Part shown: positions 1-64,000 of the stretch, piece after piece
Layout: each line of letters starts with the position of its first letter
Position numbering within the stretch: the first letter of the stretch is position 1
DNA from: an uncultured Saprospiraceae bacterium
GTDB taxonomy: Bacteria; Bacteroidota; Bacteroidia; Chitinophagales; Saprospiraceae
Assembly: GCA_937929945.1 (NCBI GenBank)
Contig: CALFUK010000055.1
Coordinates: forward strand, 1-64,000
Direction: 5' to 3'
Length of the DNA: 64,000 nucleotides
Made by a program: the position numbers and the translations under genes
Notes under the pieces: generated by a model
Told to the model about the DNA's origin: nothing
Seen by the model: the letters and a program-made list of their open reading frames with translations, nothing else
Database searches by the model: none

Positions 1-1
1 G

Positions 2-313
2 AGAGAGTCAGGTGCCATCGAGCAGGATGCGGATATCGTGACCTTCATCTTCCGTCCTGACTACTACGACATGGACGAGGACTTCGAAGCACCTAAGGAT
101 GAGGCCGAGATCATCATCTCCAAGCACCGTAATGGATCACTCGGAAGTGTGAAGCTGAGATTCATCAAGCATTATGTCAAATTCGTCGATGGCGCTATGA
201 ATCGCTTCAGCAGCCCACTGGATGATGACAATGCCTTTGCTGATCCCTCTGGCGGCATCATTACGCGCCCTTCTAAGATGAATGAAGGCGGCGGAGAGGA
301 TATACCGTTCTAG
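2..313 (+). CDS. dnaB: Replicative DNA helicase DnaB, C-terminal end (partial)
   Basis: This is the 3' end of the replicative helicase that unwinds DNA at the fork; the gene starts outside the window. The first codons read RESGAIEQDADIV, the conserved DnaB segment after the Walker B/H3 region. It is followed by a variable acidic stretch and then AEIIISKHRNGSLGSVKLRF, the conserved C-terminal motif carrying the arginine finger region. An internal GTG at 38 is not a start, because the frame is open and conserved upstream of it. The tail after KFVD is acidic and Gly-rich and ends in EDIPF, typical of Bacteroidota DnaB. Confidence 0.95.
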   Translation, partial: RESGAIEQDADIVTFIFRPDYYDMDEDFEAPKDEAEIIISKHRNGSLGSVKLRFIKHYVKFVDGAMNRFSSPLDDDNAFADPSGGIITRPSKMNEGGGEDIPF

Positions 314-637
314 TGTGAGGATTCTTTAGACTGTGACATTTATAATGAATAATTTTAATCTTGAATTTTTAGTATTCACACGGTGATAGAAAGGCATCAC
401 ACAGCTAATGCCGCCTTAAACTAATCACGCCAGAACAAAAGCACCCGATCAATTTTATTCCATTCAAGCAATTATAGCGCTCAATTTTAACTAAAATCGG
501 TACAAAAATCCCCCCAAAGAGCGATTGTTTGGGAGTAATCAAAATTTTAATTTTACTGACACAAAAAGGAAAAATGATTTGTAATCATTTTCCCTATAGT
601 TGAAAATTAATTTTGAATAATTCTTCAAACAAAACCA
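314..637. other. AT-rich intergenic region with hairpin and promoter-like box
   Basis: No gene is seen. A perfect inverted repeat AAAATGATT-TGT-AATCATTTT lies at 571-591. A TAnnTTTG-type -7 box, TAATTTTG, lies at 608-615, about 22 bases before the start codon at 638. No TTTG sits at the expected 19-20 base spacing (the nearest is at 578-581), so the promoter call is weak. Confidence 0.4.
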
Positions 638-3565
638 ATGAATAGTTTAATCAGATCAATTTCGATTTCACTTCTTTTAGTTTTTTTAAATTTCAATTCA
701 ATCTTTGCTCAAATTGGACCAAGGGATTGGACTAAAACTAATTCTGGTCAAGAGATGAAGAAAAGATATGACAATCACCAATCTTTTGAAATTTCGATAG
801 CTTCTTTCAAGAAGGCCATGAAATCGCAAAAACAAGAAATAGAAATTCCAAACCCAAATGGAAAATTTGAGACTTTCATTATTGAACCTTCCCAAATTCC
901 TGCGCCGGAGGTCGCTCATCTATACACCGTTCAAACCTTTCAAGGAATGAAAAAAGGAGATCCTACCGTCCTTATGGCTTGTGATATTAGCGATGGTGGA
1001 TTTCATGCTGCAGTATATGCAGGAAAAGAAACTTATGTAATTCAGCCAGTTAAGTCTATAGCACCTGAAAAGGTGGCGGTGTTTTTCATGAATGATGAAA
1101 AAGAAGAAGGCTTTAAATGCATGGTCGACGAGTCTATAACTGATGTAAAAGAGTTTAAGGCAAATAGATCCGTCATCAATAATATGAAATATATCTACCG
1201 TTTAGCTATATGCGCATCTGGTGAATATTCTCAAGAATATGGAGGCCTAAATCCTACAAATACCTCGGTGCTGAATTCAATGGCCTCAGGTGTAAATCTT
1301 TTGAGTCCAATGGTATTACGAGACTTAGGTGTTGAATTCACTTTGGTTTCTAACAATGACATGGTTTTTCTCGATCCTAACACGCATCCATTTAATGTGA
1401 CAGGAGGTGCTTTACTGGAAGCAACAGAGGCAGCTTGTGATGCAGCGATCGGAAATGGAAACTATGATATTGGGCACTTGGTGCTGCATCGTGGCGTGGG
1501 AGGGCTTGCACAGCTTGGCGTGGTTTGCAATTTTTTCAAAGGGGAAGGCTTTTCTGGCACAACGAGGGGCTTTAATCGACTTTGGTTAAGTCTGGTGCCA
1601 CATGAACTCGGTCATCAAATGGGTTCTAGACATAATTTTTCTGCATTTTGTAGTGGAGGCAACCTACCAAATAGTTCGGACGGATACAGATATGAACCTG
1701 GCTCTGGGTCTTCAATGATGGCCTATGCCAGTGCCTGTACAGGAATCGATATATACGCCTTTGATAAAGACTTTTTTTTCCACTATGCTTCGATAGAACA
1801 AATTCAAAATTATCTGCAATCAACAAATTGCGCAATAACCAATGGCAATGGCAATCCTGATAATCCAGTAGCAGATGCCAAAGCAAACATTACCATACCC
1901 GCCCAAACGCCATTTGTACTGGTTGGCTCTGCAACTGATGGAAATGATCCACAAAACAGCCTAAGCTATGGTTGGCAACAATACAATGGAGATGGACCAG
2001 TTACTAGTGGTCCTCCAGACTGCAATTGGGACGACGATTCGCCAATATTTAAATATGTACCTCCGACAGCAAATAACTACCGTAGTTTCCCTGATTATGG
2101 AGAAGTATTAGATGGAAACAATAACAATGTGGAGTGGGAAAAACTTTCATGTGGAGCACGCACCATGCAATTTGGATTACTTGTCAGGGATAATAATAAT
2201 TCATTTGGTAGAGTTGATCATGATCTAATGACGGTTAACGTTACTAACAATGGTCCATTTGCAGTCACTGCACCCAATGGAGGTGAAACCATCAATGGAA
2301 CAAGTACAGTAACGTGGAGTGTAAATGGTACGGATGCAAATTGCCCGAGTGTTGACATACTTTTATCATTGGACGGAGGAACGACTTACACAGTGGTGGC
2401 TGATGCTACCGATAATGATGGGTCTCAAAATATTGCCTTTCCAAATAGTTCAATCTCTGCAAGAATCCTTGTCAGATGTGATGTGCCGGGTGGCTATAGA
2501 GCGGCATCAACCTTTTATGATACCAGCAATGGAAACTTTACCATTACAGGAGGTGCTCCAAGCTGCAACGACGGCATCCAAAACCAGGGAGAAACGGGTG
2601 TAGATTGTGGAGGACCTTGTGCACCATGCCAGACCTGTGATTTGCATACCTTGACACTCGTCACCGATAATTTTCCGCAGGAAACTTCTTGGGAAGTGAG
2701 AGACCCAAACAATGTGATTGTAGCTCAAGGAGATAGTTACACTAACCCAAACACAACGGAAATAGAAACGTTTTGTCTGCCAAAAGGAGTTTGTTTTGAT
2801 TTTGTAATTATTGACTCTCAAGGAGATGGAATCTGTTGTGGCTTTGGCAATGGTTCTTACACAGTGACCAATCAAGCAGGTACAACCGTAGCTACTGGTG
2901 GACAATTTACAAATACAGAAACGACACAAATTTGTGTGGCTGGTGGAGCTACATGCAACGATGGCATCCAAAATCAAGGAGAAACAGGTGTAGATTGTGG
3001 AGGTCCTTGTACCCCATGTCAGACCTGTGATATGCACACCTTGACACTTGTCACAGATAATTTTCCGGATGAAACTTCTTGGGAAGTGAGAGACCCCAAC
3101 AATGTAATTGTCGCACAAGGAGATAATTATACTAATCAAAACACCACAGAAATAGAAACTTTTTGTCTGCCAACAGGCGTTTGTTTTGATTTTGTAATTT
3201 TTGACTCACAAGGAGATGGAATCTGTTGTGGCTTTGGCAATGGTTCTTACACAGTGACCAATCAAGCAGGTACAACCGTAGCTACTGGTGGACAATTTAC
3301 AAATACAGAAACGACACAAATCTGTGTTACTGGCAACAACAACTGTTCTAACAATCTAAACTTTATCGGCCCTGTTGATAATTTCAATAACACACAAATT
3401 TTGAGTACCAATGAAAATATCACCGCAAGCAATACCATACTTGCTGGTGCAAATATTTCATATTTATGTGGAACAGTAAATGGCAAGTATGTAGAGCTAA
3501 AAATGAACTTTACAGTTCAAGCAGGAGCTGAATTTTTGGCATCTCCAGATGGATGTCAGAATTAG
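638..3565 (+). CDS. Secreted reprolysin-like zinc metalloprotease with duplicated C-terminal module
   Basis: Predicted secreted protease of 975 residues. Residues 1-24 form a signal peptide ending in SIFAQ. A pro-region follows, and the zinc motif HELGHQMGSRH lies near residue 322 (HExxHxxGxxH, metzincin/reprolysin-like), with a downstream SMMAYAS that fits a Met-turn. After the protease come a PKD/Ig-like region (about 420-640) and two copies of a 130-residue unit. Each unit opens with CNDGIQNQGETGVDCGGPC and carries a DSQGDGICCGFG motif. The C-terminus resembles the coathanger-type (GCX-like) domain of other Bacteroidota secreted proteins and ends GCQN. The gene is more AT-rich than the housekeeping genes around it. 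Protease identity is firm; substrate is unknown. Confidence 0.85.
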   Translation: MNSLIRSISISLLLVFLNFNSIFAQIGPRDWTKTNSGQEMKKRYDNHQSFEISIASFKKAMKSQKQEIEIPNPNGKFETFIIEPSQIPAPEVAHLYTVQTFQGMKKGDPTVLMACDISDGGFHAAVYAGKETYVIQPVKSIAPEKVAVFFMNDEKEEGFKCMVDESITDVKEFKANRSVINNMKYIYRLAICASGEYSQEYGGLNPTNTSVLNSMASGVNLLSPMVLRDLGVEFTLVSNNDMVFLDPNTHPFNVTGGALLEATEAACDAAIGNGNYDIGHLVLHRGVGGLAQLGVVCNFFKGEGFSGTTRGFNRLWLSLVPHELGHQMGSRHNFSAFCSGGNLPNSSDGYRYEPGSGSSMMAYASACTGIDIYAFDKDFFFHYASIEQIQNYLQSTNCAITNGNGNPDNPVADAKANITIPAQTPFVLVGSATDGNDPQNSLSYGWQQYNGDGPVTSGPPDCNWDDDSPIFKYVPPTANNYRSFPDYGEVLDGNNNNVEWEKLSCGARTMQFGLLVRDNNNSFGRVDHDLMTVNVTNNGPFAVTAPNGGETINGTSTVTWSVNGTDANCPSVDILLSLDGGTTYTVVADATDNDGSQNIAFPNSSISARILVRCDVPGGYRAASTFYDTSNGNFTITGGAPSCNDGIQNQGETGVDCGGPCAPCQTCDLHTLTLVTDNFPQETSWEVRDPNNVIVAQGDSYTNPNTTEIETFCLPKGVCFDFVIIDSQGDGICCGFGNGSYTVTNQAGTTVATGGQFTNTETTQICVAGGATCNDGIQNQGETGVDCGGPCTPCQTCDMHTLTLVTDNFPDETSWEVRDPNNVIVAQGDNYTNQNTTEIETFCLPTGVCFDFVIFDSQGDGICCGFGNGSYTVTNQAGTTVATGGQFTNTETTQICVTGNNNCSNNLNFIGPVDNFNNTQILSTNENITASNTILAGANISYLCGTVNGKYVELKMNFTVQAGAEFLASPDGCQN
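2564..2953 (+). repeat. Coding repeat unit 1 of 2 (390 bp)
   Basis: First copy of a 130-codon in-frame tandem duplication inside the metalloprotease gene. It starts at the TGC of the CNDG motif. Its 3' half is almost identical in DNA to the next copy, which points to recent duplication or gene conversion. Confidence 0.85.
2954..3343 (+). repeat. Coding repeat unit 2 of 2 (390 bp)
   Basis: Second copy of the 390 bp unit, same frame. The longest near-identical block covers the DSQGDGICCGFG segment and the following roughly 45 codons. Confidence 0.85.
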
Positions 3566-3806
3566 AACGAGACCATATATGTTGAAATAGAAAATATTGC
3601 TTTCATTTGTTGCATGTAGATTTTAATAAATAAAAGGAAGCATTTGAGAATCGGGAAATAGTAATACGATTATAGCAATATTGGTCTTTCATGTGCTGCA
3701 TATAGTACTGAAAGAGAGAATATATTCAAGCCTGCATTATTTTAAATGACAGTACGATCATGACGGACTTACTGTCTTTTAAAAAAGACTTACTTATCTT
3801 AACGAA

Positions 3807-5084
3807 ATGAAAGTTCAAGATCGCAGACAATTCATTAAGGCCATAGGCATTGGAGCCACTTTACCTAAGATCCATACAGAGAAGCGGTTATCATTCGATC
3901 AAAACACACCCAATAATTTTGAAGGACGAAAGAAAGATAATTCTGAATCTTTCTGGAATCTGGTCCAATCACAATTTGTCTTTGCTCCTCAATTAAAGTA
4001 TTTTAATAATGCCTCATTAGGAGGCAGTCCTTTGACTGTTCAGCAAGCAACAACAACTGCAAGAAATACCTTAGATGGCTTTCCATCAAAATATATGTGG
4101 GGAGGTTGGGATGAAGAAAAAGAAAAAGTAAGAGGAAAAATAACAGACCTATTCTCTGTCTCAGCAGAAGAAATTGCTCTGATCCATAATACCACAGAAG
4201 GCATGAATTTAATAGCTAGGAGTTTTGATCTTAATCCTGGCGATGAAGTCATTTTGGCGGACCACGAACATACCTCAGGCCGCATTTGCTGGGAAGTATT
4301 CCAAGAGAGAAGGGGTGTTAAGATCGTCACGCCAGAGCTGCCCTTACTTCCTGAATGTATTGAAGATATTGTTGAGGTATATCGGCGAGCGATCAGTCCT
4401 CGGACGAAGATTATATCTATGTGCCACATTGTAAATACCAATGGCATGATACTACCCGTAAAAGAAATATCAGAGATGGCGCATGAGCGTGGGATATTGG
4501 TGGCGGTGGATGGAGCACAGTCAGCGGGCATGATCGATGTGGATTTGAAGGACTTGGGTTGTGACTTCTATACAGCGAGTGCTCATAAGTGGCTCTTCGC
4601 ACCTAAGGGTATCGGTATCCTCTATGCGAAGCAGTCAAACCAGCACCTGCTTCATCCGCTCATTGTCTGTCGAGGCCATCGAGATCATACCATCCGCCGC
4701 TTGGAGAATTACAATACCCGAAATCTGCCGGAGCTCTTAGGACTAGGAGCAGCTGTTGATTTTCACCATCAGATCGGCAGAAAAAAAATAGTTCAACGTG
4801 GCTATACTCTAAAGGCTTACTTCAGATCGAAAGTAGTCTCTCATCCAGCCTTCTTATTAAAGACACCTGCATCAGATGAGCTTTCATCAGCGATCCAAGT
4901 GGTAGAAGTCTTAGGCAAAGAAGTCCGGGATGCGAAGACTTATCTTTTTGAAGAGGGCCACATTGATTGTCGTCCAATGTCATCGTTTGGACTGAATGCA
5001 CTGCGCTTGTCCTTTGCTGTGTACATCACTAAGGAAGATGTGGATGAATTGGTGCATGATTTAGAAAGGTGTAGTCGGAGCTAA
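3807..5084 (+). CDS. Class V PLP-dependent aminotransferase (cysteine desulfurase/epimerase-like), possible Tat substrate
   Basis: A 425-residue fold-type I PLP enzyme. The N-terminus MKVQDRRQFIKAIGIGATLP has the RRxFIK twin-arginine pattern, although the hydrophobic core is short, so export is uncertain. The catalytic lysine is in SAHKWLFAPKG (about residue 261), and the cofactor aspartate is in AVDGAQSAGM. The best match is the aminotransferase class V group of isopenicillin-N-epimerase-like and cysteine-desulfurase-like proteins. The exact substrate cannot be told from sequence. It stands alone between the metalloprotease and the IS element, with no operon partner. An inverted repeat GTCTTTT-AA-AAAAGAC (3774-3789) lies just upstream. 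Confidence 0.75.
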   Translation: MKVQDRRQFIKAIGIGATLPKIHTEKRLSFDQNTPNNFEGRKKDNSESFWNLVQSQFVFAPQLKYFNNASLGGSPLTVQQATTTARNTLDGFPSKYMWGGWDEEKEKVRGKITDLFSVSAEEIALIHNTTEGMNLIARSFDLNPGDEVILADHEHTSGRICWEVFQERRGVKIVTPELPLLPECIEDIVEVYRRAISPRTKIISMCHIVNTNGMILPVKEISEMAHERGILVAVDGAQSAGMIDVDLKDLGCDFYTASAHKWLFAPKGIGILYAKQSNQHLLHPLIVCRGHRDHTIRRLENYNTRNLPELLGLGAAVDFHHQIGRKKIVQRGYTLKAYFRSKVVSHPAFLLKTPASDELSSAIQVVEVLGKEVRDAKTYLFEEGHIDCRPMSSFGLNALRLSFAVYITKEDVDELVHDLERCSRS

Positions 5085-5540
5085 TTAGTAGAGAATATTA
5101 AGATCCAAGCTTAATGGGGCATTTTTAAAAATATGGCGGCAAGCGGAAGTTTATCTAAAGTCTACAAGAAAAGGCATCACATCAGATAAAAGATAAGACG
5201 ATTATGAATATCAAGAATTTTAAAACAGGATATGATACACTGAATCATAGCTGGTACATTTTGTTCGAATTGGAGAGCGGCGCACGCCTGATAGATGGAT
5301 ATTCCAGAACAAGTTGGAGTATATGATGACAGTCCAGCTATTGGATCAGATGGATACTCTGACCATATAAAAAATCAATGGTTCGTCCTACTTGCTGAAT
5401 GTCGAAGTTTATTTAGATCATTATATTAGACCTGATTAGATTAAAGGACTTATACAATATCCAGGGAATATAGCTTTCGCTAAGTTGCTCCTAGAAGAAT
5501 AATCTTGCGAATTGTTCTACTTATTTGACTTTATATATAT
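5085..5540. other. Non-coding stretch before the IS element
   Basis: About 455 bases with frequent stops in all frames and no recognisable gene, RNA or repeat. It may be decayed coding sequence, but no family could be recognised. Confidence 0.4.
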
Positions 5541-5637
5541 AACGTGTTGAGTGGTTAGAATAGAATAAAGAAAGATCGTACATATTATTGATTTTCAGTA
5601 TATTAAGAAAAATACCACTTCATCAAAATATACTGCT

Positions 5638-6571
5638 ATGTACGATCTAAAAGTAATATACAACAAGGTTAAGGCTACTGTACAATCTGAAGCCAAAGAA
5701 TATTTTGTTTTTGATGATAATTATAGGAACTACCCCAATAAGCCAAAGATGTCAGATCTGGAAACTGTCAGCTTAGCCATTACAGCTGAATGCTTGCAAA
5801 TAGATAGTGAGAATTATTTATGGTCCAAACTGAAAAAGGATTACCCAAAACTCTTTAAAGGCCTTCCTCATAGAACAAATTATAATCGAAGACAACGTAG
5901 GTTAGTCGATTTAATATCACTATGTAATCATAAACTATCTGATGTATTATATGAACAGAAGCCAAACGATACTTTAATAATTGACTCTATGCCAATACCT
6001 ATTTGTCATATAGTAAGGGAAAGAAGCTCTACAGTTTGCAGGCATGAGGCACGTGATGAAGTGTTAGCTGCTAAGGGTAAAAATATCATCATGAATGGCT
6101 GGTTTATTGGCTATAAGCTACATTTAATTACCACAAGTACAGGTGTTTATAGAGACATGCTAATCACAGGAGCTAATGTGCATGATAGCTATTTTCTAAA
6201 GTTAATTACAGCAAATGATAGTCATCTGTCAGGACACACTCTATTGGGTGATAGAGGATATATAGGCAGAGCAACTCAGCTCAGACTATTTGATGAGGCT
6301 GATTTGAAATTAGACATACCTTATAGAAAGAACCAAAAAGACTTCAAGAAGTACAGCCATGCAAAGAAAATAAAACGCAAAATATTGAAGTCTACTTTTC
6401 ACAATTGTGCGATGAGTTGATGAGTTCATGATGAAAAAAAATTATGCTAAGTCATTTAGTGGGTTACATGCAAGAATAAACTCTAAATTGGCGGCTAAAA
6501 CATTTAAGCAATATTGGAATCTTAGAAATAACAAACCATTAAATCAAACCAAACATGCTTTGGCTGCTTAA
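5638..6571 (+). pseudogene. IS982-family transposase, broken by two frameshifts
   Basis: The first open segment (5638-6420) gives 260 residues with the DDE-type IS982 features: IIDSMPIPICH, then GWFIGYKLHLITT, then LLGDRGYIG. The normal C-terminus continues in other frames: EVYFSQLCDEL from 6387, then FMMKKNYAKSF onward to a stop at 6569-6571. The first break lies around 6384-6390. The second is explained by an 8 bp tandem duplication, GATGAGTT at 6411-6418 and again at 6419-6426. Removing one copy restores CDEFMMKKNYAKSF. The transposase is therefore almost certainly inactive. Confidence 0.85.
6411..6426 (+). repeat. 8 bp tandem duplication that frameshifts the transposase
   Basis: GATGAGTT occurs twice in a row. 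Deleting one copy rejoins the two C-terminal reading frames of the IS982 transposase, so this is a slippage mutation. Confidence 0.8.
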
Positions 6572-6646
6572 CCACTCAACGCGTTAATTCAAAGACTGCC
6601 GTTAGAGATCATAAAGAAGAAAATAAACAATTAACCAAGTATGCAA

Positions 6647-6678
6647 TTTGCGTATTTGTGAGATAATGCCTATCTTTG
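6647..6678 (+). promoter_or_regulatory. Bacteroidota promoter of the HigBA-type pair
   Basis: TTTG at 6647-6650 and TATCTTTG at 6671-6678 are separated by 20 bases, matching the TTTG-N19/20-TAnnTTTG consensus. The predicted transcription start falls on or next to the ATG at 6682, so the toxin mRNA would be leaderless or nearly so. Confidence 0.65.
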
Positions 6679-6681
6679 GCC

Positions 6682-7011
6682 ATGAGAATAAATTTAGTCA
6701 AATGGGTCAACATACTAGAAACCGTACAGGACGATAAAGAAATGCTCAATGCATTTTTGAAATTCTACGAGAAACTAAGGGTCGTAGAGTGGAAAACCCC
6801 AAATGACGTCCTCAACACGTTCAACTCTGCGGATATAGTAAAATGTTTGCCATCAAATAGAATTGTATTTAATGTTGGAGGGAATAAATACCGACTTATA
6901 ACTGGCTATTATTTCGGCAAATCATTAGTAAATCTGTATGTAAAATTTGTCGGTACACATAAAGAGTACGATAAGATTGATGTTTGTAAAATAAATATAT
7001 TTAAGCGATGA
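6682..7011 (+). CDS. HigB-type mRNA interferase toxin
   Basis: A 109-residue RelE-superfamily toxin of the HigB_toxin family, which cleaves mRNA on the ribosome. Diagnostic segments are RIVFNVGGNKYRLITGYYF and VKFVGTHKEYDKID. The start is set at ATG 6682; the frame also opens two codons earlier at a TTG that sits inside the -7 promoter box. Its stop overlaps the start of the antitoxin gene (ATGA at 7008-7011), giving the toxin-first order of HigBA loci and translational coupling. It lies immediately downstream of the IS982 remnant. Confidence 0.85.
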   Translation: MRINLVKWVNILETVQDDKEMLNAFLKFYEKLRVVEWKTPNDVLNTFNSADIVKCLPSNRIVFNVGGNKYRLITGYYFGKSLVNLYVKFVGTHKEYDKIDVCKINIFKR

Positions 7012-7397
7012 AAAAGATAATTTACTCCATTATTAAGGATAGAAATCAGTATGATGAATACTGTAACAAAGTTGAACATTTAACAGATAATTACAGAGAT
7101 GAAAATAATGATGAAATTGAGTTGTTATCTTATTTGATTCAAAAATTTAATGATGAACAAACTGATAAGTATTTACTGAATTTAGATCCGGTTGAATTAC
7201 TACTAGATCTACTAAACGAAAACAAGATTAGCCAAAAAGAATTATCTAAACGAATCGGCATATCACCTCAACTAATTAATGACATAGTCAAATATCGGAG
7301 AGAAATCACAAAAAATATTGCATATAAACTTAGTGAAGAATTTAGTATGAAATTTTATGCATTCTTGAAACCGTATGAAATGGGTAAGGCCAGTTAA
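7008..7397 (+). CDS. HigA-like helix-turn-helix antitoxin
   Basis: A 129-residue antitoxin partner of the upstream HigB-type toxin. The C-terminal half holds an Xre/Cro-type HTH: ENKISQKELSKRIGISPQLI, then NDIVKYRREITKNIAYKLSE. The N-terminal half probably binds the toxin. Such antitoxins usually repress their own promoter together with the toxin; no operator could be assigned here. Confidence 0.85.
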   Translation: MKKIIYSIIKDRNQYDEYCNKVEHLTDNYRDENNDEIELLSYLIQKFNDEQTDKYLLNLDPVELLLDLLNENKISQKELSKRIGISPQLINDIVKYRREITKNIAYKLSEEFSMKFYAFLKPYEMGKAS

Positions 7398-7630
7398 ACA
7401 AAAGTTACGATCTCTAACATTGTGTATGATGTCAGCCGACCCAAAAGTCGTCCGCCACATACACTGTAACGTTATCGATAATTCCTCAGATCCGGCACCT
7501 CCAAAACCCCTACTATAAAAGACAGAGCTTTCTCCAGAGCGGATTGATTTCCAAAGCTAACGAAGACTTAGTATCTTAATATCCAGCTCATTCAGAGACC
7601 GGTTTTTTGAGTGGTATCTCTGATTGCCAT

Positions 7631-7846
7631 TTGTATGGCAGACCATGAAGCTGATCAATGAAGAGGACCTGGTTCCCCTTTTCAAAGGGAATACAAGGGG
7701 TTTGCCTAGGAATCAGCTTCTAAAAGAAGACTCTTTTTTTGGTACTGGGGATTATTAATTCCGTTCGAGAAAAAATTGAGATAAAATGAAAGAGAAACCC
7801 TCTGTATCTCCCTTGATAGGGAGACTTGGTTCTTGGTCTTAATAAA
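7631..7846 (+). repeat. Two-hairpin intergenic repeat, copy A
   Basis: Starts TTGTATGGCAGACCA. It contains hairpin 1 (TTCCCCTT-TTC-AAAGGGAA, one mismatch), followed by TACAAGGGG, and hairpin 2 near its end (TCTCCC-TTGATA-GGGAGA). The unit repeats at 216 bp. Related copies lie at 61269-61604. Confidence 0.8.
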
Positions 7847-8062
7847 TTGTATGGCAGACCAAGAAGTTGATCAATGAAGAGGACCTGGTTCCCCTTTTCA
7901 AGGGGAATACAAGGGGTTGGCCCTTAGTATCAGCATCTAAAAGAAGACTCTTTTATTGGTATTGGAAATTATTAATTCCGTTCGAGGAACAATTGGGATA
8001 GATTGAAGGAGAAACCCTCTGTATCTTCCTTGATAGGGAGACTTGGTTCTCGGTGCTAGTAA
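7847..8062 (+). repeat. Two-hairpin intergenic repeat, copy B
   Basis: Tandem copy of A. Hairpin 1 is perfect here (TTCCCCTT-TTC-AAGGGGAA). In hairpin 2 the first arm has drifted (TCTTCC-TTGATA-GGGAGA, one mismatch). A truncated third copy begins at about 8063 (TTATGGTAGACCA) and stops near 8080. Confidence 0.8.
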
Positions 8063-8121
8063 CCATTATGGTAGACCAGATGGAGAAACTGCTACGAGAA
8101 TCGATTATTTATCGCAGCATA

Positions 8122-8520
8122 CTACTCCTCTTCATCACCACCTACCAGCAGGTCTTTCCCTTGCAAGAAGAGATACCAGCGAAATAGCTTTTTCATGTCT
8201 TTGGTGTAGACCCGATCTTCATCATATTCGGGCAAGACTTCTTTGAAGTAGGCTTTGATCTCATCATCCTTGGCGCCGGCTACGGGGATCTTAGTCTGGT
8301 CCTTGCCCTGTAGGATTTTGAAGACATCCTTTAGCGGGATGGTATCTGTCAGAGTGTAGATGGATATCGACTCCAGTGGGGTGAATTGGTGCTTTCTGGC
8401 GGACACGAATCGTGATTTGCCAGAGTCTAAATCTTCTACAATAAGGCCATTAGATCGATTGGCGAGCATTTTAAACAAGCCTGGTAGTCCAGACACAGAT
8501 AATATGAGGGATAAGTCCAT
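8122..8520 (-). CDS. DUF5606 family protein
   Basis: A 132-residue conserved Bacteroidota protein of unknown function. Recognisable features are the N-terminal SGLPGLFKML, then GLIVEDLDSGKSRFVSA and SISIYTLTDTIPLKDVF, followed by a Lys/Asp-rich helical region ending in acidic residues. It lies 23 bases downstream of the E1 dehydrogenase gene on the same strand, so the two are probably co-transcribed. No signal peptide or membrane segment is seen. Confidence 0.8.
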   Translation of the reverse strand: MDLSLILSVSGLPGLFKMLANRSNGLIVEDLDSGKSRFVSARKHQFTPLESISIYTLTDTIPLKDVFKILQGKDQTKIPVAGAKDDEIKAYFKEVLPEYDEDRVYTKDMKKLFRWYLFLQGKDLLVGGDEEE

Positions 8521-8543
8521 GGCTCAAAAATATATCAATTCGA

Positions 8544-10517
8544 CTAATATGCTAATAGTGAGCTCAATTTATCTTTCAATCGATCAATAGCGAGGTACGA
8601 ACTCTCTAAAGTGGCAGAAAAGGGAATCGGGCTGTCGATGCTGGCTACTCTGGTGACGGGCCCATCCAGAGACTCGAATAGATGCTCATTGATGTAGGCA
8701 GAGATCTCTCCGCCGATGCCACCAAATAGATTGTCCTCGTGCAGAATCAGGACTTTATTGGTCTTGCGGACGGTCTGATCGATGGCCTCATAGTCCAGTG
8801 GACTAAGTGTCCTCAGATCCAAGATGTCGGCGCTGATCTGCTCCTCTGCTACCAGCTGCTCTGCCCAGATGACACCCAGGCCATAGGTGATGATGCTGAC
8901 ATCAGTCCCTTCTCGAGCTAAGCGGGCCTTGCCGATCTCCGTGTGGTAATACGATTCTGGTAGGCTGCCTGTCATCGATCTGTACAGTGCCTTATGCTCG
9001 AAAAAGAGTACAGGATTAGGATCGTCTATGGCCGCCAGCAGGAGCCCCTTGGCGTCTTCTACGGTGGAGGGATACACCACCTTGAGCCCTGGTACATGGG
9101 TGAACCACGCTTCATTCGTCTGAGAGTGAAAAGGTCCGGCATTCACACTGCCTCCGCAGGGCATCCTGATCACCACATCTGCATTTTCGCCCCAACGGTA
9201 GTGGAGCTTAGCCAGATTATTCACGATCTGATTGAACCCGCAGGTGACGAAATCGGAGAACTGCATTTCCACCATTGCCTTATAGCCCTTTAGACTCAGT
9301 CCCAGCGCTGCTCCGATGATAGCGCTTTCGCAGATGGGTGTATTGCGGACACGCGCCTTACCATACTTCTCTGTGAATCCATCTGTGATCTTGAAGACAC
9401 CACCGTAGTCAGCGATGTCTTGGCCCATGAGGACGAGGCGATCATGCTTAGCCATGGCTTGGTCCAGCCCCTCAGATATCCCGTCTATGAATCGGGCTTC
9501 TCGCTGCGTGGCCTCTGGTCTGATGTTGTGAGCAGCTGTGGGTGCATAGACATCTTGCAGCTCTTGGCTGATCGATGACTGGATGGGCTCTGCCTCGTAG
9601 GCCAGCGCCAGCTCTGCCTGAATGTGGGTCTTGATCTTTTCTTTTGTTTCTTCTATATCTGCCTGGCTGAGGATGTCATGCTGGAGCAAGTGCGCTTCTA
9701 ACTGCTCTATGGGATCTTTCTCCGCCCATGCGGCCATGAGCTCTTCAGGTACGTACTTCACCCCTGATGCTTCTTCGTGACCACGCATCCGGAAGGTCAT
9801 GCACTCGATCAGGACGGGGCGAGGGGTCTGGCGTATGCTGGTCGCCAGACGATCTACCGTCTCATAGACTTCTAGTATATTATTGCCATCAATAGTGAGG
9901 GATTCCATGCCATAGCCGATGCCACGATCGGCAAGCTGTGCTGCTGCGTATTGCTCTGACACAGGGGTGGATAGTCCGTAGCCATTATTTTCTATCAGGA
10001 AGATCACGGGCAGATTCCATACGGATGCCACATTGAGTGCTTCGTGAAATTCTCCCTCGCTGGTACCGCCCTCGCCCGTGAAGGCTAGGGTGACGGCCTG
10101 CTCTTCCTCTAGCCTGTGCGCCAGGGCGACTCCATCAGCGAGAGATAGCTGGGCTCCCAGGTGAGAGATCATGCCGACTACGCTGTGCTCTAAGCTGCCA
10201 AAGTGGAAGGATCGATCCCGCCCCTTAGTGAAGCCTCCCTCTCGCCCTTGCCACTGGCAGAAGAGTCGATGCAGTGGGATGCCTTTAGTCGTGAAGACGC
10301 CGAGATTACGATGCATGGGGAAGACGATTTCTGCTTGCTCTAAGGCCATAGTCGCACCGACAGCGATTGCCTCCTGACCGATGCCAGAAAACCACTTCGT
10401 GATCTTGCCCTGGCGCAGGAGCAGGAGCATTTTCTCCTCGATCATCCTGGGGAGGAGCATGGCTTCATACAGCTCTAGTTGTTTGGTTTTACTCGTCTTG
10501 TAAGCAGTGTAATCCAT
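8544..10517 (-). CDS. Fused E1 alpha/beta 2-oxoacid dehydrogenase (pyruvate or branched-chain type)
   Basis: A 657-residue thiamine-diphosphate enzyme that decarboxylates a 2-oxoacid and passes the acyl group to lipoyl-E2. The first half is the E1 alpha subunit, with TPP-binding AFTGEGGTSEGEFHEALN and ENNGYGLS. The second half is E1 beta, with GQDIADYGGVFKITDGF and NTPICESAIIGAALG. Fusion of the subunits in one chain is common in Bacteroidota. The ATG at 10517 is preferred; an upstream TTG at 10601 would add 28 unconserved residues. E2 and E3 are not in the window, so the substrate is undecided. Confidence 0.9.
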   Translation of the reverse strand: MDYTAYKTSKTKQLELYEAMLLPRMIEEKMLLLLRQGKITKWFSGIGQEAIAVGATMALEQAEIVFPMHRNLGVFTTKGIPLHRLFCQWQGREGGFTKGRDRSFHFGSLEHSVVGMISHLGAQLSLADGVALAHRLEEEQAVTLAFTGEGGTSEGEFHEALNVASVWNLPVIFLIENNGYGLSTPVSEQYAAAQLADRGIGYGMESLTIDGNNILEVYETVDRLATSIRQTPRPVLIECMTFRMRGHEEASGVKYVPEELMAAWAEKDPIEQLEAHLLQHDILSQADIEETKEKIKTHIQAELALAYEAEPIQSSISQELQDVYAPTAAHNIRPEATQREARFIDGISEGLDQAMAKHDRLVLMGQDIADYGGVFKITDGFTEKYGKARVRNTPICESAIIGAALGLSLKGYKAMVEMQFSDFVTCGFNQIVNNLAKLHYRWGENADVVIRMPCGGSVNAGPFHSQTNEAWFTHVPGLKVVYPSTVEDAKGLLLAAIDDPNPVLFFEHKALYRSMTGSLPESYYHTEIGKARLAREGTDVSIITYGLGVIWAEQLVAEEQISADILDLRTLSPLDYEAIDQTVRKTNKVLILHEDNLFGGIGGEISAYINEHLFESLDGPVTRVASIDSPIPFSATLESSYLAIDRLKDKLSSLLAY

Positions 10518-10601
10518 GGAGCTACATCTTATAAGTGTAGACTGCTGGTCTGAGATAGAAGACGCCGAGCAGTCAGTTTTAATCTTTGTATACACTGACA
10601 A

Positions 10602-10910
10602 ATAACGCTATTTCTCTGGACCCAGTGATGAAAAATACGCGTGATTCTAGCTGAATTAATGGAGTGATAAGTAAATCAAATGGTCAAGTCAAGTATAGGT
10701 TTGGGTCCTTTTTGGGCTCTAAAAAGCGAAGCACTCCTTCGATCTAAAATTTATACACGATCTACTTATTGGTCCCTCTCCCAGATGTCGAATCCTAGAG
10801 TAAAGTCATACACCTGTGATTCTTGTCGGCATCATTTTTACGGACGACGCATAAATAATGACTGTAAATCAAGCCACTGGTGTCATAATTCTCTACGTTT
10901 GTAGAGTAGG
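10602..10910. other. Divergent intergenic region with hairpin at the lolC-like start
   Basis: No credible gene. CTCTAC-GTTT-GTAGAG (10891-10906) forms a hairpin that overlaps a TACGTTTG box (10894-10901) only 9 bases before the ATG at 10911. No TTTG lies at the right distance upstream, so the promoter call is tentative. Confidence 0.35.
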
Positions 10911-12125
10911 ATGAATCTCTATACAGACATTGCACGCCGATACTTATTTAGTAAGAAATCTACTAATGCGATTAATATCATCACGGGGATATCTGTGCTC
11001 GGTATATCCATCGGTACGGCGGCACTGATCCTGATTCTGTCTGTCTTCAATGGTTTCGAGCAGCTTATCAAAGACATGGTGGACAATTTTAACCCAGACC
11101 TGAAGGTGATCCCGGTAGAAGGCAAGCGATTCGAAGTGTCGGACTCTTTGGTCAGTCAGCTGCTGATGATCGAGGGCATCGATAAGATCAGTAAGACGCT
11201 GGAGGAGGTGGCGCTCTTCGAGTATGATGGTGTGCAGGAGGCTGGCTTCATCAAGGGAGTGGATGATCAGTACGTCGCTGTCACAGCCATCGACTCTACC
11301 ATTCGCCAGGGCCAGTACTTAGTGAAAGATGGTGACCAATTCTATGGTGTACCAGGCTATCGCTTGGCGCGCAATCTCTCGATGAATATCGATGACCGCC
11401 TCACACCGATCAATATCTACCTGCCTCGACGTAAGAAGACCAACCAGCTGCAGCGAGACTTCATCACGCGTGAGATCATGCCTGTCGGATTCTTCTCCAT
11501 CGAGAGCGAGCAGGACAACCAGTACGTCATCACTTCCTTGGACCTGATCGATCAGATGCTGAAGACGAAGGGCTCCATCTCCGCACTGGAGATCAAGCTG
11601 CTGCCTTCAGCCTATGAGGATGAGGTGAAAGAAGCCATCTCCAGCCACATGGCCGGCGTGGAGATCCAGAATCGATACGAGCAAGAAGAGACCTATTTTA
11701 AGGTAATGAAGATTGAGAAGTGGATGAGCTTTTTGATCGGCAGCCTGATGATCATCCTGATCGCCTTCAATATCATCGGCTCGCTTTGGATGATCGTACT
11801 GGACAAGAAGAAGGACATCAGCATCCTGCGGTCTATGGGGAGCACAGCCTCACAGATCAAAGAGTTATTTCTGAAAGAAGGGCTCTTCATCACCATTTTG
11901 GGATGCATATTCGGCGTCTGCTTGGCCATCTTGATCTACTTCATCCAGGCCTACCAGGGCATCATATCGATGAGTGGGAGTCACATCGTAGAGGCCTATC
12001 CCATAGAGCTTCGGTTATGGGATTTTGTGATTGTGGTCATTACCGTATTTTTCATCGGATACATCGCATCCATATTACCTGCTAAAAAAGCTGCCAGAAT
12101 ACCTGCTTTGATCAGAGAAGAGTAG
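10911..12125 (+). CDS. LolC/LolE-like ABC transporter permease
   Basis: A 404-residue inner-membrane protein of the FtsX/LolC/E family, which in lipoprotein-sorting transporters releases lipoproteins from the inner membrane. The N-terminus NLYTDIARRYLFSKK is typical of LolC/E in Bacteroidota. One membrane segment (about 22-45) is followed by a large periplasmic domain. Three C-terminal segments come after KVMKIEKWMSFLIGSLMI, with LDKKKDISILRSMGST matching the conserved cytoplasmic loop. The ATPase partner is not adjacent. The following small gene starts 21 bases downstream. Confidence 0.85.
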   Translation: MNLYTDIARRYLFSKKSTNAINIITGISVLGISIGTAALILILSVFNGFEQLIKDMVDNFNPDLKVIPVEGKRFEVSDSLVSQLLMIEGIDKISKTLEEVALFEYDGVQEAGFIKGVDDQYVAVTAIDSTIRQGQYLVKDGDQFYGVPGYRLARNLSMNIDDRLTPINIYLPRRKKTNQLQRDFITREIMPVGFFSIESEQDNQYVITSLDLIDQMLKTKGSISALEIKLLPSAYEDEVKEAISSHMAGVEIQNRYEQEETYFKVMKIEKWMSFLIGSLMIILIAFNIIGSLWMIVLDKKKDISILRSMGSTASQIKELFLKEGLFITILGCIFGVCLAILIYFIQAYQGIISMSGSHIVEAYPIELRLWDFVIVVITVFFIGYIASILPAKKAARIPALIREE

Positions 12126-12146
12126 TAATTTTGCACACTTTAGCCT

Positions 12147-12506
12147 ATGGAAGAGTGGGAAATTGATTTTTATTGGTTGAAGGTCCAGCATTTTGTGCAG
12201 GATTCTCTCGGAAAGGAGGCGTTGCCAGATCTTCAGGCAGTCCTATTCTTAGTGGGAATACAGGAGTCTGGTGTGATCAAAGAGGAATATACCAAGGAAG
12301 AGAAAGAGGACCTGATGCACATAGCCGTATGCAGCTTGTTGATGAGTGAGGGTTATTTCGAATTCACGGGTAATGATCAGGATGGCTGGCCGCACTACAA
12401 GCAGATCAGAGGCATCCAGCAGGTAGGGATCAAGGAGCAGGAAGTATTGCTAAAACAAAAAGTCATCAAATATTTTCAAGAAAATCATTTAGAGCATGAA
12501 GTATAG
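12147..12506 (+). CDS. Conserved hypothetical protein
   Basis: A 119-residue soluble acidic protein (MEEWEIDFYWLKVQ...), not assigned to a named family. It is helical in appearance, with no signal or membrane segment. It overlaps the next gene by 11 bases and follows the permease closely, so it is likely co-transcribed with both. TAATTTTG at 12126-12133 could be a -7 box, but its TTTG partner is at only 15-base spacing. Confidence 0.7.
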   Translation: MEEWEIDFYWLKVQHFVQDSLGKEALPDLQAVLFLVGIQESGVIKEEYTKEEKEDLMHIAVCSLLMSEGYFEFTGNDQDGWPHYKQIRGIQQVGIKEQEVLLKQKVIKYFQENHLEHEV

Positions 12507-13149
12507 AACATTCGCTTTGTTAATCTTATCTATCAGCTTACTGATGTCATGTGGTGGTGACACAGTCCATTATGTCAATATCAAGACCGACTTCGGGACG
12601 ATGAAGGCTGAGCTCTATAATTCGACGCCGAAGCATCGAGACAATTTTCTCAAATTAGCGAGAGAGGGATTCTATAATGACCTACTCTTTCACAGAATCA
12701 TCCAAGGATTTATGATCCAAGGTGGTGATCCGCAATCAAAAGGAGCCGCAGCTGGTGTCAGACTGGGTACAGGTGGTCCTGGCTACCTCATCGATGCTGA
12801 GATCGGTGCTCCCCACTTCAAAGGAACGCTCGCCGCAGCCAGAACAGGTGGACCTTCTAATCCAGAGAAGAAGAGCAGTGGCTCACAGTTTTACGTCGTA
12901 CATGGATCGAAGCAGACTGACCAGTCGCTCGACGGCATCCAGGGCATGAAAAATATCACCTATAATGAATCACAAAGAGAAAAATACAAGACTTTAGGTG
13001 GTACGCCCTCCTTAGATCAAGATTATACTGTGTTTGGAGAATTAGTAGAGGGCTTCGATGTGTTAGATAAGATAGCAGCTGTGCAAAAGGATGGGTCAGA
13101 CCGCCCGCTGGAAGATATCAAAATGAAAGTGACGGTATCCAATAAATAA
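12496..13149 (+). CDS. Cyclophilin-type peptidyl-prolyl isomerase lipoprotein
   Basis: A 217-residue PPIase that accelerates proline isomerisation in exported proteins. Residues 1-19 form a lipoprotein signal (SLLMSC lipobox). The cyclophilin core carries FHRIIQGFMIQGGDP, GTLAAAR and SGSQFYV, with the catalytic Arg in FHRI and the Q/F residues of the active site. An insertion between the SGSQFYVVHG strand and DYTVFGELVEGFDVLDKI is shared with the paralogue downstream at 13367. Likely location is the periplasmic face of a membrane. Confidence 0.9.
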   Translation: MKYRTFALLILSISLLMSCGGDTVHYVNIKTDFGTMKAELYNSTPKHRDNFLKLAREGFYNDLLFHRIIQGFMIQGGDPQSKGAAAGVRLGTGGPGYLIDAEIGAPHFKGTLAAARTGGPSNPEKKSSGSQFYVVHGSKQTDQSLDGIQGMKNITYNESQREKYKTLGGTPSLDQDYTVFGELVEGFDVLDKIAAVQKDGSDRPLEDIKMKVTVSNK

Positions 13150-13284
13150 ACTGATCCGTCTCAGAGGACATAAATGCGGCATTCGCAAGCGGACGATCCT
13201 CATTCCGTAAGGTGGGGGATCTGCCCGAAGGATGTGATGATGTGTCTATGACTTAGATAATTTGTAAAACCGATGATATGTTAA

Positions 13285-13366
13285 TGACTAAGATCACTAA
13301 GACACTCAAGTGGATGGTTAAACTTAGCTGGTAAAACATTGGCATCTCATTTTAAAAACTATAGCT
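13285..13366 (+). promoter_or_regulatory. Diverged copy of the shared upstream element
   Basis: Upstream of the second PPIase gene. It shares CTCAAGTGGA, TTAAA, CTTAG and ATTGGCAT blocks with the 96 bp duplicated element before the MBL gene at 15514. ATTGGCAT (13338-13345) ends 21 bases before the ATG here, and the spacing is also 21 at 15514. This suggests a shared promoter or 5' UTR. Confidence 0.55.
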
Positions 13367-14248
13367 ATGAAACAAATATTAATTCCGATCCTCAGCCTTC
13401 TGCTGTTGAGCTCGTGCTCTAACAAATTGGCAGAATTTATGGTTGATCAGCCTCAGTCACGAGTGCCAGCGACATCTACTTTCTCTGCTAAGACACTGGA
13501 TGCTGATCAGGTCCTGTGGGAGATCGATGGTAACATCTATACGGATCCAGAGATCGAGCACCAATTTCTCAAATCTGGCAAGCATGATGTGAAGCTGACC
13601 ATCAATAAGGGAGGTAAATCTAAGACCTCGATCAAAGAAGTCTTTTTCACAGCTCCTGATGACTGCCTGGCCATGATCCAAACTAATCACGGTAATATCA
13701 TGATCGAGCTGTATGATGACACACCTAAGCATCGCGATAACTTTATCAAGTTGGCGGAAGATTCATTTTATGACGGGACACTATTCCACAGGGTCATTAA
13801 GGGCTTCATGATTCAAGGTGGTGATCCTAACAGCAAAGACGCTGGTCCAGGTGCGAGATTAGGCAATGGAGGTCCGGGCTACCAGATCGATGCCGAATTT
13901 AACGAAGCACACGCTCACGTCGCTGGAGCAGTAGCAGCAGCAAGGATGGGTGATGCTGCCAATCCAGAAAAAAAGAGCAGCGGCTCACAGTTCTACATCG
14001 TGCATGGTAAGGACGTGTCTGAGAGTATGCTGGAGCGCCAAGAGAATTCTGCAGGGATCAGCTATACCGATGAGACTAAGACCATCTACTTAGAGAAGGG
14101 CGGAGCGCCCTTTTTAGATGGTGGATATACGGTCTTCGGACGTGTGGTCGAGGGTATGGATGTAGTGGATAAGATCGCTGCGACACAGACCAATAATGCT
14201 GACAGACCAAATGAAGATGTCAGTATGAAAGTGGTGGTCATTAAGTAA
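13367..14248 (+). CDS. PKD-like/cyclophilin peptidyl-prolyl isomerase lipoprotein
   Basis: A 293-residue lipoprotein PPIase. The lipobox is LLLSSC (Cys 17). Residues about 30-95 form a small beta-rich PKD/Ig-like domain (FSAKTLDADQVLWEIDGN ... GKHDVKLTINKG). The cyclophilin domain follows, with FHRVIKGFMIQGGDP, AVAAAR and SGSQFYIV. It is a paralogue of the isomerase at 12496, with an added N-terminal domain. The upstream element it shares with the MBL hydrolase at 15514 suggests common control. Confidence 0.9.
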   Translation: MKQILIPILSLLLLSSCSNKLAEFMVDQPQSRVPATSTFSAKTLDADQVLWEIDGNIYTDPEIEHQFLKSGKHDVKLTINKGGKSKTSIKEVFFTAPDDCLAMIQTNHGNIMIELYDDTPKHRDNFIKLAEDSFYDGTLFHRVIKGFMIQGGDPNSKDAGPGARLGNGGPGYQIDAEFNEAHAHVAGAVAAARMGDAANPEKKSSGSQFYIVHGKDVSESMLERQENSAGISYTDETKTIYLEKGGAPFLDGGYTVFGRVVEGMDVVDKIAATQTNNADRPNEDVSMKVVVIK

Positions 14249-14267
14249 ATTCAGAATAGAGGATCAA

Positions 14268-15008
14268 ATGAGCGAATCAGTATTAGGGATAGACATTGGC
14301 GGCACTGGGATCAAGGGTGCAGTCATTGATCTACAGACAGGAGCCTTACTTACTAAGAAGATCAAGTATAAGACGCCTGCTGTATCGACACCTGATGCTG
14401 TACTGAAGATCATCAGGAACCTGCTACATGATTTTAGCTGGGAAGGTAAGCCTTTAGGGATCGGTTTTCCCGCCATCATCAAAAATGGGGTGGCTAAGAG
14501 CGCCGCTAATGTGGATAAGAGCTGGAAGGGCTTCGACATTCAGTCATTCTTGTCCCAAGAGCTCGAAGTACCGACCACCGTGGTCAATGATGCTGATGCT
14601 GCCGGTATGGCCGAGTTCAGATTTGGCAGCGCTAATAATATGAAAGGTACCGTGCTTCTATTGACGCTGGGCACGGGTATCGGCTCGGCTCTATTCAGAG
14701 ATGGACGCCTGGTGCCTAATGTTGAGATGGGACACCTCAAGTGGCTAGACAGCATCGCCGAGGATTATGCATCTAATAGAGCGAGAAAAAGAGATGGTTT
14801 GGACTGGCCACAGTTTGGAGGAAGACTCAATGAAATCCTGAATCATATATCATTCTTGATGTCTCCTGACATGATCATCATTGGCGGTGGGATCAGCAAA
14901 AATTTTGAATTCTATGAGCCATACATTGATATAGATGCGACCGTCGTCCCTGCGATGCTGAAGAATGAAGCTGGCATCATCGGTGCTGCTATTTATTCTT
15001 CTTTTTAA
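14268..15008 (+). CDS. ppgK: ROK-family polyphosphate glucokinase
   Basis: A 246-residue sugar kinase that phosphorylates glucose, probably with polyphosphate. It has the ROK phosphate-binding motif VLGIDIGGTGIKGAVID, the sugar-site segment GIGFPAII, catalytic VNDADAAGMAE, and LLTLGTGIGSALFRDG. The EMGHLKW segment replaces the zinc/EhG(H) region of bacterial ROK glucokinases, as in PpgK. The gene follows the PPIase by 19 bases. It is cytoplasmic, with no signal. Donor preference is inferred from family resemblance. Confidence 0.85.
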   Translation: MSESVLGIDIGGTGIKGAVIDLQTGALLTKKIKYKTPAVSTPDAVLKIIRNLLHDFSWEGKPLGIGFPAIIKNGVAKSAANVDKSWKGFDIQSFLSQELEVPTTVVNDADAAGMAEFRFGSANNMKGTVLLLTLGTGIGSALFRDGRLVPNVEMGHLKWLDSIAEDYASNRARKRDGLDWPQFGGRLNEILNHISFLMSPDMIIIGGGISKNFEFYEPYIDIDATVVPAMLKNEAGIIGAAIYSSF

Positions 15009-15325
15009 GCGCGCATCGGACAGACGAAGATTGTCCTTCATACCACACCCATGTGTCAAGACGCACTTATGAGCTGCTGGTGACTATACGAGCTACTCCG
15101 ACTATCCTCACGCTGCTTATCTTAGGGACAGGCTAATCGACCTGAATGTCTGGTATAGATGCACTCAATGGATTTTCACTCAGATCACGATGAGATTCAA
15201 GCTTATGTTTATCTTAGTGATGTGTAGATCAAATGATAGCGCCTGTATAAACGTATTAATCAACTAGTGATCTTGTTAGATAAGACAGGCTACTCATGAT
15301 TTGAATGAAATTATTCGATGATCGA
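15009..15325. other. Intergenic region without a gene
   Basis: About 317 bases between the ppgK stop and the duplicated upstream element. No ORF, hairpin with T-tract or repeat was seen. Confidence 0.4.
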
Positions 15326-15421
15326 CAACGTCTATGACGTAGATAATTAGGGCGCTCAAGTGGAAGATTAAATCTTAGTTATTAGCAAATTGGCATTTCG
15401 CTCTAAAATTATAAATATGTG
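15326..15421 (+). repeat. 96 bp upstream element, copy 1
   Basis: Distal copy of a tandem duplication in front of the MBL gene. It contains AAGAT-TAA-ATCTT, ATTGGCAT and an ATG-TGA at the place that corresponds to the gene start. The duplication therefore included the old start codon. Confidence 0.8.
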
Positions 15422-15517
15422 AAATGTCTATGACATAGATAATTAGGGCATTCAAGTGGAAGATTAAATCTTAGTTATTAGCAAATTGGCATTTCGCCCT
15501 GAAATTTAAACATATGA
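15422..15517 (+). repeat. 96 bp upstream element, copy 2
   Basis: Proximal copy ending at the ATG of the MBL gene (15514), nearly identical to copy 1. A diverged relative lies at 13285-13366. Confidence 0.8.
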
Positions 15518-16416
15518 AGTACATCACTCTCTTACTCCTTCCATACATGTTGTTCTTGAGCCACGTGGCCCTGGCACAGCGAGATTTTTCTCAGGTAGAA
15601 ATCAAGGTGACTCTGGTGACTGATCATATCTACATGATGGAGGGTTCTGGAGGCAATATTGCGGTCCTGACTGGTGATGACGGCACCGTCATGATCGATG
15701 ATCAATTCGCTCCACTATCGGAGAAAATAAAGGCGGCAGTAGCTGAGCTGACGAAGCATCCGGTGACCTATCTGCTGAATACTCACTGGCACGGAGATCA
15801 CACTGGGGGCAACGAAAATTTTGGCAATGACGGAGCCATCATCGTAGCCCATGAGAATGTGCGCCAACGGCTGAGCACGGATAACATCATGAAGGCTTTT
15901 GATCGTACCGTACCCGCTGCCCCAGAGGCAGCCTGGCCTAAGATCACTTTCCAAGATGACATGAAGATCCACTTTAATGATGAGGATGTGATGCTGCTGC
16001 ATGTGCACCATGCGCATACGGATGGAGATGCTTTTGTCTATTTTATGAATCAGAACGTACTGCACATGGGTGACTGTTTTTTCAATGCCAGATTCCCATT
16101 CATCGATCTCGGTTCTGGAGGATCTATTGATGGAGCCATCAAGGCAGTCGAGACAGCTCTGATGCTGACTGACACCCGCACGAAGATCATCCCAGGACAC
16201 GGACAGCTAGCGCGTAAGTCAGATCTTCTGAAATACTACACCATGCTGGTGACAATGAAAGGTCGTGTCACTGATGGTATGGCAGCTGGTAAGACACTAG
16301 AAGAAATGAAAGCAGCTGGACTAGATAAGGGCTATGAGAGCTGGGGCGAAGCCTTCATCAGTGGAGAGCGATTTATTGACATCATCTGGTCTGACCTCAA
16401 TCGAGAAGAAGAATAG
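15514..16416 (+). CDS. Secreted MBL-fold metallo-hydrolase
   Basis: A 300-residue metallo-beta-lactamase-fold enzyme with a signal peptide (about 1-21, ending ALAQ). The metal motif is THWHGDHTGG (HxHxDH), followed by HHAHTDGDAFVYF, MGDCFF and PGHGQLA. This set fits a periplasmic MBL hydrolase of the quinoprotein-relay/B3-like groups. No antibiotic-resistance role can be inferred. The upstream region is a 96 bp tandem duplication. Confidence 0.85.
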   Translation: MKYITLLLLPYMLFLSHVALAQRDFSQVEIKVTLVTDHIYMMEGSGGNIAVLTGDDGTVMIDDQFAPLSEKIKAAVAELTKHPVTYLLNTHWHGDHTGGNENFGNDGAIIVAHENVRQRLSTDNIMKAFDRTVPAAPEAAWPKITFQDDMKIHFNDEDVMLLHVHHAHTDGDAFVYFMNQNVLHMGDCFFNARFPFIDLGSGGSIDGAIKAVETALMLTDTRTKIIPGHGQLARKSDLLKYYTMLVTMKGRVTDGMAAGKTLEEMKAAGLDKGYESWGEAFISGERFIDIIWSDLNREEE

Positions 16417-16962
16417 CCTATCCAAGGGCCATGATCTGATAATTCAAAAGTGACGATCGATTCCTGAATATCTGGATAGTCACCTACTGGTATGTAGCAA
16501 TGCGTCATGCAGGACTTTTCATGGTCAGTATCTCCAATTTTTTATTAGAATGCAATGAGGATAAAACTTACCTGATGTCCACTATTTAGGGGTTTTCAAA
16601 AGTACAGCTACATGGGAGATATTCAGAGGTAGTTCTATTCTTACTTTTGATTGAGACAAGTAAACAGAGAGGGTCTTGCCAACTGGTTATTCTTGGTATG
16701 TGTCGGGGTAGAAAAAAACAGGGGACCTAAACCCGGGCGGGCAAAAGATCCCCCAATTTAAAAGAACAACTTTACAAGCTTAGCCATGAACTTACCATGA
16801 CTGTTTTATTTTTATATAAAAGAATAGAGTTGTCATGACAAATGTAATGATTGTAGTGACATAATGCTATAGTTATTGAGAAAAATTTATTCTTTATAAG
16901 ATTAATATCTTATACGGTTCTGAAGACAATTGAGTATCTATACCTTCACTAATAATGTACAA
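16417..16962. other. Intergenic region before phoD
   Basis: About 545 bases without a gene. The only structure noted is the inverted repeat TAAGAT-TAAT-ATCTTA at 16897-16912, similar to AAGAT-TAA-ATCTT in the element upstream of the MBL gene. No consensus promoter was seen. Confidence 0.4.
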
Positions 16963-18462
16963 ATGAAAATCTATAACACATTGGTCATGATCGGTATGAT
17001 CATGCTAATCATCGCTTGCAGCACGGCTAAATCGACTCTAGGTGGCGAAGATCCACTGGTATTTGCCCAAGGAGTAGCCTCTGGGGATCCCACAGAATCA
17101 GCCGTAGTGATTTGGACACGGATCAGTGATTTGGCCAAATCAGCGCAAAAAGTAAAGTGGGCAATAAGTCAGCGAGCCGACATGAGTCAGCCCATCCAGT
17201 CAGGTGAAGTTATGACTGATGCGTCCATTGATCATACGGTCAAGGTAGATGTGCGGCAACTGCAGCCGGGCCAGCGGTATTTTTTCAGATTCGATTATGG
17301 CGACTCCAGCTCGCCGATTGGGCAGACGAAGACGCTACCAACTGATAGTGATCAGCTCAGCTTGGGCATCGTCAGCTGTAGCAACTATGAATGGGGCTAT
17401 TTTAACGCCTATCAGTCACTGGCGAATAAAGATGTCGATCTGGTGCTTCACCTGGGTGATTATATCTACGAGTATGGACCAGGCACATACGGAGATACAA
17501 CCTTAGCAAGACAGCATCTTCCAGCTAAAGAAATCATAACATTAGCAGACTATCGCACCAGGTACAAGCAATACCGGACAGATCCTGATCTACAGAAAAT
17601 ACACCAGATGGTCCCTTTCGTGAATATCTGGGATGACCATGAGATCTCTAATGATGCTTATAAAGACGGCGCCCAGAATCATCAAGATGATGAGGGTGAC
17701 TATCAGTCTCGCATGCGCGATGCCAAACAGGCCTATTACGAGTGGATGCCGACACGTCTTGGCATGGGCGATCCGCTGTACAGAGCTTACTCCAGCGGGA
17801 AGCTCATGGATCTCATCATGCTGGATGAAAGGCTCGCAGGACGCACTAAGCCGATTAAGGCCTTAAGTGAAGCACCTGGGGATCATACCATGCTTGGCCA
17901 GACGCAGCTGGATTGGTTCAGCCAGCAGCTGTCCAGCTCTGATGCGATCTGGAAGATCATTGGTAATCAGGTCATCTTCTCACCGTTGGATGTGAGTCGC
18001 GTCTATGAGACGCCTGTGAATTTTGATGCCTGGGATGGCTATGAGCGAGAGCGCAATTCGATTGCCTCACTCCTCAGAAGTGATGAGATCAGCAATGTGG
18101 TCTTTGTGACGGGTGATACGCACAGCTCTTGGGCATTTGAGGTACCCGTGAGTACGCGAGAATATCGTGGCAACCAGAAATCTTACGCCATAGAGATAGG
18201 CACACCGAGCATCTCCTCCGCTAACTGGGATGAGGGCCGATCTACTGAGGAGACTATCTTCGCAGAGAAAATGCTTCTGGCGGCTAATCAGCATCTGAAA
18301 TATGTGAACGGTAGAGATCATGGCTATGTGATCCTGCATCTTACAGTAGAAAAAGCGGTAGCGGAGTGGTACTATATCTCCACACTCGCAGATAGAAACT
18401 ACAGTGAAAGACTAGGTAAGCGCATGGAGTTTTACACAAATGGATCCGCTAAGCTAAATTAG
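16963..18462 (+). CDS. phoD: PhoD-family alkaline phosphatase/phosphodiesterase lipoprotein
   Basis: A 499-residue PhoD-like metallophosphoesterase that releases phosphate from phosphoesters outside the cytoplasm. The start at ATG 16963 gives a lipoprotein signal with lipobox LIIAC; the TTG at 16930 would only add a polar tail. A PhoD N-terminal domain (FAQGVASGDPTESAVVIWTR) is followed by the metal-binding segments VSCSNYE, HLGDYIYEYG, IWDDHEISND and VTGDTHSSWAFE. It has no partners on either side. Confidence 0.9.
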   Translation: MKIYNTLVMIGMIMLIIACSTAKSTLGGEDPLVFAQGVASGDPTESAVVIWTRISDLAKSAQKVKWAISQRADMSQPIQSGEVMTDASIDHTVKVDVRQLQPGQRYFFRFDYGDSSSPIGQTKTLPTDSDQLSLGIVSCSNYEWGYFNAYQSLANKDVDLVLHLGDYIYEYGPGTYGDTTLARQHLPAKEIITLADYRTRYKQYRTDPDLQKIHQMVPFVNIWDDHEISNDAYKDGAQNHQDDEGDYQSRMRDAKQAYYEWMPTRLGMGDPLYRAYSSGKLMDLIMLDERLAGRTKPIKALSEAPGDHTMLGQTQLDWFSQQLSSSDAIWKIIGNQVIFSPLDVSRVYETPVNFDAWDGYERERNSIASLLRSDEISNVVFVTGDTHSSWAFEVPVSTREYRGNQKSYAIEIGTPSISSANWDEGRSTEETIFAEKMLLAANQHLKYVNGRDHGYVILHLTVEKAVAEWYYISTLADRNYSERLGKRMEFYTNGSAKLN

Positions 18463-18502
18463 AAGACCGCTTGTGACCTATGTACGCTGAGTCAGGCCAA
18501 AT

Positions 18503-18518
18503 GCTGAATATATTCAGC
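18503..18518. repeat. 16 bp perfect palindrome
   Basis: GCTGAATATATTCAGC between convergent phoD and the SDR pseudogene. It lacks a T-tract, so it is not called a terminator. Confidence 0.5.
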
Positions 18519-18584
18519 CATAGTCTGTGAGGCGCTCCCGTCAGTTATGACTGGCAGGTACGTCTAGTTGTTTACTCTTGGTTA

Positions 18585-19377
18585 TTATACCATACTGGCC
18601 GTTACGTTTACTAATTCATTTATAAGTCCGTCACTATATGCATCAGGATGGGCTGGTCCGAATTCTCCTTTATCATTATCATAGTATTTGCCATCGATGT
18701 CTTTAGCATGCTTAGTCAGAGCTAAATCATATATGATGTCAGCCCCTTTATCCGCAGATGACCAAAATTTCCCATAGGCTTCTCTGACCATGTTCGTATT
18801 TAAAAGCGAGCCTGGATTAAGAGCCACCACAGAGATATCTGATTCTTGCTTGGATAAATAAAAACTCCACATCAAAATAGCTAATTTACTTTGAGCATAG
18901 GCTTCCTGGTCTGAAACCTTGATTTTACCCTGTAGTAATTCCAAAGACACACTACTCTGAGCATCAGAACTCAGATTTATAATTCTTGCTTCTGGATTGA
19001 CCCTTAATTTATGGATCACGTGATTCGTCAGTAGGTAGGGAGCGTAGTAATTCACAACGATCCGAATGTCTATTCCCTCTTTGGTCAAGGCTTGGGATGA
19101 TTTGAAAACACCTGCATTATTGATTAGTATATCAATGGTCGAAATCTTTTCATTTATCTCATCTGATATTTTCTTCACCTCATTAAGATTAGAAAAATCA
19201 GCTACGAGACCTGCAATATTATCATTGCCGGTTTCTTTTTTTTAGCTCTGCTATAAGCCCTTTTAATTTTTCAGAACTTCTACCATGTAGGTAGAGCCGG
19301 TGGCCCTCACGTGCCATTTTAAGAGCTGCTAATTTTCCGATTCCATCGGTACTGCCAGTGATGAGGATTGTTTTCAT
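18585..19377 (-). pseudogene. Short-chain dehydrogenase/reductase, frameshifted at a poly(A) tract
   Basis: The full SDR starts at ATG 19377 with the Rossmann motif [15 protein letters not shown]. It breaks at a run of eight A on the coding strand (plus-strand T at 19236-19243). Removing one A joins AELKK to [14 protein letters not shown] and on through INNAG, NLSSDAQ and the catalytic YAQSK to a stop at 18585. The sequence is otherwise intact, so the break is either recent, a sequencing error, or tolerated by slippage on the A-run. It sits beside two more decayed genes. Confidence 0.75.
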
Positions 19378-19395
19378 GATATCAGATTTTCTTGT

Positions 19396-19584
19396 TTATG
19401 AGTGATGTTGGGTCAGGAGCCTTTCTGCCAAGGTCTCCATGGTTTTCACGATGCTGTTGGTATTATATCTCAAATTTATTGACACATGATTACCGCCGAT
19501 TGACTGCAATTGAAATAAGTATTCAGTAAGGTAACTTATACCAGTTCTAATGCCTAAATGAATGCCAATTGGTTTTACAATCAT
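19396..19584 (-). pseudogene. C-terminal fragment of an LLM-class (luciferase-like) oxidoreductase
   Basis: A 62-codon open stretch whose end (SIGGNHVSINLRYNTNSIVK and TLAERLL) resembles the C-terminal GxNHVxLNLRF segment of luciferase-like flavin monooxygenases. The remainder of the gene is absent. It ends 18 bases before the SDR start on the same strand. The identification rests on one motif. Confidence 0.4.
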
Positions 19585-19642
19585 CCTCTCTGATTGAAGA
19601 TCTATATATAGTGGCTGAAGAAAAGGCTTGTCAAAGTGCTGA

Positions 19643-19846
19643 GTCTTAGTCGATGCCTACAGTACCGGGATAACACTCAGTCTTCAGCTGAAGAAGCTGG
19701 AAGAAGATAAAATTATCAAGAGAGAAGTCATCTTTAAAAAGCCCCCATTAAAAGTCTTTTAATCTCTTACAGAACTTGGAACAACACTATTGCCTATTGT
19801 ACAGTCGATTGCGGACTGGGGAGATTATGCGATAAAGAGGAAGTAG
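19643..19846 (+). pseudogene. HxlR-family transcriptional regulator, remnant
   Basis: The reading frame from 19643 gives TGITLSLQLKKLEEDKIIKR, EVIFKKPPLKVF, a stop codon, then SLTELGTTLLPIVQSIADWG to a TAG at 19844-19846. This is the winged-helix half and C-terminus of an HxlR regulator, with YSLTELG converted to a stop and the N-terminal half missing. HxlR genes often sit next to SDR or LLM oxidoreductases, which fits the neighbouring remnants. Confidence 0.7.
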
Positions 19847-19913
19847 TTTTTCTCATACTTTGATACAGACTGAGCAGCATTGATAATGCTCAATGGTGCT
19901 ACACTATCACACA

Positions 19914-19947
19914 CAAAAAAAGAGGTGCCTTATTCAGACACCTCTTT
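19914..19947 (-). terminator. Intrinsic terminator of the giant GH20-metalloprotease gene
   Basis: Stem AAAGAGGTG / CACCTCTTT (9 bp, 11-base loop), followed on the minus strand by a seven-T run. It begins about 43 bases after the stop codon at 19990. Confidence 0.9.
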
Positions 19948-19989
19948 GAAACAGAGATTTTACGATATGCTGTAGTTACTTATTCTAAT

Positions 19990-22900
19990 TTAATCATTAC
20001 ATGCTTCAATGTAAGCATGATATACAGCGCCAGACTTCACTTCGAATCCTGGATTCATCTGGACGTATTGGCCAGCATGATAGTCGACAGTGGTACCTGA
20101 TGATATCACGCCGTTCGTCTCAACCCCAATGACAGCCTTCTGCGTCTGAGTGATCGCCTGATTGATCGTTTCGTAGATGTAATCTTCACAAGACGGATCA
20201 TCAAAATCGCAGATACCATTGTTATTTGTATCCAGTAGTGTACCTCCGATACATCTGCAATCTGCATCATACACTTCGCCTACGGTACATGGATCGCCAT
20301 CACTACAGTTGGTTCCTGCTAAGGCAGATGAGCAGCCGGCATTTGGTCCACAATCAAAGCTTAAATCATCAAACTCAAATGCACCATCATCCCATCTCTC
20401 CATTGCAATAACCACTTCGCTGATGTCATTCATTCTGCCAATAGTCCGCGTAGCATCAGCATTGGCATCCGTGTATCCACTATTGCGATTCACCCAAAGA
20501 TGAGCTACCGTTTCGTTTTGCTTCATTTGATATCTCACCACCAGCTTGTAGACTGTACCTTGCTGTACATTGATGCCAGTACCACTATTATTAATGGCTA
20601 ATTCTGTGCCCCATCGCTTCCCAATGGCTAAGTCCTGATTATTATCAGGCTTGATCCAAAAGCCACCATTTGCCAGCTCTGTAGGTCTTATCAATATACT
20701 CATCCATACTTCGGATCCATTCATAAATGGAGTGCTCAGCTGGCGTAAAACATATTTTGTCGCATCTTCTCCCTCTAGATCAATACTGACTTTATTGCCA
20801 CCTTGACTAATGTGTCCTGGATAGCTCAGTGATCCTGATTCTATATTGATAGAACCATTAAGTACTGGACCTGTCCAGTCGCCACTCAATCCTGGGCCAC
20901 CACCTGCTCCAATGAGCGCACTGCCAGCAGTGTAGTCAAAGGCATCCGCTGCTTCATTCAGGCACTGGAAATTATCGCAGATGCCATCGTTATTTGAATC
21001 ATTGAATGGATCATCTGGGCATACATCACAGGCATCTGGTGTATTATCCTCGTCCGCATCTAGTGCATCATTAAAGTTAGGACATTCATCCATAGCATCA
21101 CACACTCCATCATTATCACTATCGCCAGATAGTACCGTACAGTCACACAGCTCTAGGTCTACCCATTTTTGTTCTCCAGTACCACCTACTGCTGCTACCT
21201 TTATGTTCGTGCCTTCCCAGTTGATTTCATCTCCCACTTCTAATGCTGCATCCCATAGATCGATCACTGGATCCCAGTTACTTGGTAATTCTGGAGGTCT
21301 TACAGTGATGCTATTCGGCGTTGGATCTAACATGTTAGTGATAGCTGACCCAGGACCAGGGATGTGGTGGAGCAGGACTCCTTTTTTCACAATTCTGGTA
21401 TTCTGATTATCTGGCTCATAGCTCAACCAGAGATTATCTCCCAGCTGGAGTCCATATTTGTGCTGTTCATTATAAGTGTTGACACCAGAGGACTTATGTA
21501 TCCTACGAGTAATGCATGTATTGTTCACTTCAGGGACACAAGCAATCTCTTCAGGCTCTATCCAACCAAGGAAGTATTTCATATAACTTGGTATGTCAGA
21601 ATCTAGTCCGCCATCTCCTTCGCTACCCATGAAGTAGTAGGGATCATGGCCTCCAGTGACACTACCTGGAAACATCACATCTCCACCTTCTAATGCATTA
21701 GCATGGCCCAGGCCAAATCCATGAAAGGTCTCATGTATGACACCTTTATAATACCACAATAACTGGCCAGGATACCATACGCTACCATTCAGTCCATTAC
21801 CAGAGCCTAGAGCTCCAGCACCATTCAGGTCTGTGGTACTGCGGTAGGTATAGATGATCACGTTATATTGGCTGAGATCATAACCACCAGCTTCTGCTGC
21901 ATCTCTCAGAAGGTCAGACATATAGGTGAATGACTTATTCGTCGATGCATCAAACTCATATACAGGCGTGATGTCAAAATCTCCAATCCACGCTCTTTCA
22001 AAGGATAATCTTCTGACGTAGTCATCCAGCTTTGTTTGAATAGTTGTGATGTTCTCATCGGGGACATCCCAAGTGTGTGTCGCCGGGTCTACCCCTCTAA
22101 GGACTAAGATATTTCTACCACCCAGGACCAGATTAGTTTGTTGAGGTAATAAATTATCACAGTTATCAAGACATGCATCAGCACTGTCATTAGGACAAGG
22201 ATCAGCTGCATCACACAGACCATCACCGTCAGTATCAGGTGAAATAGTGCCACCTGTACAGTTACAGTTGGCATCGTATGCCTCTCCAGTCGTACAGTCA
22301 TTATTATCATTACAAGTAGCACCCAGTATGCAGTTGCCATTGGTGTTATCATTGGCGTCACAGATACCATCACTGTCAGCATCTTGGAATGTGCCTCCGT
22401 TGCACTCGCAGTTACTGTCATACGCTTCACCAGTCGTGCAAGCATCTCCATCATCACAGGCTGTGCCTACCATAGAGCTGTCACAGCTATCAGCAGCGTC
22501 AAGTGAGCAGCCTATATATAGCTCATCTATTTCCATGATTCCGTCTCCCCATCTTTCCATGGCGATTTGTATGCTATTGATATCTGATATGGTGCCCACT
22601 GTCTTAGTGGCATCAGCGTTCGCATCTGTATAGTCTTCATTTCGGTTGATCCATAGGTGAGCTACAGTCTGAGTATTTTCTAATTTGTACCTCACGACTA
22701 ATTTGTAGATGCCGTTGTTTTGCACATCCGTACTTGATGCGTTATTATCGATGGATAGTTGGCTTCCCCATCGCTTACCGAAAGCGATATCTTGTCTGCC
22801 ATTAGGTTTGATCCAGAAGCCGCCATTCTCTCGCTTTATGGGGCTGATCAGACAGCTCATCCATACTTCTTCTCCATTTACAAAAGGCTGCGCCAGATCA

Positions 22901-25900
22901 CGTGTCACCCATTTTGTGGAGTTTTCATTTGTCAGGGTCATTCTTAGTTTATTCGCTGAGCTCGTGTGCCCTGCATAAGTCAATGATCCTGAAGTCACCT
23001 CAATGGATCCATTCATCGCATTAGGAGCGGTCCAGGCACTGCTGAAACCACTACCACCTGTACTCCCATTTAACAGCGTATTCGCTGGATACAGAAAGGC
23101 TTCTGTTGCTTCTGAAGCGCATACTACTTCTTCTGAATCGCAGACACCGTTATTATTAGCATCTACAAGTGTGCCTCCGATGCACTCACAGTTACTATCA
23201 TACACTTCTCCTGTGGTACACACATCTCCATCATCACATGCTCCTCCTACTGCTACTCCATTGGCACAGACTACGGGCATCTCTGCCGTACATCCTAGGT
23301 ATAATTCGTCTATTTCTACAATCCCGTCTTCCCATCTTTCCATAGCTATTTGCACGCTATTGATGCTAGAGATGGCTCCTATCGTTTTGGTCACATCTGC
23401 ATTTGCATCTGTGAAGCCATCATTACGATTCACCCATAAGTGAGCTACCGTCTGACCACTTTCCAGCTTGTATCTTACCACTAATTTGTAGGTAGTATTA
23501 GCTTGCACGTCAATACCTGTGGACGTATTGTCAATAGATAGCTGGGTACCCCAACGCTTGCCTATGGCTATATCCTGTCTGCCATTTGGCTTAATCCAGA
23601 AGCCGCCATTTGCTATCTTGATGGGATTGATCAAACAGCTCATCCATACTTCGTCTCCTGTTGTAAATGATGTTGCCAGATCTCGATTAGCATATTTAGT
23701 GGAGTTTTCATTCGTAAGTGTGAAACGCAGCTTATTAGCAACACTGCTCGTCATCTGTCCTGGGTAATTCAGTGATCCAGAGATCACCTCGATTGATCCA
23801 TTCATCGCACTCGGGACAGTCCAGGCACTACCAAATCCACTGCCGCCAGCTGTCGCATCAATCAAAGTATTCGATGCATAATCAAATCCATCAAAAGCTT
23901 GTGAAAGACATGATTCTTGTGTATCACAGAGACCGTTATTATTTGCATCGACTAGAGTGCCAGTACAGTCACAGTTAGCATCTATCATATCATTAGTGGT
24001 GCAGCTATCAGCATCGTCACAGGTAGCTCCTACCACTACTCCAGTGGGACAGTTATTATTGAGAGCAGGCATAACATCTTGGAATGAACTACCGACTCTA
24101 ATCTCATCGACATTTATTTTTCCGAGACCGTATCCTTGCATATTTATCGTGATCAGATTACCATTTCCTAAGTCTACATTATCATTGATGGTAGCTGTAT
24201 TAGAAGGGGATGGTATGATTCCAATTTCAGGGTTGAGCCATGTTCTGTGCATGTCTTTGCCTGGCACATTTTCTATTTGCATGACGACAAAGTATGTCTC
24301 TCCTTCTACGGCCGTCGTATTCAGAAGCTTGGAGCCCCATCTTTTAGTTAAGCCGTAGTCAAAGGCAGTATTAGGAAATAATGCAAAGTGACCATTTCTT
24401 AATCTGTCTACCTTCATAAGAAAACTAATCCAAGTCGAAGTGCCTTCCGCACCTATTTGTCCTGACGTATTTCTGGCGATGACTATTGATGGAGTATCAC
24501 TTGCCGGTTCTAAGCATATAGAGTTTCCACTGGTTACCAGTCCTGGGTAAGTCAGTCCAAAGTTATTGATGGTAGCGCTTCCGTTATTGCTCAATAGTGA
24601 CCATTGATCAGTCCATCCTGTTCCTCCATTTTCTCCTACGATTACATTACCTGGTGTGTAGTCAAATGGCTCATGAGCCAGCACTAAGCCTCCACCATTA
24701 CCAATGGAGCCGCTGTTAGACTGGCTGAAACCACTGTCTCCAGAATTATTCTGTGCTTTCACCCAGTAGTAATAATCTGTATTGGCAGAAACATTCGTGT
24801 CTTCGTAAGTCGTGATATCACTAGTCACCGTCGTAATGACTGTAGCACTTGAGCTATTGTTACTGGTATTGCGGTATAGCTGGTAAGTGATTGGCCCATT
24901 AGAAGCTGCTGTCCAGGTGACTCTGATTTTATCGGGGAATAAGCCGTCAGACGCTGATGTAGTCTGAGGTGTACTGGGAGCTTGTCCGTTAGAGATAAAT
25001 AAATCTCCTATGGACTGTGTCACAGTGGCTCTGCTCGTATAGTCGTCAAAGTCATTTGCTGGATAGGGCCATGTCTTATGGTTCCAGGCATGCTCTGCGA
25101 ATGCAGGCATTCTGAGCTTCAAGAGAGCCAGATTGATACTGGATGAATTCTCCCATGTACACATGAGGCCACCCAATACATTAGCATCATTGACTCCAGT
25201 AAAATTATCGTAGGTGATGGGTCCGCCAGAGATTCCGTCGGTTCCGCCTCTGAAGTGGTTCCATTCATTATAGACCATTTCGACAGGTCTAGCTATGCTT
25301 GATCCTACAATGTATAGAGGACTCCATGCAGCGTTTGCTATCGTCCATCCATTAGAAAGATGACTCTCGTATGTAGGGTGAAACTGCTTCGTGTAGCAAA
25401 TAGGAACGACCTGATCTTTGTGTGCTGCGAGTGGTCCTCCCGTCGTACTTGGCCCTGCCCAGTAAGACATTTTGACATCGGCGTCATATCCTACGAGTAC
25501 GCCTCTAAAGAAGTCAGCAAGATTATCAGACATGCCGCCCTCACTGATGACTGGGCCTACGTGATACATGGGCATTTTTAAGTCCGCAGGATATCCCGCT
25601 TTAAATTGGTCTATGGCTCTTCTGTGTGCGATGGAGACTACATTTCTGAATCTCGCATTTCCCTCAGTGCCATCAAAATTTGCAAAAGAACCTAATCCAT
25701 CAAGCTCGTCAGCAAAACCAGCAAAAGCATCATTAGGATTAAAATCTTTCTGCATGGCATCCAGCATGTGTCTATGATTTGGCGTAGATTCATTATGAGG
25801 GAACAAATAGACTCCATGAGATTTTCCAAATTGGATCAGCTCATTCATTTCTTCTTTGGTGTAGAGGTGGTGTGCGGCTCTCTGAGCAGCGGTGAAGCCC

Positions 25901-26535
25901 GAAGTTTGGTCTACTACAGCTCCTATCCATTGCTTCTCTCCTGTATGCAGAGATAGATATCTTACCTTGTAGAATCTGGCCAGCTTGATGAATGCTTTAA
26001 TATCATCTAAGGAGTACCAGTAATTTTTTACATCGATCATCACTGATCTGAAGTCTTTGAATGGCTGATCATCTATATTGACATTCTGTGCTGTGGCACT
26101 GCCCGCTGCTGATGAAGAAAGGGCTTGGACTACAGAGACAGTGCCAGGAAAGGCACCGTGTATACCATCTGCTTCTACAGTGATGGATCCATCTACGGAT
26201 AGTAGATATCTTTCTCCTGAGAGACCTGTATTAGACTTGATGAGGATATCTCCTGGTCCTGCCGCGCTGCCTTGACTGGTAGTCAGCGTCAGGCCATGAG
26301 TTCTGAATAGTTCGTCTTTTAGTAAGTCTGCAATAGGCTGAAATACAGGGACATCATAGTAAATGACATTTCCAGAACTAACAGTCGTCGTGCCTGCCGT
26401 CTGTACGACAGATTGCGGAGCTGGAATGATGTTCACTCCAGAGGCACTTTGCGAAATACTTGCTTGGAATAAATGGAAGATGAAAAATAAAACAATAGAA
26501 GCTCTTAGGGCAAGAGCCTTAATTAAGAAGGGCAT
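19990..26535 (-). CDS. Giant secreted GH20-like / zinc metalloprotease fusion protein
   Basis: A 2181-residue secreted protein. Signal peptide 1-29; GH20b-like domain about 33-150; GH20 hexosaminidase-like barrel about 155-500; FN3 domain about 520-612. Four roughly 200-residue beta-sandwich-like modules start with FDYxxGxxxI(G/D). Five Cys-rich units of the form CDDGDxCTxGExYDxNCxCxGG occur with DxNNNGxCD, similar to calcium-binding thrombospondin-3 repeats. A metalloprotease domain carries HETFHGFGLGH near residue 1601 (HExxHxxGxxH). The C-terminus is a coathanger-type (GCX-like) domain ending IEACND. The expected GH20 Asp-Glu pair (GGDE) is replaced by HVGPVISEG near residue 325, so hexosaminidase activity is doubtful. 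Likely role: binding or degrading glycan and protein polymers. Confidence 0.85.
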   Translation of the reverse strand: MPFLIKALALRASIVLFFIFHLFQASISQSASGVNIIPAPQSVVQTAGTTTVSSGNVIYYDVPVFQPIADLLKDELFRTHGLTLTTSQGSAAGPGDILIKSNTGLSGERYLLSVDGSITVEADGIHGAFPGTVSVVQALSSSAAGSATAQNVNIDDQPFKDFRSVMIDVKNYWYSLDDIKAFIKLARFYKVRYLSLHTGEKQWIGAVVDQTSGFTAAQRAAHHLYTKEEMNELIQFGKSHGVYLFPHNESTPNHRHMLDAMQKDFNPNDAFAGFADELDGLGSFANFDGTEGNARFRNVVSIAHRRAIDQFKAGYPADLKMPMYHVGPVISEGGMSDNLADFFRGVLVGYDADVKMSYWAGPSTTGGPLAAHKDQVVPICYTKQFHPTYESHLSNGWTIANAAWSPLYIVGSSIARPVEMVYNEWNHFRGGTDGISGGPITYDNFTGVNDANVLGGLMCTWENSSSINLALLKLRMPAFAEHAWNHKTWPYPANDFDDYTSRATVTQSIGDLFISNGQAPSTPQTTSASDGLFPDKIRVTWTAASNGPITYQLYRNTSNNSSSATVITTVTSDITTYEDTNVSANTDYYYWVKAQNNSGDSGFSQSNSGSIGNGGGLVLAHEPFDYTPGNVIVGENGGTGWTDQWSLLSNNGSATINNFGLTYPGLVTSGNSICLEPASDTPSIVIARNTSGQIGAEGTSTWISFLMKVDRLRNGHFALFPNTAFDYGLTKRWGSKLLNTTAVEGETYFVVMQIENVPGKDMHRTWLNPEIGIIPSPSNTATINDNVDLGNGNLITINMQGYGLGKINVDEIRVGSSFQDVMPALNNNCPTGVVVGATCDDADSCTTNDMIDANCDCTGTLVDANNNGLCDTQESCLSQAFDGFDYASNTLIDATAGGSGFGSAWTVPSAMNGSIEVISGSLNYPGQMTSSVANKLRFTLTNENSTKYANRDLATSFTTGDEVWMSCLINPIKIANGGFWIKPNGRQDIAIGKRWGTQLSIDNTSTGIDVQANTTYKLVVRYKLESGQTVAHLWVNRNDGFTDANADVTKTIGAISSINSVQIAMERWEDGIVEIDELYLGCTAEMPVVCANGVAVGGACDDGDVCTTGEVYDSNCECIGGTLVDANNNGVCDSEEVVCASEATEAFLYPANTLLNGSTGGSGFSSAWTAPNAMNGSIEVTSGSLTYAGHTSSANKLRMTLTNENSTKWVTRDLAQPFVNGEEVWMSCLISPIKRENGGFWIKPNGRQDIAFGKRWGSQLSIDNNASSTDVQNNGIYKLVVRYKLENTQTVAHLWINRNEDYTDANADATKTVGTISDINSIQIAMERWGDGIMEIDELYIGCSLDAADSCDSSMVGTACDDGDACTTGEAYDSNCECNGGTFQDADSDGICDANDNTNGNCILGATCNDNNDCTTGEAYDANCNCTGGTISPDTDGDGLCDAADPCPNDSADACLDNCDNLLPQQTNLVLGGRNILVLRGVDPATHTWDVPDENITTIQTKLDDYVRRLSFERAWIGDFDITPVYEFDASTNKSFTYMSDLLRDAAEAGGYDLSQYNVIIYTYRSTTDLNGAGALGSGNGLNGSVWYPGQLLWYYKGVIHETFHGFGLGHANALEGGDVMFPGSVTGGHDPYYFMGSEGDGGLDSDIPSYMKYFLGWIEPEEIACVPEVNNTCITRRIHKSSGVNTYNEQHKYGLQLGDNLWLSYEPDNQNTRIVKKGVLLHHIPGPGSAITNMLDPTPNSITVRPPELPSNWDPVIDLWDAALEVGDEINWEGTNIKVAAVGGTGEQKWVDLELCDCTVLSGDSDNDGVCDAMDECPNFNDALDADEDNTPDACDVCPDDPFNDSNNDGICDNFQCLNEAADAFDYTAGSALIGAGGGPGLSGDWTGPVLNGSINIESGSLSYPGHISQGGNKVSIDLEGEDATKYVLRQLSTPFMNGSEVWMSILIRPTELANGGFWIKPDNNQDLAIGKRWGTELAINNSGTGINVQQGTVYKLVVRYQMKQNETVAHLWVNRNSGYTDANADATRTIGRMNDISEVVIAMERWDDGAFEFDDLSFDCGPNAGCSSALAGTNCSDGDPCTVGEVYDADCRCIGGTLLDTNNNGICDFDDPSCEDYIYETINQAITQTQKAVIGVETNGVISSGTTVDYHAGQYVQMNPGFEVKSGAVYHAYIEACND

Positions 26536-27009
26536 ACGTACGGGATTTACAGTTAATATTAAAAAAAATTTGACTTGATCTCAAGCAAGCCATTGTTAAA
26601 TGATTGCTTTTTGAAACAACTACACTAATTGTGCAAACAATCAATGTTAGGACAAATATATTGATAGACACCACAGTTTATGAAGGATTTTTCTTTTAAA
26701 TTTTACCTCGCGTTTTCTCGGGATTCTCTAGTTTTTGGCTTCGGAAGTGTGCTGCGGCGACCTTGAGCTATATATATTCACTTTCTTTAGATATGTAGAG
26801 CTATGAAAAGAGCCATATTACATCATCATTGGATACCTTAGGTGCCCGTTATCATAGCATTACTCCACCGACTAAGGAAGTGATAAAATGTAAAATGAAT
26901 GCCAATAAGCCAAAAGCAATACGTCAAAACGTCCAGTACACGACAAAATTTAAAGCCAATGAATTTCTGTTTTTCACAACTTAGATTCGAAAGCTAAAAT
27001 CTTTATGGA
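26536..27009. other. Divergent intergenic region
   Basis: 474 bases, no gene. TATATTTG on the minus strand (26656-26663) could be a -7 box for the giant gene, but no TTTG partner is at the right spacing. No palindrome stands out. Confidence 0.35.
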
Positions 27010-28437
27010 ATGCTAAAATTTGATTTTGATACTGACAGGAGGCGACAACTTATCGCCCATACGGTCAGAGCCTTAGAAGACTATTACCAAAATACCAAGC
27101 GCCACCAAGTGGCACCACTTTTAGATTTGCAAGAGGTCCGCAGCTACATCCGCAGCTATGCGGGCTCAACCTCTGACGATACCTCGATCTTAGACCATGT
27201 CATGCATGGCCTGAGCTCATATGCTGTACATACACCACATCCAGCATATTTTGGCTTGTTTAATCCGCGCCCAGCATTTCCAGGGATACTAGCTGACCTG
27301 ATGACGGCCACCTTCAATCCGCAGTTAGCCGCTTGGAGCCACAGTCCTTTTGCCTATGAAGTAGAGCGCTATCTGATCGCGGAAATTGGCGAGCGCTATG
27401 GCTACCCCACTGTAGATGGCACTTTCTGCAGCGGCGGAGCAGAGGCGAATCAGACAGCAGTACTGTGTGCGCTTAATCGGGCATTCCCAACGTATCTATC
27501 CTCTGGCCTCAGAGGCTTAGATAAGCAGCCTGTACTATACTGCTCTGCGGATGCTCATCATTCTGTGGCCAAAGCTGCCAGGATGTGTGGCCTAGGCATA
27601 GATGCCGTCAGAAATATTCCGATGGATAAGGATCTTAGGATGAATAGTGATGCCTTGGCCAGTCAGGTGGAGGCGGATATTGAGTCTGGCTTTCAGCCTT
27701 TCATGGTCGTAGCTACCGCAGGCACGACAGGTCCTGGAGCCATTGATCCACTGGAGGAGATAGGGGCGCTAGCGGCGAGGCATGACCTGTGGTACCATGT
27801 GGATGGTGCTTTTGGTGGTGCTCTGGCCCTACATCCGGATGGTGTGACTCTGCTGAAAGGCATAGCGCTTTCTGATTCTGTCACATTCGATATCCATAAG
27901 TGGCTGGCAGCACCGATGGGCACCAGCACCTTCATCACTCGCCACCAGGACATCCTCAGCAGCACATTCAGAATCACGGCAGAATACATGCCCAAAGATG
28001 GAGCAGGCATAGATGCTGAAGATCCTTACACTCACTCCATCCAGTGGTCGCGCAGGAGCCTTGGTCTGCGTATGTACATGAGCTTGTTGTTTTTCGGTTG
28101 GGATGGATATGCTTCCCTGATAGAGCACCATATGGAGATGGGCAGGCAGCTAGAGGCATTGCTGCTAGATCATGGATGGTCCATAGAGAATCGCACAGCT
28201 CTGCCGATCACCTGCTTTAGAGATGATAGCCTTTCTGCTGAGGCCGTAGATTATATCGTGCAGCATGTGAATCATTCTGGCAAGGCCTGGATATCACAAT
28301 ATCCTATCCATGGTGAGCCTTGTATCAGAGCCTGCATCACTAACTATGCGACTAGTTCCGTCGAGCTGCAGGAGCTTGTAGCTTTACTCCATGCCGCAAG
28401 AAGAGACTGCCTGAGTCAGCATCGTGTAGCTGAATGA
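27010..28437 (+). CDS. Group II PLP-dependent decarboxylase
   Basis: A 475-residue enzyme of the aromatic-amino-acid/glutamate decarboxylase family. Conserved segments are THPAYFG-like HTPHPAYFGLFN, FCSGGAEANQTA, STADAHHS-like YCSADAHHSVAKAAR, VVATAGTTGPGAIDPL, WYHVDGAFGG and FDIHKWLAAPMG. The last contains the Schiff-base lysine (about residue 297). The substrate amino acid cannot be read off. It is convergent with the anti-sigma-like gene, with 7 bases between stops. Confidence 0.85.
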   Translation: MLKFDFDTDRRRQLIAHTVRALEDYYQNTKRHQVAPLLDLQEVRSYIRSYAGSTSDDTSILDHVMHGLSSYAVHTPHPAYFGLFNPRPAFPGILADLMTATFNPQLAAWSHSPFAYEVERYLIAEIGERYGYPTVDGTFCSGGAEANQTAVLCALNRAFPTYLSSGLRGLDKQPVLYCSADAHHSVAKAARMCGLGIDAVRNIPMDKDLRMNSDALASQVEADIESGFQPFMVVATAGTTGPGAIDPLEEIGALAARHDLWYHVDGAFGGALALHPDGVTLLKGIALSDSVTFDIHKWLAAPMGTSTFITRHQDILSSTFRITAEYMPKDGAGIDAEDPYTHSIQWSRRSLGLRMYMSLLFFGWDGYASLIEHHMEMGRQLEALLLDHGWSIENRTALPITCFRDDSLSAEAVDYIVQHVNHSGKAWISQYPIHGEPCIRACITNYATSSVELQELVALLHAARRDCLSQHRVAE

Positions 28438-28444
28438 CATCTGC

Positions 28445-29200
28445 CTATTCATTGATAATTTTCAATATTTCTTGAGCCTGTGCATGGTGATTAGAGCTGG
28501 CAGGTATCTCTTTCAGGTAGGGTACGGCGAGTGATGATGAGCCAGATTTGATGTAGGACAGCGCGATGTGATAGCTGGCTGTGTGCTGATACAAAGTATT
28601 ATCTAATAGAGACATAAGGTCTTTTCTTCCCGCTTCATATTGATCATCAGCGATGTAGGCATATCCTCTATAGAAGATCGCTTTAGCGTTATCTACATCT
28701 TGGGCAATGATGGATGTCAGTGCGTGGATGGCTTCGGAATAGTCCTGTGAGTTAAAGTATTCCTCCGCAGTGGTGACCAACTCATTATTTTCGGTGCTTC
28801 GGGTGCTAAGCGATAGGGGAGTGACTTCAGCGTAGTGTGCGTAGAGTGAGGACGTGTCGTCTTGAGCAGTGGATTGAAATAAGCTGTTCAGTATGATGCC
28901 TATGAGAAGTATGGCAGCGATGGCAGGTATGAGGTATCTCAGCCGTTTGATTTTTACTTTGGACTGTTCACCTTGCTGCGGTTTAGCTTGGTGAGAGGGA
29001 TTATATTTATGGCCGACATCCCTGATGACACGTTGTGCTCGCTCAGTCTGGTCCTGGACTTTACCGTACGATTTCATTTCTTTCATCAGCTCCACCTGTG
29101 TAGCTAATTGTGGATCAGCGGCAAGCGAAGATTCGAATGCACTTGTAGCTTGCTCATCTAAGCTTCCTTCTAAGTATTGATGAATGGTTTCTTCGCTCAT
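28445..29200 (-). CDS. Anti-sigma-like membrane protein with periplasmic TPRs
   Basis: A 251-residue protein with an N-terminal cytoplasmic region (EETIHQYLEGSLDEQATSAFESSL, like anti-sigma N-termini but without zinc ligands). One membrane segment follows (about 88-107, YLIPAIAAILLIGIILNSLF), then a periplasmic part with tetratricopeptide-like helices (AEEYFNSQDYSEAIHALTSI, then AKAIFYRGYAYIADDQYEAG). Its start overlaps the stop of the sigma gene (29197-29200), so the two are translationally coupled. It is probably the regulator that holds the sigma factor at the membrane; this is inference from context and topology. Confidence 0.75.
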   Translation of the reverse strand: MSEETIHQYLEGSLDEQATSAFESSLAADPQLATQVELMKEMKSYGKVQDQTERAQRVIRDVGHKYNPSHQAKPQQGEQSKVKIKRLRYLIPAIAAILLIGIILNSLFQSTAQDDTSSLYAHYAEVTPLSLSTRSTENNELVTTAEEYFNSQDYSEAIHALTSIIAQDVDNAKAIFYRGYAYIADDQYEAGRKDLMSLLDNTLYQHTASYHIALSYIKSGSSSLAVPYLKEIPASSNHHAQAQEILKIINE

Positions 29201-29781
29201 AATGATTTGAGGGATTTCCAGATGGGATAATAATCATGTTTTTCAATTCTTTTTCGCCAGGCCTCGAAGCAGGCAAATTTTCTTCGATGTACAGCATTGG
29301 CATTAGTCATGGAGAGCTCTACTGCTATTTCTTTGGCGGCCAGTTTATTTTCGACCATGGGAATCAGCTGCTGGCACAGAGGTGACAGTAGGATAAATGT
29401 ATCCTTGAGCATTTTCTTTGTTTCTTGTTCTTGCATGGCATCTTCCGACACTGCTTGGATATTAGTTATGTCATTATATCGGGATAGTTCCTCAAATCTT
29501 ACTAGCTCTTCCTTCTTTTTTAATCGAATGGCCGAAATCCACTTGTTTCGACAGATGGCAAAGAGCAGGGCTTGGAAATTGGTATCGGGTGCTAACTTAT
29601 GCTCGAGGCCCTTTGTGACCAGTGCCTCAAGAGCGTCCTGAAAGACATCAAAACCATCTTGGTCCGTACCATGGTTCCTTTTTATCCAGTAGCTCACCTT
29701 GGGCAAGAAGGTCTTGTATATTTCATCCACGATGAGTTTATCTCCCTCTATCAGACCCTTGATGTAATTGAGCTTCTTCAT
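29197..29781 (-). CDS. ECF-type RNA polymerase sigma factor
   Basis: A 194-residue sigma-70 family factor. Region 2 includes DGFDVFQDALEALVTKG and LLFAICRNKWISAIRLKKKEE. Region 4 includes LLSPLCQQLIPMV and LAAKEIAVELSMTNANAVHRRKFACFEAWRKRI. ATG 29781 is preferred to a TTG two codons upstream. It is followed by an overlapping anti-sigma-like TPR gene and is divergent from the giant secreted protein at 30101. The targets are unknown; the neighbouring secreted-protein and CHAT genes are candidates. Confidence 0.85.
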   Translation of the reverse strand: MKKLNYIKGLIEGDKLIVDEIYKTFLPKVSYWIKRNHGTDQDGFDVFQDALEALVTKGLEHKLAPDTNFQALLFAICRNKWISAIRLKKKEELVRFEELSRYNDITNIQAVSEDAMQEQETKKMLKDTFILLSPLCQQLIPMVENKLAAKEIAVELSMTNANAVHRRKFACFEAWRKRIEKHDYYPIWKSLKSL

Positions 29782-30100
29782 TTTCAATTCACTAAAGTCA
29801 CCTTTTTTTAAATTTTTTCCCCATCCGCTAGTAAGGTTTTTATAATACTCCGATTACACTATTGTAAACAGACGTACTCGGCTGGCTACTCTTAAGATCA
29901 AAAATCGTATGAAGACATATTCTCTGTGTTTATTATCTCAATACCAGAATTCGAATTCTGAATTCAACTTCTGCCTGCAAAGGTGGCCATCTAATTATGA
30001 TGGTTGCCTTCTGCATGTGGTCTATTTCACAACTTCTAAATCCACTTAAATCATGGTTTCACTCTACGACATACCTACTAAACCAACTAAAATCACTGAA
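29782..30100. promoter_or_regulatory. Divergent regulatory region with palindrome and hairpin
   Basis: 319 bases between the ECF sigma gene and the giant secreted-protein gene. It contains a perfect 16 bp palindrome CAGAATTCGAATTCTG (29945-29960). It also contains a hairpin AAGGTGGCCATC-TAATTAT-GATGGTTGCCTT (29980-30010; 12 pairs, three of them G-U). The palindrome could be an operator and the hairpin part of the 5' UTR. No consensus promoter was found. Confidence 0.5.
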
Positions 30101-33100
30101 ATGAAAAAATGTATCCTCGGCCTCATCCTCCTTGTATGGATGGGTGTATCTAGCTTCTGCCAGCAGCAACTTAATTTATCCTGCGGACAAGCCATCGGCA
30201 CCTGCTTTTCGGGGGTAGATAATCAAAATGTATATGATCCAAATGGCTATGTCATGGGGATGATCGATGTAAGAAGTAATGCCTTGGCTCCACCGGGTCA
30301 AAACTGGTCTCCAGTCATGTATCATGACAATGACTGGCGAGCATCCCGCATGGGGCAGATATTTGGAATTGCAATTGACGCCTCTGATAATGTATTCGTG
30401 ACAGCGACTACTGCTTACGGACTATTCCCATGGGGTACCGCAGGCTCAGGTGGTATCTATAAAGTGAATGGAGTCACAGGTGCAGTATCAGAATATATCC
30501 TGACGGGTAGTGGTCCAAATCAGATTATTAATTTTGATGTGGGCCTTGGTAATATTGCTTATCACAAAGAGAAGGATCAACTATTTGTCACCAATTTTGA
30601 AGATGGAAAAATATACCGTATCGATGCATCTGGTGCGACTACAGGCACGATACTGAGCGACTACGATCCCTTCAGTCCAGATGATGGTGTCTCTGGATTC
30701 GCTCCGCTGGGTGAACGTCTGTGGGGGATCGGTGTATTTCAAAATAGAGTATACTACAGCGTATGGACTGAAGATGAAGGAAGAATTTCTTCTGGTGCGG
30801 GTGTCGATAATCGCATATACTCTATTGCTTTAGATCCAGTGACTGGCGACTTTATGGGACTGCCAGTCTGCGAAATTAACATGCCAGAATATGGTGCGGG
30901 CTACAGCAATCCTGTGTCAGACATTTCCTTCTCTGAGGCTGGTAAAATGTTGGTCGCTGAGCGTACCATGAATGCTGATATGGGTAATGCCTTCGTCGGA
31001 TGGCCAGCCCACCATTCTAGAATCATAGAATTTGAAGCGACATCTCCAGGAACCCCCATGCACTGTAATCCGATATGGAGTGAAGGTGACATCATCTACA
31101 TCGGTAACTACAGCCAAGGATATAATAGTGCTGGTGGCATAGATTATGGCTATGATGCTTACGATCCAGCTACAGGTGTCGTGAGTGAATGTGACAGCCT
31201 GATCTGGGGTACAGGAGATGCTCTTCGTTTCCCTGGTAATAATCCGACGCCACCTAATGACTATGTGTATGGCTTCGCGGCCATGCCCTCTTCTGGTAAT
31301 ACCAACTTCACTTCACCTACCTGGGTGAGGACGACGAGTATATACATAGATGCTGACGGCTACACTGGAGGCGGAGCAAAAACACAGATCGGAGATATCG
31401 AGATCGTGGATTGTGGCTGTGCTCCACCGTGTACTAAAGATCCTTCTACCAAGACCTTTAGTGTCATCATCGATACCCCGCCAGACCCTAATGGGATAGA
31501 TGCGAATGATCGCGGTTTCAATGGAATAGAAGACAGCAATGGAGGAGAGTTCTTGATTGCTGGAGAGACCTATGCCTACTCCACGCAGGATGTGCTCGTC
31601 AATAAGCTGGATGGTACTGGTAGCGTATCATCTTCCATGATTTGCCAAAGTAACAATGCAAATGAGAACGCCTTATGGATGAATGAACTTGCAAGCTCAG
31701 GTGTATTACCATCAGGTGGATATATCTACACAGGCGTCAGGGCTAATGGTCCAGATACTGACCTGTTACTTAAAGTGACTGACAAGACAGGTGTACTGAG
31801 TTATGCTCAGGTATTTGGATACAATAATGACATTGATGAGCGAGGCCACTGTGTGATCCAAGATCAATCTGGTGATATCATTTCCGTAGGAGTTAGGAAT
31901 AATGGTAATTCTTCTACTATTTATGCCGTTGCCATAGACCAAAATTTTTCCAATAAATGGGACATGGAGTATTTTATCCAAGGAGATGACATCGCCTACT
32001 CCGTCACAGAAATGCCCTTCCCGACATCGACGGGGATGCCTGTCTATGGCATCACCGGGAAGAGTCGAAATCAGGTTTTCTTATTACTGATAGATTCTGG
32101 TACAGGCCTGCCGATTTTGCCAGGAGCCCTGCTCTATGACTTAGACAATGACCCTTCTACCAGTGAGGTAGCACGATCGATTGAGATAGATCGGAATCGA
32201 GACATCGTCATCACCGGGAGAGCGCAGCGACCCACAGGTCCGATACTTGGACAAGGCGCACGAGATGAAATTTTTGTGATCAAGCTCAGCGGACAGCAGA
32301 ATTTTAATCCTCTCTGGATCAAGTACTACGATGTCTTGGCTAGTGATCGAGAATTCAGCAGACACATATCGGTAGATGATCAGAATCATTACATCCTTAC
32401 GGGTATACAAGACGTCCACGGCGGACCGCAGATACAGGGTCAGAAAGATGGAGAGTCCTTCATCATGGCACTGAAAGATGATGGCTCGGTGATCTGGATA
32501 AATGAATACTTAGATCCAGCTTACGAAGGCTCTTCCGGCTATCGCGTAGAACAAGCCTCTACAGGTGGCTACTATATGACGGGGACCATCTGGAACGATG
32601 AGGCTGATGCTGCAGGTCTACCCATGAGTCTGGACAATCAGTTTGCCGTGTGTACCGACCCCATGGGACTGCTGAATGACTGTGACTGCTGTGCACCCAT
32701 AGAAGTGGAGATAAAAGAATACCAGACAGATCCCATAGAATGGCAAGTGGAAGTCATACCAGAAGAAGTACCTCAAGAATGGTGGGAGTATAATGTCGAG
32801 CCGATTGATGTCTTATCAGAATACTGTGATCAGTATTGTCCTGATACATGTCTGGTGGAGTCGTTCATTTATCCCTTTGGTCAAGGGGATTCATGTTGCT
32901 TTGCTTTAGACCTAAATAATCTGGATCCTGGATTATTAAAAATCAGAATCGACATTAATACACCAAATGTGTATTTCGATGCCAGCACTGTCAGCACCTC
33001 TTTAAATTTGGATACCTATGACCCAACCTACATCATCATCGATAATTCAAGTTCTTCTATACCCATGCTGGGTATCAGTCCGTACTTGAAGTTTTGCTTA

Positions 33101-35296
33101 GGTAATACGGGGGCGCTGGTCACCAGTCAGTCTTTTACTGTCACCTATTATGACATGGCGTGTAATGTCATGGAGCTATGCACGCAGGACTTTCTGACAG
33201 ACTGTGAGTTAGTATGTACTGATGATCAGTGTGTCAGAGTGATTCCAGTCAAAGTCGAGTGCGATGATCAGATCCTTGGTAAATTCAAGTTCACTTATCG
33301 GGTCTCTAATATGACACCGGATAAAGTCCTGGACATGTTAGACTTCACTGTGGTCAGTCCTACTGGTATCATATTATCAGCGACCAGCAATCCGATCGTC
33401 CCTCCGATCCCTCCTATGACTTCATCAGTAGACCAATGCATCGAGATCACGGACTGGAATAATGGACCCTTCCCGAAGACAGTCGATTTTATTTTCGGAG
33501 CGCATGGCTTCTGCCCCATTGATAGTTCAGAATTTTGCTGTCATGATCAGAAGGATACGCTGAGCATAGAGCTGCCTAATTGCTGTGATCCATGCGAAGT
33601 GGATTGGGTCAATTTTAATCCCATTTCGATCCCTGGAGCGCAAGAGTGTTGTTATAATCTGGACATCGATAATACCTGTGATAATCTTCTTTCGAAAATC
33701 AGGGTGACATCCATCACACCTGGAGTTAATCTGGGCTCCCATTGGAATCCGAACTACGCTGGGAGCTGGGGATTCACGCCGATCAGCAGTGCCCAGGTAG
33801 ACTGGTATCCCACCACCTCCACCTATGCAGCGATTAATAACTACGTAGACCTGATACATTTCTGTCTTGACAATCCTCAAGGTGTGCCTAACCCGCAGAT
33901 CCTGGTGGAGTACATCTTTATAGATGCAGCTGGAGTGGAGAAAATCATTTGTGAAGAGGTCTTAGACTTAGAATGTAATCAGGATATTAATTGCTTAGAC
34001 ATCGTCGAGCAAGAAATCATATGTGATGATGATGGTAATTACTTTTTTAATTTCTGTATCCTGAATGCTTCTGTTCCAGCTTTTATCGCGGATGCACTTA
34101 CGATTAATAAGTTATCATCAACACCAGCAGGCATTGGTCTGTTACAGTATAACTGGAATACTGTGACAGACCCCTTGGACTTCCCGCTTAATTCTGGCAG
34201 CACATTTTGTGGCTCTGCTCAGATCATCGGAGTCCCAGCTCCAACAGCTGGCGATGTCTTAAATCTGGAGTTCTTGCTGAAGAATTTCTCTCAGGACAGC
34301 TGCTGCGTAGAGAGTGAATTGCTGACGCTGACGCTACCCCCATGCTGTGATGAGCTGGTCATAGATGGAGATTTTGACGATCCGGCAGGTGGATCCTTCA
34401 TGTCAGGCCTCGCTCCTAATTGCAACTGTGCAGCAGCGAGCTACTGCATCGGATCAGACATCACTGATAAGTGTGGCTCATGGTCCAGTCTGACCGGACC
34501 GCAGACGTGCAGTGAGAATTTCATGATCATTGATGGCTTCGGTGTCGCTGGAGGTATCGTCTGGTCTCAACCTGTAGATGTGGTCAAAGGTAAATGCTAC
34601 GAATTTTCATTCCAGTATCATCCTAATACTACTGGTGGAACACAGCCGACGCTGAATGTCACTGTAGGTCCAGATCTCGTCGGCGTGACTAATGGTGTGA
34701 GCGGCTCATGGTCTTCTTATTATTGGACTTATACGGCTACTGCCACGGGGTCTATGAACCTGAACATTGTACAAGCCACGGTATCAAATCAGTATAACGA
34801 CTATGGTATCGACTGCATCAGCTTCAGCTGTGTACCATGTCCTCCTTGTCCACCCATCGTAGTCGTCAATGACAATCCTGTCCTAAACGATGTCTATCAC
34901 GCTGGTAAGAAAGTGCTCAGCACAGGCGTGATACCTCAGAATGGGGACGTACAGTTTAAGGCGGGTGATGCCATAGAGTTAGAGCCGGGATTTGAGGTGA
35001 GACAGTCTGGTTTGTTTGAGGCTTCTATTGAAGCGTGTTGCTGCTCTGATGATCCGCTGAATGACTTGAGCTGGATGCAGCAGTATGTGGGCAACCCCAA
35101 TTATGAAATTACCAGATGCCTCTATGACGGACAGTGTGTTTATGCTATATCTGATTTTTGTCAGGTGAGTGATGGTGTGACGACATACTATAATTGTGAA
35201 GGTAAAGTCATCTGTCAGACCAGCATGATCGGATCATCATGCACAGCTCAGTTTACGACCGGGCTGAGCCAATGCACGATTCTTCAGTCTTGTTGA
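30101..35296 (+). CDS. Giant secreted beta-propeller/Cys-rich protein
   Basis: The start at ATG 30101 gives a signal peptide (MKKCILGLILLVWMGVSSFC) and a 1731-residue protein; the upstream ATG at 30053 adds 16 polar residues. Residues about 25-430 look like a beta-propeller (repeated GxIYKVNGVTG and GKIYRIDASG strands). Residues about 450-860 look like SBBP-type propeller repeats. Several CC-containing Ig-like modules follow to about 1450, then a carbohydrate-binding-like domain (DGDFDDPAGGSFMSG) and a coathanger-type domain ending EASIEACC. A final 70-residue Cys-containing tail starts LSWMQQYVG. The likely location is the cell surface or medium, in an adhesive or matrix role. No enzyme motif is seen. 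Confidence 0.75.
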   Translation: MKKCILGLILLVWMGVSSFCQQQLNLSCGQAIGTCFSGVDNQNVYDPNGYVMGMIDVRSNALAPPGQNWSPVMYHDNDWRASRMGQIFGIAIDASDNVFVTATTAYGLFPWGTAGSGGIYKVNGVTGAVSEYILTGSGPNQIINFDVGLGNIAYHKEKDQLFVTNFEDGKIYRIDASGATTGTILSDYDPFSPDDGVSGFAPLGERLWGIGVFQNRVYYSVWTEDEGRISSGAGVDNRIYSIALDPVTGDFMGLPVCEINMPEYGAGYSNPVSDISFSEAGKMLVAERTMNADMGNAFVGWPAHHSRIIEFEATSPGTPMHCNPIWSEGDIIYIGNYSQGYNSAGGIDYGYDAYDPATGVVSECDSLIWGTGDALRFPGNNPTPPNDYVYGFAAMPSSGNTNFTSPTWVRTTSIYIDADGYTGGGAKTQIGDIEIVDCGCAPPCTKDPSTKTFSVIIDTPPDPNGIDANDRGFNGIEDSNGGEFLIAGETYAYSTQDVLVNKLDGTGSVSSSMICQSNNANENALWMNELASSGVLPSGGYIYTGVRANGPDTDLLLKVTDKTGVLSYAQVFGYNNDIDERGHCVIQDQSGDIISVGVRNNGNSSTIYAVAIDQNFSNKWDMEYFIQGDDIAYSVTEMPFPTSTGMPVYGITGKSRNQVFLLLIDSGTGLPILPGALLYDLDNDPSTSEVARSIEIDRNRDIVITGRAQRPTGPILGQGARDEIFVIKLSGQQNFNPLWIKYYDVLASDREFSRHISVDDQNHYILTGIQDVHGGPQIQGQKDGESFIMALKDDGSVIWINEYLDPAYEGSSGYRVEQASTGGYYMTGTIWNDEADAAGLPMSLDNQFAVCTDPMGLLNDCDCCAPIEVEIKEYQTDPIEWQVEVIPEEVPQEWWEYNVEPIDVLSEYCDQYCPDTCLVESFIYPFGQGDSCCFALDLNNLDPGLLKIRIDINTPNVYFDASTVSTSLNLDTYDPTYIIIDNSSSSIPMLGISPYLKFCLGNTGALVTSQSFTVTYYDMACNVMELCTQDFLTDCELVCTDDQCVRVIPVKVECDDQILGKFKFTYRVSNMTPDKVLDMLDFTVVSPTGIILSATSNPIVPPIPPMTSSVDQCIEITDWNNGPFPKTVDFIFGAHGFCPIDSSEFCCHDQKDTLSIELPNCCDPCEVDWVNFNPISIPGAQECCYNLDIDNTCDNLLSKIRVTSITPGVNLGSHWNPNYAGSWGFTPISSAQVDWYPTTSTYAAINNYVDLIHFCLDNPQGVPNPQILVEYIFIDAAGVEKIICEEVLDLECNQDINCLDIVEQEIICDDDGNYFFNFCILNASVPAFIADALTINKLSSTPAGIGLLQYNWNTVTDPLDFPLNSGSTFCGSAQIIGVPAPTAGDVLNLEFLLKNFSQDSCCVESELLTLTLPPCCDELVIDGDFDDPAGGSFMSGLAPNCNCAAASYCIGSDITDKCGSWSSLTGPQTCSENFMIIDGFGVAGGIVWSQPVDVVKGKCYEFSFQYHPNTTGGTQPTLNVTVGPDLVGVTNGVSGSWSSYYWTYTATATGSMNLNIVQATVSNQYNDYGIDCISFSCVPCPPCPPIVVVNDNPVLNDVYHAGKKVLSTGVIPQNGDVQFKAGDAIELEPGFEVRQSGLFEASIEACCCSDDPLNDLSWMQQYVGNPNYEITRCLYDGQCVYAISDFCQVSDGVTTYYNCEGKVICQTSMIGSSCTAQFTTGLSQCTILQSC

Positions 35297-35312
35297 TCCA
35301 TGCCCCCTTAGA

Positions 35313-35345
35313 GCCGATCCCTGATACCAGGGATCGGCTTTTTTA
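35313..35345 (+). terminator. Intrinsic terminator after the giant propeller gene
   Basis: Stem AGCCGATCCCTG / CAGGGATCGGCT (12 bp perfect, loop ATAC), followed by a T-run. It begins 17 bases after the stop at 35296, so the subtilase and CHAT genes need their own promoter. Confidence 0.95.
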
Positions 35346-35380
35346 TCATGCAGACACACAGGGAGGATTAACGAGATTTA

Positions 35381-35411
35381 TATTTTTGATCAATCAGTTA
35401 GTTAACTGATT
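35381..35411 (+). promoter_or_regulatory. -7-like box and 20 bp inverted repeat upstream of the subtilase
   Basis: TATTTTTG (35381-35388) fits TAnnTTTG. The inverted repeat AATCAGTTA-GT-TAACTGATT (35392-35411) covers the predicted transcription start, as expected for a repressor operator. No TTTG at -33 was found. Confidence 0.4.
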
Positions 35412-35568
35412 CATCCAGATCAGAGATGGTTTGTATGATTAATTCAAGTTCGATAGAGATTGTACTTGATTTTAGCTTATTTTAGAACACAGGTTGAATC
35501 ACTGAGCAGTATCAAAAGATGCTGGTGCAATTTCCATTGATGATTTTCAACCATTAAAACGAATATTC

Positions 35569-37176
35569 ATGTTAATCAGTTTGCGTATATCGACGATCGC
35601 TGTAGCTCTCATCATATCATGTCCTTGGACCATGAGCAGCCAGCTGCCCTGTCCACAGGCGAGAGTCATACATGACTACCCCATACAGTCAGGAATCATA
35701 AAAGCGGCTTATCATATTTGGACGAATGGCTATGTAGAAGCGGGCTCTGAGGTTACACTAGCGGCACCAGATCATGTGACGCTAAGCCACGGATTCGAAG
35801 TAGCGCAGCAGGCTACCTTCGATATTATTCTTGATGGATGTGAGTCATTATGTCCCGAGGAAATACCTCTGTGTACAGGAGATCCATGTCCGCAGTTGGA
35901 TTTTGAAAGAGATGAGTTGGGTCGAAAGTACGTGCCCAGTCAGATCATCATCACGCTGCCACCTTGCTTCAATCCACTACCGAATGGTAATTGTCAGCAT
36001 GACATTATAGATCAGTCCTATGTAGAGGATATCCAGCTGTATCTTGATACCATCACCGTGACCCCGACTGGCGAATCAAGTATATCCAGATGTCAGTGTG
36101 ATCAGAATATATTCATTTACGAATCCTTTATCGAGATTAACGAAGAGAGTACAATAGGGCAAGTCTCCAGTAGCACCAGGCCAAGAGGTGAGGGCTTATA
36201 TTTCAGCCTGAACTATCACTTGGAAAATGATCTGCTCGAACTGAATGACTATACCGATAGTGACACCTTGACTAATGAAGCAGATCTTCGTCTGGCCTAT
36301 GAGCAGATACGCTCTCAATCTCCTGATCCGATAGTCGTCGCTTTCTTAGACAGTGGTATTGATCCAGCATTAATACCTGAGCCGATCCTCTTGGCTCGTT
36401 CTTCAGGTGCATGCCTGGAAGATGATATCTATGGATGGAATTTTGTAAATGGTAATAACAACATTACCGATGATCGCGGCCACGGGACTTCCGTCGTATT
36501 GAACTATATAAATGCGATGCAAAAAATGGGTGTGCCCATGGACAAACAAGCTATCCTGCCAGTGAAGGTATTGGACGAATGTGGTAGAGGTACCATCTAC
36601 AGTGTGGTCTGTGGCCTCTATTATGCAGCAGCCAAGGGTGCTAAAATCGTAAATAATAGCTGGGGGCTGGACTTCAATGAGCTCCAACTACAAGAAGCGA
36701 TCATCGATCTAAGTGACTGGCAAATCCCAACTTCTAATTCTGCTGGTAACGAGGCTGAGAATCTAAATATAGAAGAGCACTTTCCATCTGGCTATGCTAA
36801 GCATTATGACAAAATAAGAAGAAACTATACTCGGATCGATACTCCAGGTATGAATAATGTATTTGAAGTCGGAGGCTTATGCCGAAGGGTCCTGGATAAT
36901 TCTACACCTGCCACAGTACCGATCTGGCCAGGCTCTAATGTGCGAGATACGATGTACGTAGAGTCTGCCATAGGAGTGGAGGATCTTCTGGCTACCATCC
37001 CTGGGGTACCGCCCATAAATTGTGGTGTCAGCGGCACTTCATTTGCTGCTCCTCAGTTTTCAGCAGGCTTAGTTCACTATTGTCTAGGGACGACGATGCC
37101 GATTAATCATACTAACTTAGACACACAATGTCAGGAAGCGCAGACTGGAAAATTTTCATATGTGATAGCACATTAA
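35569..37176 (+). CDS. Secreted S8 subtilase-family serine peptidase with N-terminal coathanger-type domain
   Basis: A 535-residue protein. Signal peptide to about 27. A coathanger-type domain lies at about 30-92 (AAYHIWTNGYVEAGSEV ... LSHGFEVAQQATFDI ... DGCE), here N-terminal rather than C-terminal. The subtilase domain carries Asp in VAFLDSGIDPA (about 261), His in DDRGHGTSVV (about 305) and Ser in GVSGTSFAAPQF (about 490), so the catalytic triad is complete. Its 3' end overlaps the CHAT gene by 49 bases. Together with the CHAT gene it forms a two-protease unit next to the ECF sigma locus. Confidence 0.85.
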   Translation: MLISLRISTIAVALIISCPWTMSSQLPCPQARVIHDYPIQSGIIKAAYHIWTNGYVEAGSEVTLAAPDHVTLSHGFEVAQQATFDIILDGCESLCPEEIPLCTGDPCPQLDFERDELGRKYVPSQIIITLPPCFNPLPNGNCQHDIIDQSYVEDIQLYLDTITVTPTGESSISRCQCDQNIFIYESFIEINEESTIGQVSSSTRPRGEGLYFSLNYHLENDLLELNDYTDSDTLTNEADLRLAYEQIRSQSPDPIVVAFLDSGIDPALIPEPILLARSSGACLEDDIYGWNFVNGNNNITDDRGHGTSVVLNYINAMQKMGVPMDKQAILPVKVLDECGRGTIYSVVCGLYYAAAKGAKIVNNSWGLDFNELQLQEAIIDLSDWQIPTSNSAGNEAENLNIEEHFPSGYAKHYDKIRRNYTRIDTPGMNNVFEVGGLCRRVLDNSTPATVPIWPGSNVRDTMYVESAIGVEDLLATIPGVPPINCGVSGTSFAAPQFSAGLVHYCLGTTMPINHTNLDTQCQEAQTGKFSYVIAH

Positions 37177-39926
37177 GCAGAGCTGGGTCGCGGCACCAAG
37201 TTATTTTCAAGCAAGAACTTGCGGTGTGCCTGCATTATTTATGCCTGCACATCATTTTATTATACTGCCTGACCTGGAGCACCGCTGCCTCAGCTCAGAG
37301 TTGGGAGGCTCAAATTAATGATGCTAAAGACAGGCAGTACAGCGACCAAGAACAGATCGATAACCTGACGCATTTACTTCCCGCCTTGACTGATGGAGGT
37401 CATCAAGACACGCTGGGGTTCGTCTATTATTTTATTGCGTGGAGGCGGCACTACCTGTCTCAGCACGAAGATGCAATAGAGGCTGCATCTTCTTGCATTT
37501 CGTTATTTTCTGCTAGCGGATACGAGGGGTATCGACTTCCGAATGTGTATATGCTGCGGGCAAATCAGTATAAAGCGCTCAGGCGATATGATCTTGCGAA
37601 GGCAGACGCCGAGCTAATCGCTCAGCTGCCACTGACTGGCGAAGGGATAGAAATGCTGGGCGAATCGATCAAGTTCATTTCTCAAATCTATAGTGAAAGA
37701 GGCGAGTACCAGTCTGCGATCGCTCAGCTGGAGCACACCCTATCATCAGACATACGGGATAGCTTGACGGCTTTCTCCTTAGCTACGATGTACTATGATC
37801 TAAGTCTGGCCTACTCTAACTTTAGTGATACGATATCTTTTCAAAAAGCCACCGCTGCGATACGGCAGTCTGATGCCTATGTACCTCTCTTAGAATATGA
37901 GGACGAGCGATTAAACCAAAGGATCATTAACGGACTCCAGTCAGGCAACATCGCCTTTAGGAATCAAGAGGTGGCTGCGGCTGCGGACCACTATGAGCGA
38001 GCCAGAGCATTGATCCCCAAGGACAATCGAAGTATAGAGCTGCACAGTTATTACGAGACCCTTACGGCTAATCTAATCTATGCCTATGAGCTGCTGCATC
38101 AGCCCGAAAAGGTAGATTATACCATAGAGCGGATGGATGTGCTGCCATACCAAGATCTTCCTGAAGCACTCGTCGAATATCGCAGTCTGGTGTATGAGAA
38201 TATAGCCAGCTACCACAGACGCAGTCAGCGGATAGCGCAAGCCGAAATATACCTTGACTCTTTTTACCAGGTGTTAGATTTTGATCTTGGTGGAATATTC
38301 ACTCCACAAGTCATTCAGGCCCTTCCGCTGAAGCAGCGATTGATTAAAGGGCTGCTAGAGTATATTCAGCTGCTCAGACTCAGATCGGATCAAAGAGAAG
38401 ATAAGCAAGATGCCCTCAGAATGATGCAACTCATGGACCAACTCATTGACGGGGTCAATCAAGATCTCCTCTTCGAATCCTCGATCTTACAGTGGAGGAA
38501 AGAAGCGCAGGCATTCTATCAGGTGGGTATCGACTTGGCATTTCAAAGTGGTGACCATGATGCATTTTGGATTTATGCAGAGAAGTCCAAGTCTCTGGCC
38601 TTACTGGATGGCATTTCTAATAATACCTTGTTTTCTGAGCAAGACTTTCCAGCTGAGAGTGTCGTGAGATTGAGGCAGCTCAAGCTCGAAGAAGCCGAAT
38701 TAATCGAAGATCCTAATCCCTCAGATGGGACCCAGATAGCATTAGTCTCAAATCGAGCTCAGCAATCTGACTTACTCAGAAAGAGAGATGCAATCATCAA
38801 AAAGAAAATACCGAACGTCGTCAATCTGGATGAGATAAAAAAGCAATACGCAGATAAGTCAATCATACAATACGCTGCAGGAAATGAGAGTATGTACGCG
38901 ATCCACATTGCTGGTGGAGTAACAGAGCTGGTGCGCATCGCTCCTGAAGTGGAGCTACAAGAATCTGCACAAGCTGCATTTCGCCTGATCAGTCGCCTCA
39001 GTGAAAGTAATGTCGATATCACAGCTGCGAAAGAAATAAGCAAGCGACTATTCCAAAAACTGTTATCTCCCTTTAATCTGAAAGAGAGCATCGTCGTCAT
39101 ACCGGAAGGTCATTTATCCTTTGTCCCTTTTGAAGCATTAATCAATGAGCATGATCGATTTCTGCTATACGATCATGAATTCTCTACGCAACTCTCAGGG
39201 ACGATGTACCACCGACTGCAGGAGAGACAATCCAGTGACATGGATAATGCATACATCATCAGACCATACTATGCATCTGGACAATTTCAGCAGCTCCACT
39301 TTATGACTGATGAAGTAGCACAGGTCCAAAGTGCCACCCATGCGGATGTGATAGAGGCTGAAGTCACTTCGAAGCCTGACTTATACCGTGTGCTGAGAGA
39401 GGCTGATCTATTGCATTTCTCAGGCCATGCCGTGGTGGTCGCGGGAGCAGAAGATTCTTATTTGGCGATCTCAGATTCTCTTCGTTTGACTGAGCGAGAA
39501 ATATACCAACAGCCGAATCAGATATCACTGGTAACACTAAGTGCCTGTGAGACAGGTCAAGGTGAATTGTTAGTTGGTGAGGGTATTTCTAATTTGACCC
39601 GAGGATTTATTTATGCTGGTGCTGCATCAGTCGTCCAGAGTCAGTGGCAGGTGAATGATGGCTCGAGTACTGAGCTGATGAAATTCTTTTATACGAATCT
39701 ACGACGTGGACAGCCAAAAAGTACTGCCTTGAGAAATGCTAAACTCAGCTTTATCCAGACCGCTGACGACTTTCAGAGATTGCCTTATTACTGGAGCGCC
39801 TTTACACTGGTCGGGAGTGATGCCCCGATTACAATGTCACAATCGAATAGTCTGGTGGACCTCATCCCCCTGATCATATTAGGTCTGTGCTTTATCGGAT
39901 ACCTCGCCTATATGAAGTACAGCTGA
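37128..39926 (+). CDS. TPR-CHAT domain protein (caspase-like peptidase)
   Basis: A 932-residue protein. A hydrophobic stretch (LCLHIILLYCLTWSTAASAQ) acts as signal or anchor; TPR-like helices run to about 560, then the CHAT domain. The catalytic His is in LLHFSGHAVV (about 766) and the Cys in LVTLSACETGQG (about 807), followed by LTRGFIYAGAASVVQSQWQV. A C-terminal membrane segment (LIPLIILGLCFIGYLAYM) would anchor it. The start is uncertain: the ATG at 37128 overlaps the subtilase gene, and a GTG at 37224 lies just before the signal. CHAT proteases cleave specific protein partners in known systems; here the nearby anti-sigma-like protein is a possible, untested target. Confidence 0.85.
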   Translation: MSGSADWKIFICDSTLSRAGSRHQVIFKQELAVCLHYLCLHIILLYCLTWSTAASAQSWEAQINDAKDRQYSDQEQIDNLTHLLPALTDGGHQDTLGFVYYFIAWRRHYLSQHEDAIEAASSCISLFSASGYEGYRLPNVYMLRANQYKALRRYDLAKADAELIAQLPLTGEGIEMLGESIKFISQIYSERGEYQSAIAQLEHTLSSDIRDSLTAFSLATMYYDLSLAYSNFSDTISFQKATAAIRQSDAYVPLLEYEDERLNQRIINGLQSGNIAFRNQEVAAAADHYERARALIPKDNRSIELHSYYETLTANLIYAYELLHQPEKVDYTIERMDVLPYQDLPEALVEYRSLVYENIASYHRRSQRIAQAEIYLDSFYQVLDFDLGGIFTPQVIQALPLKQRLIKGLLEYIQLLRLRSDQREDKQDALRMMQLMDQLIDGVNQDLLFESSILQWRKEAQAFYQVGIDLAFQSGDHDAFWIYAEKSKSLALLDGISNNTLFSEQDFPAESVVRLRQLKLEEAELIEDPNPSDGTQIALVSNRAQQSDLLRKRDAIIKKKIPNVVNLDEIKKQYADKSIIQYAAGNESMYAIHIAGGVTELVRIAPEVELQESAQAAFRLISRLSESNVDITAAKEISKRLFQKLLSPFNLKESIVVIPEGHLSFVPFEALINEHDRFLLYDHEFSTQLSGTMYHRLQERQSSDMDNAYIIRPYYASGQFQQLHFMTDEVAQVQSATHADVIEAEVTSKPDLYRVLREADLLHFSGHAVVVAGAEDSYLAISDSLRLTEREIYQQPNQISLVTLSACETGQGELLVGEGISNLTRGFIYAGAASVVQSQWQVNDGSSTELMKFFYTNLRRGQPKSTALRNAKLSFIQTADDFQRLPYYWSAFTLVGSDAPITMSQSNSLVDLIPLIILGLCFIGYLAYMKYS

Positions 39927-39949
39927 TGATGATCAAGACTAGATGAGGC

Positions 39950-40846
39950 TTATAGATTAGCCTTTAAATCTAAGACCTCTAATAAATTTTCCAGGGCTGG
40001 ATTTTCGTTTTCTTTTTTCCATACGGCAAAGAGTTCTGTACGCTGATGCACCTGATCGAGGTCGATGTATTTTATATTCTTATTGTGTACATCCTTGGAT
40101 GATTTAGGAATGATGGTGATACCCATACCATTTTCGACTAGCTTGAAGATGGTGGGGAAGTGGATGGACTGGTGGACGATGTTGGGACTAAATTTTTGAT
40201 CCGCACAGATGCTTAGTATTTGCTGGTAGTACATCTGGCTTTGGCTATTAGGAAATAGGATGTAGTCCTCGTCTGAGAGCTGTCCGATATGCCTAAAATT
40301 TTGACTGGAGATGTTATGATCTTTGGGTAAGGCGATGGTAAAAGGCTCCTTATAGACAGAAGCAATATTCATACTGGCGCTGATGTCATTGGATCGCATG
40401 AAGGCGATGTCTAAGAGATTAGACTCAAGAGATTTTAGCTGTTGTTCGTTAGAGTTTTCGTAGAGATGAAAGTGAATATTAGGATACCGCGCAGCGAATT
40501 TTTTCAGGATGTCAGGAAGATACTCTTCCATAGCAGAGGCGACGTAGCCCAGATAAAGCAGGCCTTGATTTCCCTTTTTAGCAAGTTCCCAGCGTTCGAG
40601 AGATTTACTGATTCGATTGACGATCAGCTGAGCTTCTATTTTGAATAGTTGTCCAGAGTGACTGAGCTGCACCTCTCGATTAGACCGGATGAAGAGTTTG
40701 TCTCCGAGGATGCTCTCCAGTTTTTGGATTTGCTGAGTCAGCGCAGATTGTGATATGTAGAGCTTTTCTGCTGCTTTGCGGTAGTGGAGTGTCTCCGAAA
40801 GTTCTAAGAAGCACTCCAGATGCCTGATTTCTATTTGTGTACTCAC
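39950..40846 (-). CDS. LysR-family transcriptional regulator
   Basis: A 298-residue LTTR. The N-terminal HTH is LECFLELSETLHYRKAAEKL, then ISQSALTQQIQKLESILGDKLF, followed by the usual periplasmic-binding-like effector domain (LYLGYVASAMEEYLPDILKKF). No divergent metabolic gene is adjacent, so its target is not evident. An inverted repeat just upstream (40850-40888) is a likely autoregulatory site. It is convergent with the CHAT gene. Confidence 0.9.
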   Translation of the reverse strand: MSTQIEIRHLECFLELSETLHYRKAAEKLYISQSALTQQIQKLESILGDKLFIRSNREVQLSHSGQLFKIEAQLIVNRISKSLERWELAKKGNQGLLYLGYVASAMEEYLPDILKKFAARYPNIHFHLYENSNEQQLKSLESNLLDIAFMRSNDISASMNIASVYKEPFTIALPKDHNISSQNFRHIGQLSDEDYILFPNSQSQMYYQQILSICADQKFSPNIVHQSIHFPTIFKLVENGMGITIIPKSSKDVHNKNIKYIDLDQVHQRTELFAVWKKENENPALENLLEVLDLKANL

Positions 40847-40849
40847 TTA

Positions 40850-40888
40850 AATACAGTAGCTAAATTTAAATGTGTAAAATACTGTATT
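40850..40888 (-). promoter_or_regulatory. Inverted-repeat operator candidate of the LysR gene
   Basis: AATACAGTA (40850-40858) and TACTGTATT (40880-40888) are perfect 9 bp arms with centres 30 bp apart (three helical turns). They lie directly in front of the LysR start codon at 40846. Confidence 0.55.
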
Positions 40889-41037
40889 ACAGCGACCTAC
40901 TGCAAGAACACTTGAGTTTATGTCAAAAACGCCTTAGAGGACATCATTTAGTTGTTTCAGCGGAGAAGCATTAGTAGATTGTGTACGGTCATATAAGTTT
41001 ATAATACACCTGATCACGCAAACATATAGATGAAGCT

Positions 41038-41080
41038 TGACAAAAGTATTTGTCACGTATTTATTATATATTTGTGACAA
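41038..41080 (+). promoter_or_regulatory. Operator and -7 box of the AbiE-type operon
   Basis: TGACAAA-AGTA-TTTGTCA (41038-41055) is a perfect 7 bp inverted repeat. A related TTTGTGACAA overlaps TATATTTG (41067-41074), a TAnnTTTG box. AbiEi antitoxins are known to repress their own operon through inverted repeats, so this is a probable autoregulatory site. A TTTG within the palindrome is 14 bases from the box, shorter than usual. Confidence 0.6.
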
Positions 41081-41099
41081 TAAAAGGTCTATTACTATT

Positions 41100-41690
41100 G
41101 TGCAATCTATTGAAAAACAGATACTTAAGTCTATATATAACCACAAGCGTGGAAAAATATTTTTTCCAGATAATTTTTATAAATACGGCTCATCTACAGC
41201 TGTAAGACAAGCCCTCAGTAGATTAGAAGACAAAGAAGTACTGCAGAGACTTGCCCGAGGGATTTATTTATTCCCTAAAAAACATAAAGTTCTAGGTATA
41301 CTATATCCCACTTTAGAAGAAGTAGCAATTGCAATAGCCAAACGCGATAAAGCAAGAATAATCCCCACAGGTATTTATGCTTTGAATAAATTAGGGTTAT
41401 CAACACAGGTACCTATGAACGTGGTATACTTGACAGATGGGAGTCCAAGAAAGATTATGGTGGGTAAGGGTTCAATTAAATTCAAACGTGCATCAGCTAA
41501 ATTACTTAGTGTTAGAAATGAAAAAATGATATTAATAATACAAGCGCTAAAGCAAATCAAAAAAGATAACATAACTAAAGATATCCTACAAAGAATAGCG
41601 GAACTGCTCATTACAGTGCCTAAAGAAGATACTAAGCACGACATAAAACTTGCACCAACGTGGATTAGGGATATACTACAAACTGTCTAA
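41100..41690 (+). CDS. AbiEi-like antitoxin (DUF6088 type)
   Basis: About 196 residues if the GTG at 41100 is the start (protein begins MQSIEKQILKSI); the frame is open to 41037, but that part overlaps the operator. The N-terminal winged helix (HKRGKIFFPDNFYKYGSSTA, then VRQALSRLEDKEVLQRLARG, IYLFPK) and the segment ARIIPTGIYALNKLGLSTQV are typical of AbiEi antitoxins of type IV systems, which neutralise the toxin and repress the operon. The partner toxin starts 3 bases after the stop. Confidence 0.85.
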   Translation: MQSIEKQILKSIYNHKRGKIFFPDNFYKYGSSTAVRQALSRLEDKEVLQRLARGIYLFPKKHKVLGILYPTLEEVAIAIAKRDKARIIPTGIYALNKLGLSTQVPMNVVYLTDGSPRKIMVGKGSIKFKRASAKLLSVRNEKMILIIQALKQIKKDNITKDILQRIAELLITVPKEDTKHDIKLAPTWIRDILQTV

Positions 41691-41692
41691 CT

Positions 41693-42692
41693 ATGAAAAA
41701 TTGGTTTGAGATAAATCTTAAGGAAAGGCGAGAAATAATCAATCAAGTAAGCGCCAAAATTGGTATCGTTCCAACTGCCATAGAAAAAGACTTTTGGGTT
41801 ATGATAGCTTTAAAAGCCGTTTTTGACACGAAGTATGCTGCACATATTGTATTCAAAGGAGGCACATCCTTGAGTAAAGGTTGGAATCTAATTGATAGAT
41901 TCTCTGAGGATATTGATTTAGGTATAGATAGATCATATCTTAATTTCGGAGGGGACTTAACAAGAAGTGGTGTTACTAAACTAAAAAAAGGATGCTGCAA
42001 AATTTATAGATAAACAATTTGTACCTGAATTAAAAAATAAACTAATCCAGAATGGAATCAAGGAGTTTAATTTAGCTCTAATTGATTTTGAGGAATCAGA
42101 CACTGATCCAATCTCAATTGAGCTTGAATATAAGTCCATAACAAAAGAAATTGAATATTTAAAACCAAGAATACTAATTGAAATAAGTTCAAGGTCATTA
42201 CGAGATCCCTTTGAATTAAGAGATATGATTTCTTATATAGGTCGTGTATATCCTCATCAAATATTTTCAGATCAAAAAATTGAAGTTCCTACAGTCCTTC
42301 CCTCTCGAACAATGTTAGAGAAAATATTTCTTCTTCATGAAGAATTTCAAAAGCCTGAGGGTAAAATAATAAGGCACGAACGAATGACAAGACACTTATA
42401 TGATTTAGAAAAACTAATGAATTCAGAATTCTGTGATCTGGCCCTTAATGATAAAGAGTTATACAAAGCCATCGTTGAACACAGAAAAATGATTACAAAT
42501 GTATCATGGATAGATTACGGAAAACACCAATATAAATACATAGATTTCATTCCGCCTAAAAAGGTAATAGGAGATTGGAAAAATGATTATAAAAATATGA
42601 AAGAATCAATGTTCTACGGAGAAACATTATCTTTTGAAAAACTTATTGAAAGGCTTACAAAACTTAAAGGCCAAATAAACGAAATCGAATAG
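41693..42692 (+). pseudogene. AbiEii-like nucleotidyltransferase toxin, frameshifted in a poly(A) tract
   Basis: The N-terminal part (41693-42013) has the nucleotidyltransferase motif FKGGTSLSKGW, then RFSEDIDLGID. Translation then hits a stop. Deleting one A from the seven-A run at 41983-41989 restores TKLKKDAAKFIDKQFVPELK and an open frame through SSRSLRDPFELRDM and RHLYDLEKLM to the stop at 42692. The restored protein is about 332 residues, a normal AbiEii length. As read, the toxin is truncated and inactive, while the antitoxin is intact. Confidence 0.8.
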
Positions 42693-43020
42693 CTCAATCT
42701 AATAATTGATAGTTATCGTATATCTACTTGTATCTTGTATAGATGGAGACATAACATCAGCCGTATTGAATATAATATGGAAGCGATGTATTAAGTCTAT
42801 TTAGATTAAAGAAAAATCTGCATTTAGATAAGTATATAAAGCAGGTATTGATTAAACTTAAACGACAGCTGATCACCATATAAAAGGTGAGATCCACTAT
42901 ACCCTCCTTGGAAAGCGAAGCTTTTATCAAAAACAAATGTGATGAAGCTTTTTACTATGCCTAATAAAATAGTTAAGTTGTAGCTACTATCAATTATCAA
43001 ATTTAAATCATCACAACACC
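42693..43020. other. Intergenic region without a gene
   Basis: 328 AT-rich bases after the AbiE module; no ORF, promoter box or terminator was recognised. Confidence 0.4.
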
Positions 43021-43494
43021 ATGAAGAAACATAACTATGAGATCAATCTGGAGTGGACAGGCAATAAAGGCAGCGGCACTTTCGACTATCGATCTTACGG
43101 CAGAAACCATAAGATTGTGGTGGAGAATAAACGTGCGCCCATACTTGGCTCGTCAGATCCCAGCTTCATGGGCGACTCTGCCAGATACAATCCCGAAGAG
43201 CTCTTCGTCTCTTCCGTATCGGCATGTCATATGCTGTGGTACCTGCATCTCTGCTCAGCGAATGGAGTCATTGTCACGGAGTACCAAGACCGAGCGACGG
43301 GCATCATGGAAGAGTCGCCAGATGGCAGTGGTCGATTCAAAGCGATCACACTCCATCCGACTATAGTGGTCAGTGAGTCATCGATGGTAGACCGTGCAGA
43401 GTCACTTCATCAAGATGCGAATCAGAAATGCTTTATTGCAAATTCACTAAATATATCGGTCGAACATGACGCCATCATTACGCCCATTCAATAA
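43021..43494 (+). CDS. OsmC/Ohr-family protein
   Basis: A 157-residue thiol peroxidase-like protein that probably reduces organic or fatty-acid hydroperoxides. The two active cysteines are in VSACHMLWYLHLC and NQKCFIAN. The N-terminus (HNYEINLEWTGNKGSGT) matches the OsmC group with NPEELFVSS. The end of the gene overlaps the serine hydrolase gene by 29 bases, suggesting one transcript for 43021-45438. Confidence 0.85.
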   Translation: MKKHNYEINLEWTGNKGSGTFDYRSYGRNHKIVVENKRAPILGSSDPSFMGDSARYNPEELFVSSVSACHMLWYLHLCSANGVIVTEYQDRATGIMEESPDGSGRFKAITLHPTIVVSESSMVDRAESLHQDANQKCFIANSLNISVEHDAIITPIQ

Positions 43495-44593
43495 AGGCAT
43501 CTTCTGGATCTGCTGCGTCATGGCACTAGCCTGTGGTCGCCAGACGGAGAGTTTGGTCAGACGGACTGTTGAGCCCGCTCGACTGATTGCTGCTCAGGAG
43601 ATAGCTAAGAAGACATTTGACAATGAAGCCTTCCCAGGTATGGCAGTGATGGTCATGTCTGAGGGTCAGGTGATCATGAGCGAGGCTTACGGATATGCGG
43701 ATGTGGAGAACGCCAAGGAGATTGATCCCTACGTCACTCTCTTTCGTATCGGTAGCATCTCTAAGCCTGTGACGGCGGCGGGTCTAGCCTTACTCTATGA
43801 GCAAGGCAAGATAGATTTAGATCTGCCGATCCAGACATACGTAGCAGAGTTTCCAGAGCAGACTGAAGGTGTGACGATCAGGCGGCTTGCTGGACACTTA
43901 GCGGGGATCAGGCATTATAAAGGCTTCGAATTTTTAAGTCAAAAGCACTATCCGACGGTCAGATCGGGCTTGGGCATCTTTATTCAGGACAGCTTGATCC
44001 ATGAGCCAGGCAGTCAATATGCATACAGTAGCTACGGATGGAATCTCATCAGTGCAGCCATGGAGACTGCAGCTGAAGAAGAGTTTCTGAGTTACATGCA
44101 GACCCAAGTATTTGATCGAATAGGACTGAATGAGATGAGAGCAGAATTACATGAAGATAGATCACCCGATAATGTGCAGTACTACATCAAGCAGAATGGA
44201 GAAAATGCCATAGCTCCATCAGTAGATAATAGCTATAAGTGGGCAGGGGGAGGCTTCATTGCTTCGGCTCATGACGTACTACTCTTTGCTCAGGCTCATC
44301 TGGAGGGAAAGATGATGAGCGAGGCGACCTTTGAAGAATGGACAAACTCACAACAAGATACGTCTGGGCATCAGACAGGCTATGGTATCGGCTGGCGGAC
44401 TGCTGAAGATAAGAAGGGGCGACATTGGATCGGGCACAGTGGTGGCTCGGTGGGCGGCACCTCCATGATGCTCGTCTATCCAGCAGAAGAGCTGATCGTC
44501 GTCACCTTGGTGAATCAAAGCCAAGCCAAAACAAGTGATCTCGCTTTTAGAATAGCGAATCAATTCCTAAGCTCTGCAGTCAATACTCATTGA
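43466..44593 (+). CDS. Beta-lactamase-family serine hydrolase, lipoprotein
   Basis: A 375-residue class C-like serine hydrolase. The N-terminus ends in a lipobox-like MALACG. The catalytic SxxK is in FRIGSISKPVTAAG, the tyrosine motif in YSSYGWNLI (YxN) and the third motif in WIGHSGGSVGG. Family members act as DD-peptidases, esterases or peptidases; the substrate here is open. The start ATG lies inside the OsmC gene, and the stop overlaps the TTG start of the next gene. Confidence 0.85.
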   Translation: MTPSLRPFNKGIFWICCVMALACGRQTESLVRRTVEPARLIAAQEIAKKTFDNEAFPGMAVMVMSEGQVIMSEAYGYADVENAKEIDPYVTLFRIGSISKPVTAAGLALLYEQGKIDLDLPIQTYVAEFPEQTEGVTIRRLAGHLAGIRHYKGFEFLSQKHYPTVRSGLGIFIQDSLIHEPGSQYAYSSYGWNLISAAMETAAEEEFLSYMQTQVFDRIGLNEMRAELHEDRSPDNVQYYIKQNGENAIAPSVDNSYKWAGGGFIASAHDVLLFAQAHLEGKMMSEATFEEWTNSQQDTSGHQTGYGIGWRTAEDKKGRHWIGHSGGSVGGTSMMLVYPAEELIVVTLVNQSQAKTSDLAFRIANQFLSSAVNTH

Positions 44594-45438
44594 AGCATTT
44601 TAGCAAAGATCAGCGAGGCGAGGTAAGGTGGTTTAAGATGGGCTACTGGCCTATGAGGCAGCCGACCATGCTGGTGTACACCTATCTGATAGATGGACTA
44701 TTAATTGATACAGGGACCAGTAAGCTTAGGTCAGAGTTTATGGCTGCGATCAGAGAAGAAGAGCTAGAGCAGCTGGTCATCTCTCATCACCATGAAGATC
44801 ACACGGGTAATCTGGCGGAGCTTCAGGAAGCCTTGGGCATCAGAGCAAAAGCTCACCCACTAACGGATGCGCTAGTGGCTGATCCAGCTCGGATATCACT
44901 ATCACGACATCTATCTTGGGGGGCCATCACCCCGACGACTTGTGATGCCTTGGATCTGACTTTACCTATTGAGACGGATCACTTTCGCTTTGATATCCAT
45001 CATGTCCCTGGACATGCTGTGGACCAGATAGCGCTGCATGAGCCATCCCAAGGCTGGCTGTTTTCAGCAGATTTATATCTGACCTCGTATCCCAAAATAT
45101 TCATGAATGGTGAGAGTATTCTCAGCTCTATTGATTCTTTGGATCGGATGGCAGCTTTAGACTTTGATGTGCTGTATTGCTGCCATCGACCTAAGTATGA
45201 AGGGGGTCAATCTTTCTTGTTGGAGAAGAAGCAGTACCTACAGGATTTCTACGGTGGGGTGATCAGTGAGTATCTAAAAGGTAAAGCCCCGAAAGAGATC
45301 ATGCGTGTCTTGGGATTGCGAGAATTAGTCACCATGAAGCTGTTATCACAGGGTGAACTCAGCGTAGAGAATATGGTCAAATCATGCATCGGAGATTATG
45401 ATAAATCTATTGAATCATCATCCGAGCAGTCATCTTAA
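44590..45438 (+). CDS. MBL-fold metallo-hydrolase
   Basis: A 282-residue cytoplasmic MBL-fold enzyme. The metal motif is ISHHHEDHTGN (HxHxDH), then HHVPGHAVDQIALHE and FSADLYL. The start used is a TTG (44590) that overlaps the preceding stop (TTGA). An ATG at 44638 would remove the WFKMG part of a conserved-looking N-terminus. Overlaps suggest operon membership with the OsmC and serine hydrolase genes. The substrate is unknown. Confidence 0.8.
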   Translation: MKHFSKDQRGEVRWFKMGYWPMRQPTMLVYTYLIDGLLIDTGTSKLRSEFMAAIREEELEQLVISHHHEDHTGNLAELQEALGIRAKAHPLTDALVADPARISLSRHLSWGAITPTTCDALDLTLPIETDHFRFDIHHVPGHAVDQIALHEPSQGWLFSADLYLTSYPKIFMNGESILSSIDSLDRMAALDFDVLYCCHRPKYEGGQSFLLEKKQYLQDFYGGVISEYLKGKAPKEIMRVLGLRELVTMKLLSQGELSVENMVKSCIGDYDKSIESSSEQSS

Positions 45439-45502
45439 ATCTATCTTTCCAGTAGCTTAGGAATAAATCTGAATTTAGTAGAGATTGGATATACGGAAGA
45501 GA

Positions 45503-45679
45503 TCATTCCTCTTCCTTAGTACCTTGATCTTCTTTTTTATAGTGTCCGTCGAGCATCTCTGTTATCTCACCAAGGTCTTGGCTTAGTTTTTCTAAGTTGC
45601 GCGCTGTGATCTTATTTATGATTTGTTCTTTGATCCCTGGATCATGTAGGGGGATGATTTTAGATTTCTTTTTTTTCAT
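45503..45679 (-). CDS. Small charged hypothetical protein (58 aa)
   Basis: A short ORF starting MKKKKSKIIPLHDPGIKEQI and continuing with helix-like INKITARNLEKLSQDLGEIT, ending in KEEE. It looks like a single amphipathic/coiled-coil helix with a basic start and an acidic end. It lies downstream of the terminator of the S74 gene, so it would need its own promoter. No family was recognised; its credibility rests on composition. Confidence 0.4.
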   Translation of the reverse strand: MKKKKSKIIPLHDPGIKEQIINKITARNLEKLSQDLGEITEMLDGHYKKEDQGTKEEE

Positions 45680-45704
45680 AGCAGCGAAGGGAAGTCATGA
45701 TTTT

Positions 45705-45739
45705 AAAAAGCGGCCTCATCATGAAGTACTGATGAGGCC
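45705..45739 (-). terminator. Intrinsic terminator of the S74 chaperone-tailed gene
   Basis: Stem GGCCTCATC / GATGAGGCC (9 bp, 10-base loop), followed on the minus strand by GC and five T. It lies about 43 bases after the stop codon at 45782. Confidence 0.9.
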
Positions 45740-45781
45740 GTATTGGAAATATGAGATTTTAAGTTTTATGAGAAGGCCTTT

Positions 45782-47017
45782 TTATTTTTTGGCATTCAGC
45801 ATGGTTTTGATTTCTGTGAGTTCGGCTTTGACGGCATCAATTTCTGATTTTTGAGCATCGATTATGTCTTGCTGTTCTTGGATGGCTCTGGTTAAGACTG
45901 GTATCATCTCGATATAATTAACACTCTTTGTTTTGAAACTAGTGCCATCAGTGTGTCTCACTTCGCCACCTGTAGATACTAGCTCAGGAAATACTTGCTC
46001 CATTTCCTGTGCTAAGAATCCCATTCTGTCATTCTCTGGGAATAGCATGTCAAGGTATTCATCACTTCTGAATTCATACATCACTGGATTTAGAGCATTT
46101 ACTTTTTCTATGGCTCCAGAAAGTGTTGCAATATTCTTTTTCAATCTTGCGTCAGACACTCCTGTTATTTGTCCAGATATATCGACATCACCAACAACTT
46201 GTAACTCATAATTTGGAGTGGTAGTTCCTATTCCTAAATGACCGTCAGGTGTCATAACCATTTTAACTTGATCTGCTACACGGAATTCTAAAAGTGTTTC
46301 TCCATCTAACACTACCTTATTCAGATTAGATTCTATTAATGCTGATCCAGTTTGATTACTTCCTATAAAAGCGGCAGCTGTTCCAGCAGGGTTACTATTT
46401 GTGGAAGTGTACCATTGTAGATAGCTATTATTACCTACCATCTTGATGTTATTACTGTTAGTCGTCAGCAGCGCAGTCCCAGAGGGAGGAGTCGTTATCC
46501 CTCCAATAGTTATTGGCCTTGCAAAGCGATTCCATTCTCCGTCAAATCCCCAGCTATACTGTGAACCATCATACCATAAGGCTTCGTCATCGTCAAATTT
46601 TAATCCGACCTCGCCATTAACGGTATTAAAACCATCTCTATGTATCTCTAGTGAACCTGTCATACGTGTGTCTCCATCATCTGCGTCCACATCAAATTTG
46701 GAGTCAGATGTATTTCCTGTCTTACTGAAGGCAAGGAGGTTACTTGATGTTTGATAATGTAAGTAAGCTTCAGTGATTGGACTGACTTGGCCTTGTTTAG
46801 AGAATTTTAGACCGTTAGTTCCAGTAGTTTGTTGACTTTCAACAAATTCTATCAGAGCACCACCAAATCCTAATATTCTTGGCTGGTTATTAGTTCCGTG
46901 GGAAAATTGTTGCACACCTCCAGTGTCCCACTGAGCGATGGAATATTTAGGGATGCTGATTAAGAAGAGCAAGGTCATTAGTAAGCTTGCTGCTTTGTAA
47001 ATAGTATTCGTTTTCAT
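45782..47017 (-). CDS. Secreted tail-fibre-like protein with S74 intramolecular chaperone domain
   Basis: A 411-residue protein. The signal peptide ends near YSIAQ. The middle is beta-rich and repetitive, with GHLGIGTTTPNYELQVVGDV, a pattern common in Bacteroidota surface proteins. The C-terminal peptidase S74 / endosialidase chaperone domain begins SDARLKKNIATLSGAIEKV and ends in a coiled coil (EQQDIIDAQKSEIDAVKAEL). Such domains trimerise the fibre and cleave themselves off. It is probably a surface fibre, not a phage remnant, because no phage genes are nearby. Confidence 0.85.
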   Translation of the reverse strand: MKTNTIYKAASLLMTLLFLISIPKYSIAQWDTGGVQQFSHGTNNQPRILGFGGALIEFVESQQTTGTNGLKFSKQGQVSPITEAYLHYQTSSNLLAFSKTGNTSDSKFDVDADDGDTRMTGSLEIHRDGFNTVNGEVGLKFDDDEALWYDGSQYSWGFDGEWNRFARPITIGGITTPPSGTALLTTNSNNIKMVGNNSYLQWYTSTNSNPAGTAAAFIGSNQTGSALIESNLNKVVLDGETLLEFRVADQVKMVMTPDGHLGIGTTTPNYELQVVGDVDISGQITGVSDARLKKNIATLSGAIEKVNALNPVMYEFRSDEYLDMLFPENDRMGFLAQEMEQVFPELVSTGGEVRHTDGTSFKTKSVNYIEMIPVLTRAIQEQQDIIDAQKSEIDAVKAELTEIKTMLNAKK

Positions 47018-47082
47018 ATTTAGAAGTTTTAATTAGTGAGTTTGAAATTGTTTTAAAAAGAGAATTGATTTACATAGTTGGG

Positions 47083-47331
47083 TCAGGCAGCGCTGGATGA
47101 TATTTTTAGTATCCCCAGCTCAAATGCTCTTCTGATGAGTCCAGCGGTATTCCTAGCTTTCAGTTTTTGTATCAGCCGTTTGCGGTGCGAGACTACGGTG
47201 TGATGACTGATGAATAATTGAGAGGCTATCTCATTCATGTTAGCCTCATAGGCAATTAGGTGCAGTACTTGAAGCTCTCTGGTTGTTATGTTGTTGGAAG
47301 TGATCATGTCAATTGGATTTTGTCTTGACAC
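47083..47331 (-). CDS. Stand-alone LuxR-type HTH protein
   Basis: An 82-residue protein consisting almost only of a LuxR/GerE DNA-binding domain (TTRELQVLHLIAYEANMNEI, then ASQLFISHHTVVSHRKRLIQ). No receiver domain is present. It lies downstream of and on the same strand as a response regulator with its own LuxR domain, 186 bases away. It is either a small regulator or the remnant of a longer one. Confidence 0.7.
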   Translation of the reverse strand: MSRQNPIDMITSNNITTRELQVLHLIAYEANMNEIASQLFISHHTVVSHRKRLIQKLKARNTAGLIRRAFELGILKISSSAA

Positions 47332-47517
47332 AAAGATGAGCCTGATAAAAAGCTGGTCACCTACCCGTTTGGGTAGTTTTTTGCAGGATCAAAAAGCAAA
47401 AATCATGGAAAATGGGGAGCCTTTTATTCGCAGCTATACTGAGATCCGTGTAGGAACTCATAGATCACGACTTATTAGGATTGAGTTCATACCTTGATGA
47501 ATCAATACCTTCTCATA

Positions 47518-48129
47518 TTATCCGGCCATTATTTTAGACAACAACTCTGTCTTACCAGAAACTTCCAGCTTTTGATAAATGTTTTTTAGGTGATACTTCA
47601 CTGTGTTAATGGAGATGAAGTGCTTGCTGGCTATGTCAGATGTACCTGCTCCTGAGATAATATCCTGAATGACCTGAAATTCTTTATCACTTAGAGGAGT
47701 GTGTGACATATTATCCAATCTTTCTTTGGACAATTCTTCTTTGGTGCTGTCCATGTTATAATTAGCGATGGCGATGGCGACGCTTGTCTTCAGGTCCTTC
47801 TCGTCGAAGGGCTTGACGATGTATCCATAGGGATGCGTGTCTTTAGCTCGGGCTAAGGTTTTTTCATCAGAGTAAGAGGTGAGGAATAAGAAAGGGATCG
47901 AATATTTATCATTGATGATTCTGGCAATGTCGATGCCGTCCTTCGTTCCTTCAATATTAATATCCAGCAGGACAAGATCTGGCTTCCGATTAGACAGCAT
48001 ATCCAGTGCTGACTCGCTGTCATGCGCAATCCCAATGACGGAATAGCCGAGGTGACGAAGATTATACTGGATGTCTTGAGCTATGATGGGCTCATCTTCG
48101 ACAATTAATATGGTAGCCATATCATTCAT
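47518..48129 (-). CDS. Response regulator with receiver and LuxR HTH domains
   Basis: A 203-residue orphan regulator. The receiver domain has VEDEP (acidic pocket), the phosphorylation Asp in PDLVLLDINIEG, the Thr/Ser in FLFLTSYSDE and the Lys in YIVKPFDEKD. After a linker, LSDKEFQVIQDIISGAGTSD, then IASKHFISINTVKYHLKNIY, form a LuxR HTH. The start may be the internal ATG at 48120 (MATILIVEDEP). No histidine kinase is in the window. Confidence 0.9.
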   Translation of the reverse strand: MNDMATILIVEDEPIIAQDIQYNLRHLGYSVIGIAHDSESALDMLSNRKPDLVLLDINIEGTKDGIDIARIINDKYSIPFLFLTSYSDEKTLARAKDTHPYGYIVKPFDEKDLKTSVAIAIANYNMDSTKEELSKERLDNMSHTPLSDKEFQVIQDIISGAGTSDIASKHFISINTVKYHLKNIYQKLEVSGKTELLSKIMAG

Positions 48130-48335
48130 AAGGGGAAGTGGTTGTGCAGTATAATATCAAAATACGAAGATTTCGCAGAACTTGTCAAATTATGTTTGAT
48201 TGACTAATAATACAATACAGGATGCCACGGACATAGATACGTTTTAGTCCAGTAGCACCTAAGAATAGGGTGCTTAGATGAATCTTAATTTAGGGGGCGT
48301 TTTACTCTACATTGATCTCATGAACGGTGCGCTAT

Positions 48336-49577
48336 TTATTCATACCTCAATGACTCAATGGGGTCGAGTCGAGAGGCTTTCAGCGCAGGGTATAGACCTG
48401 ATATAACGCCGACGAATATACACACCGTAAAGCCTAAGATGATCCAAGGCCAAGGTATGATGAAAGGACTATCGAAGACAAATGAGACGACATTGCCCAG
48501 CATAATACCGAAGACGATACCAATGATCCCGCCGATCTGTGAGATGACGATGGCTTCGGTTAAGAACTGGATGAGTACATTACTTCGTGTGGCGCCTAAG
48601 GCTTTTCTGACCCCGATCTCTCTGGTCCGTTCAGTCACGGAGACTAGCATGATATTCATGAGACCGATGGCCGCACCGAGCAGCGTCATGAGCGCTATAG
48701 CGATCGTACCGAGTCGCAGCTGCGTCGTCGCATCACTCAGTATCTGGAGGATTCCGTCAGATTTTCTGATTTCAAAGTCATTGTCATCTCCCGCTTTTAA
48801 ACTTCTGATATTCCTGAATACACCAATGGATTGAGAGATCGCTCTATCAATTTGGGTGGCATCATTCACTGCCGCAATCACGGAGTAGTTAGACCTAGCA
48901 CTGCCATAAGACTGCTTACACAGCTGTAAGGGGATGTATATTCTCCGATCAGAGCCTCCACCCATGCTGGAGCCCTTGCTTTCTAAGATACCGATGACTT
49001 TGAAGCGCTTACCGTTGACTGATATATTCTTTCCTAGTGCATATTCAGCTTTGTCATTGAAGAGAGTCTCGACGATATCACTGCCGATGAGCACCTTAGG
49101 ACCGCTGCTGTTAGCTTCATTCTGGGTGAAGTTTCGGCCATGGCTGATATTATAAGCAGATACACTAAAGTAGTTTTCATCGATCCCGACTATTGCTACA
49201 GTTGGATTCGTTTTTTCATCTTTAAATTTGACGGTCGCTGATCTTGAGGCGAAGCGACTGACTGAGACCATAGCTCCATTCTCCGTGACCCTTTCTTTGA
49301 AGTCTATGGCTTGATCATAGACTATGGGTTCTGCGATTTTAGCTCTTCTGCCAGGTTGATTGCTCTTAAGCTCTTCTCTAGCGGGTTTTATTTGAAATGA
49401 ATTAGCGCCTAATCTATTAAAACTATCACTCATAGAGAATAGTATCCCATCAATCGCTGTCAGAATACCGACCAGACAAGCGATGCCAAAGGAAATAATG
49501 ATCAGCGTCAGAAATGACCTGAGGAAGTTTGACCTCAGTGAGAGCAAGGCCATTTTTATATTTTCAGTTAAGTTCAT
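48336..49577 (-). CDS. MacB-like ABC transporter permease
   Basis: A 413-residue FtsX/MacB-family permease. The N-terminal membrane segment follows MALLSLRSNFLRSFLTLIII. A large periplasmic MacB_PCD domain comes next, then three C-terminal segments with VTERTREIGVRKALGATRSN, the conserved FtsX signature. MacB proteins act in efflux or signalling with an ATPase, which is not next to it. It lies 12 bases downstream of the inositol monophosphatase gene. Confidence 0.88.
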   Translation of the reverse strand: MNLTENIKMALLSLRSNFLRSFLTLIIISFGIACLVGILTAIDGILFSMSDSFNRLGANSFQIKPAREELKSNQPGRRAKIAEPIVYDQAIDFKERVTENGAMVSVSRFASRSATVKFKDEKTNPTVAIVGIDENYFSVSAYNISHGRNFTQNEANSSGPKVLIGSDIVETLFNDKAEYALGKNISVNGKRFKVIGILESKGSSMGGGSDRRIYIPLQLCKQSYGSARSNYSVIAAVNDATQIDRAISQSIGVFRNIRSLKAGDDNDFEIRKSDGILQILSDATTQLRLGTIAIALMTLLGAAIGLMNIMLVSVTERTREIGVRKALGATRSNVLIQFLTEAIVISQIGGIIGIVFGIMLGNVVSFVFDSPFIIPWPWIILGFTVCIFVGVISGLYPALKASRLDPIESLRYE

Positions 49578-49589
49578 TCTATCTTGCTA

Positions 49590-50423
49590 TCACACCGTAT
49601 CCTGCGTGAAGTTTTGGCTTAGGACGGCGACGACTTTGTCGTGCAGATTGGCATTCGTCGCTACGATCTGCGTTCCCCCTTTATGCGTGTCACCTCCAAA
49701 ATAATCCGATACTACACCTCCTGCTTCTTCTACAATCAATACACCAGCCGCTATATCCCAAATATGCAGTTTCGACTCGTAGTAGGCATCGATCCTGCCC
49801 GCTGCTACAAAACACAGATCCAATGCCGCTGCACCAAATCGCCTCAATCCTCTAGCGTGCTGAAACCAGTACTGTAAGGTATCAACTAAAGGCTTAAAAT
49901 CATAGCTGCTGGCATAGGGAAATCCCGTAGCCATCATCGCCTCACTGAGTTCGGGTACAGCACTGACCTTGATTTTAGTCCCATTCATGTAGGCGCCTTG
50001 GCCCTTGATCGCCGAGAAGCACTCTGATCTCATGACATCATAGACGACACCGAGGATCATTTCTCCCTGATAGCGGAGCGCGATGCTTACAGCGAAGTGT
50101 GGGATCTTGTGCAAGAAATTACTCGTACCATCGAGCGGATCTATAATCCAGATGAGTTCGCTGTCCGTTTGGTCTTCCGTGTCTTCTTCTGTGATGAATC
50201 CTGCAGCAGGTAGGACTTCAGATAAGCGCTTGACGATCATCTCCTCTGCGGTCTTATCCACGTAGGACACCAGACTGTTTAGCTCCTTGGTAATAATCTG
50301 TTCTTGCTTCACCTTGTACAGTTCAGTGCGGATGAAGTCCGCGGCTTCTGCTGCGGTGACTTTGACCTGCTTCATCCATGAGGCTAGCTGATCTTGATCT
50401 AAGGTTGGGTTCGGATGATTCAT
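49590..50423 (-). CDS. Inositol monophosphatase family protein
   Basis: A 277-residue Mg-dependent sugar-phosphate phosphatase of the SuhB/IMPase family. The metal-binding motifs are EEDTEDQ, IDPLDGTSNFLH and WDIAAGVLIVEEAGG. ATG 50423 is preferred (MNHPNPTLDQDQLASWM); the longer frame to 50477 runs back through the upstream terminator hairpin. It probably acts on inositol-1-phosphate or a related substrate in the cytoplasm. Confidence 0.9.
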   Translation of the reverse strand: MNHPNPTLDQDQLASWMKQVKVTAAEAADFIRTELYKVKQEQIITKELNSLVSYVDKTAEEMIVKRLSEVLPAAGFITEEDTEDQTDSELIWIIDPLDGTSNFLHKIPHFAVSIALRYQGEMILGVVYDVMRSECFSAIKGQGAYMNGTKIKVSAVPELSEAMMATGFPYASSYDFKPLVDTLQYWFQHARGLRRFGAAALDLCFVAAGRIDAYYESKLHIWDIAAGVLIVEEAGGVVSDYFGGDTHKGGTQIVATNANLHDKVVAVLSQNFTQDTV

Positions 50424-50453
50424 GATCTTGATTTGAATGCTGACTATAATGAC

Positions 50454-50484
50454 AAAAAAAGGAGTGACCACGGCCACTCCTTTT
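50454..50484 (-). terminator. Intrinsic terminator of the nfu gene
   Basis: Stem AAAAGGAGTG / CACTCCTTTT (10 bp, 8-base loop), with a seven-T run on the minus strand. It is placed between the nfu stop (50508) and the monophosphatase start. Confidence 0.9.
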
Positions 50485-50507
50485 AGGTTTATTTTATATC
50501 GATGAGC

Positions 50508-51119
50508 TTATCCCATCTCACTGACGACCTCAGTGACCTCTGGTACCATTCGCTTCAGCATCCCCTCGATGCCAGACTTCAGTGTGACGGTGGATGATGG
50601 ACAGCCACTGCATGATCCCTGCAGGATGACAGTCACGATGCCTTCTTTGAATGATTTGAATTCGATGTTGCCACCATCCATTTCTACGGCTGGCTTGACG
50701 TATGTATCGATGAGCTCCTTGATCTTCACGACCAGTTCTGCCTCATCTTCGGAGTATTCGTAGCCTACACCTTTTTCCTTCTCTATCTCTGCCATGGCTT
50801 CAGTGAAGCCTTCTTTCAGCACGTCTTTACCTTCTTCTACGTAGCCTTTGATGTATTCTTTTAGCTTCAGCATGAGGTCTTCCCAGCTGTAGTTAAATTC
50901 TTTAGTGATGGTGACGAAGTTATTGCAGATGTATACCCCTTTCACATAGGGGAAGTCAAATAGGGTGGAGGCAAGTGGCGACCACTCATCAGCCAGCTCT
51001 CTCTCTCTGAAGTCTGCGGTCCCTCTGTATAGCATCTTATTCGTGACGAATTTCAATGATTCTGGATTCGGTGTCTGCTCTGTATAGAGCATCACGGGAT
51101 TTGTCGTTACAGTACTCAT
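50508..51119 (-). CDS. nfu: Nfu-type iron-sulfur cluster carrier
   Basis: A 203-residue Fe-S carrier that delivers clusters to apoproteins. The N-terminal Nfu_N domain (YTEQTPNPESLKFVTNKML) is followed by the NifU-like C-terminal domain with DGGNIEFKSF and the cluster-binding GSCSGCPSSTVTLKSGIE (CxxC). This domain order is usual in Bacteroidota and mitochondria-like Nfu. It ends in an intrinsic terminator. Proximity to the Fe-S rich sulfite-reductase operon is suggestive only. Confidence 0.93.
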   Translation of the reverse strand: MSTVTTNPVMLYTEQTPNPESLKFVTNKMLYRGTADFRERELADEWSPLASTLFDFPYVKGVYICNNFVTITKEFNYSWEDLMLKLKEYIKGYVEEGKDVLKEGFTEAMAEIEKEKGVGYEYSEDEAELVVKIKELIDTYVKPAVEMDGGNIEFKSFKEGIVTVILQGSCSGCPSSTVTLKSGIEGMLKRMVPEVTEVVSEMG

Positions 51120-51233
51120 ATCTTTTTATTTATGGATAACCAATCTGATTCACAAAAATAAACATCTTTTTGTTCTAATGGTTTGGAAAATCCTCATAAT
51201 GCTTGGAAACAAGACAAATGAAGGCATCTTAGC

Positions 51234-52421
51234 CTACAGTGTATCCAGTGGATCAGTATTCTGCCCTTTGCGGAAGACATACAAGTAGATCATGCCAATC
51301 ACACCCGTAATGAAGAATACCAGTGCGATGTACTGGGCCTGAGACCAGTTGAGGCCCATCATTTCGTATTTGTCATTGACCCTGATGGTCTCGATCCACC
51401 AGCGCTGCATCCCATTTAAGATCAAGTAAAGAAAGAACATGGTACCTGCTATCTTCATTTTCTTTCGAAAAGCCCACAGCACGCTGAACATGATCAGATT
51501 GACCAGTGTCTCCCATACGGGTGTCGGATATACCTTGGGATCGAGATAAGTGCAGAATTTCCATTCGCAGCCTTCGAGCTTAGGTCCGCGCTGGTAGAAG
51601 TCAGCTACATTATGAGGGTACTCATAGGCCCACATCCAGTCGGGAAAGATCCACCACGCTGGCTGTGCTGCTGCGACTATACCCCAGTCGCCATCACCAG
51701 AGAAGTGACAGCCTAATCGGCCAATCGCGTAGCCAAAGACATAGCATATAGCAATGGCATCCAGAAAGTGAATGACGGGTATTTGAGCTCGACGGACATA
51801 GATCAATAATGCCGCCAATGCCACGAGCAGTCCGCCATAGATCGTCAGTCCGCTACCGGAAAAAAGCTGACCAATCGGATCAGCCCAAAATGCATCTAAA
51901 TTCTCTAAAATAGAGAACAACCTCGCACCGAATATACCGAATATCGCCGCGATGAAGGTGAGATCAGACACTCGCTGATGGGGCTGAATGGTCTTGATGA
52001 CCTCACGCACGGGTGCATCCAGTGCCTTTTTACTCTGCCAGTAGTGGAGCGCACCGAGCCCGATGACGCCCAAGATGCCAAAGAGGACATTCCCCTTCGT
52101 GGAGAATACCATCCCCGCAGCATCTTCCTTGAATTCTTCAAAATGACTGACGATGTAAGGCAGCTTGTAAGCAAAGAACCCGCCGACGAGGCTGTTCATG
52201 ATGATGTCTGTCCAGATCTTATTTTTGTGATTGGCAATGCGCTTGGTAGTGGGGACGAGCTTCCCTTCTGCCTCCAGCCGCTTGAACTCTCTGTAGATGA
52301 TGTAAGCACCAGAAAAGACGGACAGTCCGAGGAATAAGCCGAAGGTCTTGAAGACGCTCGTCCAGTTGTCAGGATCTGTCCCGATGAGGTCATGAAGAAA
52401 GTAAGATATATCTGGATACAT
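51234..52421 (-). CDS. lgt: Prolipoprotein diacylglyceryl transferase
   Basis: A 395-residue inner-membrane enzyme that attaches diacylglycerol to the lipobox cysteine of prolipoproteins. The diagnostic segment is YAIGRLGCHFSGDGDWG, the Lgt signature with the essential Arg. Several membrane helices and the conserved TPVWETLVNLIMFSVLW segment are present. It is longer than the roughly 270-300 residues of proteobacterial Lgt, with inserts around the first two helices and before the TPVWE segment, as in other Bacteroidota. It serves the several lipoproteins in this window. Confidence 0.9.
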   Translation of the reverse strand: MYPDISYFLHDLIGTDPDNWTSVFKTFGLFLGLSVFSGAYIIYREFKRLEAEGKLVPTTKRIANHKNKIWTDIIMNSLVGGFFAYKLPYIVSHFEEFKEDAAGMVFSTKGNVLFGILGVIGLGALHYWQSKKALDAPVREVIKTIQPHQRVSDLTFIAAIFGIFGARLFSILENLDAFWADPIGQLFSGSGLTIYGGLLVALAALLIYVRRAQIPVIHFLDAIAICYVFGYAIGRLGCHFSGDGDWGIVAAAQPAWWIFPDWMWAYEYPHNVADFYQRGPKLEGCEWKFCTYLDPKVYPTPVWETLVNLIMFSVLWAFRKKMKIAGTMFFLYLILNGMQRWWIETIRVNDKYEMMGLNWSQAQYIALVFFITGVIGMIYLYVFRKGQNTDPLDTL

Positions 52422-52736
52422 ATGTGTCTGATACAGTTGAACTCAAATGTACTGAAGTGATTCTAATGATTTGCTTTTATAAACGAAGAAAAGCATATGA
52501 TAGCTAACTAACGATGTAAGATCATGGGTCGCCGAATTAGTTCATATCGCCGATTTGATATGCTCAATTTAACAAAATCTCATAGTTGTAGAATAGAAGC
52601 GAAAATGCTACTGCTATTGAAATTGAAAGAGACCGTATAGAACAAAATGATGGTGTTATTGTAAGCATATCCCTTCCTGTAATTTAGATCCTGAAATAAA
52701 TTCAGGATGACTGCTTACGATAGCGGATCGAATTAT
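52422..52736. other. Intergenic region with a non-terminator hairpin
   Basis: 315 bases between lgt and the OsmC stop. The only structure is ATCCTGAA-ATAAA-TTCAGGAT (52688-52708), a perfect 8 bp stem without a T-run on either strand. Confidence 0.45.
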
Positions 52737-53132
52737 TTAACTCACAATCTCATAGCTACTCGTAATCTTAGCTGCTTTCTCTAGCATCAAGGATACAGAG
52801 CAGTACTTTTCCAGTGAGCTGCTGACAGCTTGGTCCACTTTCTTCTCCTTCAGATCACCCTTCAAGATGTAGTGCAGGTGTATCTCTGTGAATGTGCGGG
52901 GTATTTCATCGCGCCTTTTGGCGGTCACCTCTACCTGGATGTCTTCGAGTGGCTGCCTCATCTTTTCTAAGATCATGACGATGTCTATGGTGCTGCATCC
53001 AGCAGCAGCCATGAGGACTGACTGCATCGGTCCTACGGCGTTACCATCGCCAGACAGCTCCAGGGAGTGTCCTTCTTCATTGGTGGCTTTGAAGTGCTTG
53101 GAGTCGTTTAGTCTTTCTAGTTTTATCTGCAT
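52737..53132 (-). CDS. OsmC-family protein
   Basis: A 131-residue OsmC-like protein with two cysteines in the expected places (AAAGCSTIDIV and LEKYCSVSLML). It belongs to the YhfA-like branch that has GPMQSVLMAAAGC, often found beside sulfur-metabolism genes. It lies 36 bases downstream of the ferredoxin gene and is probably the last gene of the sulfur operon. It may handle persulfide or peroxide stress; this is inference. Confidence 0.85.
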   Translation of the reverse strand: MQIKLERLNDSKHFKATNEEGHSLELSGDGNAVGPMQSVLMAAAGCSTIDIVMILEKMRQPLEDIQVEVTAKRRDEIPRTFTEIHLHYILKGDLKEKKVDQAVSSSLEKYCSVSLMLEKAAKITSSYEIVS

Positions 53133-53168
53133 GACAGCGGCGTTTTTTGTTGAATGTAAAGATACACC

Positions 53169-53519
53169 TTATGCTGACTCATCCACGGGCGCCAGCTTCA
53201 CCACCAGCCCATTCAGCGCTGATGTGATGGGGAGCTGACAGCTTAGGCGGCTGTTATCTTCGACAAAGAAGGCTTGATCCAGCATGTCCTCTTCATCCTC
53301 TGACTGCTCAGGCAGCTCGTGGTCCGTCTGCACGTAGCAATGACAGGAGGCGCACAGCGCCATACCACCACAGGTGCCTTCTACTGGGAGCTCCGCCGCT
53401 CGGCAGATCTCCATCAGATTAAAACTCATGTCTGTAGGTGCTTCCAGCACATGCTCCGTCCCTTGCCGATCTATGACGGTCAGTGAGATCATATTTTCTT
53501 CCATACTATTCGAATCCAT
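53169..53519 (-). CDS. 2Fe-2S ferredoxin
   Basis: A 116-residue plant/adrenodoxin-type ferredoxin. Cluster ligands are in VEGTCGGMALCASCHCYV plus a later Cys (RLSCQLP). The start may be ATG 53504, which would avoid the 14-base overlap with the reductase gene. It is coupled to a ferredoxin-NADP reductase, and is the likely electron donor for the ferredoxin-dependent sulfite reductase upstream in the operon. Confidence 0.9.
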   Translation of the reverse strand: MDSNSMEENMISLTVIDRQGTEHVLEAPTDMSFNLMEICRAAELPVEGTCGGMALCASCHCYVQTDHELPEQSEDEEDMLDQAFFVEDNSRLSCQLPITSALNGLVVKLAPVDESA

Positions 53520-54513
53520 TAACCCCAGCTACAGTCGTGTATTTAAAACTGAGCTTCTGGTCAGGGTATATATACTTAAATGCAGACTGAGCCATGAGGG
53601 TTCCCTCGTGAAATCCACAGAGGATTAATTTCAGCTTGCCAGGGTAGGTATTGATATCACCGATGGCGTAGATGCCCTCCACATTCGTGCTGTAGTCTCT
53701 GGTATCCACAGCGATGGCACTGCGATCGATGGTCAGCCCCCATTCGGCGATGGGTCCCAGCTTTGGCGTCAAGCCGAAGAGCGGGATGAAGTAGTCGACT
53801 TGCTTGGTGAATTCGCCTTCAGATTTAGATTTGACGACGACTTCTTTGAGGATGCCATTACCGTTTACACCTATAGCTTGTGCCTCGGTGATTAGGTTTA
53901 CTTTATTTGTCTTAGCGAGCGCCATGACCTTGTCTACGCTATCCAGGGCTCCACGGAATGAGGTCCTGCGGTGGATCAGGGTGATCTCACTGGCAATGTC
54001 AGCCAGCTCGATAGTCCAATCTAGCGCTGAGTCTCCTCCACCTGCGATCAACAGTTTTTTATCTCTGAATTTTTCGGGATCCTTCACCATGTACTCCACA
54101 CCTTTACTCTCGTATTGGGCGAGTCCCTCGATGGGGGGCTTGCGTGGCTCGAAGCATCCCAGCCCTCCCGCGATGCAGATCACAGGGGCCTCTATGACGG
54201 TACCGTGACTGGTGGTCAGGCGGTATTTTTTCTCTTCTATTTTTTCTATTTTCTCGGCCCGCTCTCCCAAGGTGAATCCTGGGTTGAATGGCTTAATTTG
54301 TTCCATGAGATTATCTACAAGGTCGCCTGCAAGGATGCTCGGGTAGCCTGGGATATCGTAGATCGGCTTTTTGGGATATATCTCGCTGAGCTGACCACCG
54401 GCTATCGGCAGCGCATCGACGAGATGGCACCTGAGCTTGAGCAGGCCTGCTTCGAATACTGTGAAGAGGCCACATGGACCTGCGCCGATGATAAGTATGT
54501 CTGTCTGAATCAT
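53506..54513 (-). CDS. Ferredoxin-NADP+ reductase, thioredoxin-reductase-like type
   Basis: A 335-residue FAD/NAD(P) oxidoreductase. The FAD motif is IIGAGPCGLFTVFEAG, the NADP motif is LLIAGGGDSALDWTIEL, and the second FAD motif is IYAIGDINTYPGKLKLI. The CxxC of thioredoxin reductase is absent, and the C-terminal extension (YTTVAGVNGF) fits the YumC/ONFR-like FNR group. It overlaps the ferredoxin gene. Electron route: NADPH to ferredoxin to sulfite reductase. Confidence 0.88.
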   Translation of the reverse strand: MIQTDILIIGAGPCGLFTVFEAGLLKLRCHLVDALPIAGGQLSEIYPKKPIYDIPGYPSILAGDLVDNLMEQIKPFNPGFTLGERAEKIEKIEEKKYRLTTSHGTVIEAPVICIAGGLGCFEPRKPPIEGLAQYESKGVEYMVKDPEKFRDKKLLIAGGGDSALDWTIELADIASEITLIHRRTSFRGALDSVDKVMALAKTNKVNLITEAQAIGVNGNGILKEVVVKSKSEGEFTKQVDYFIPLFGLTPKLGPIAEWGLTIDRSAIAVDTRDYSTNVEGIYAIGDINTYPGKLKLILCGFHEGTLMAQSAFKYIYPDQKLSFKYTTVAGVNGFE

Positions 54514-54539
54514 GATGGTATATCTTCTTAAAGGTTTTG

Positions 54540-54547
54540 CAAAAGTA
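54540..54547 (-). promoter_or_regulatory. -7-like box upstream of the ferredoxin reductase
   Basis: TACTTTTG on the minus strand, identical to the -7 box of the cysteine leader promoter and 26 bases before the ATG at 54513. No TTTG at -33. It could be an internal promoter that lets the reductase, ferredoxin and OsmC genes be expressed apart from the attenuated part. Confidence 0.35.
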
Positions 54548-54654
54548 TTTAGAATTAAGACTAATTACTATAGAAGCTTGGATTAATGTAGCGAGCCTTA
54601 CTTCGATAGTTCTCAGTATGAGATGATTTCATTTATCTGCTTGATTGTCGATGA

Positions 54655-55338
54655 CTAAAGGTGAATGCCGCATTCGGTTTTGGACTGGTCTGCCCACCTA
54701 CCTGATCTACCTTCTCCCTTCAGCGTGCAGTGCGTGCAGCCTACTGAGCCAAAGCCTTCCAGTTTCATCGGATGGATGGGGATGTCATTGTCTGCGAGGT
54801 ACATGTCAAACTGACTCGCGGAGGTGTCTATATTAGGATGCATCTTGATGATGGCACCTCTGCGTTCGAAGATGTTCAGGTTCTTGCGAAAGGGAGTCTG
54901 ATTCATCAGCAGGCCGGAGATCCAGATTTTCTTACCTGCTTTGTACGGTTCGAATGGTTTGATCTTATTCAGATTGCAGCATTTGTCTACGTCTGTCTCC
55001 CAGAGGGATACCTCTCTGGCCATCATGTTGTCCTGGACATCAGGCAGGATGTGGACGATGTTGAGCCCCAAGATATCAGTCAGTGCCTGCTTATATTCTA
55101 TCGTCTTCTTAAAGCAGAAGGTGGTATCGATGAAGTGTATGGGATGTCCGGGCGCGGCCTTACTCACCATACTCATCAAGATGCCTGATGTGGTCCCGAA
55201 GGATGAGGTCACCAGGATGTCCTCATGATCATAATCGGAAAATAGCTTCTGCAATCGCTGGATGGGATTCAGGGTTTGATAGTCGGCATTCAGCTGATCT
55301 ATGTCGATATCCTCCACGGCTTTTGAAATATCAGTCAT
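54655..55338 (-). CDS. cysH: APS/PAPS reductase
   Basis: A 227-residue adenylyl-sulfate reductase that makes sulfite from activated sulfate with thioredoxin-type reductant. A PP-loop-like SSFGTTSGILMSMV is followed by CC (in DKCCNLNKIKP) and CxxC (GCTHCT). These four Cys bind the 4Fe-4S cluster of APS reductases, so APS is the likelier substrate. The catalytic Cys is in the C-terminal KTECGIHL. The gene overlaps the upstream siroheme gene by 4 bases. Confidence 0.92.
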   Translation of the reverse strand: MTDISKAVEDIDIDQLNADYQTLNPIQRLQKLFSDYDHEDILVTSSFGTTSGILMSMVSKAAPGHPIHFIDTTFCFKKTIEYKQALTDILGLNIVHILPDVQDNMMAREVSLWETDVDKCCNLNKIKPFEPYKAGKKIWISGLLMNQTPFRKNLNIFERRGAIIKMHPNIDTSASQFDMYLADNDIPIHPMKLEGFGSVGCTHCTLKGEGRSGRWADQSKTECGIHL

Positions 55339-55967
55339 ACTTGCTTTTCAGATGTTAGTAGTGATGAAGTAATTTTGTTAAGCTCTTCTACTTTATGGGA
55401 GAAGTCACCCTTGAGTCGATCTCTGAAGATTTTAAGATTCTCTACAAGAGCGGCTGAGTCGTCAGGGAGCACCTCCTCTAAGACTTGGCGAAACCGCTTG
55501 GCGAATGTGGGCGACTTCCCATTCGTTGAGATGGCGACTTTCAGATTGCCACGGGTCACAATTGACCCCAGATAGAAATCACACAGCTCAGGCGTGTCTG
55601 CCACATTGATCAGTTTGCGCTGAGCCTTGGCGGCGGCGTACACTTCTTGATTCACCTCTGGAAAGTTAGTTGCTGCTACGATCAGGTCATAGTCATCCAC
55701 GTCACTCGCCTCGAACTTCCTCTGCTGCCAGGTGATCTGATAGGCCTCATTTGCGATCAGCTCCGATACCTCTTCTCGTGCCCATGGGGCTACGATAGTG
55801 ATGTTAGCATTGGGGCTGCTCTTCAGGATGAAAAACATCTTTTCGTAGCCCACTTCTCCAGCACCTACCACGAGCATCTGAAGCTTGTCCAGCTTGAAGA
55901 AGACAGGGTATAGCGGATTTTGATTCAGTGATTTGTCCATGTGCTGTTCGCTTTTTCTTTGATCCAA
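55335..55967 (-). CDS. Precorrin-2 dehydrogenase/sirohydrochlorin ferrochelatase
   Basis: A 210-residue Met8/CysG-N-like enzyme that completes siroheme, the sulfite reductase cofactor. Features are PVFFKLDKLQMLVVGAGEVG (NAD site), AATNFPEVNQ, and VAISTNGKSPTFAKRFRQ. The start may be ATG 55940 (MDKSLNQNPLYPV). It overlaps cobA upstream and cysH downstream, so the order methylase, dehydrogenase/chelatase, reductase is tightly coupled. Confidence 0.9.
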   Translation of the reverse strand: MDQRKSEQHMDKSLNQNPLYPVFFKLDKLQMLVVGAGEVGYEKMFFILKSSPNANITIVAPWAREEVSELIANEAYQITWQQRKFEASDVDDYDLIVAATNFPEVNQEVYAAAKAQRKLINVADTPELCDFYLGSIVTRGNLKVAISTNGKSPTFAKRFRQVLEEVLPDDSAALVENLKIFRDRLKGDFSHKVEELNKITSSLLTSEKQV

Positions 55968-56698
55968 TGGGGGTGGGACTGCACCACATCACCGATGACG
56001 ATGATGCCAGGCGTCCCAATCTGAGCTGCCTGTGACTTAGCTACGATGTCTTCTGCTGTGCCGATCACACATCTTTCATCAGCTCGGCTGCCACTCTGTA
56101 TGACCATCATAGCTTTGTGAGCCTGGCCTTCCAGCTTGATCATGTCTGCGATCATGGCCAGCTTTCTCATACCCATGAGGATGATCAGGGTGGCTCGGCT
56201 CTGCAGTGCGATCTCTATGTCTTGAGATATCTGATGATCCTTCGTGGAGCCTGTCAGCACCCAGAAGCTCTCACTGACGCCCCTGGAAGTCACTGGCACA
56301 CCTTGCAGTGCGGGCACAGAGATGGAGCTGGAGATGCCTGGCACGACACTGACTTCTATATCATGAGCCTTGATGTATTCTACTTCTTCCATACCTCGAC
56401 CAAAGACAAAAGGATCTCCGCCTTTGAGTCTGACCACATGGCCGTATTCATGAGCTGACTGTACGATTAGCTCATTGATTTCAGTCTGCTTTTTACAAGG
56501 CTGTCCAGCACGCTTACCTACGAATAGCTTGATGGTTTCCGCAGGCGTTTCATCCAGCAGGGCCTCATCGACGAGGGCATCATAGAGTACCACATCAGCT
56601 GACTGCAGTGCCCGCAGTCCTTTGACAGTGATCAGGTCTTTGTCTCCTGGGCCAGCTCCCACCAGCGTCACTTTTGCTTTTGTATCAAATGTCATCAT
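55925..56698 (-). CDS. cobA: Uroporphyrinogen-III C-methyltransferase
   Basis: A 257-residue SUMT that methylates uroporphyrinogen III to precorrin-2, the first step of siroheme synthesis. The motifs are LVGAGPGDKDLITVKGLRAL, VLYDALVD, RLKGGDPFVFGRG and GISSSISVPALQGVPVTSRG. Its ATG follows the sulfite reductase stop with no gap. In enterobacteria this domain is fused to the dehydrogenase (CysG); here they are separate genes. Confidence 0.93.
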   Translation of the reverse strand: MMTFDTKAKVTLVGAGPGDKDLITVKGLRALQSADVVLYDALVDEALLDETPAETIKLFVGKRAGQPCKKQTEINELIVQSAHEYGHVVRLKGGDPFVFGRGMEEVEYIKAHDIEVSVVPGISSSISVPALQGVPVTSRGVSESFWVLTGSTKDHQISQDIEIALQSRATLIILMGMRKLAMIADMIKLEGQAHKAMMVIQSGSRADERCVIGTAEDIVAKSQAAQIGTPGIIVIGDVVQSHPHWIKEKANSTWTNH

Positions 56699-58834
56699 CT
56701 AAGCTTTATAGTAGCTGCCTATGACCTCTTTATCTTCTGGGCTGGCACCTGAGGCGGTAGCTCTGTAGTCATAGACTTGTGTTAAAAATAGTTCGGCACC
56801 CGCGAGGTAGCCATTTACGAATGCTTCCGTCGGCTCTTGCTGCTTGATGGCCAGTGTCTCTTCTCTAAAGTCTTCTTGTGCAAACCACTTACCCGCTTCC
56901 ACAAATTTCTCCTGAAAGTCATTGATGATGTTGATCTGCGTGTTACAGCTGATGTCGTCAGCCAGCAGCAATGCTTTAGCTCCGATCACCCGAGAAGAAT
57001 AGGCAAAGTAGGCAGCTTCTGAAAGATGGCCCTGCTGAAGTGCTGCTTTGCCTTCGGCCAATCTCTCCGAGGCATCTTTGATGATGGTTCCGACCAGATC
57101 CAGTACCACTGCCGCACACTCGCCTACGCCGATCTCTTGCTTGTACTCATGTTCTTGACCCCAGTCAAAAAGATCAGTGTCTGATAGAAGCTCGATATTT
57201 GCGAGAGGTTTCAATAGCTCATAGAAATATTTCTTGCCCTGTCTTCTGTAGTAGTCATTGTAGTATTCACCTTCTGTCGCGTACTCGTCGTAGTCATTCA
57301 GCAGCATGCGGATACCGTCCAAGATTTTCTTAGTCGGCAGCTTGATCACCTTCTCTGCGATCCAGCCCTGGCCCGTGGGATCAGTGCCGCCACCGAGGAC
57401 CACCTGCATGGCAGGTATGACCAGGTCATTCTTTTTGATGGAGCTACCGCTGAAGCCAATATTAGCTACCATGTGTTGCCCGCAGGCATTCATACAGCCA
57501 CTGATTTTTATTTTGATGTGCTTCTCTTCTAAGTGTTCTGGATATTCGTCGGTGATCATGTCTTCGATCACGCGAGCCAGGCCAGTGCTGTTAGTCACAC
57601 CTAAGTTACAGGTGTCAGTCCCAGGACAGGCGGTGACATCTCCGATGGAGTCGTAGCCTGGATCTGCCATGCCAATCGACTGCAGTGCAGTGTAGAGTTC
57701 AGCTAAGTGATCTTCATGTACGAATCTCAATAATAGCCCTTGGTTAACTGTGATTCTTAGGTCCTGGGCGGCGTATTTTTGCAGGATGGGGACCAGCTCT
57801 CTCGCTTTGTCAGAGCTGATGTCTCCCAGCAGTACCTTGAGGTACACGCCGTAGTAGCCTGCTTGTTTTTGCTCGAAGGTGTTCGTCTTTTGCCACAGCT
57901 TGAAGGCTTGTACATCTTTAGCTTCTTTAATCTGTGGCTCAAAGTAGTTTACGGCTTCGTCTTGTTCGTAGTCAGCAGCGTTAATGGGGTAGCTCTGGTG
58001 CTGTAGTGATTTCCACTCTTCATTAACTAAGTCTAAAAAGCCCTCAATGCCCAGTTTTTTCACTAAGAATTTCATTCTGGCTTTCTGCCGCTTTGCCCGC
58101 TCTCCGTGCCGATCGAAGACGCGGAGGCTGGCCTCCATAAAGGGGATGATTTTATCTGTTTCTAAAAATTCATAAGCTGTCGGTGCGAATATGGCGATGG
58201 CACCCAGGCCTCCCCCGACTAAGACCTTGAAGCCTCTGACGCCATCTTTGATTTTAGGGATAAATCCAAAATCATGAAAATAGCTAAATGCCGTATCCGC
58301 ATCGCTGGAGGAAAAGCTGGGCTTAATCTTGCGCCCCATGTCTTGACAGATAGGATTGCGCAGGAAGTAGTAGGCAGTGGCATGAGCATAAGGCGTGATA
58401 TCGAATGGCTCAGCTGGATCAATACCTGCCGTGGGCGAGGCCGTCAGATTTCTGACCGTATTGCCGCAGGCCTCTCTGCCTGTCAGTCCATTATTCGTGA
58501 GTTCGAGCCACACTTTGGGTGAGTCTTCCAGTTTGACGTAGTGCAGCTGGATGTCTTGCCGCGTGGTGAGGTGCAGATTACTTGAGCCATACTGGTCAGC
58601 TGTATCGGCGATCACTTTGATTTGCTGGGGTGTGATCTTGCCGTAGGGCACTTTGATTCTAAACATCTGGACACCGAGCTGCCGCTGGCCATAGACGCCA
58701 CGGGTCAGGCGGTAGAGTTTGAATTTTTCTTCGTCTTCTTTGCCCGTGCGAAAGCCGTTGATTCTTTGCTCTAGCTCTACGATATCCTTGCGGTCTGCCG
58801 CTGCTATGTCTGGATACTCTGTGAATAAGCTCAT
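56699..58834 (-). CDS. Ferredoxin-dependent sulfite reductase with C-terminal helical extension
   Basis: About 711 residues from ATG 58834; the upstream frame to 58891 runs through the leader terminator and is rejected. It reduces sulfite to sulfide. Substrate/siroheme motifs are LTTRQDIQLHYV and GREACGNTVRNLTASPTAGI. The cluster cysteines lie in ACPGTDTCNLGV and SGCMNACGQH. About 163 C-terminal residues beyond the normal end form a helical, HEPN-like domain (ECAAVVLDLVGTIIKDASER, then YFAYSSRVIGAKALLLAD), a known Bacteroidota variant. It is the first structural gene after the tandem cysteine leaders. Confidence 0.92.
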   Translation of the reverse strand: MSLFTEYPDIAAADRKDIVELEQRINGFRTGKEDEEKFKLYRLTRGVYGQRQLGVQMFRIKVPYGKITPQQIKVIADTADQYGSSNLHLTTRQDIQLHYVKLEDSPKVWLELTNNGLTGREACGNTVRNLTASPTAGIDPAEPFDITPYAHATAYYFLRNPICQDMGRKIKPSFSSSDADTAFSYFHDFGFIPKIKDGVRGFKVLVGGGLGAIAIFAPTAYEFLETDKIIPFMEASLRVFDRHGERAKRQKARMKFLVKKLGIEGFLDLVNEEWKSLQHQSYPINAADYEQDEAVNYFEPQIKEAKDVQAFKLWQKTNTFEQKQAGYYGVYLKVLLGDISSDKARELVPILQKYAAQDLRITVNQGLLLRFVHEDHLAELYTALQSIGMADPGYDSIGDVTACPGTDTCNLGVTNSTGLARVIEDMITDEYPEHLEEKHIKIKISGCMNACGQHMVANIGFSGSSIKKNDLVIPAMQVVLGGGTDPTGQGWIAEKVIKLPTKKILDGIRMLLNDYDEYATEGEYYNDYYRRQGKKYFYELLKPLANIELLSDTDLFDWGQEHEYKQEIGVGECAAVVLDLVGTIIKDASERLAEGKAALQQGHLSEAAYFAYSSRVIGAKALLLADDISCNTQINIINDFQEKFVEAGKWFAQEDFREETLAIKQQEPTEAFVNGYLAGAELFLTQVYDYRATASGASPEDKEVIGSYYKA

Positions 58835-58867
58835 TTTAACTTTGTTTTTTAATTTAATGGATCGCAT

Positions 58868-58902
58868 AAAAAAACCCTTCCAGATGATCAAGTCTGGAAG
58901 GG
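58868..58902 (-). terminator. Attenuator terminator 2 in the sulfur operon leader
   Basis: Stem CCCTTCCAGA / TCTGGAAGGG (10 bp, 8-base loop CTTGATCA), followed by seven T on the minus strand. It lies 31 bases after the stop of the second Cys-rich leader ORF and 33 bases before the sulfite reductase start. It can only serve to stop readthrough into the operon. Confidence 0.93.
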
Positions 58903-58963
58903 CTAATTAGAATGCGTTTTATATTCTATAATTTCAACCTAACAGATGATCTATCATGATCAT
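58885..58963 (-). promoter_or_regulatory. Candidate 1:2 / 2:3 antiterminator pairing in leader 2
   Basis: Segment 1 AUGAUC (58963-58958) pairs with segment 2 GAUCAU (58951-58946). Segment 2 extended, GAUCAUCUGUUAGG (58951-58938), can instead pair with the 5' arm and loop of the terminator in three blocks: GAUCA with UGAUC, UCUG with CAGA, and AGG with CCU. This totals 12 pairs and excludes the terminator. Segment 1 begins right after the Cys codon run. Pairing was read by eye, not by energy calculation. Confidence 0.6.
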
Positions 58964-59017
58964 ACAGCAGCAACAACAGCATGCAGTACAACAAATATTC
59001 AGCTTAGATTTTCTCAT
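58934..59017 (-). CDS. Cysteine-rich leader peptide 2
   Basis: A 27-residue ORF. It begins MRKSKLNICCTA, continues with six Cys codons (TGC TGT TGT TGC TGC TGT, 58981-58964) and ends MIMIDHLLG before TGA. In the Cys run the bases vary only T/C at the third position, as expected if the Cys reading is selected. It is followed by a terminator and then the sulfite reductase gene. Likely role: ribosomes stall at the Cys run when Cys-tRNA is scarce. Confidence 0.85.
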   Translation of the reverse strand: MRKSKLNICCTACCCCCCMIMIDHLLG

Positions 59018-59120
59018 ATGATTTTATTTTTAAGTGGAAATGCCTGTCAGAAAATAAGTAAGCTTACCGGTCATTTGGTGCCTTAATTATTGCCATCATT
59101 GACTTTTCTTTCATCACTCA
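59018..59120 (-). other. Spacer between terminator 1 and leader 2
   Basis: About 103 bases. No TAnnTTTG box was found on the minus strand here, so leader 2 most likely depends on readthrough of terminator 1 from the promoter at 59279-59310. Confidence 0.5.
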
Positions 59121-59162
59121 AATAAAAAAACGCCTTTCCGAATGTGCTTCAGAAAGGCGTTT
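59121..59162 (-). terminator. Attenuator terminator 1 in the sulfur operon leader
   Basis: Stem AAACGCCTTTC / GAAAGGCGTTT (11 bp, 13-base loop), followed by a T-run on the minus strand. It starts 44 bases after the stop of the first Cys-rich leader ORF. Its arms do not resemble those of terminator 2, so the two units are not a simple recent duplication. Confidence 0.93.
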
Positions 59163-59205
59163 GATTTATTCTATGGATAGAAAAAATAGCTAGCTCACTG
59201 TCGCA

Positions 59206-59268
59206 TCATTGCACGAGGCAACAACAGCAACAACAACAAGCCATTAAATTTCTATCGTTTTGATTCAT
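59206..59268 (-). CDS. Cysteine-rich leader peptide 1
   Basis: A 20-residue ORF: MNQNDRNLMA, seven consecutive Cys codons (TGT TGT TGT TGC TGT TGT TGC, 59238-59218), then LVQ and TGA. Only the third codon base varies within the run. It begins about 10 bases after a consensus promoter, so it is close to leaderless. A strong terminator follows. Likely a cysteine-sensing leader for the sulfur operon. Confidence 0.85.
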   Translation of the reverse strand: MNQNDRNLMACCCCCCCLVQ

Positions 59269-59278
59269 AACTATAAAA

Positions 59279-59310
59279 CAAAAGTAGACAGAAATAATAC
59301 ACGGAACAAA
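59279..59310 (-). promoter_or_regulatory. Bacteroidota promoter of the sulfur operon
   Basis: On the minus strand TTTG (59310-59307), 20 bases, then TACTTTTG (59286-59279): an exact match to TTTG-N19/20-TAnnTTTG. The predicted transcription start is about 59272-59274, a few bases before the ATG of leader 1. Confidence 0.8.
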
Positions 59311-59609
59311 CTATACCATATAAAATAATACACTCAGCTACAAAAATGTCGCTTGGCGGAACATGACACGATCATAATAAGTCAGGAGCCATAGCTGCAG
59401 CGGAGACGTTCTAACTCGCTCTTTATATGGTGGCCCCTTGAGCTTTTGGACCATCTAGTAGTGCTGATTCTTCGCTTGTGAGCATTTTAAGAGGAGACAT
59501 GATCTCGAGTAAAAAGAAGATTACTATATTGAGACAGGAGGCAGCCCATCATGCAGCTGGATGTTGATCTCCATCGTTGACTTGATACATTATTTATCAA
59601 TGGGATTAT
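59311..59609. other. Upstream region of the ComM-like gene
   Basis: About 300 bases between the sulfur promoter and the plus-strand ATPase gene. No gene, repeat or clear promoter box was seen. Confidence 0.4.
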
Positions 59610-61163
59610 ATGCTTGTTAAAACCTTTGCTGGTGCGGTACATGGAGTGGATGCACGATCGATCACTGTAGAAGTGAATGCTGGTGGCCCTGTAGCGACGG
59701 GTAATTTTTATCACATGGTAGGCCTGCCAGATAATGCCATTAAGGAGGGATTTCAGCGCATCGAAGCAGCCATCAAAAATATTGGCTATCAAATGAAGCG
59801 GCTTAAAATGGTCGTCAACTTAGCTCCGGCAGATATCAAGAAAGAAGGCTCTGCCTATGACCTTCCGATAGCCCTCGGCGTGCTGACATCCACACGACAG
59901 ATAGAAGCACCAGAGCTGGATCAATACATGATCATGGGTGAGCTAGCCCTCGATGGAGGTATCAGGCCAATCAGAGGTGCTCTGCCGATAGCCATAGAAG
60001 CGCGGAAGAGGGGATACAAGGGCCTGATCATTCCCAAGGCGAATGCCTTCGAGGCGGCTATAGTCAATAACCTGCCTGTATTTGGGATCGAGAATCTGGT
60101 CGAAGCGGTAGAATTTCTGGAAGGTCGCCGAGAGTTACATCCCATTGATCTGAATACAAGAGAGATATTTGAAAGTGATGTGAATGATTATGATGTTGAT
60201 TTCTCAGATGTGAAGGGACAGGAAAATATCAAAAGAGCTTTGGAGATCTCTGCGGCTGGAGGGCATAATGTCATTTTGATCGGACCACCAGGAGCGGGCA
60301 AGACCATGCTCGCTAAGCGACTGCCCAGCATCCTGCCACCCCTATCTCTGCACGAGGCTCTGGAGACCACTAAGATACACTCTGTCGCCGGGCTCCTGGG
60401 TAAGAATGCCTCGCTGGTGACGAAGCGCCCATTCAGGTCACCTCATCATACCATCAGTAATGTAGCCCTGGTCGGTGGTGGATCTAATCCCAATCCAGGA
60501 GAGATCTCGCTCTCGCATAATGGAGTCCTCTTCTTAGATGAGTTGCCAGAGTTTCAGCGGACGGTCTTAGAGGTGATGCGTCAGCCGATGGAGGAGCGAA
60601 GAGTGACTATCTCACGGGCCAGAATCACGGTGGACTATCCTGCCAGCTTCATGCTGATCGCATCGATGAATCCATGTCCCTGTGGCTACTACAATCATCC
60701 AGAGAAAGACTGCGTGTGTGGTCCTGGCATAGTGAAGCGCTACCTTAATAAGATATCAGGCCCCTTACTGGATCGCATCGACCTGCATGTGGAAGTCACG
60801 CCCGTATCATTAGATGAGCTCTCCACCATAGAGCGCAGCAGCGAGAGCAGTGATGACATCAGAGCGCGTGTCATTACAGCACGGGAGATTCAGATCGAAC
60901 GATTTAAAGAGATTCCAGGCGTATTCTGCAATGCGCAGATGCCCAGCCGCATGGTCAGGGAGGTATGTGAACTAAGTACTGCTGGTCTCACCTTATTGAA
61001 GAAAGCGATGGAGCGACTCCAGCTCTCCGCCCGAGCTTATGACCGCATCTTGAAAGTGGCACGCACCAATGCGGATCTGTCCGCCAGCCCAGATATTAAA
61101 ATCGAGCATTTGGCAGAAGCCATCCAGTATCGAAGTCTGGATCGAGAGGGCTGGGCGAGCTGA
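59610..61163 (+). CDS. YifB/ComM family Mg-chelatase-like AAA+ ATPase
   Basis: A 517-residue AAA+ protein. The N-terminal ChlI-like domain starts LVKTFAGAVHGVDARSITVE. Walker A is GPPGAGKTMLAK (about residue 226), Walker B is GVLFLDELPEF, and a Cys-containing segment NPCPCGYYNHPEKDCVCG follows. The C-terminal Mg_chelatase_C region is rich in Arg fingers. ComM acts in branch migration during natural transformation in other bacteria; YifB homologues are widespread, so function here is by homology only. It stands alone. Confidence 0.92.
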   Translation: MLVKTFAGAVHGVDARSITVEVNAGGPVATGNFYHMVGLPDNAIKEGFQRIEAAIKNIGYQMKRLKMVVNLAPADIKKEGSAYDLPIALGVLTSTRQIEAPELDQYMIMGELALDGGIRPIRGALPIAIEARKRGYKGLIIPKANAFEAAIVNNLPVFGIENLVEAVEFLEGRRELHPIDLNTREIFESDVNDYDVDFSDVKGQENIKRALEISAAGGHNVILIGPPGAGKTMLAKRLPSILPPLSLHEALETTKIHSVAGLLGKNASLVTKRPFRSPHHTISNVALVGGGSNPNPGEISLSHNGVLFLDELPEFQRTVLEVMRQPMEERRVTISRARITVDYPASFMLIASMNPCPCGYYNHPEKDCVCGPGIVKRYLNKISGPLLDRIDLHVEVTPVSLDELSTIERSSESSDDIRARVITAREIQIERFKEIPGVFCNAQMPSRMVREVCELSTAGLTLLKKAMERLQLSARAYDRILKVARTNADLSASPDIKIEHLAEAIQYRSLDREGWAS

Positions 61164-61268
61164 TAGCCCGAATCGGATACACGGTAAATGATTACCTACC
61201 CATTTGCAGATTCACCCAGTTTTGCCGTTGACAGAGGAATACTAAGGCTAGACTAAGACGGAACCCTT

Positions 61269-61508
61269 GCCTTGACATCAATAAGCTTTATGGTAACCAC
61301 GAAACTCGTTCTAAAAGCAATCCTGGTTCCCCTTTTCAAGTGGAATACAAGGGGTTAAACTTTAAGATGTGGTCCTATAAAAAGTGTCTTAGCTCGGGAT
61401 CGGAAATGATTAGATCGACTCAAAGAAACAAATTGATCAAGGTAAAGAGACATCCTCAGTATCTCTCCCGATAGGGATCGGCATAGACTGTCGAAAAGGG
61501 AGACCGCT
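61269..61508 (+). repeat. Two-hairpin intergenic repeat, copy D
   Basis: Related to copies A and B at 7631-8062. It has CAATAAGCTTTATGGTAACCA, hairpin 1 (TTCCCCTT-TTC-AAGTGGAA, one mismatch) with TACAAGGGG after it, and a hairpin 2 equivalent around 61462-61475 (TCCC-GATA-GGGA). The unit is 240 bp here. Confidence 0.75.
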
Positions 61509-61604
61509 GCCTTGGTATCAATAGGCTTTATGGTAGACCACGAAACTCATTATAAAAGCAAGCCTGGTTACCCTTTTCAAGGGGAATACAAGGGGTTGAC
61601 TGAG
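61509..61604 (+). repeat. Two-hairpin intergenic repeat, copy E (partial)
   Basis: Second, truncated copy in tandem with D. It has the ATGGTAGACCA motif and hairpin 1 (TTACCCTT-TTC-AAGGGGAA, one mismatch). It ends just before the stop codon of the transglycosylase gene at 61615. Confidence 0.75.
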
Positions 61605-61614
61605 ATAAATGCCC

Positions 61615-62841
61615 TTACCTGCCTGACAATCGCTTGATCTTATGAGGATGAAGCGAGGCTTTGATGTTCTGCCTGTCCAGCTGATCAGAATCTGATTTGT
61701 CTTGTGCTTTATCAGATAGGCGCATCTCACCTATGATCATTGGTATTTGACTTACATTCTGACTTTCTATTGCTGTAGATAGATCATGTGTCAGAGACCT
61801 CAGCTTTTTGACTGTGATGGTATTCAAGATGGGGACAGCATCCAGCTTCAGAATCTCACGTTTGGTCCGCACTGCTTCAGGAATGACTAAGGCAGGTAGA
61901 TGTTGTGATTCTATTTCAAGTACTGTTTTTTCTGTTTCAGCCAGCTCCAGTAAGCTTTTAAATGGTAACCTTAGTAGGTATCGGCCATCATTAGTCGGGA
62001 TGTGGTTTTTGATGTACTGAGGATTCAATTCTTTAATGTATTCGATATCGAGTCCAATATTAGCTTCTATTTCTTTGAAGGAGATGCTCTTAAATACTTT
62101 GGCGGTAGCGATCTCAGAGAGATTGTGCGCGGGCTGGTCAGGTACCAGATCATGAGCGTAGTAGTAGTTGATTAAGTAGTTGACCGCGATGAATTTAGGA
62201 ATGTATTGCTGGGTTTCCTTCGGTAGGTATTGCCTGATGCTCCAGTAGTCAGAACTGCCTGCCTTTCTCATAGCTTTATTGACATTGCCAGGACCGCAGT
62301 TATAGGCGGCTAAGACTAATGTCCAGTCGTCATATCTTTTGTGTAGGTCTGCCAGAAACTCCGCCGCAGCTACGGTCGACTTTTCTGGATTTTTTCGATC
62401 ATCTACATATTTGCTTTGCTGTAGATCATAGACTTTGGCAGTGGACTTAATAAATTGCCAGAGTCCTGCGGCGCCGATCGGGGATACGGCTTGCGGATTC
62501 AGCCTAGATTCTACGATCGCTAAGGCCTTGATCTCATCAGGAATCCCGCGGTCTCTGAGCTTTTCTTCAAATAGAGGAAAATAAACAGAGGCTCTTCCCA
62601 AAATTTCTTCCGCAGAATGTCTATATTGGACTGTGTATTGGCGGATGTATTTTTTTACATCAGCTGTCAGTCGAGCGTCTACTTCACTATAAAGATTATG
62701 GAGTCTTTCTTCTAATACGTCATCAGTGGCTTCCGCATAGGCGAACTCATCGCTGCTGATAGCATTAGCGTAGATGGATGTATCTACACCATGCAATATA
62801 CCGACACATATTGCAATCGCAACAATTAACATTTTGTTCAT
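61615..62841 (-). CDS. MltD-like lytic murein transglycosylase
   Basis: A 408-residue periplasmic enzyme that cleaves peptidoglycan glycan strands. A signal peptide lies at 1-26. The SLT domain carries the catalytic Glu in AIVESRLNPQAVSPIGAAGL, then WQFI, AAYNCGPGNVNKAM and QQYIPKFIAVNYLI. The usual C-terminal LysM repeats of MltD are not clearly present; the C-terminal third only has YLLRLPFKS-like fragments. The stop abuts the intergenic repeat copy E. Confidence 0.9.
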   Translation of the reverse strand: MNKMLIVAIAICVGILHGVDTSIYANAISSDEFAYAEATDDVLEERLHNLYSEVDARLTADVKKYIRQYTVQYRHSAEEILGRASVYFPLFEEKLRDRGIPDEIKALAIVESRLNPQAVSPIGAAGLWQFIKSTAKVYDLQQSKYVDDRKNPEKSTVAAAEFLADLHKRYDDWTLVLAAYNCGPGNVNKAMRKAGSSDYWSIRQYLPKETQQYIPKFIAVNYLINYYYAHDLVPDQPAHNLSEIATAKVFKSISFKEIEANIGLDIEYIKELNPQYIKNHIPTNDGRYLLRLPFKSLLELAETEKTVLEIESQHLPALVIPEAVRTKREILKLDAVPILNTITVKKLRSLTHDLSTAIESQNVSQIPMIIGEMRLSDKAQDKSDSDQLDRQNIKASLHPHKIKRLSGR

Positions 62842-63053
62842 GGGGTAACCTTTAAAATCAGTGTTTGGGTTATAAGCAACCAGCTACAATTATTTGCCTA
62901 ATGGAATAAAAACCGGGATAAAGTTTTTATATATTAGTTAAATAATTCATATGTAACCACTTGAAGCTGCAAAGATATGCTCAAAAGGCTTATGATGCAA
63001 GCTTTAACTTATATACATATTTAGTAAAGTGTAATTAGCTGATAACTAATTTG

Positions 63054-64000
63054 TTATGTAGAAATTAGCATTTCCGACACAGCGATCAACTCAGCTTCCG
63101 AGAATTTTTTACTCATCAATTGGATACCAAAAGGGTTGCCATCAGCATCAGTCGCTAATGGAAGTGATATAGCTGGTATACCTGTGAGATTGGCGATCAC
63201 CGTATAAATATCTGAAAGATAGACCTCTACTGGATCATCTTGATGAGCTCCGATCTTCCAAGCCACATTAGGCGTAGTAGGCAGAATCAGAAAGTCGTGG
63301 TTTTCAAAAATCTCGTGGATGGCCTCTGTTACCAGTCTTCTCACTTTTTGAGCTTTCGTATAGTATGCATCATAGTAGCCAGAGCTCAGGACGAAAGTGC
63401 CCAGCATGATACGGCGCTTCACCTCGCTGCCGAATCCTTCTGATCTCGTCTTCTGGTATACATTCTTGATGGAGTCAGCTGCCTCGCTGCGGTAGCCATA
63501 TCGGATGCCGTCGTACCTGCCCAGATTAGAAGAGGCTTCTGCGGTGGTAAGCACATAGTAGGCAGGCACCAAGTATTTTAATAGTGGAAACTGCACTTTG
63601 CTGACAGCGTGGCCTTCACTCTCCAGTCTGTCCATGAGCGCATGCGATGATGTGGCAATGGCTCCATGAAGCTTCTCGTGATTCATGACCTCATCTATGT
63701 AGGCGAAGGAGACCTGACCCTGGGATGAGCTTTCAGTCTTGACTGGCTGGCTACTTGAGGTGCAGTCCATTGGATCTTCTCCCGCCATGGTCAGCAAGAA
63801 TTCTCCTACATCTTCCATATGTTGGCCCAATACGCCGATCTGATCAAAAGATGAACCATAAGCAATCACCCCGTATCTGGATACACGTCCATACGTAGGC
63901 TTCATACCGATGACACCATTGAAGCCTGCGGGCTGCCTCACGGACCCACCCGTGTCTGTACCAAGGGCTACCAGGCAGGTATCCTGCTGCACGGAGACGG
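63054..64000 (-). CDS. gatA: Asp/Glu-tRNA amidotransferase subunit A, partial
   Basis: The C-terminal part (about 315 residues) of the amidase subunit that converts Glu-tRNA(Gln) or Asp-tRNA(Asn) to the amide form; the 5' end lies beyond the window. The frame is open to 64000 (VSVQQDTCLVALGTDTGG is in frame). The amidase signature with catalytic serines is in GTDTGGSVRQPAGFNG and GMKPTYGRVSRYG, and AISLPLATDADGNPFGIQLM is typical of GatA. Confidence 0.95.
   Translation of the reverse strand, partial: VSVQQDTCLVALGTDTGGSVRQPAGFNGVIGMKPTYGRVSRYGVIAYGSSFDQIGVLGQHMEDVGEFLLTMAGEDPMDCTSSSQPVKTESSSQGQVSFAYIDEVMNHEKLHGAIATSSHALMDRLESEGHAVSKVQFPLLKYLVPAYYVLTTAEASSNLGRYDGIRYGYRSEAADSIKNVYQKTRSEGFGSEVKRRIMLGTFVLSSGYYDAYYTKAQKVRRLVTEAIHEIFENHDFLILPTTPNVAWKIGAHQDDPVEVYLSDIYTVIANLTGIPAISLPLATDADGNPFGIQLMSKKFSEAELIAVSEMLIST

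Follow-up and report, generated by a model that had tools for sequence, protein, structure and literature searches.

Putative Tandem Poly-Cysteine Attenuators Upstream of sir and Other Genes in Saprospiraceae

The window, i.e., the whole stretch of 64,000 nucleotides analyzed here, comes from a member of the Saprospiraceae, a family placed in Saprospirales, Bacteroidota. On its minus strand, from 59310 to 58834, the elements follow one another in the order promoter, ORF1, T1, ORF2, T2, and the ATG of sir (58834), and the genes listed in Table 1 lie downstream. For Sir, all listed NCBIfam matches, whether of the nitrite or the sulfite type, remained below their cut-offs; that its substrate is sulfite is inferred from the neighboring cysH and siroheme genes. 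The thioredoxin-reductase-like flavoprotein is possibly a ferredoxin reductase, and the 2Fe-2S ferredoxin-like protein is a possible electron donor, both roles being inferred. Sir, the siroheme genes, and cysH belong to the cysteine pathway, which is what a cysteine attenuator upstream of them demands of its regulated genes.

Table 1. Coordinates of the promoter, leader elements, and genes at the sir locus of the window.
Feature	Coordinates	Strand	Description	Basis
Bacteroidota-type promoter	59279..59310	−	TTTG (59310–59307), 20-nt spacer, TACTTTTG (59286–59279)	Exact match by script
Leader ORF 1	59206..59268	−	Peptide MNQNDRNLMACCCCCCCLVQ; 7 consecutive Cys codons (59238–59218)	Sequence; tandem counterparts in relatives
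Predicted antiterminator 5′ strand, leader 1	59188..59209	−	Partner 59159–59143 in T1	
Terminator T1	59128..59162	−	15 pairs, loop of 5, then U tract TTTTATTTG	
Leader ORF 2	58934..59017	−	Peptide MRKSKLNICCTACCCCCCMIMIDHLLG; 8 Cys codons, 6 of them consecutive (58981–58964)	
Predicted antiterminator 5′ strand, leader 2	58937..58952	−	Partner 58902–58885 in T2	
Terminator T2	58873..58904	−	12 pairs, loop of 8, then U tract	
sir	56699..58834	−	Nitrite/sulfite reductase-type hemoprotein, first structural gene	Pfam NIR_SIR and NIR_SIR_ferr above cut-off
Uroporphyrinogen-III C-methyltransferase gene	55925..56698	−	CobA / CysG C-terminal type	Above family cut-off
Siroheme synthase N-terminal domain protein gene	55335..55967	−	CysG N-terminal type	TIGR01470 above cut-off
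cysH	54655..55338	−	Phosphoadenylyl-sulfate reductase	NF002537 above cut-off
Flavoprotein gene	53506..54513	−	Thioredoxin-reductase-like flavoprotein	No listed family above cut-off
Ferredoxin-like protein gene	53169..53519	−	2Fe-2S ferredoxin-like protein	Matches below cut-off

The first-pass annotation of this DNA had described one consensus promoter followed by leader, terminator, leader, terminator, and the sulfite reductase gene, with seven consecutive Cys codons in leader 1 and six in leader 2. Both descriptions hold in the sequence, and the promoter is of the Bacteroidota type, whose consensus is −33 TTTG / −7 TANNTTTG. The −7 box of the window, TACTTTTG, ends 10 nt 5′ of the ORF1 ATG. 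Folding of 59275–59110 gave a z value of −6.8, which none of 200 shuffles equaled, and folding of 59030–58865 gave −2.9, equaled by 2 of 200. ORF1 has 12 nt and ORF2 has 30 nt between the end of its Cys run and the end of its stop codon; in relatives, the medians range from 15 to 39 nt depending on gene class and position. No Rfam family, leader or riboswitch, exceeded its gathering score in the window, and all seven matches at E ≤ 1 within 58800–59340 were below it (e.g., Phe_leader, 24.3 of 55 bits). A sigma-70 promoter scan placed its top minus-strand match (10/12) at 59050–59021, between T1 and ORF2. This match was set aside as a promoter, since in the 63 tandem loci described below the Bacteroidota motif shows enrichment upstream of leader 1 and not of leader 2; a weak internal promoter between T1 and ORF2 of the window is not excluded.

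Sir was sought in 298 Saprospiraceae genomes, of which 106 were positive at E ≤ 1e-100, and the upstream region could be read in 100 of these, the remaining six matches being partial or starting at a contig end. A poly-Cys leader was defined as a short ORF with an ATG start and at least three consecutive Cys codons, up to 750 nt upstream of sir. Among the 93 sir loci with at least 450 nt of upstream sequence, 42 have two leaders, 30 have one, and 21 have none, so that the conservation of Cys runs in relatives, on which the first-pass annotation had staked its proposal, passes that test. With a limit of 1000 nt, the counts become 42, 33, and 18, because in three loci of one genus the leader lies about 1 kb upstream, before cysH. 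The statistics on terminators, leader differences, antiterminators, and promoter motifs exclude leaders lying further than 750 nt from sir. Counted by genus at sir (n = 46), 23 include a genome with two leaders, 13 show at most one, and 10 show none. When 42 loci with a single leader were searched for another one under relaxed criteria, candidates turned up in two. By script, a terminator was identified after 156 of 168 leaders, termination itself being inferred. The Cys runs mix TGT and TGC in 150 of the 168 leaders and the peptides are distinct in 167, which indicates that selection acts on the amino acid. Outside the family sample, 80 named Bacteroidota loci were read over as much as 1500 nt before sir, the available stretch being short in some; seven have two poly-Cys ORFs, 11 have one, and 62 have none, and a terminator is absent after some of these ORFs. 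One of the seven is Marinoscillum furvescens (Cytophagales), where only the second leader was found to be followed by a terminator. Comparison of these sequences thus supports conservation of the leader–terminator–leader–terminator–gene order and of its link with cysteine genes.

Several relatives depart from this arrangement. In L082, L088, L128, L216, L222, and L224, the Cys run lies at the stop codon or one to two codons before it (e.g., ...MCCCCCC*), and no terminator was found. By analogy with the mycobacterial layout, which this form resembles, its action may be on translation. In L216, L222, and L224, about 1 kb upstream of sir, the leader lies 5′ of the PAPS reductase (cysH) gene, which is followed by sir. 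In L050, a gene for an Rrf2-family regulator (3758–4222, minus strand; Pfam PF02082 above cut-off) adjoins a leaderless sir on its upstream side, and this protein regulator possibly substitutes for the attenuators. In L048, a terminator-like segment was seen by eye in about three partial copies at approximately 1024–1210, between T1 and ORF2, as if pieces of an attenuator were multiplying through local duplication.

The first-pass annotation had also read the layout as amino acid attenuation directed at cysteine. This reading gains support from antiterminators that are specific to each leader across relatives, that of window leader 1 being weak. In a first set of 35 leaders, the segment between the Cys run and the terminator pairs with the 5′ arm and loop of its own terminator at a mean of −13.2 kcal/mol, compared with −9.0 kcal/mol for those of others, an advantage that none of 20,000 permutations reached. 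Reversed segments averaged −9.6. In dinucleotide shuffles, 34 of the 35 leaders gave a negative z, 20 were below p = 0.05, and none of 300 shuffled sets reached the mean. The remaining 15 leaders were individually non-significant, L079 being worse than shuffled, and in L076, L079, and L085 pairing with the own terminator was worse than the average with others. The enlarged set comprised 92 of the 156 leaders, with a single one kept for each combination of genus, gene class, position, and leader number. Here, own pairing was −14.6 kcal/mol against −9.6 kcal/mol for swapped pairs (z −19.2; 0 of 20,000 permutations), and 90 of the 92 leaders exceeded the own pairing expected after row and column correction. 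Specific antiterminators are present at both leader positions, for sir and cysM separately. Among 34 pairs of leaders within one genome, segment 1 favors T1 over T2 in 27 and the reverse holds in six, while segment 2 favors T2 over T1 in 31, with three reversed; the two are thus separate switches. The pairing core starts at a median of 13 nt (leader 1) and 12.5 nt (leader 2) past the Cys run, approximately where, by inference, a ribosome stalled on the run would have its leading edge.

A folding model in which the ribosome acts as a mask was used to estimate the sequestered share of the 5′ arm of the terminator. Over the 92 leaders, this share was 0.68 with the ribosome at the last Cys codon and 0.16 with the ribosome at the stop codon, and the difference exceeded 0.1 in all 92. 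Shuffled segments gave 0.34 with the ribosome at the last Cys codon and 0.26 with it at the stop codon; a minor share of the drop is therefore trivial, since less upstream RNA remains at the stop codon. Without a ribosome, sequestration was intermediate (0.51), which leaves the default state unsettled, and no difference between leaders 1 and 2 was seen in the mean default values (0.49 and 0.50). Pairing of the 1:2 type reaches 0.95 in window leader 1; as a general default state it was dropped, its mean across leaders being only 0.19. For the window itself, the sequence-based prediction of an antiterminator is clear for leader 2 and weak for leader 1. The leader 2 segment pairs with its own terminator at −13.6, better than with any of 34 other terminators (shuffle p 0.027), with 0.70 of the arm sequestered on stalling and 0.07 at the stop codon. 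The leader 1 segment pairs at −10.4, with a mean of −7.2 for other terminators, two of 34 being better (shuffle p 0.17), and the sequestered share is 0.45 on stalling and 0.11 at the stop codon.

Within 75 nt upstream of leader 1, TANNTTTG occurs in 24 of 63 tandem loci (4.0 in shuffles, sd 2.0), compared with three of 63 upstream of leader 2 (3.8 in shuffles, sd 1.8). Accompanied by TTG or TTTG at the right distance, it is found 21 times before leader 1 and once before leader 2. Enrichment of the promoter motif before leader 1 only indicates that the leaders act in series; 39 of the 63 loci lack the exact TANNTTTG upstream of leader 1. In the 24 loci that bear it, the median distance from the −7 box to the ATG is 17 nt. 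In 26 of 58 tandem loci, no more than 30 nt separate the end of T1 from the ORF2 ATG, and in three of these the ORF2 ATG even precedes the T1 end; such a gap is too short to hold another promoter downstream of T1. The window has a gap of 110 nt.

Over 36 genus-by-gene pairs, the two stages also differ systematically. The Cys codons of leader 2 outnumber those of leader 1 in 25 pairs and are fewer in six (p 2e-4). The distance between the leader 2 Cys run and its stop codon is longer in 32 pairs and shorter in three (p 6e-7), and its stop codon is nearer to the terminator in 28 pairs, with four showing the opposite (p 6e-6). Single leaders resemble leader 2 in these distances without sharing its higher Cys number; from this match, stage 1 is perhaps an added, specialized front stage. 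It may be leakier, or tuned to ribosome loading near the 5′ end. Layout, conservation, specific complementarity, the restriction of the promoter to leader 1, and the asymmetry of the leaders are all established at the level of comparison between genomes.

The same layout occurs at other genes. Bare TGY ×5 was rejected as a search signature because it is unspecific (59 of 60 relatives), and it was replaced by a Cys run plus terminator and by reading of upstream regions. From the pattern searches, 50 loci were read (30 + 20; nine at places already covered), and 42 of them have a short ORF with at least four consecutive Cys codons followed by a terminator, the other eight being without it. The targets other than sir are cysM-type cysteine synthases, cysH, a peroxiredoxin together with a synthase, a weak JAB-domain match, RimK-like ATP-grasp proteins, and a 2-oxoacid:ferredoxin oxidoreductase-type protein, and several of them carry tandem leaders. 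The cysM-type synthases are above the PALP cut-off, and their best NCBIfam model is cysM, below its cut-off. A cysteine synthase query identified 48 places in 47 of 296 genomes. Within 1000 nt upstream of the 30 best of these 48, two leaders are present at 21 loci, one at eight, and none at one; the pair at L306, counted here as cysM, lies before a peroxiredoxin gene, with the synthase coming after it. The peroxiredoxin, RimK-like, and 2-oxoacid oxidoreductase targets have no clear place in the cysteine pathway.

Individual loci among these targets are of interest in themselves. At L243/L277, tandem poly-Cys leaders precede a peroxiredoxin gene that directly adjoins a cysteine synthase-like gene, a layout that would link peroxide defense with cysteine supply. 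At L250/L272, a poly-Cys leader and terminator lie 5′ of the weak JAB-domain match (below the Pfam cut-off), with a ThiF-rhodanese gene further on, and at L259, L265, and L242/L278 they lie 5′ of RimK-like ATP-grasp or 2-oxoacid:ferredoxin oxidoreductase-type genes. The JAB-domain, RimK-like, and 2-oxoacid oxidoreductase-type targets are possible new cysteine-linked genes. In the genome of the window, none of 11 PALP-family places has an upstream short ORF with three consecutive Cys codons, two of them having an upstream ORF with two consecutive Cys codons and no terminator, and no match to the cysM query was found at 1e-80. In this genome, the device is therefore known only at sir. As predicted from sequence, the layout shared by sir, cysM-type genes, cysH, and others is a regulon. 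This regulon, the systematic difference between leaders 1 and 2, and the antiterminators predicted across relatives go beyond the first-pass annotation.

It is considered highly probable that two transcription attenuators, each complete and ribosome-mediated, follow one another on a single transcript of the locus, both reading the charging of tRNA-Cys. With ample cysteine, the ribosome would pass the Cys run, reach the leader stop codon, and mask the antiterminator strand, allowing the terminator to form. With scarce cysteine, it would stall within the Cys run, its leading edge just 5′ of the antiterminator strand; the freed strand, about 12–13 nt past the run, would pair with the 5′ arm and loop of its own terminator, and RNA polymerase would read through. 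Leader 2 would be transcribed only once T1 had been passed, and its decision would be an independent second sample. Readthrough into the operon would be the product of two cysteine-dependent probabilities, so that leakage would be low and the response steeper. Within the family, sir, cysM-type cysteine synthase genes, cysH, and associated genes are preceded by this device in one copy or two. Translation of the leaders, stalling, the response to cysteine, and multiplication are inferred, as there are no expression, ribosome-profiling, or 3′-end data.

An evenly balanced case can be made for a wider proposal, namely, a Saprospiraceae cysteine regulon controlled through two-stage attenuators with specialized leaders. 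The promoter-proximal stage, short, poorer in Cys codons, and stopping early, would be followed by a longer, Cys-richer stage whose ORF covers the antiterminator strand. Together they would form a built-in multiplicative, steep tRNA-Cys switch; as far as searched, no earlier case is known in which translating ribosomes that gate transcription read a single amino acid two times in a row. Doubling is not essential, as 21 of 93 sir loci are leaderless and 30 have a single leader. Its absence at sir from half of the genera, together with the leaderless PALP genes of the window genome, calls for caution about its importance.

The existence of single leaders (30 of 93 sir loci and eight of 30 cysM loci) would also fit an arrangement in which only one leader functions, the second being a spare or a duplicate in decay, and doubling has no role of its own. 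In line with this, the antiterminator of window leader 1 is the weaker one, and single leaders share the distances of leader 2. Yet specific antiterminators occur at both positions, for sir and cysM separately, doubling recurs at unrelated genes, and the leaders differ in a consistent direction over the 36 genus-by-gene pairs, which is unexpected for decaying copies. A single functional leader is thus regarded as unlikely, and two working stages remain the preferred interpretation.

Translation attenuation of the mycobacterial type, in which stalling at the Cys run alters access to the start of the next gene and the hairpins are incidental, appears more improbable still. The cysteine genes of mycobacteria, specifically of M. 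smegmatis, are cited as being under this form of control in the accessible part of one report (PMC13236596), and another, as far as it could be consulted, describes no conserved terminator hairpins there (PMC1262725). The relatives noted above with Cys runs at or near the stop codon and no terminator found (L082, L088, L128, L216, L222, and L224) would also agree with such control. However, terminators follow 156 of the 168 leaders, the exposed segment pairs specifically with the terminator, and the last terminator ends at a median of 47.5 nt 5′ of the gene start.

Very Cys-rich short peptides can bind metals, as is generally known, and the peptides might be made for their own sake, for metal or thiol binding or as precursors of a modified peptide, their position being incidental. 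This is judged very improbable, given that 167 of 168 peptides differ, that every one of them goes with an antiterminator and terminator of its own, and that they precede cysteine genes.

Bare TGY ×5 is frequent in relatives (59 of 60 genomes), as chance or a low-complexity artifact would have it. In the whole 5.07 Mb genome of the window, however, TGY ×5 forms only three clusters (seven overlapping matches), of which two are the ORF1 and ORF2 leaders, and the probability that two of three randomly thrown clusters fall inside one 450-nt sense window is about 1e-8. The third cluster, on contig C134, has no short ORF with four consecutive Cys codons. When this and 29 loci of relatives were read, five of the 30 had a short ORF with four consecutive Cys codons, and the two of these with a terminator are both 5′ of sir. 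The Cys-run-plus-terminator pattern gave 70 matches in 51 of 296 family genomes, compared with nine for the reversed pattern, and a poly-His analogue with a shorter gap matched seven of 199 genomes, those sites themselves being unread. On the opposite strands, the same ORF definition yielded none in about 96 kb upstream of sir and one at the 30 best of the 48 cysM-type loci. On this comparative evidence of conservation, a chance or artifactual origin of the Cys leaders would be scarcely conceivable and can be taken as already refuted.

In the open-license literature, no serial transcription attenuators reading one amino acid and no poly-Cys or cysteine attenuators in Bacteroidota were found. 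The statement of the first-pass annotation that no tandem version had been described in Bacteroidota therefore stands for these papers, most subscription papers being outside the search. The available part of a report on Flavobacterium psychrophilum gives clues for leader-peptide attenuation of amino acid operons (PMC9723704), and that of another paper contains nothing on cysteine (PMC4833913). Amino acid attenuation, a textbook mechanism, is usually described as one leader and one decision, also in the excerpt available of one paper (PMC3641672). The tandem form reported here, at several genes, in many genera, and with non-identical stages, offers a natural test of whether a metabolic response becomes sharper when ribosome-gated terminators follow one another. 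To the amino acids apparently sensed by attenuation in Bacteroidota it adds cysteine, accompanied by terminators and antiterminators. The search signature of a Cys run, antiterminator, and terminator, repeated, also yields candidate cysteine-regulated genes without other data.

The leaders of the trp, his, and leu operons of Proteobacteria are examples of Trp/His-type ribosome-mediated transcription attenuation, with which the present loci share a residue-rich leader peptide, an antiterminator exposed by stalling, and an intrinsic terminator before a biosynthesis operon. Indeed, a leader ORF with consecutive codons, an intrinsic terminator, a mutually exclusive antiterminator, and pathway genes are all present in the sequence, translation being inferred. 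The differences are that cysteine is sensed, that there are two complete serial copies differing systematically, and that a Bacteroidota promoter lies near the first ORF. Doubled sensors of a single ligand are likewise found in tandem riboswitches and T-boxes, but these are RNA aptamers or tRNA-binding RNA, whereas here the sensor would be the translating ribosome. Poly-Cys ORFs of mycobacteria are reportedly leaderless and cysteine-responsive, going by the title of a 2020 study by Canestrari. Among Actinobacteria, poly-Cys leaders are described, in the portion of the source available, ahead of the cys operons in mycobacteria and in Propionibacterium acnes and ahead of cbs in Bifidobacterium longum, with the Cys run near the leader stop codon (PMC1262725). 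These leaders share a run of Cys codons in a short ORF 5′ of cysteine genes; the leaders described here differ in having terminators (156 of 168) and antiterminators and in being often paired. The ermB gene is preceded by two leader peptides, ermBL and ermBL2, with a single inducing signal (PMC8274638), but its control is antibiotic-induced translation attenuation without an amino acid, and the part of that source available does not mention two separate terminators. The rimP leader has a tandem second terminator in some Gammaproteobacteria, the upstream one of the two with a potential antiterminator, but no leader peptide or amino acid signal is named in the excerpt available (PMC2965389). In the mgtCBR operon of Salmonella, as described in the accessible part of the report, tandem attenuators sense ATP and proline with additive effect (PMC3641672). 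The two systems have in common that a single mRNA leader holds two serial leader ORFs, each making a decision of its own, but mgtCBR senses two different signals, whereas both leaders carry Cys codons here and the same signal would be expected to be read twice.
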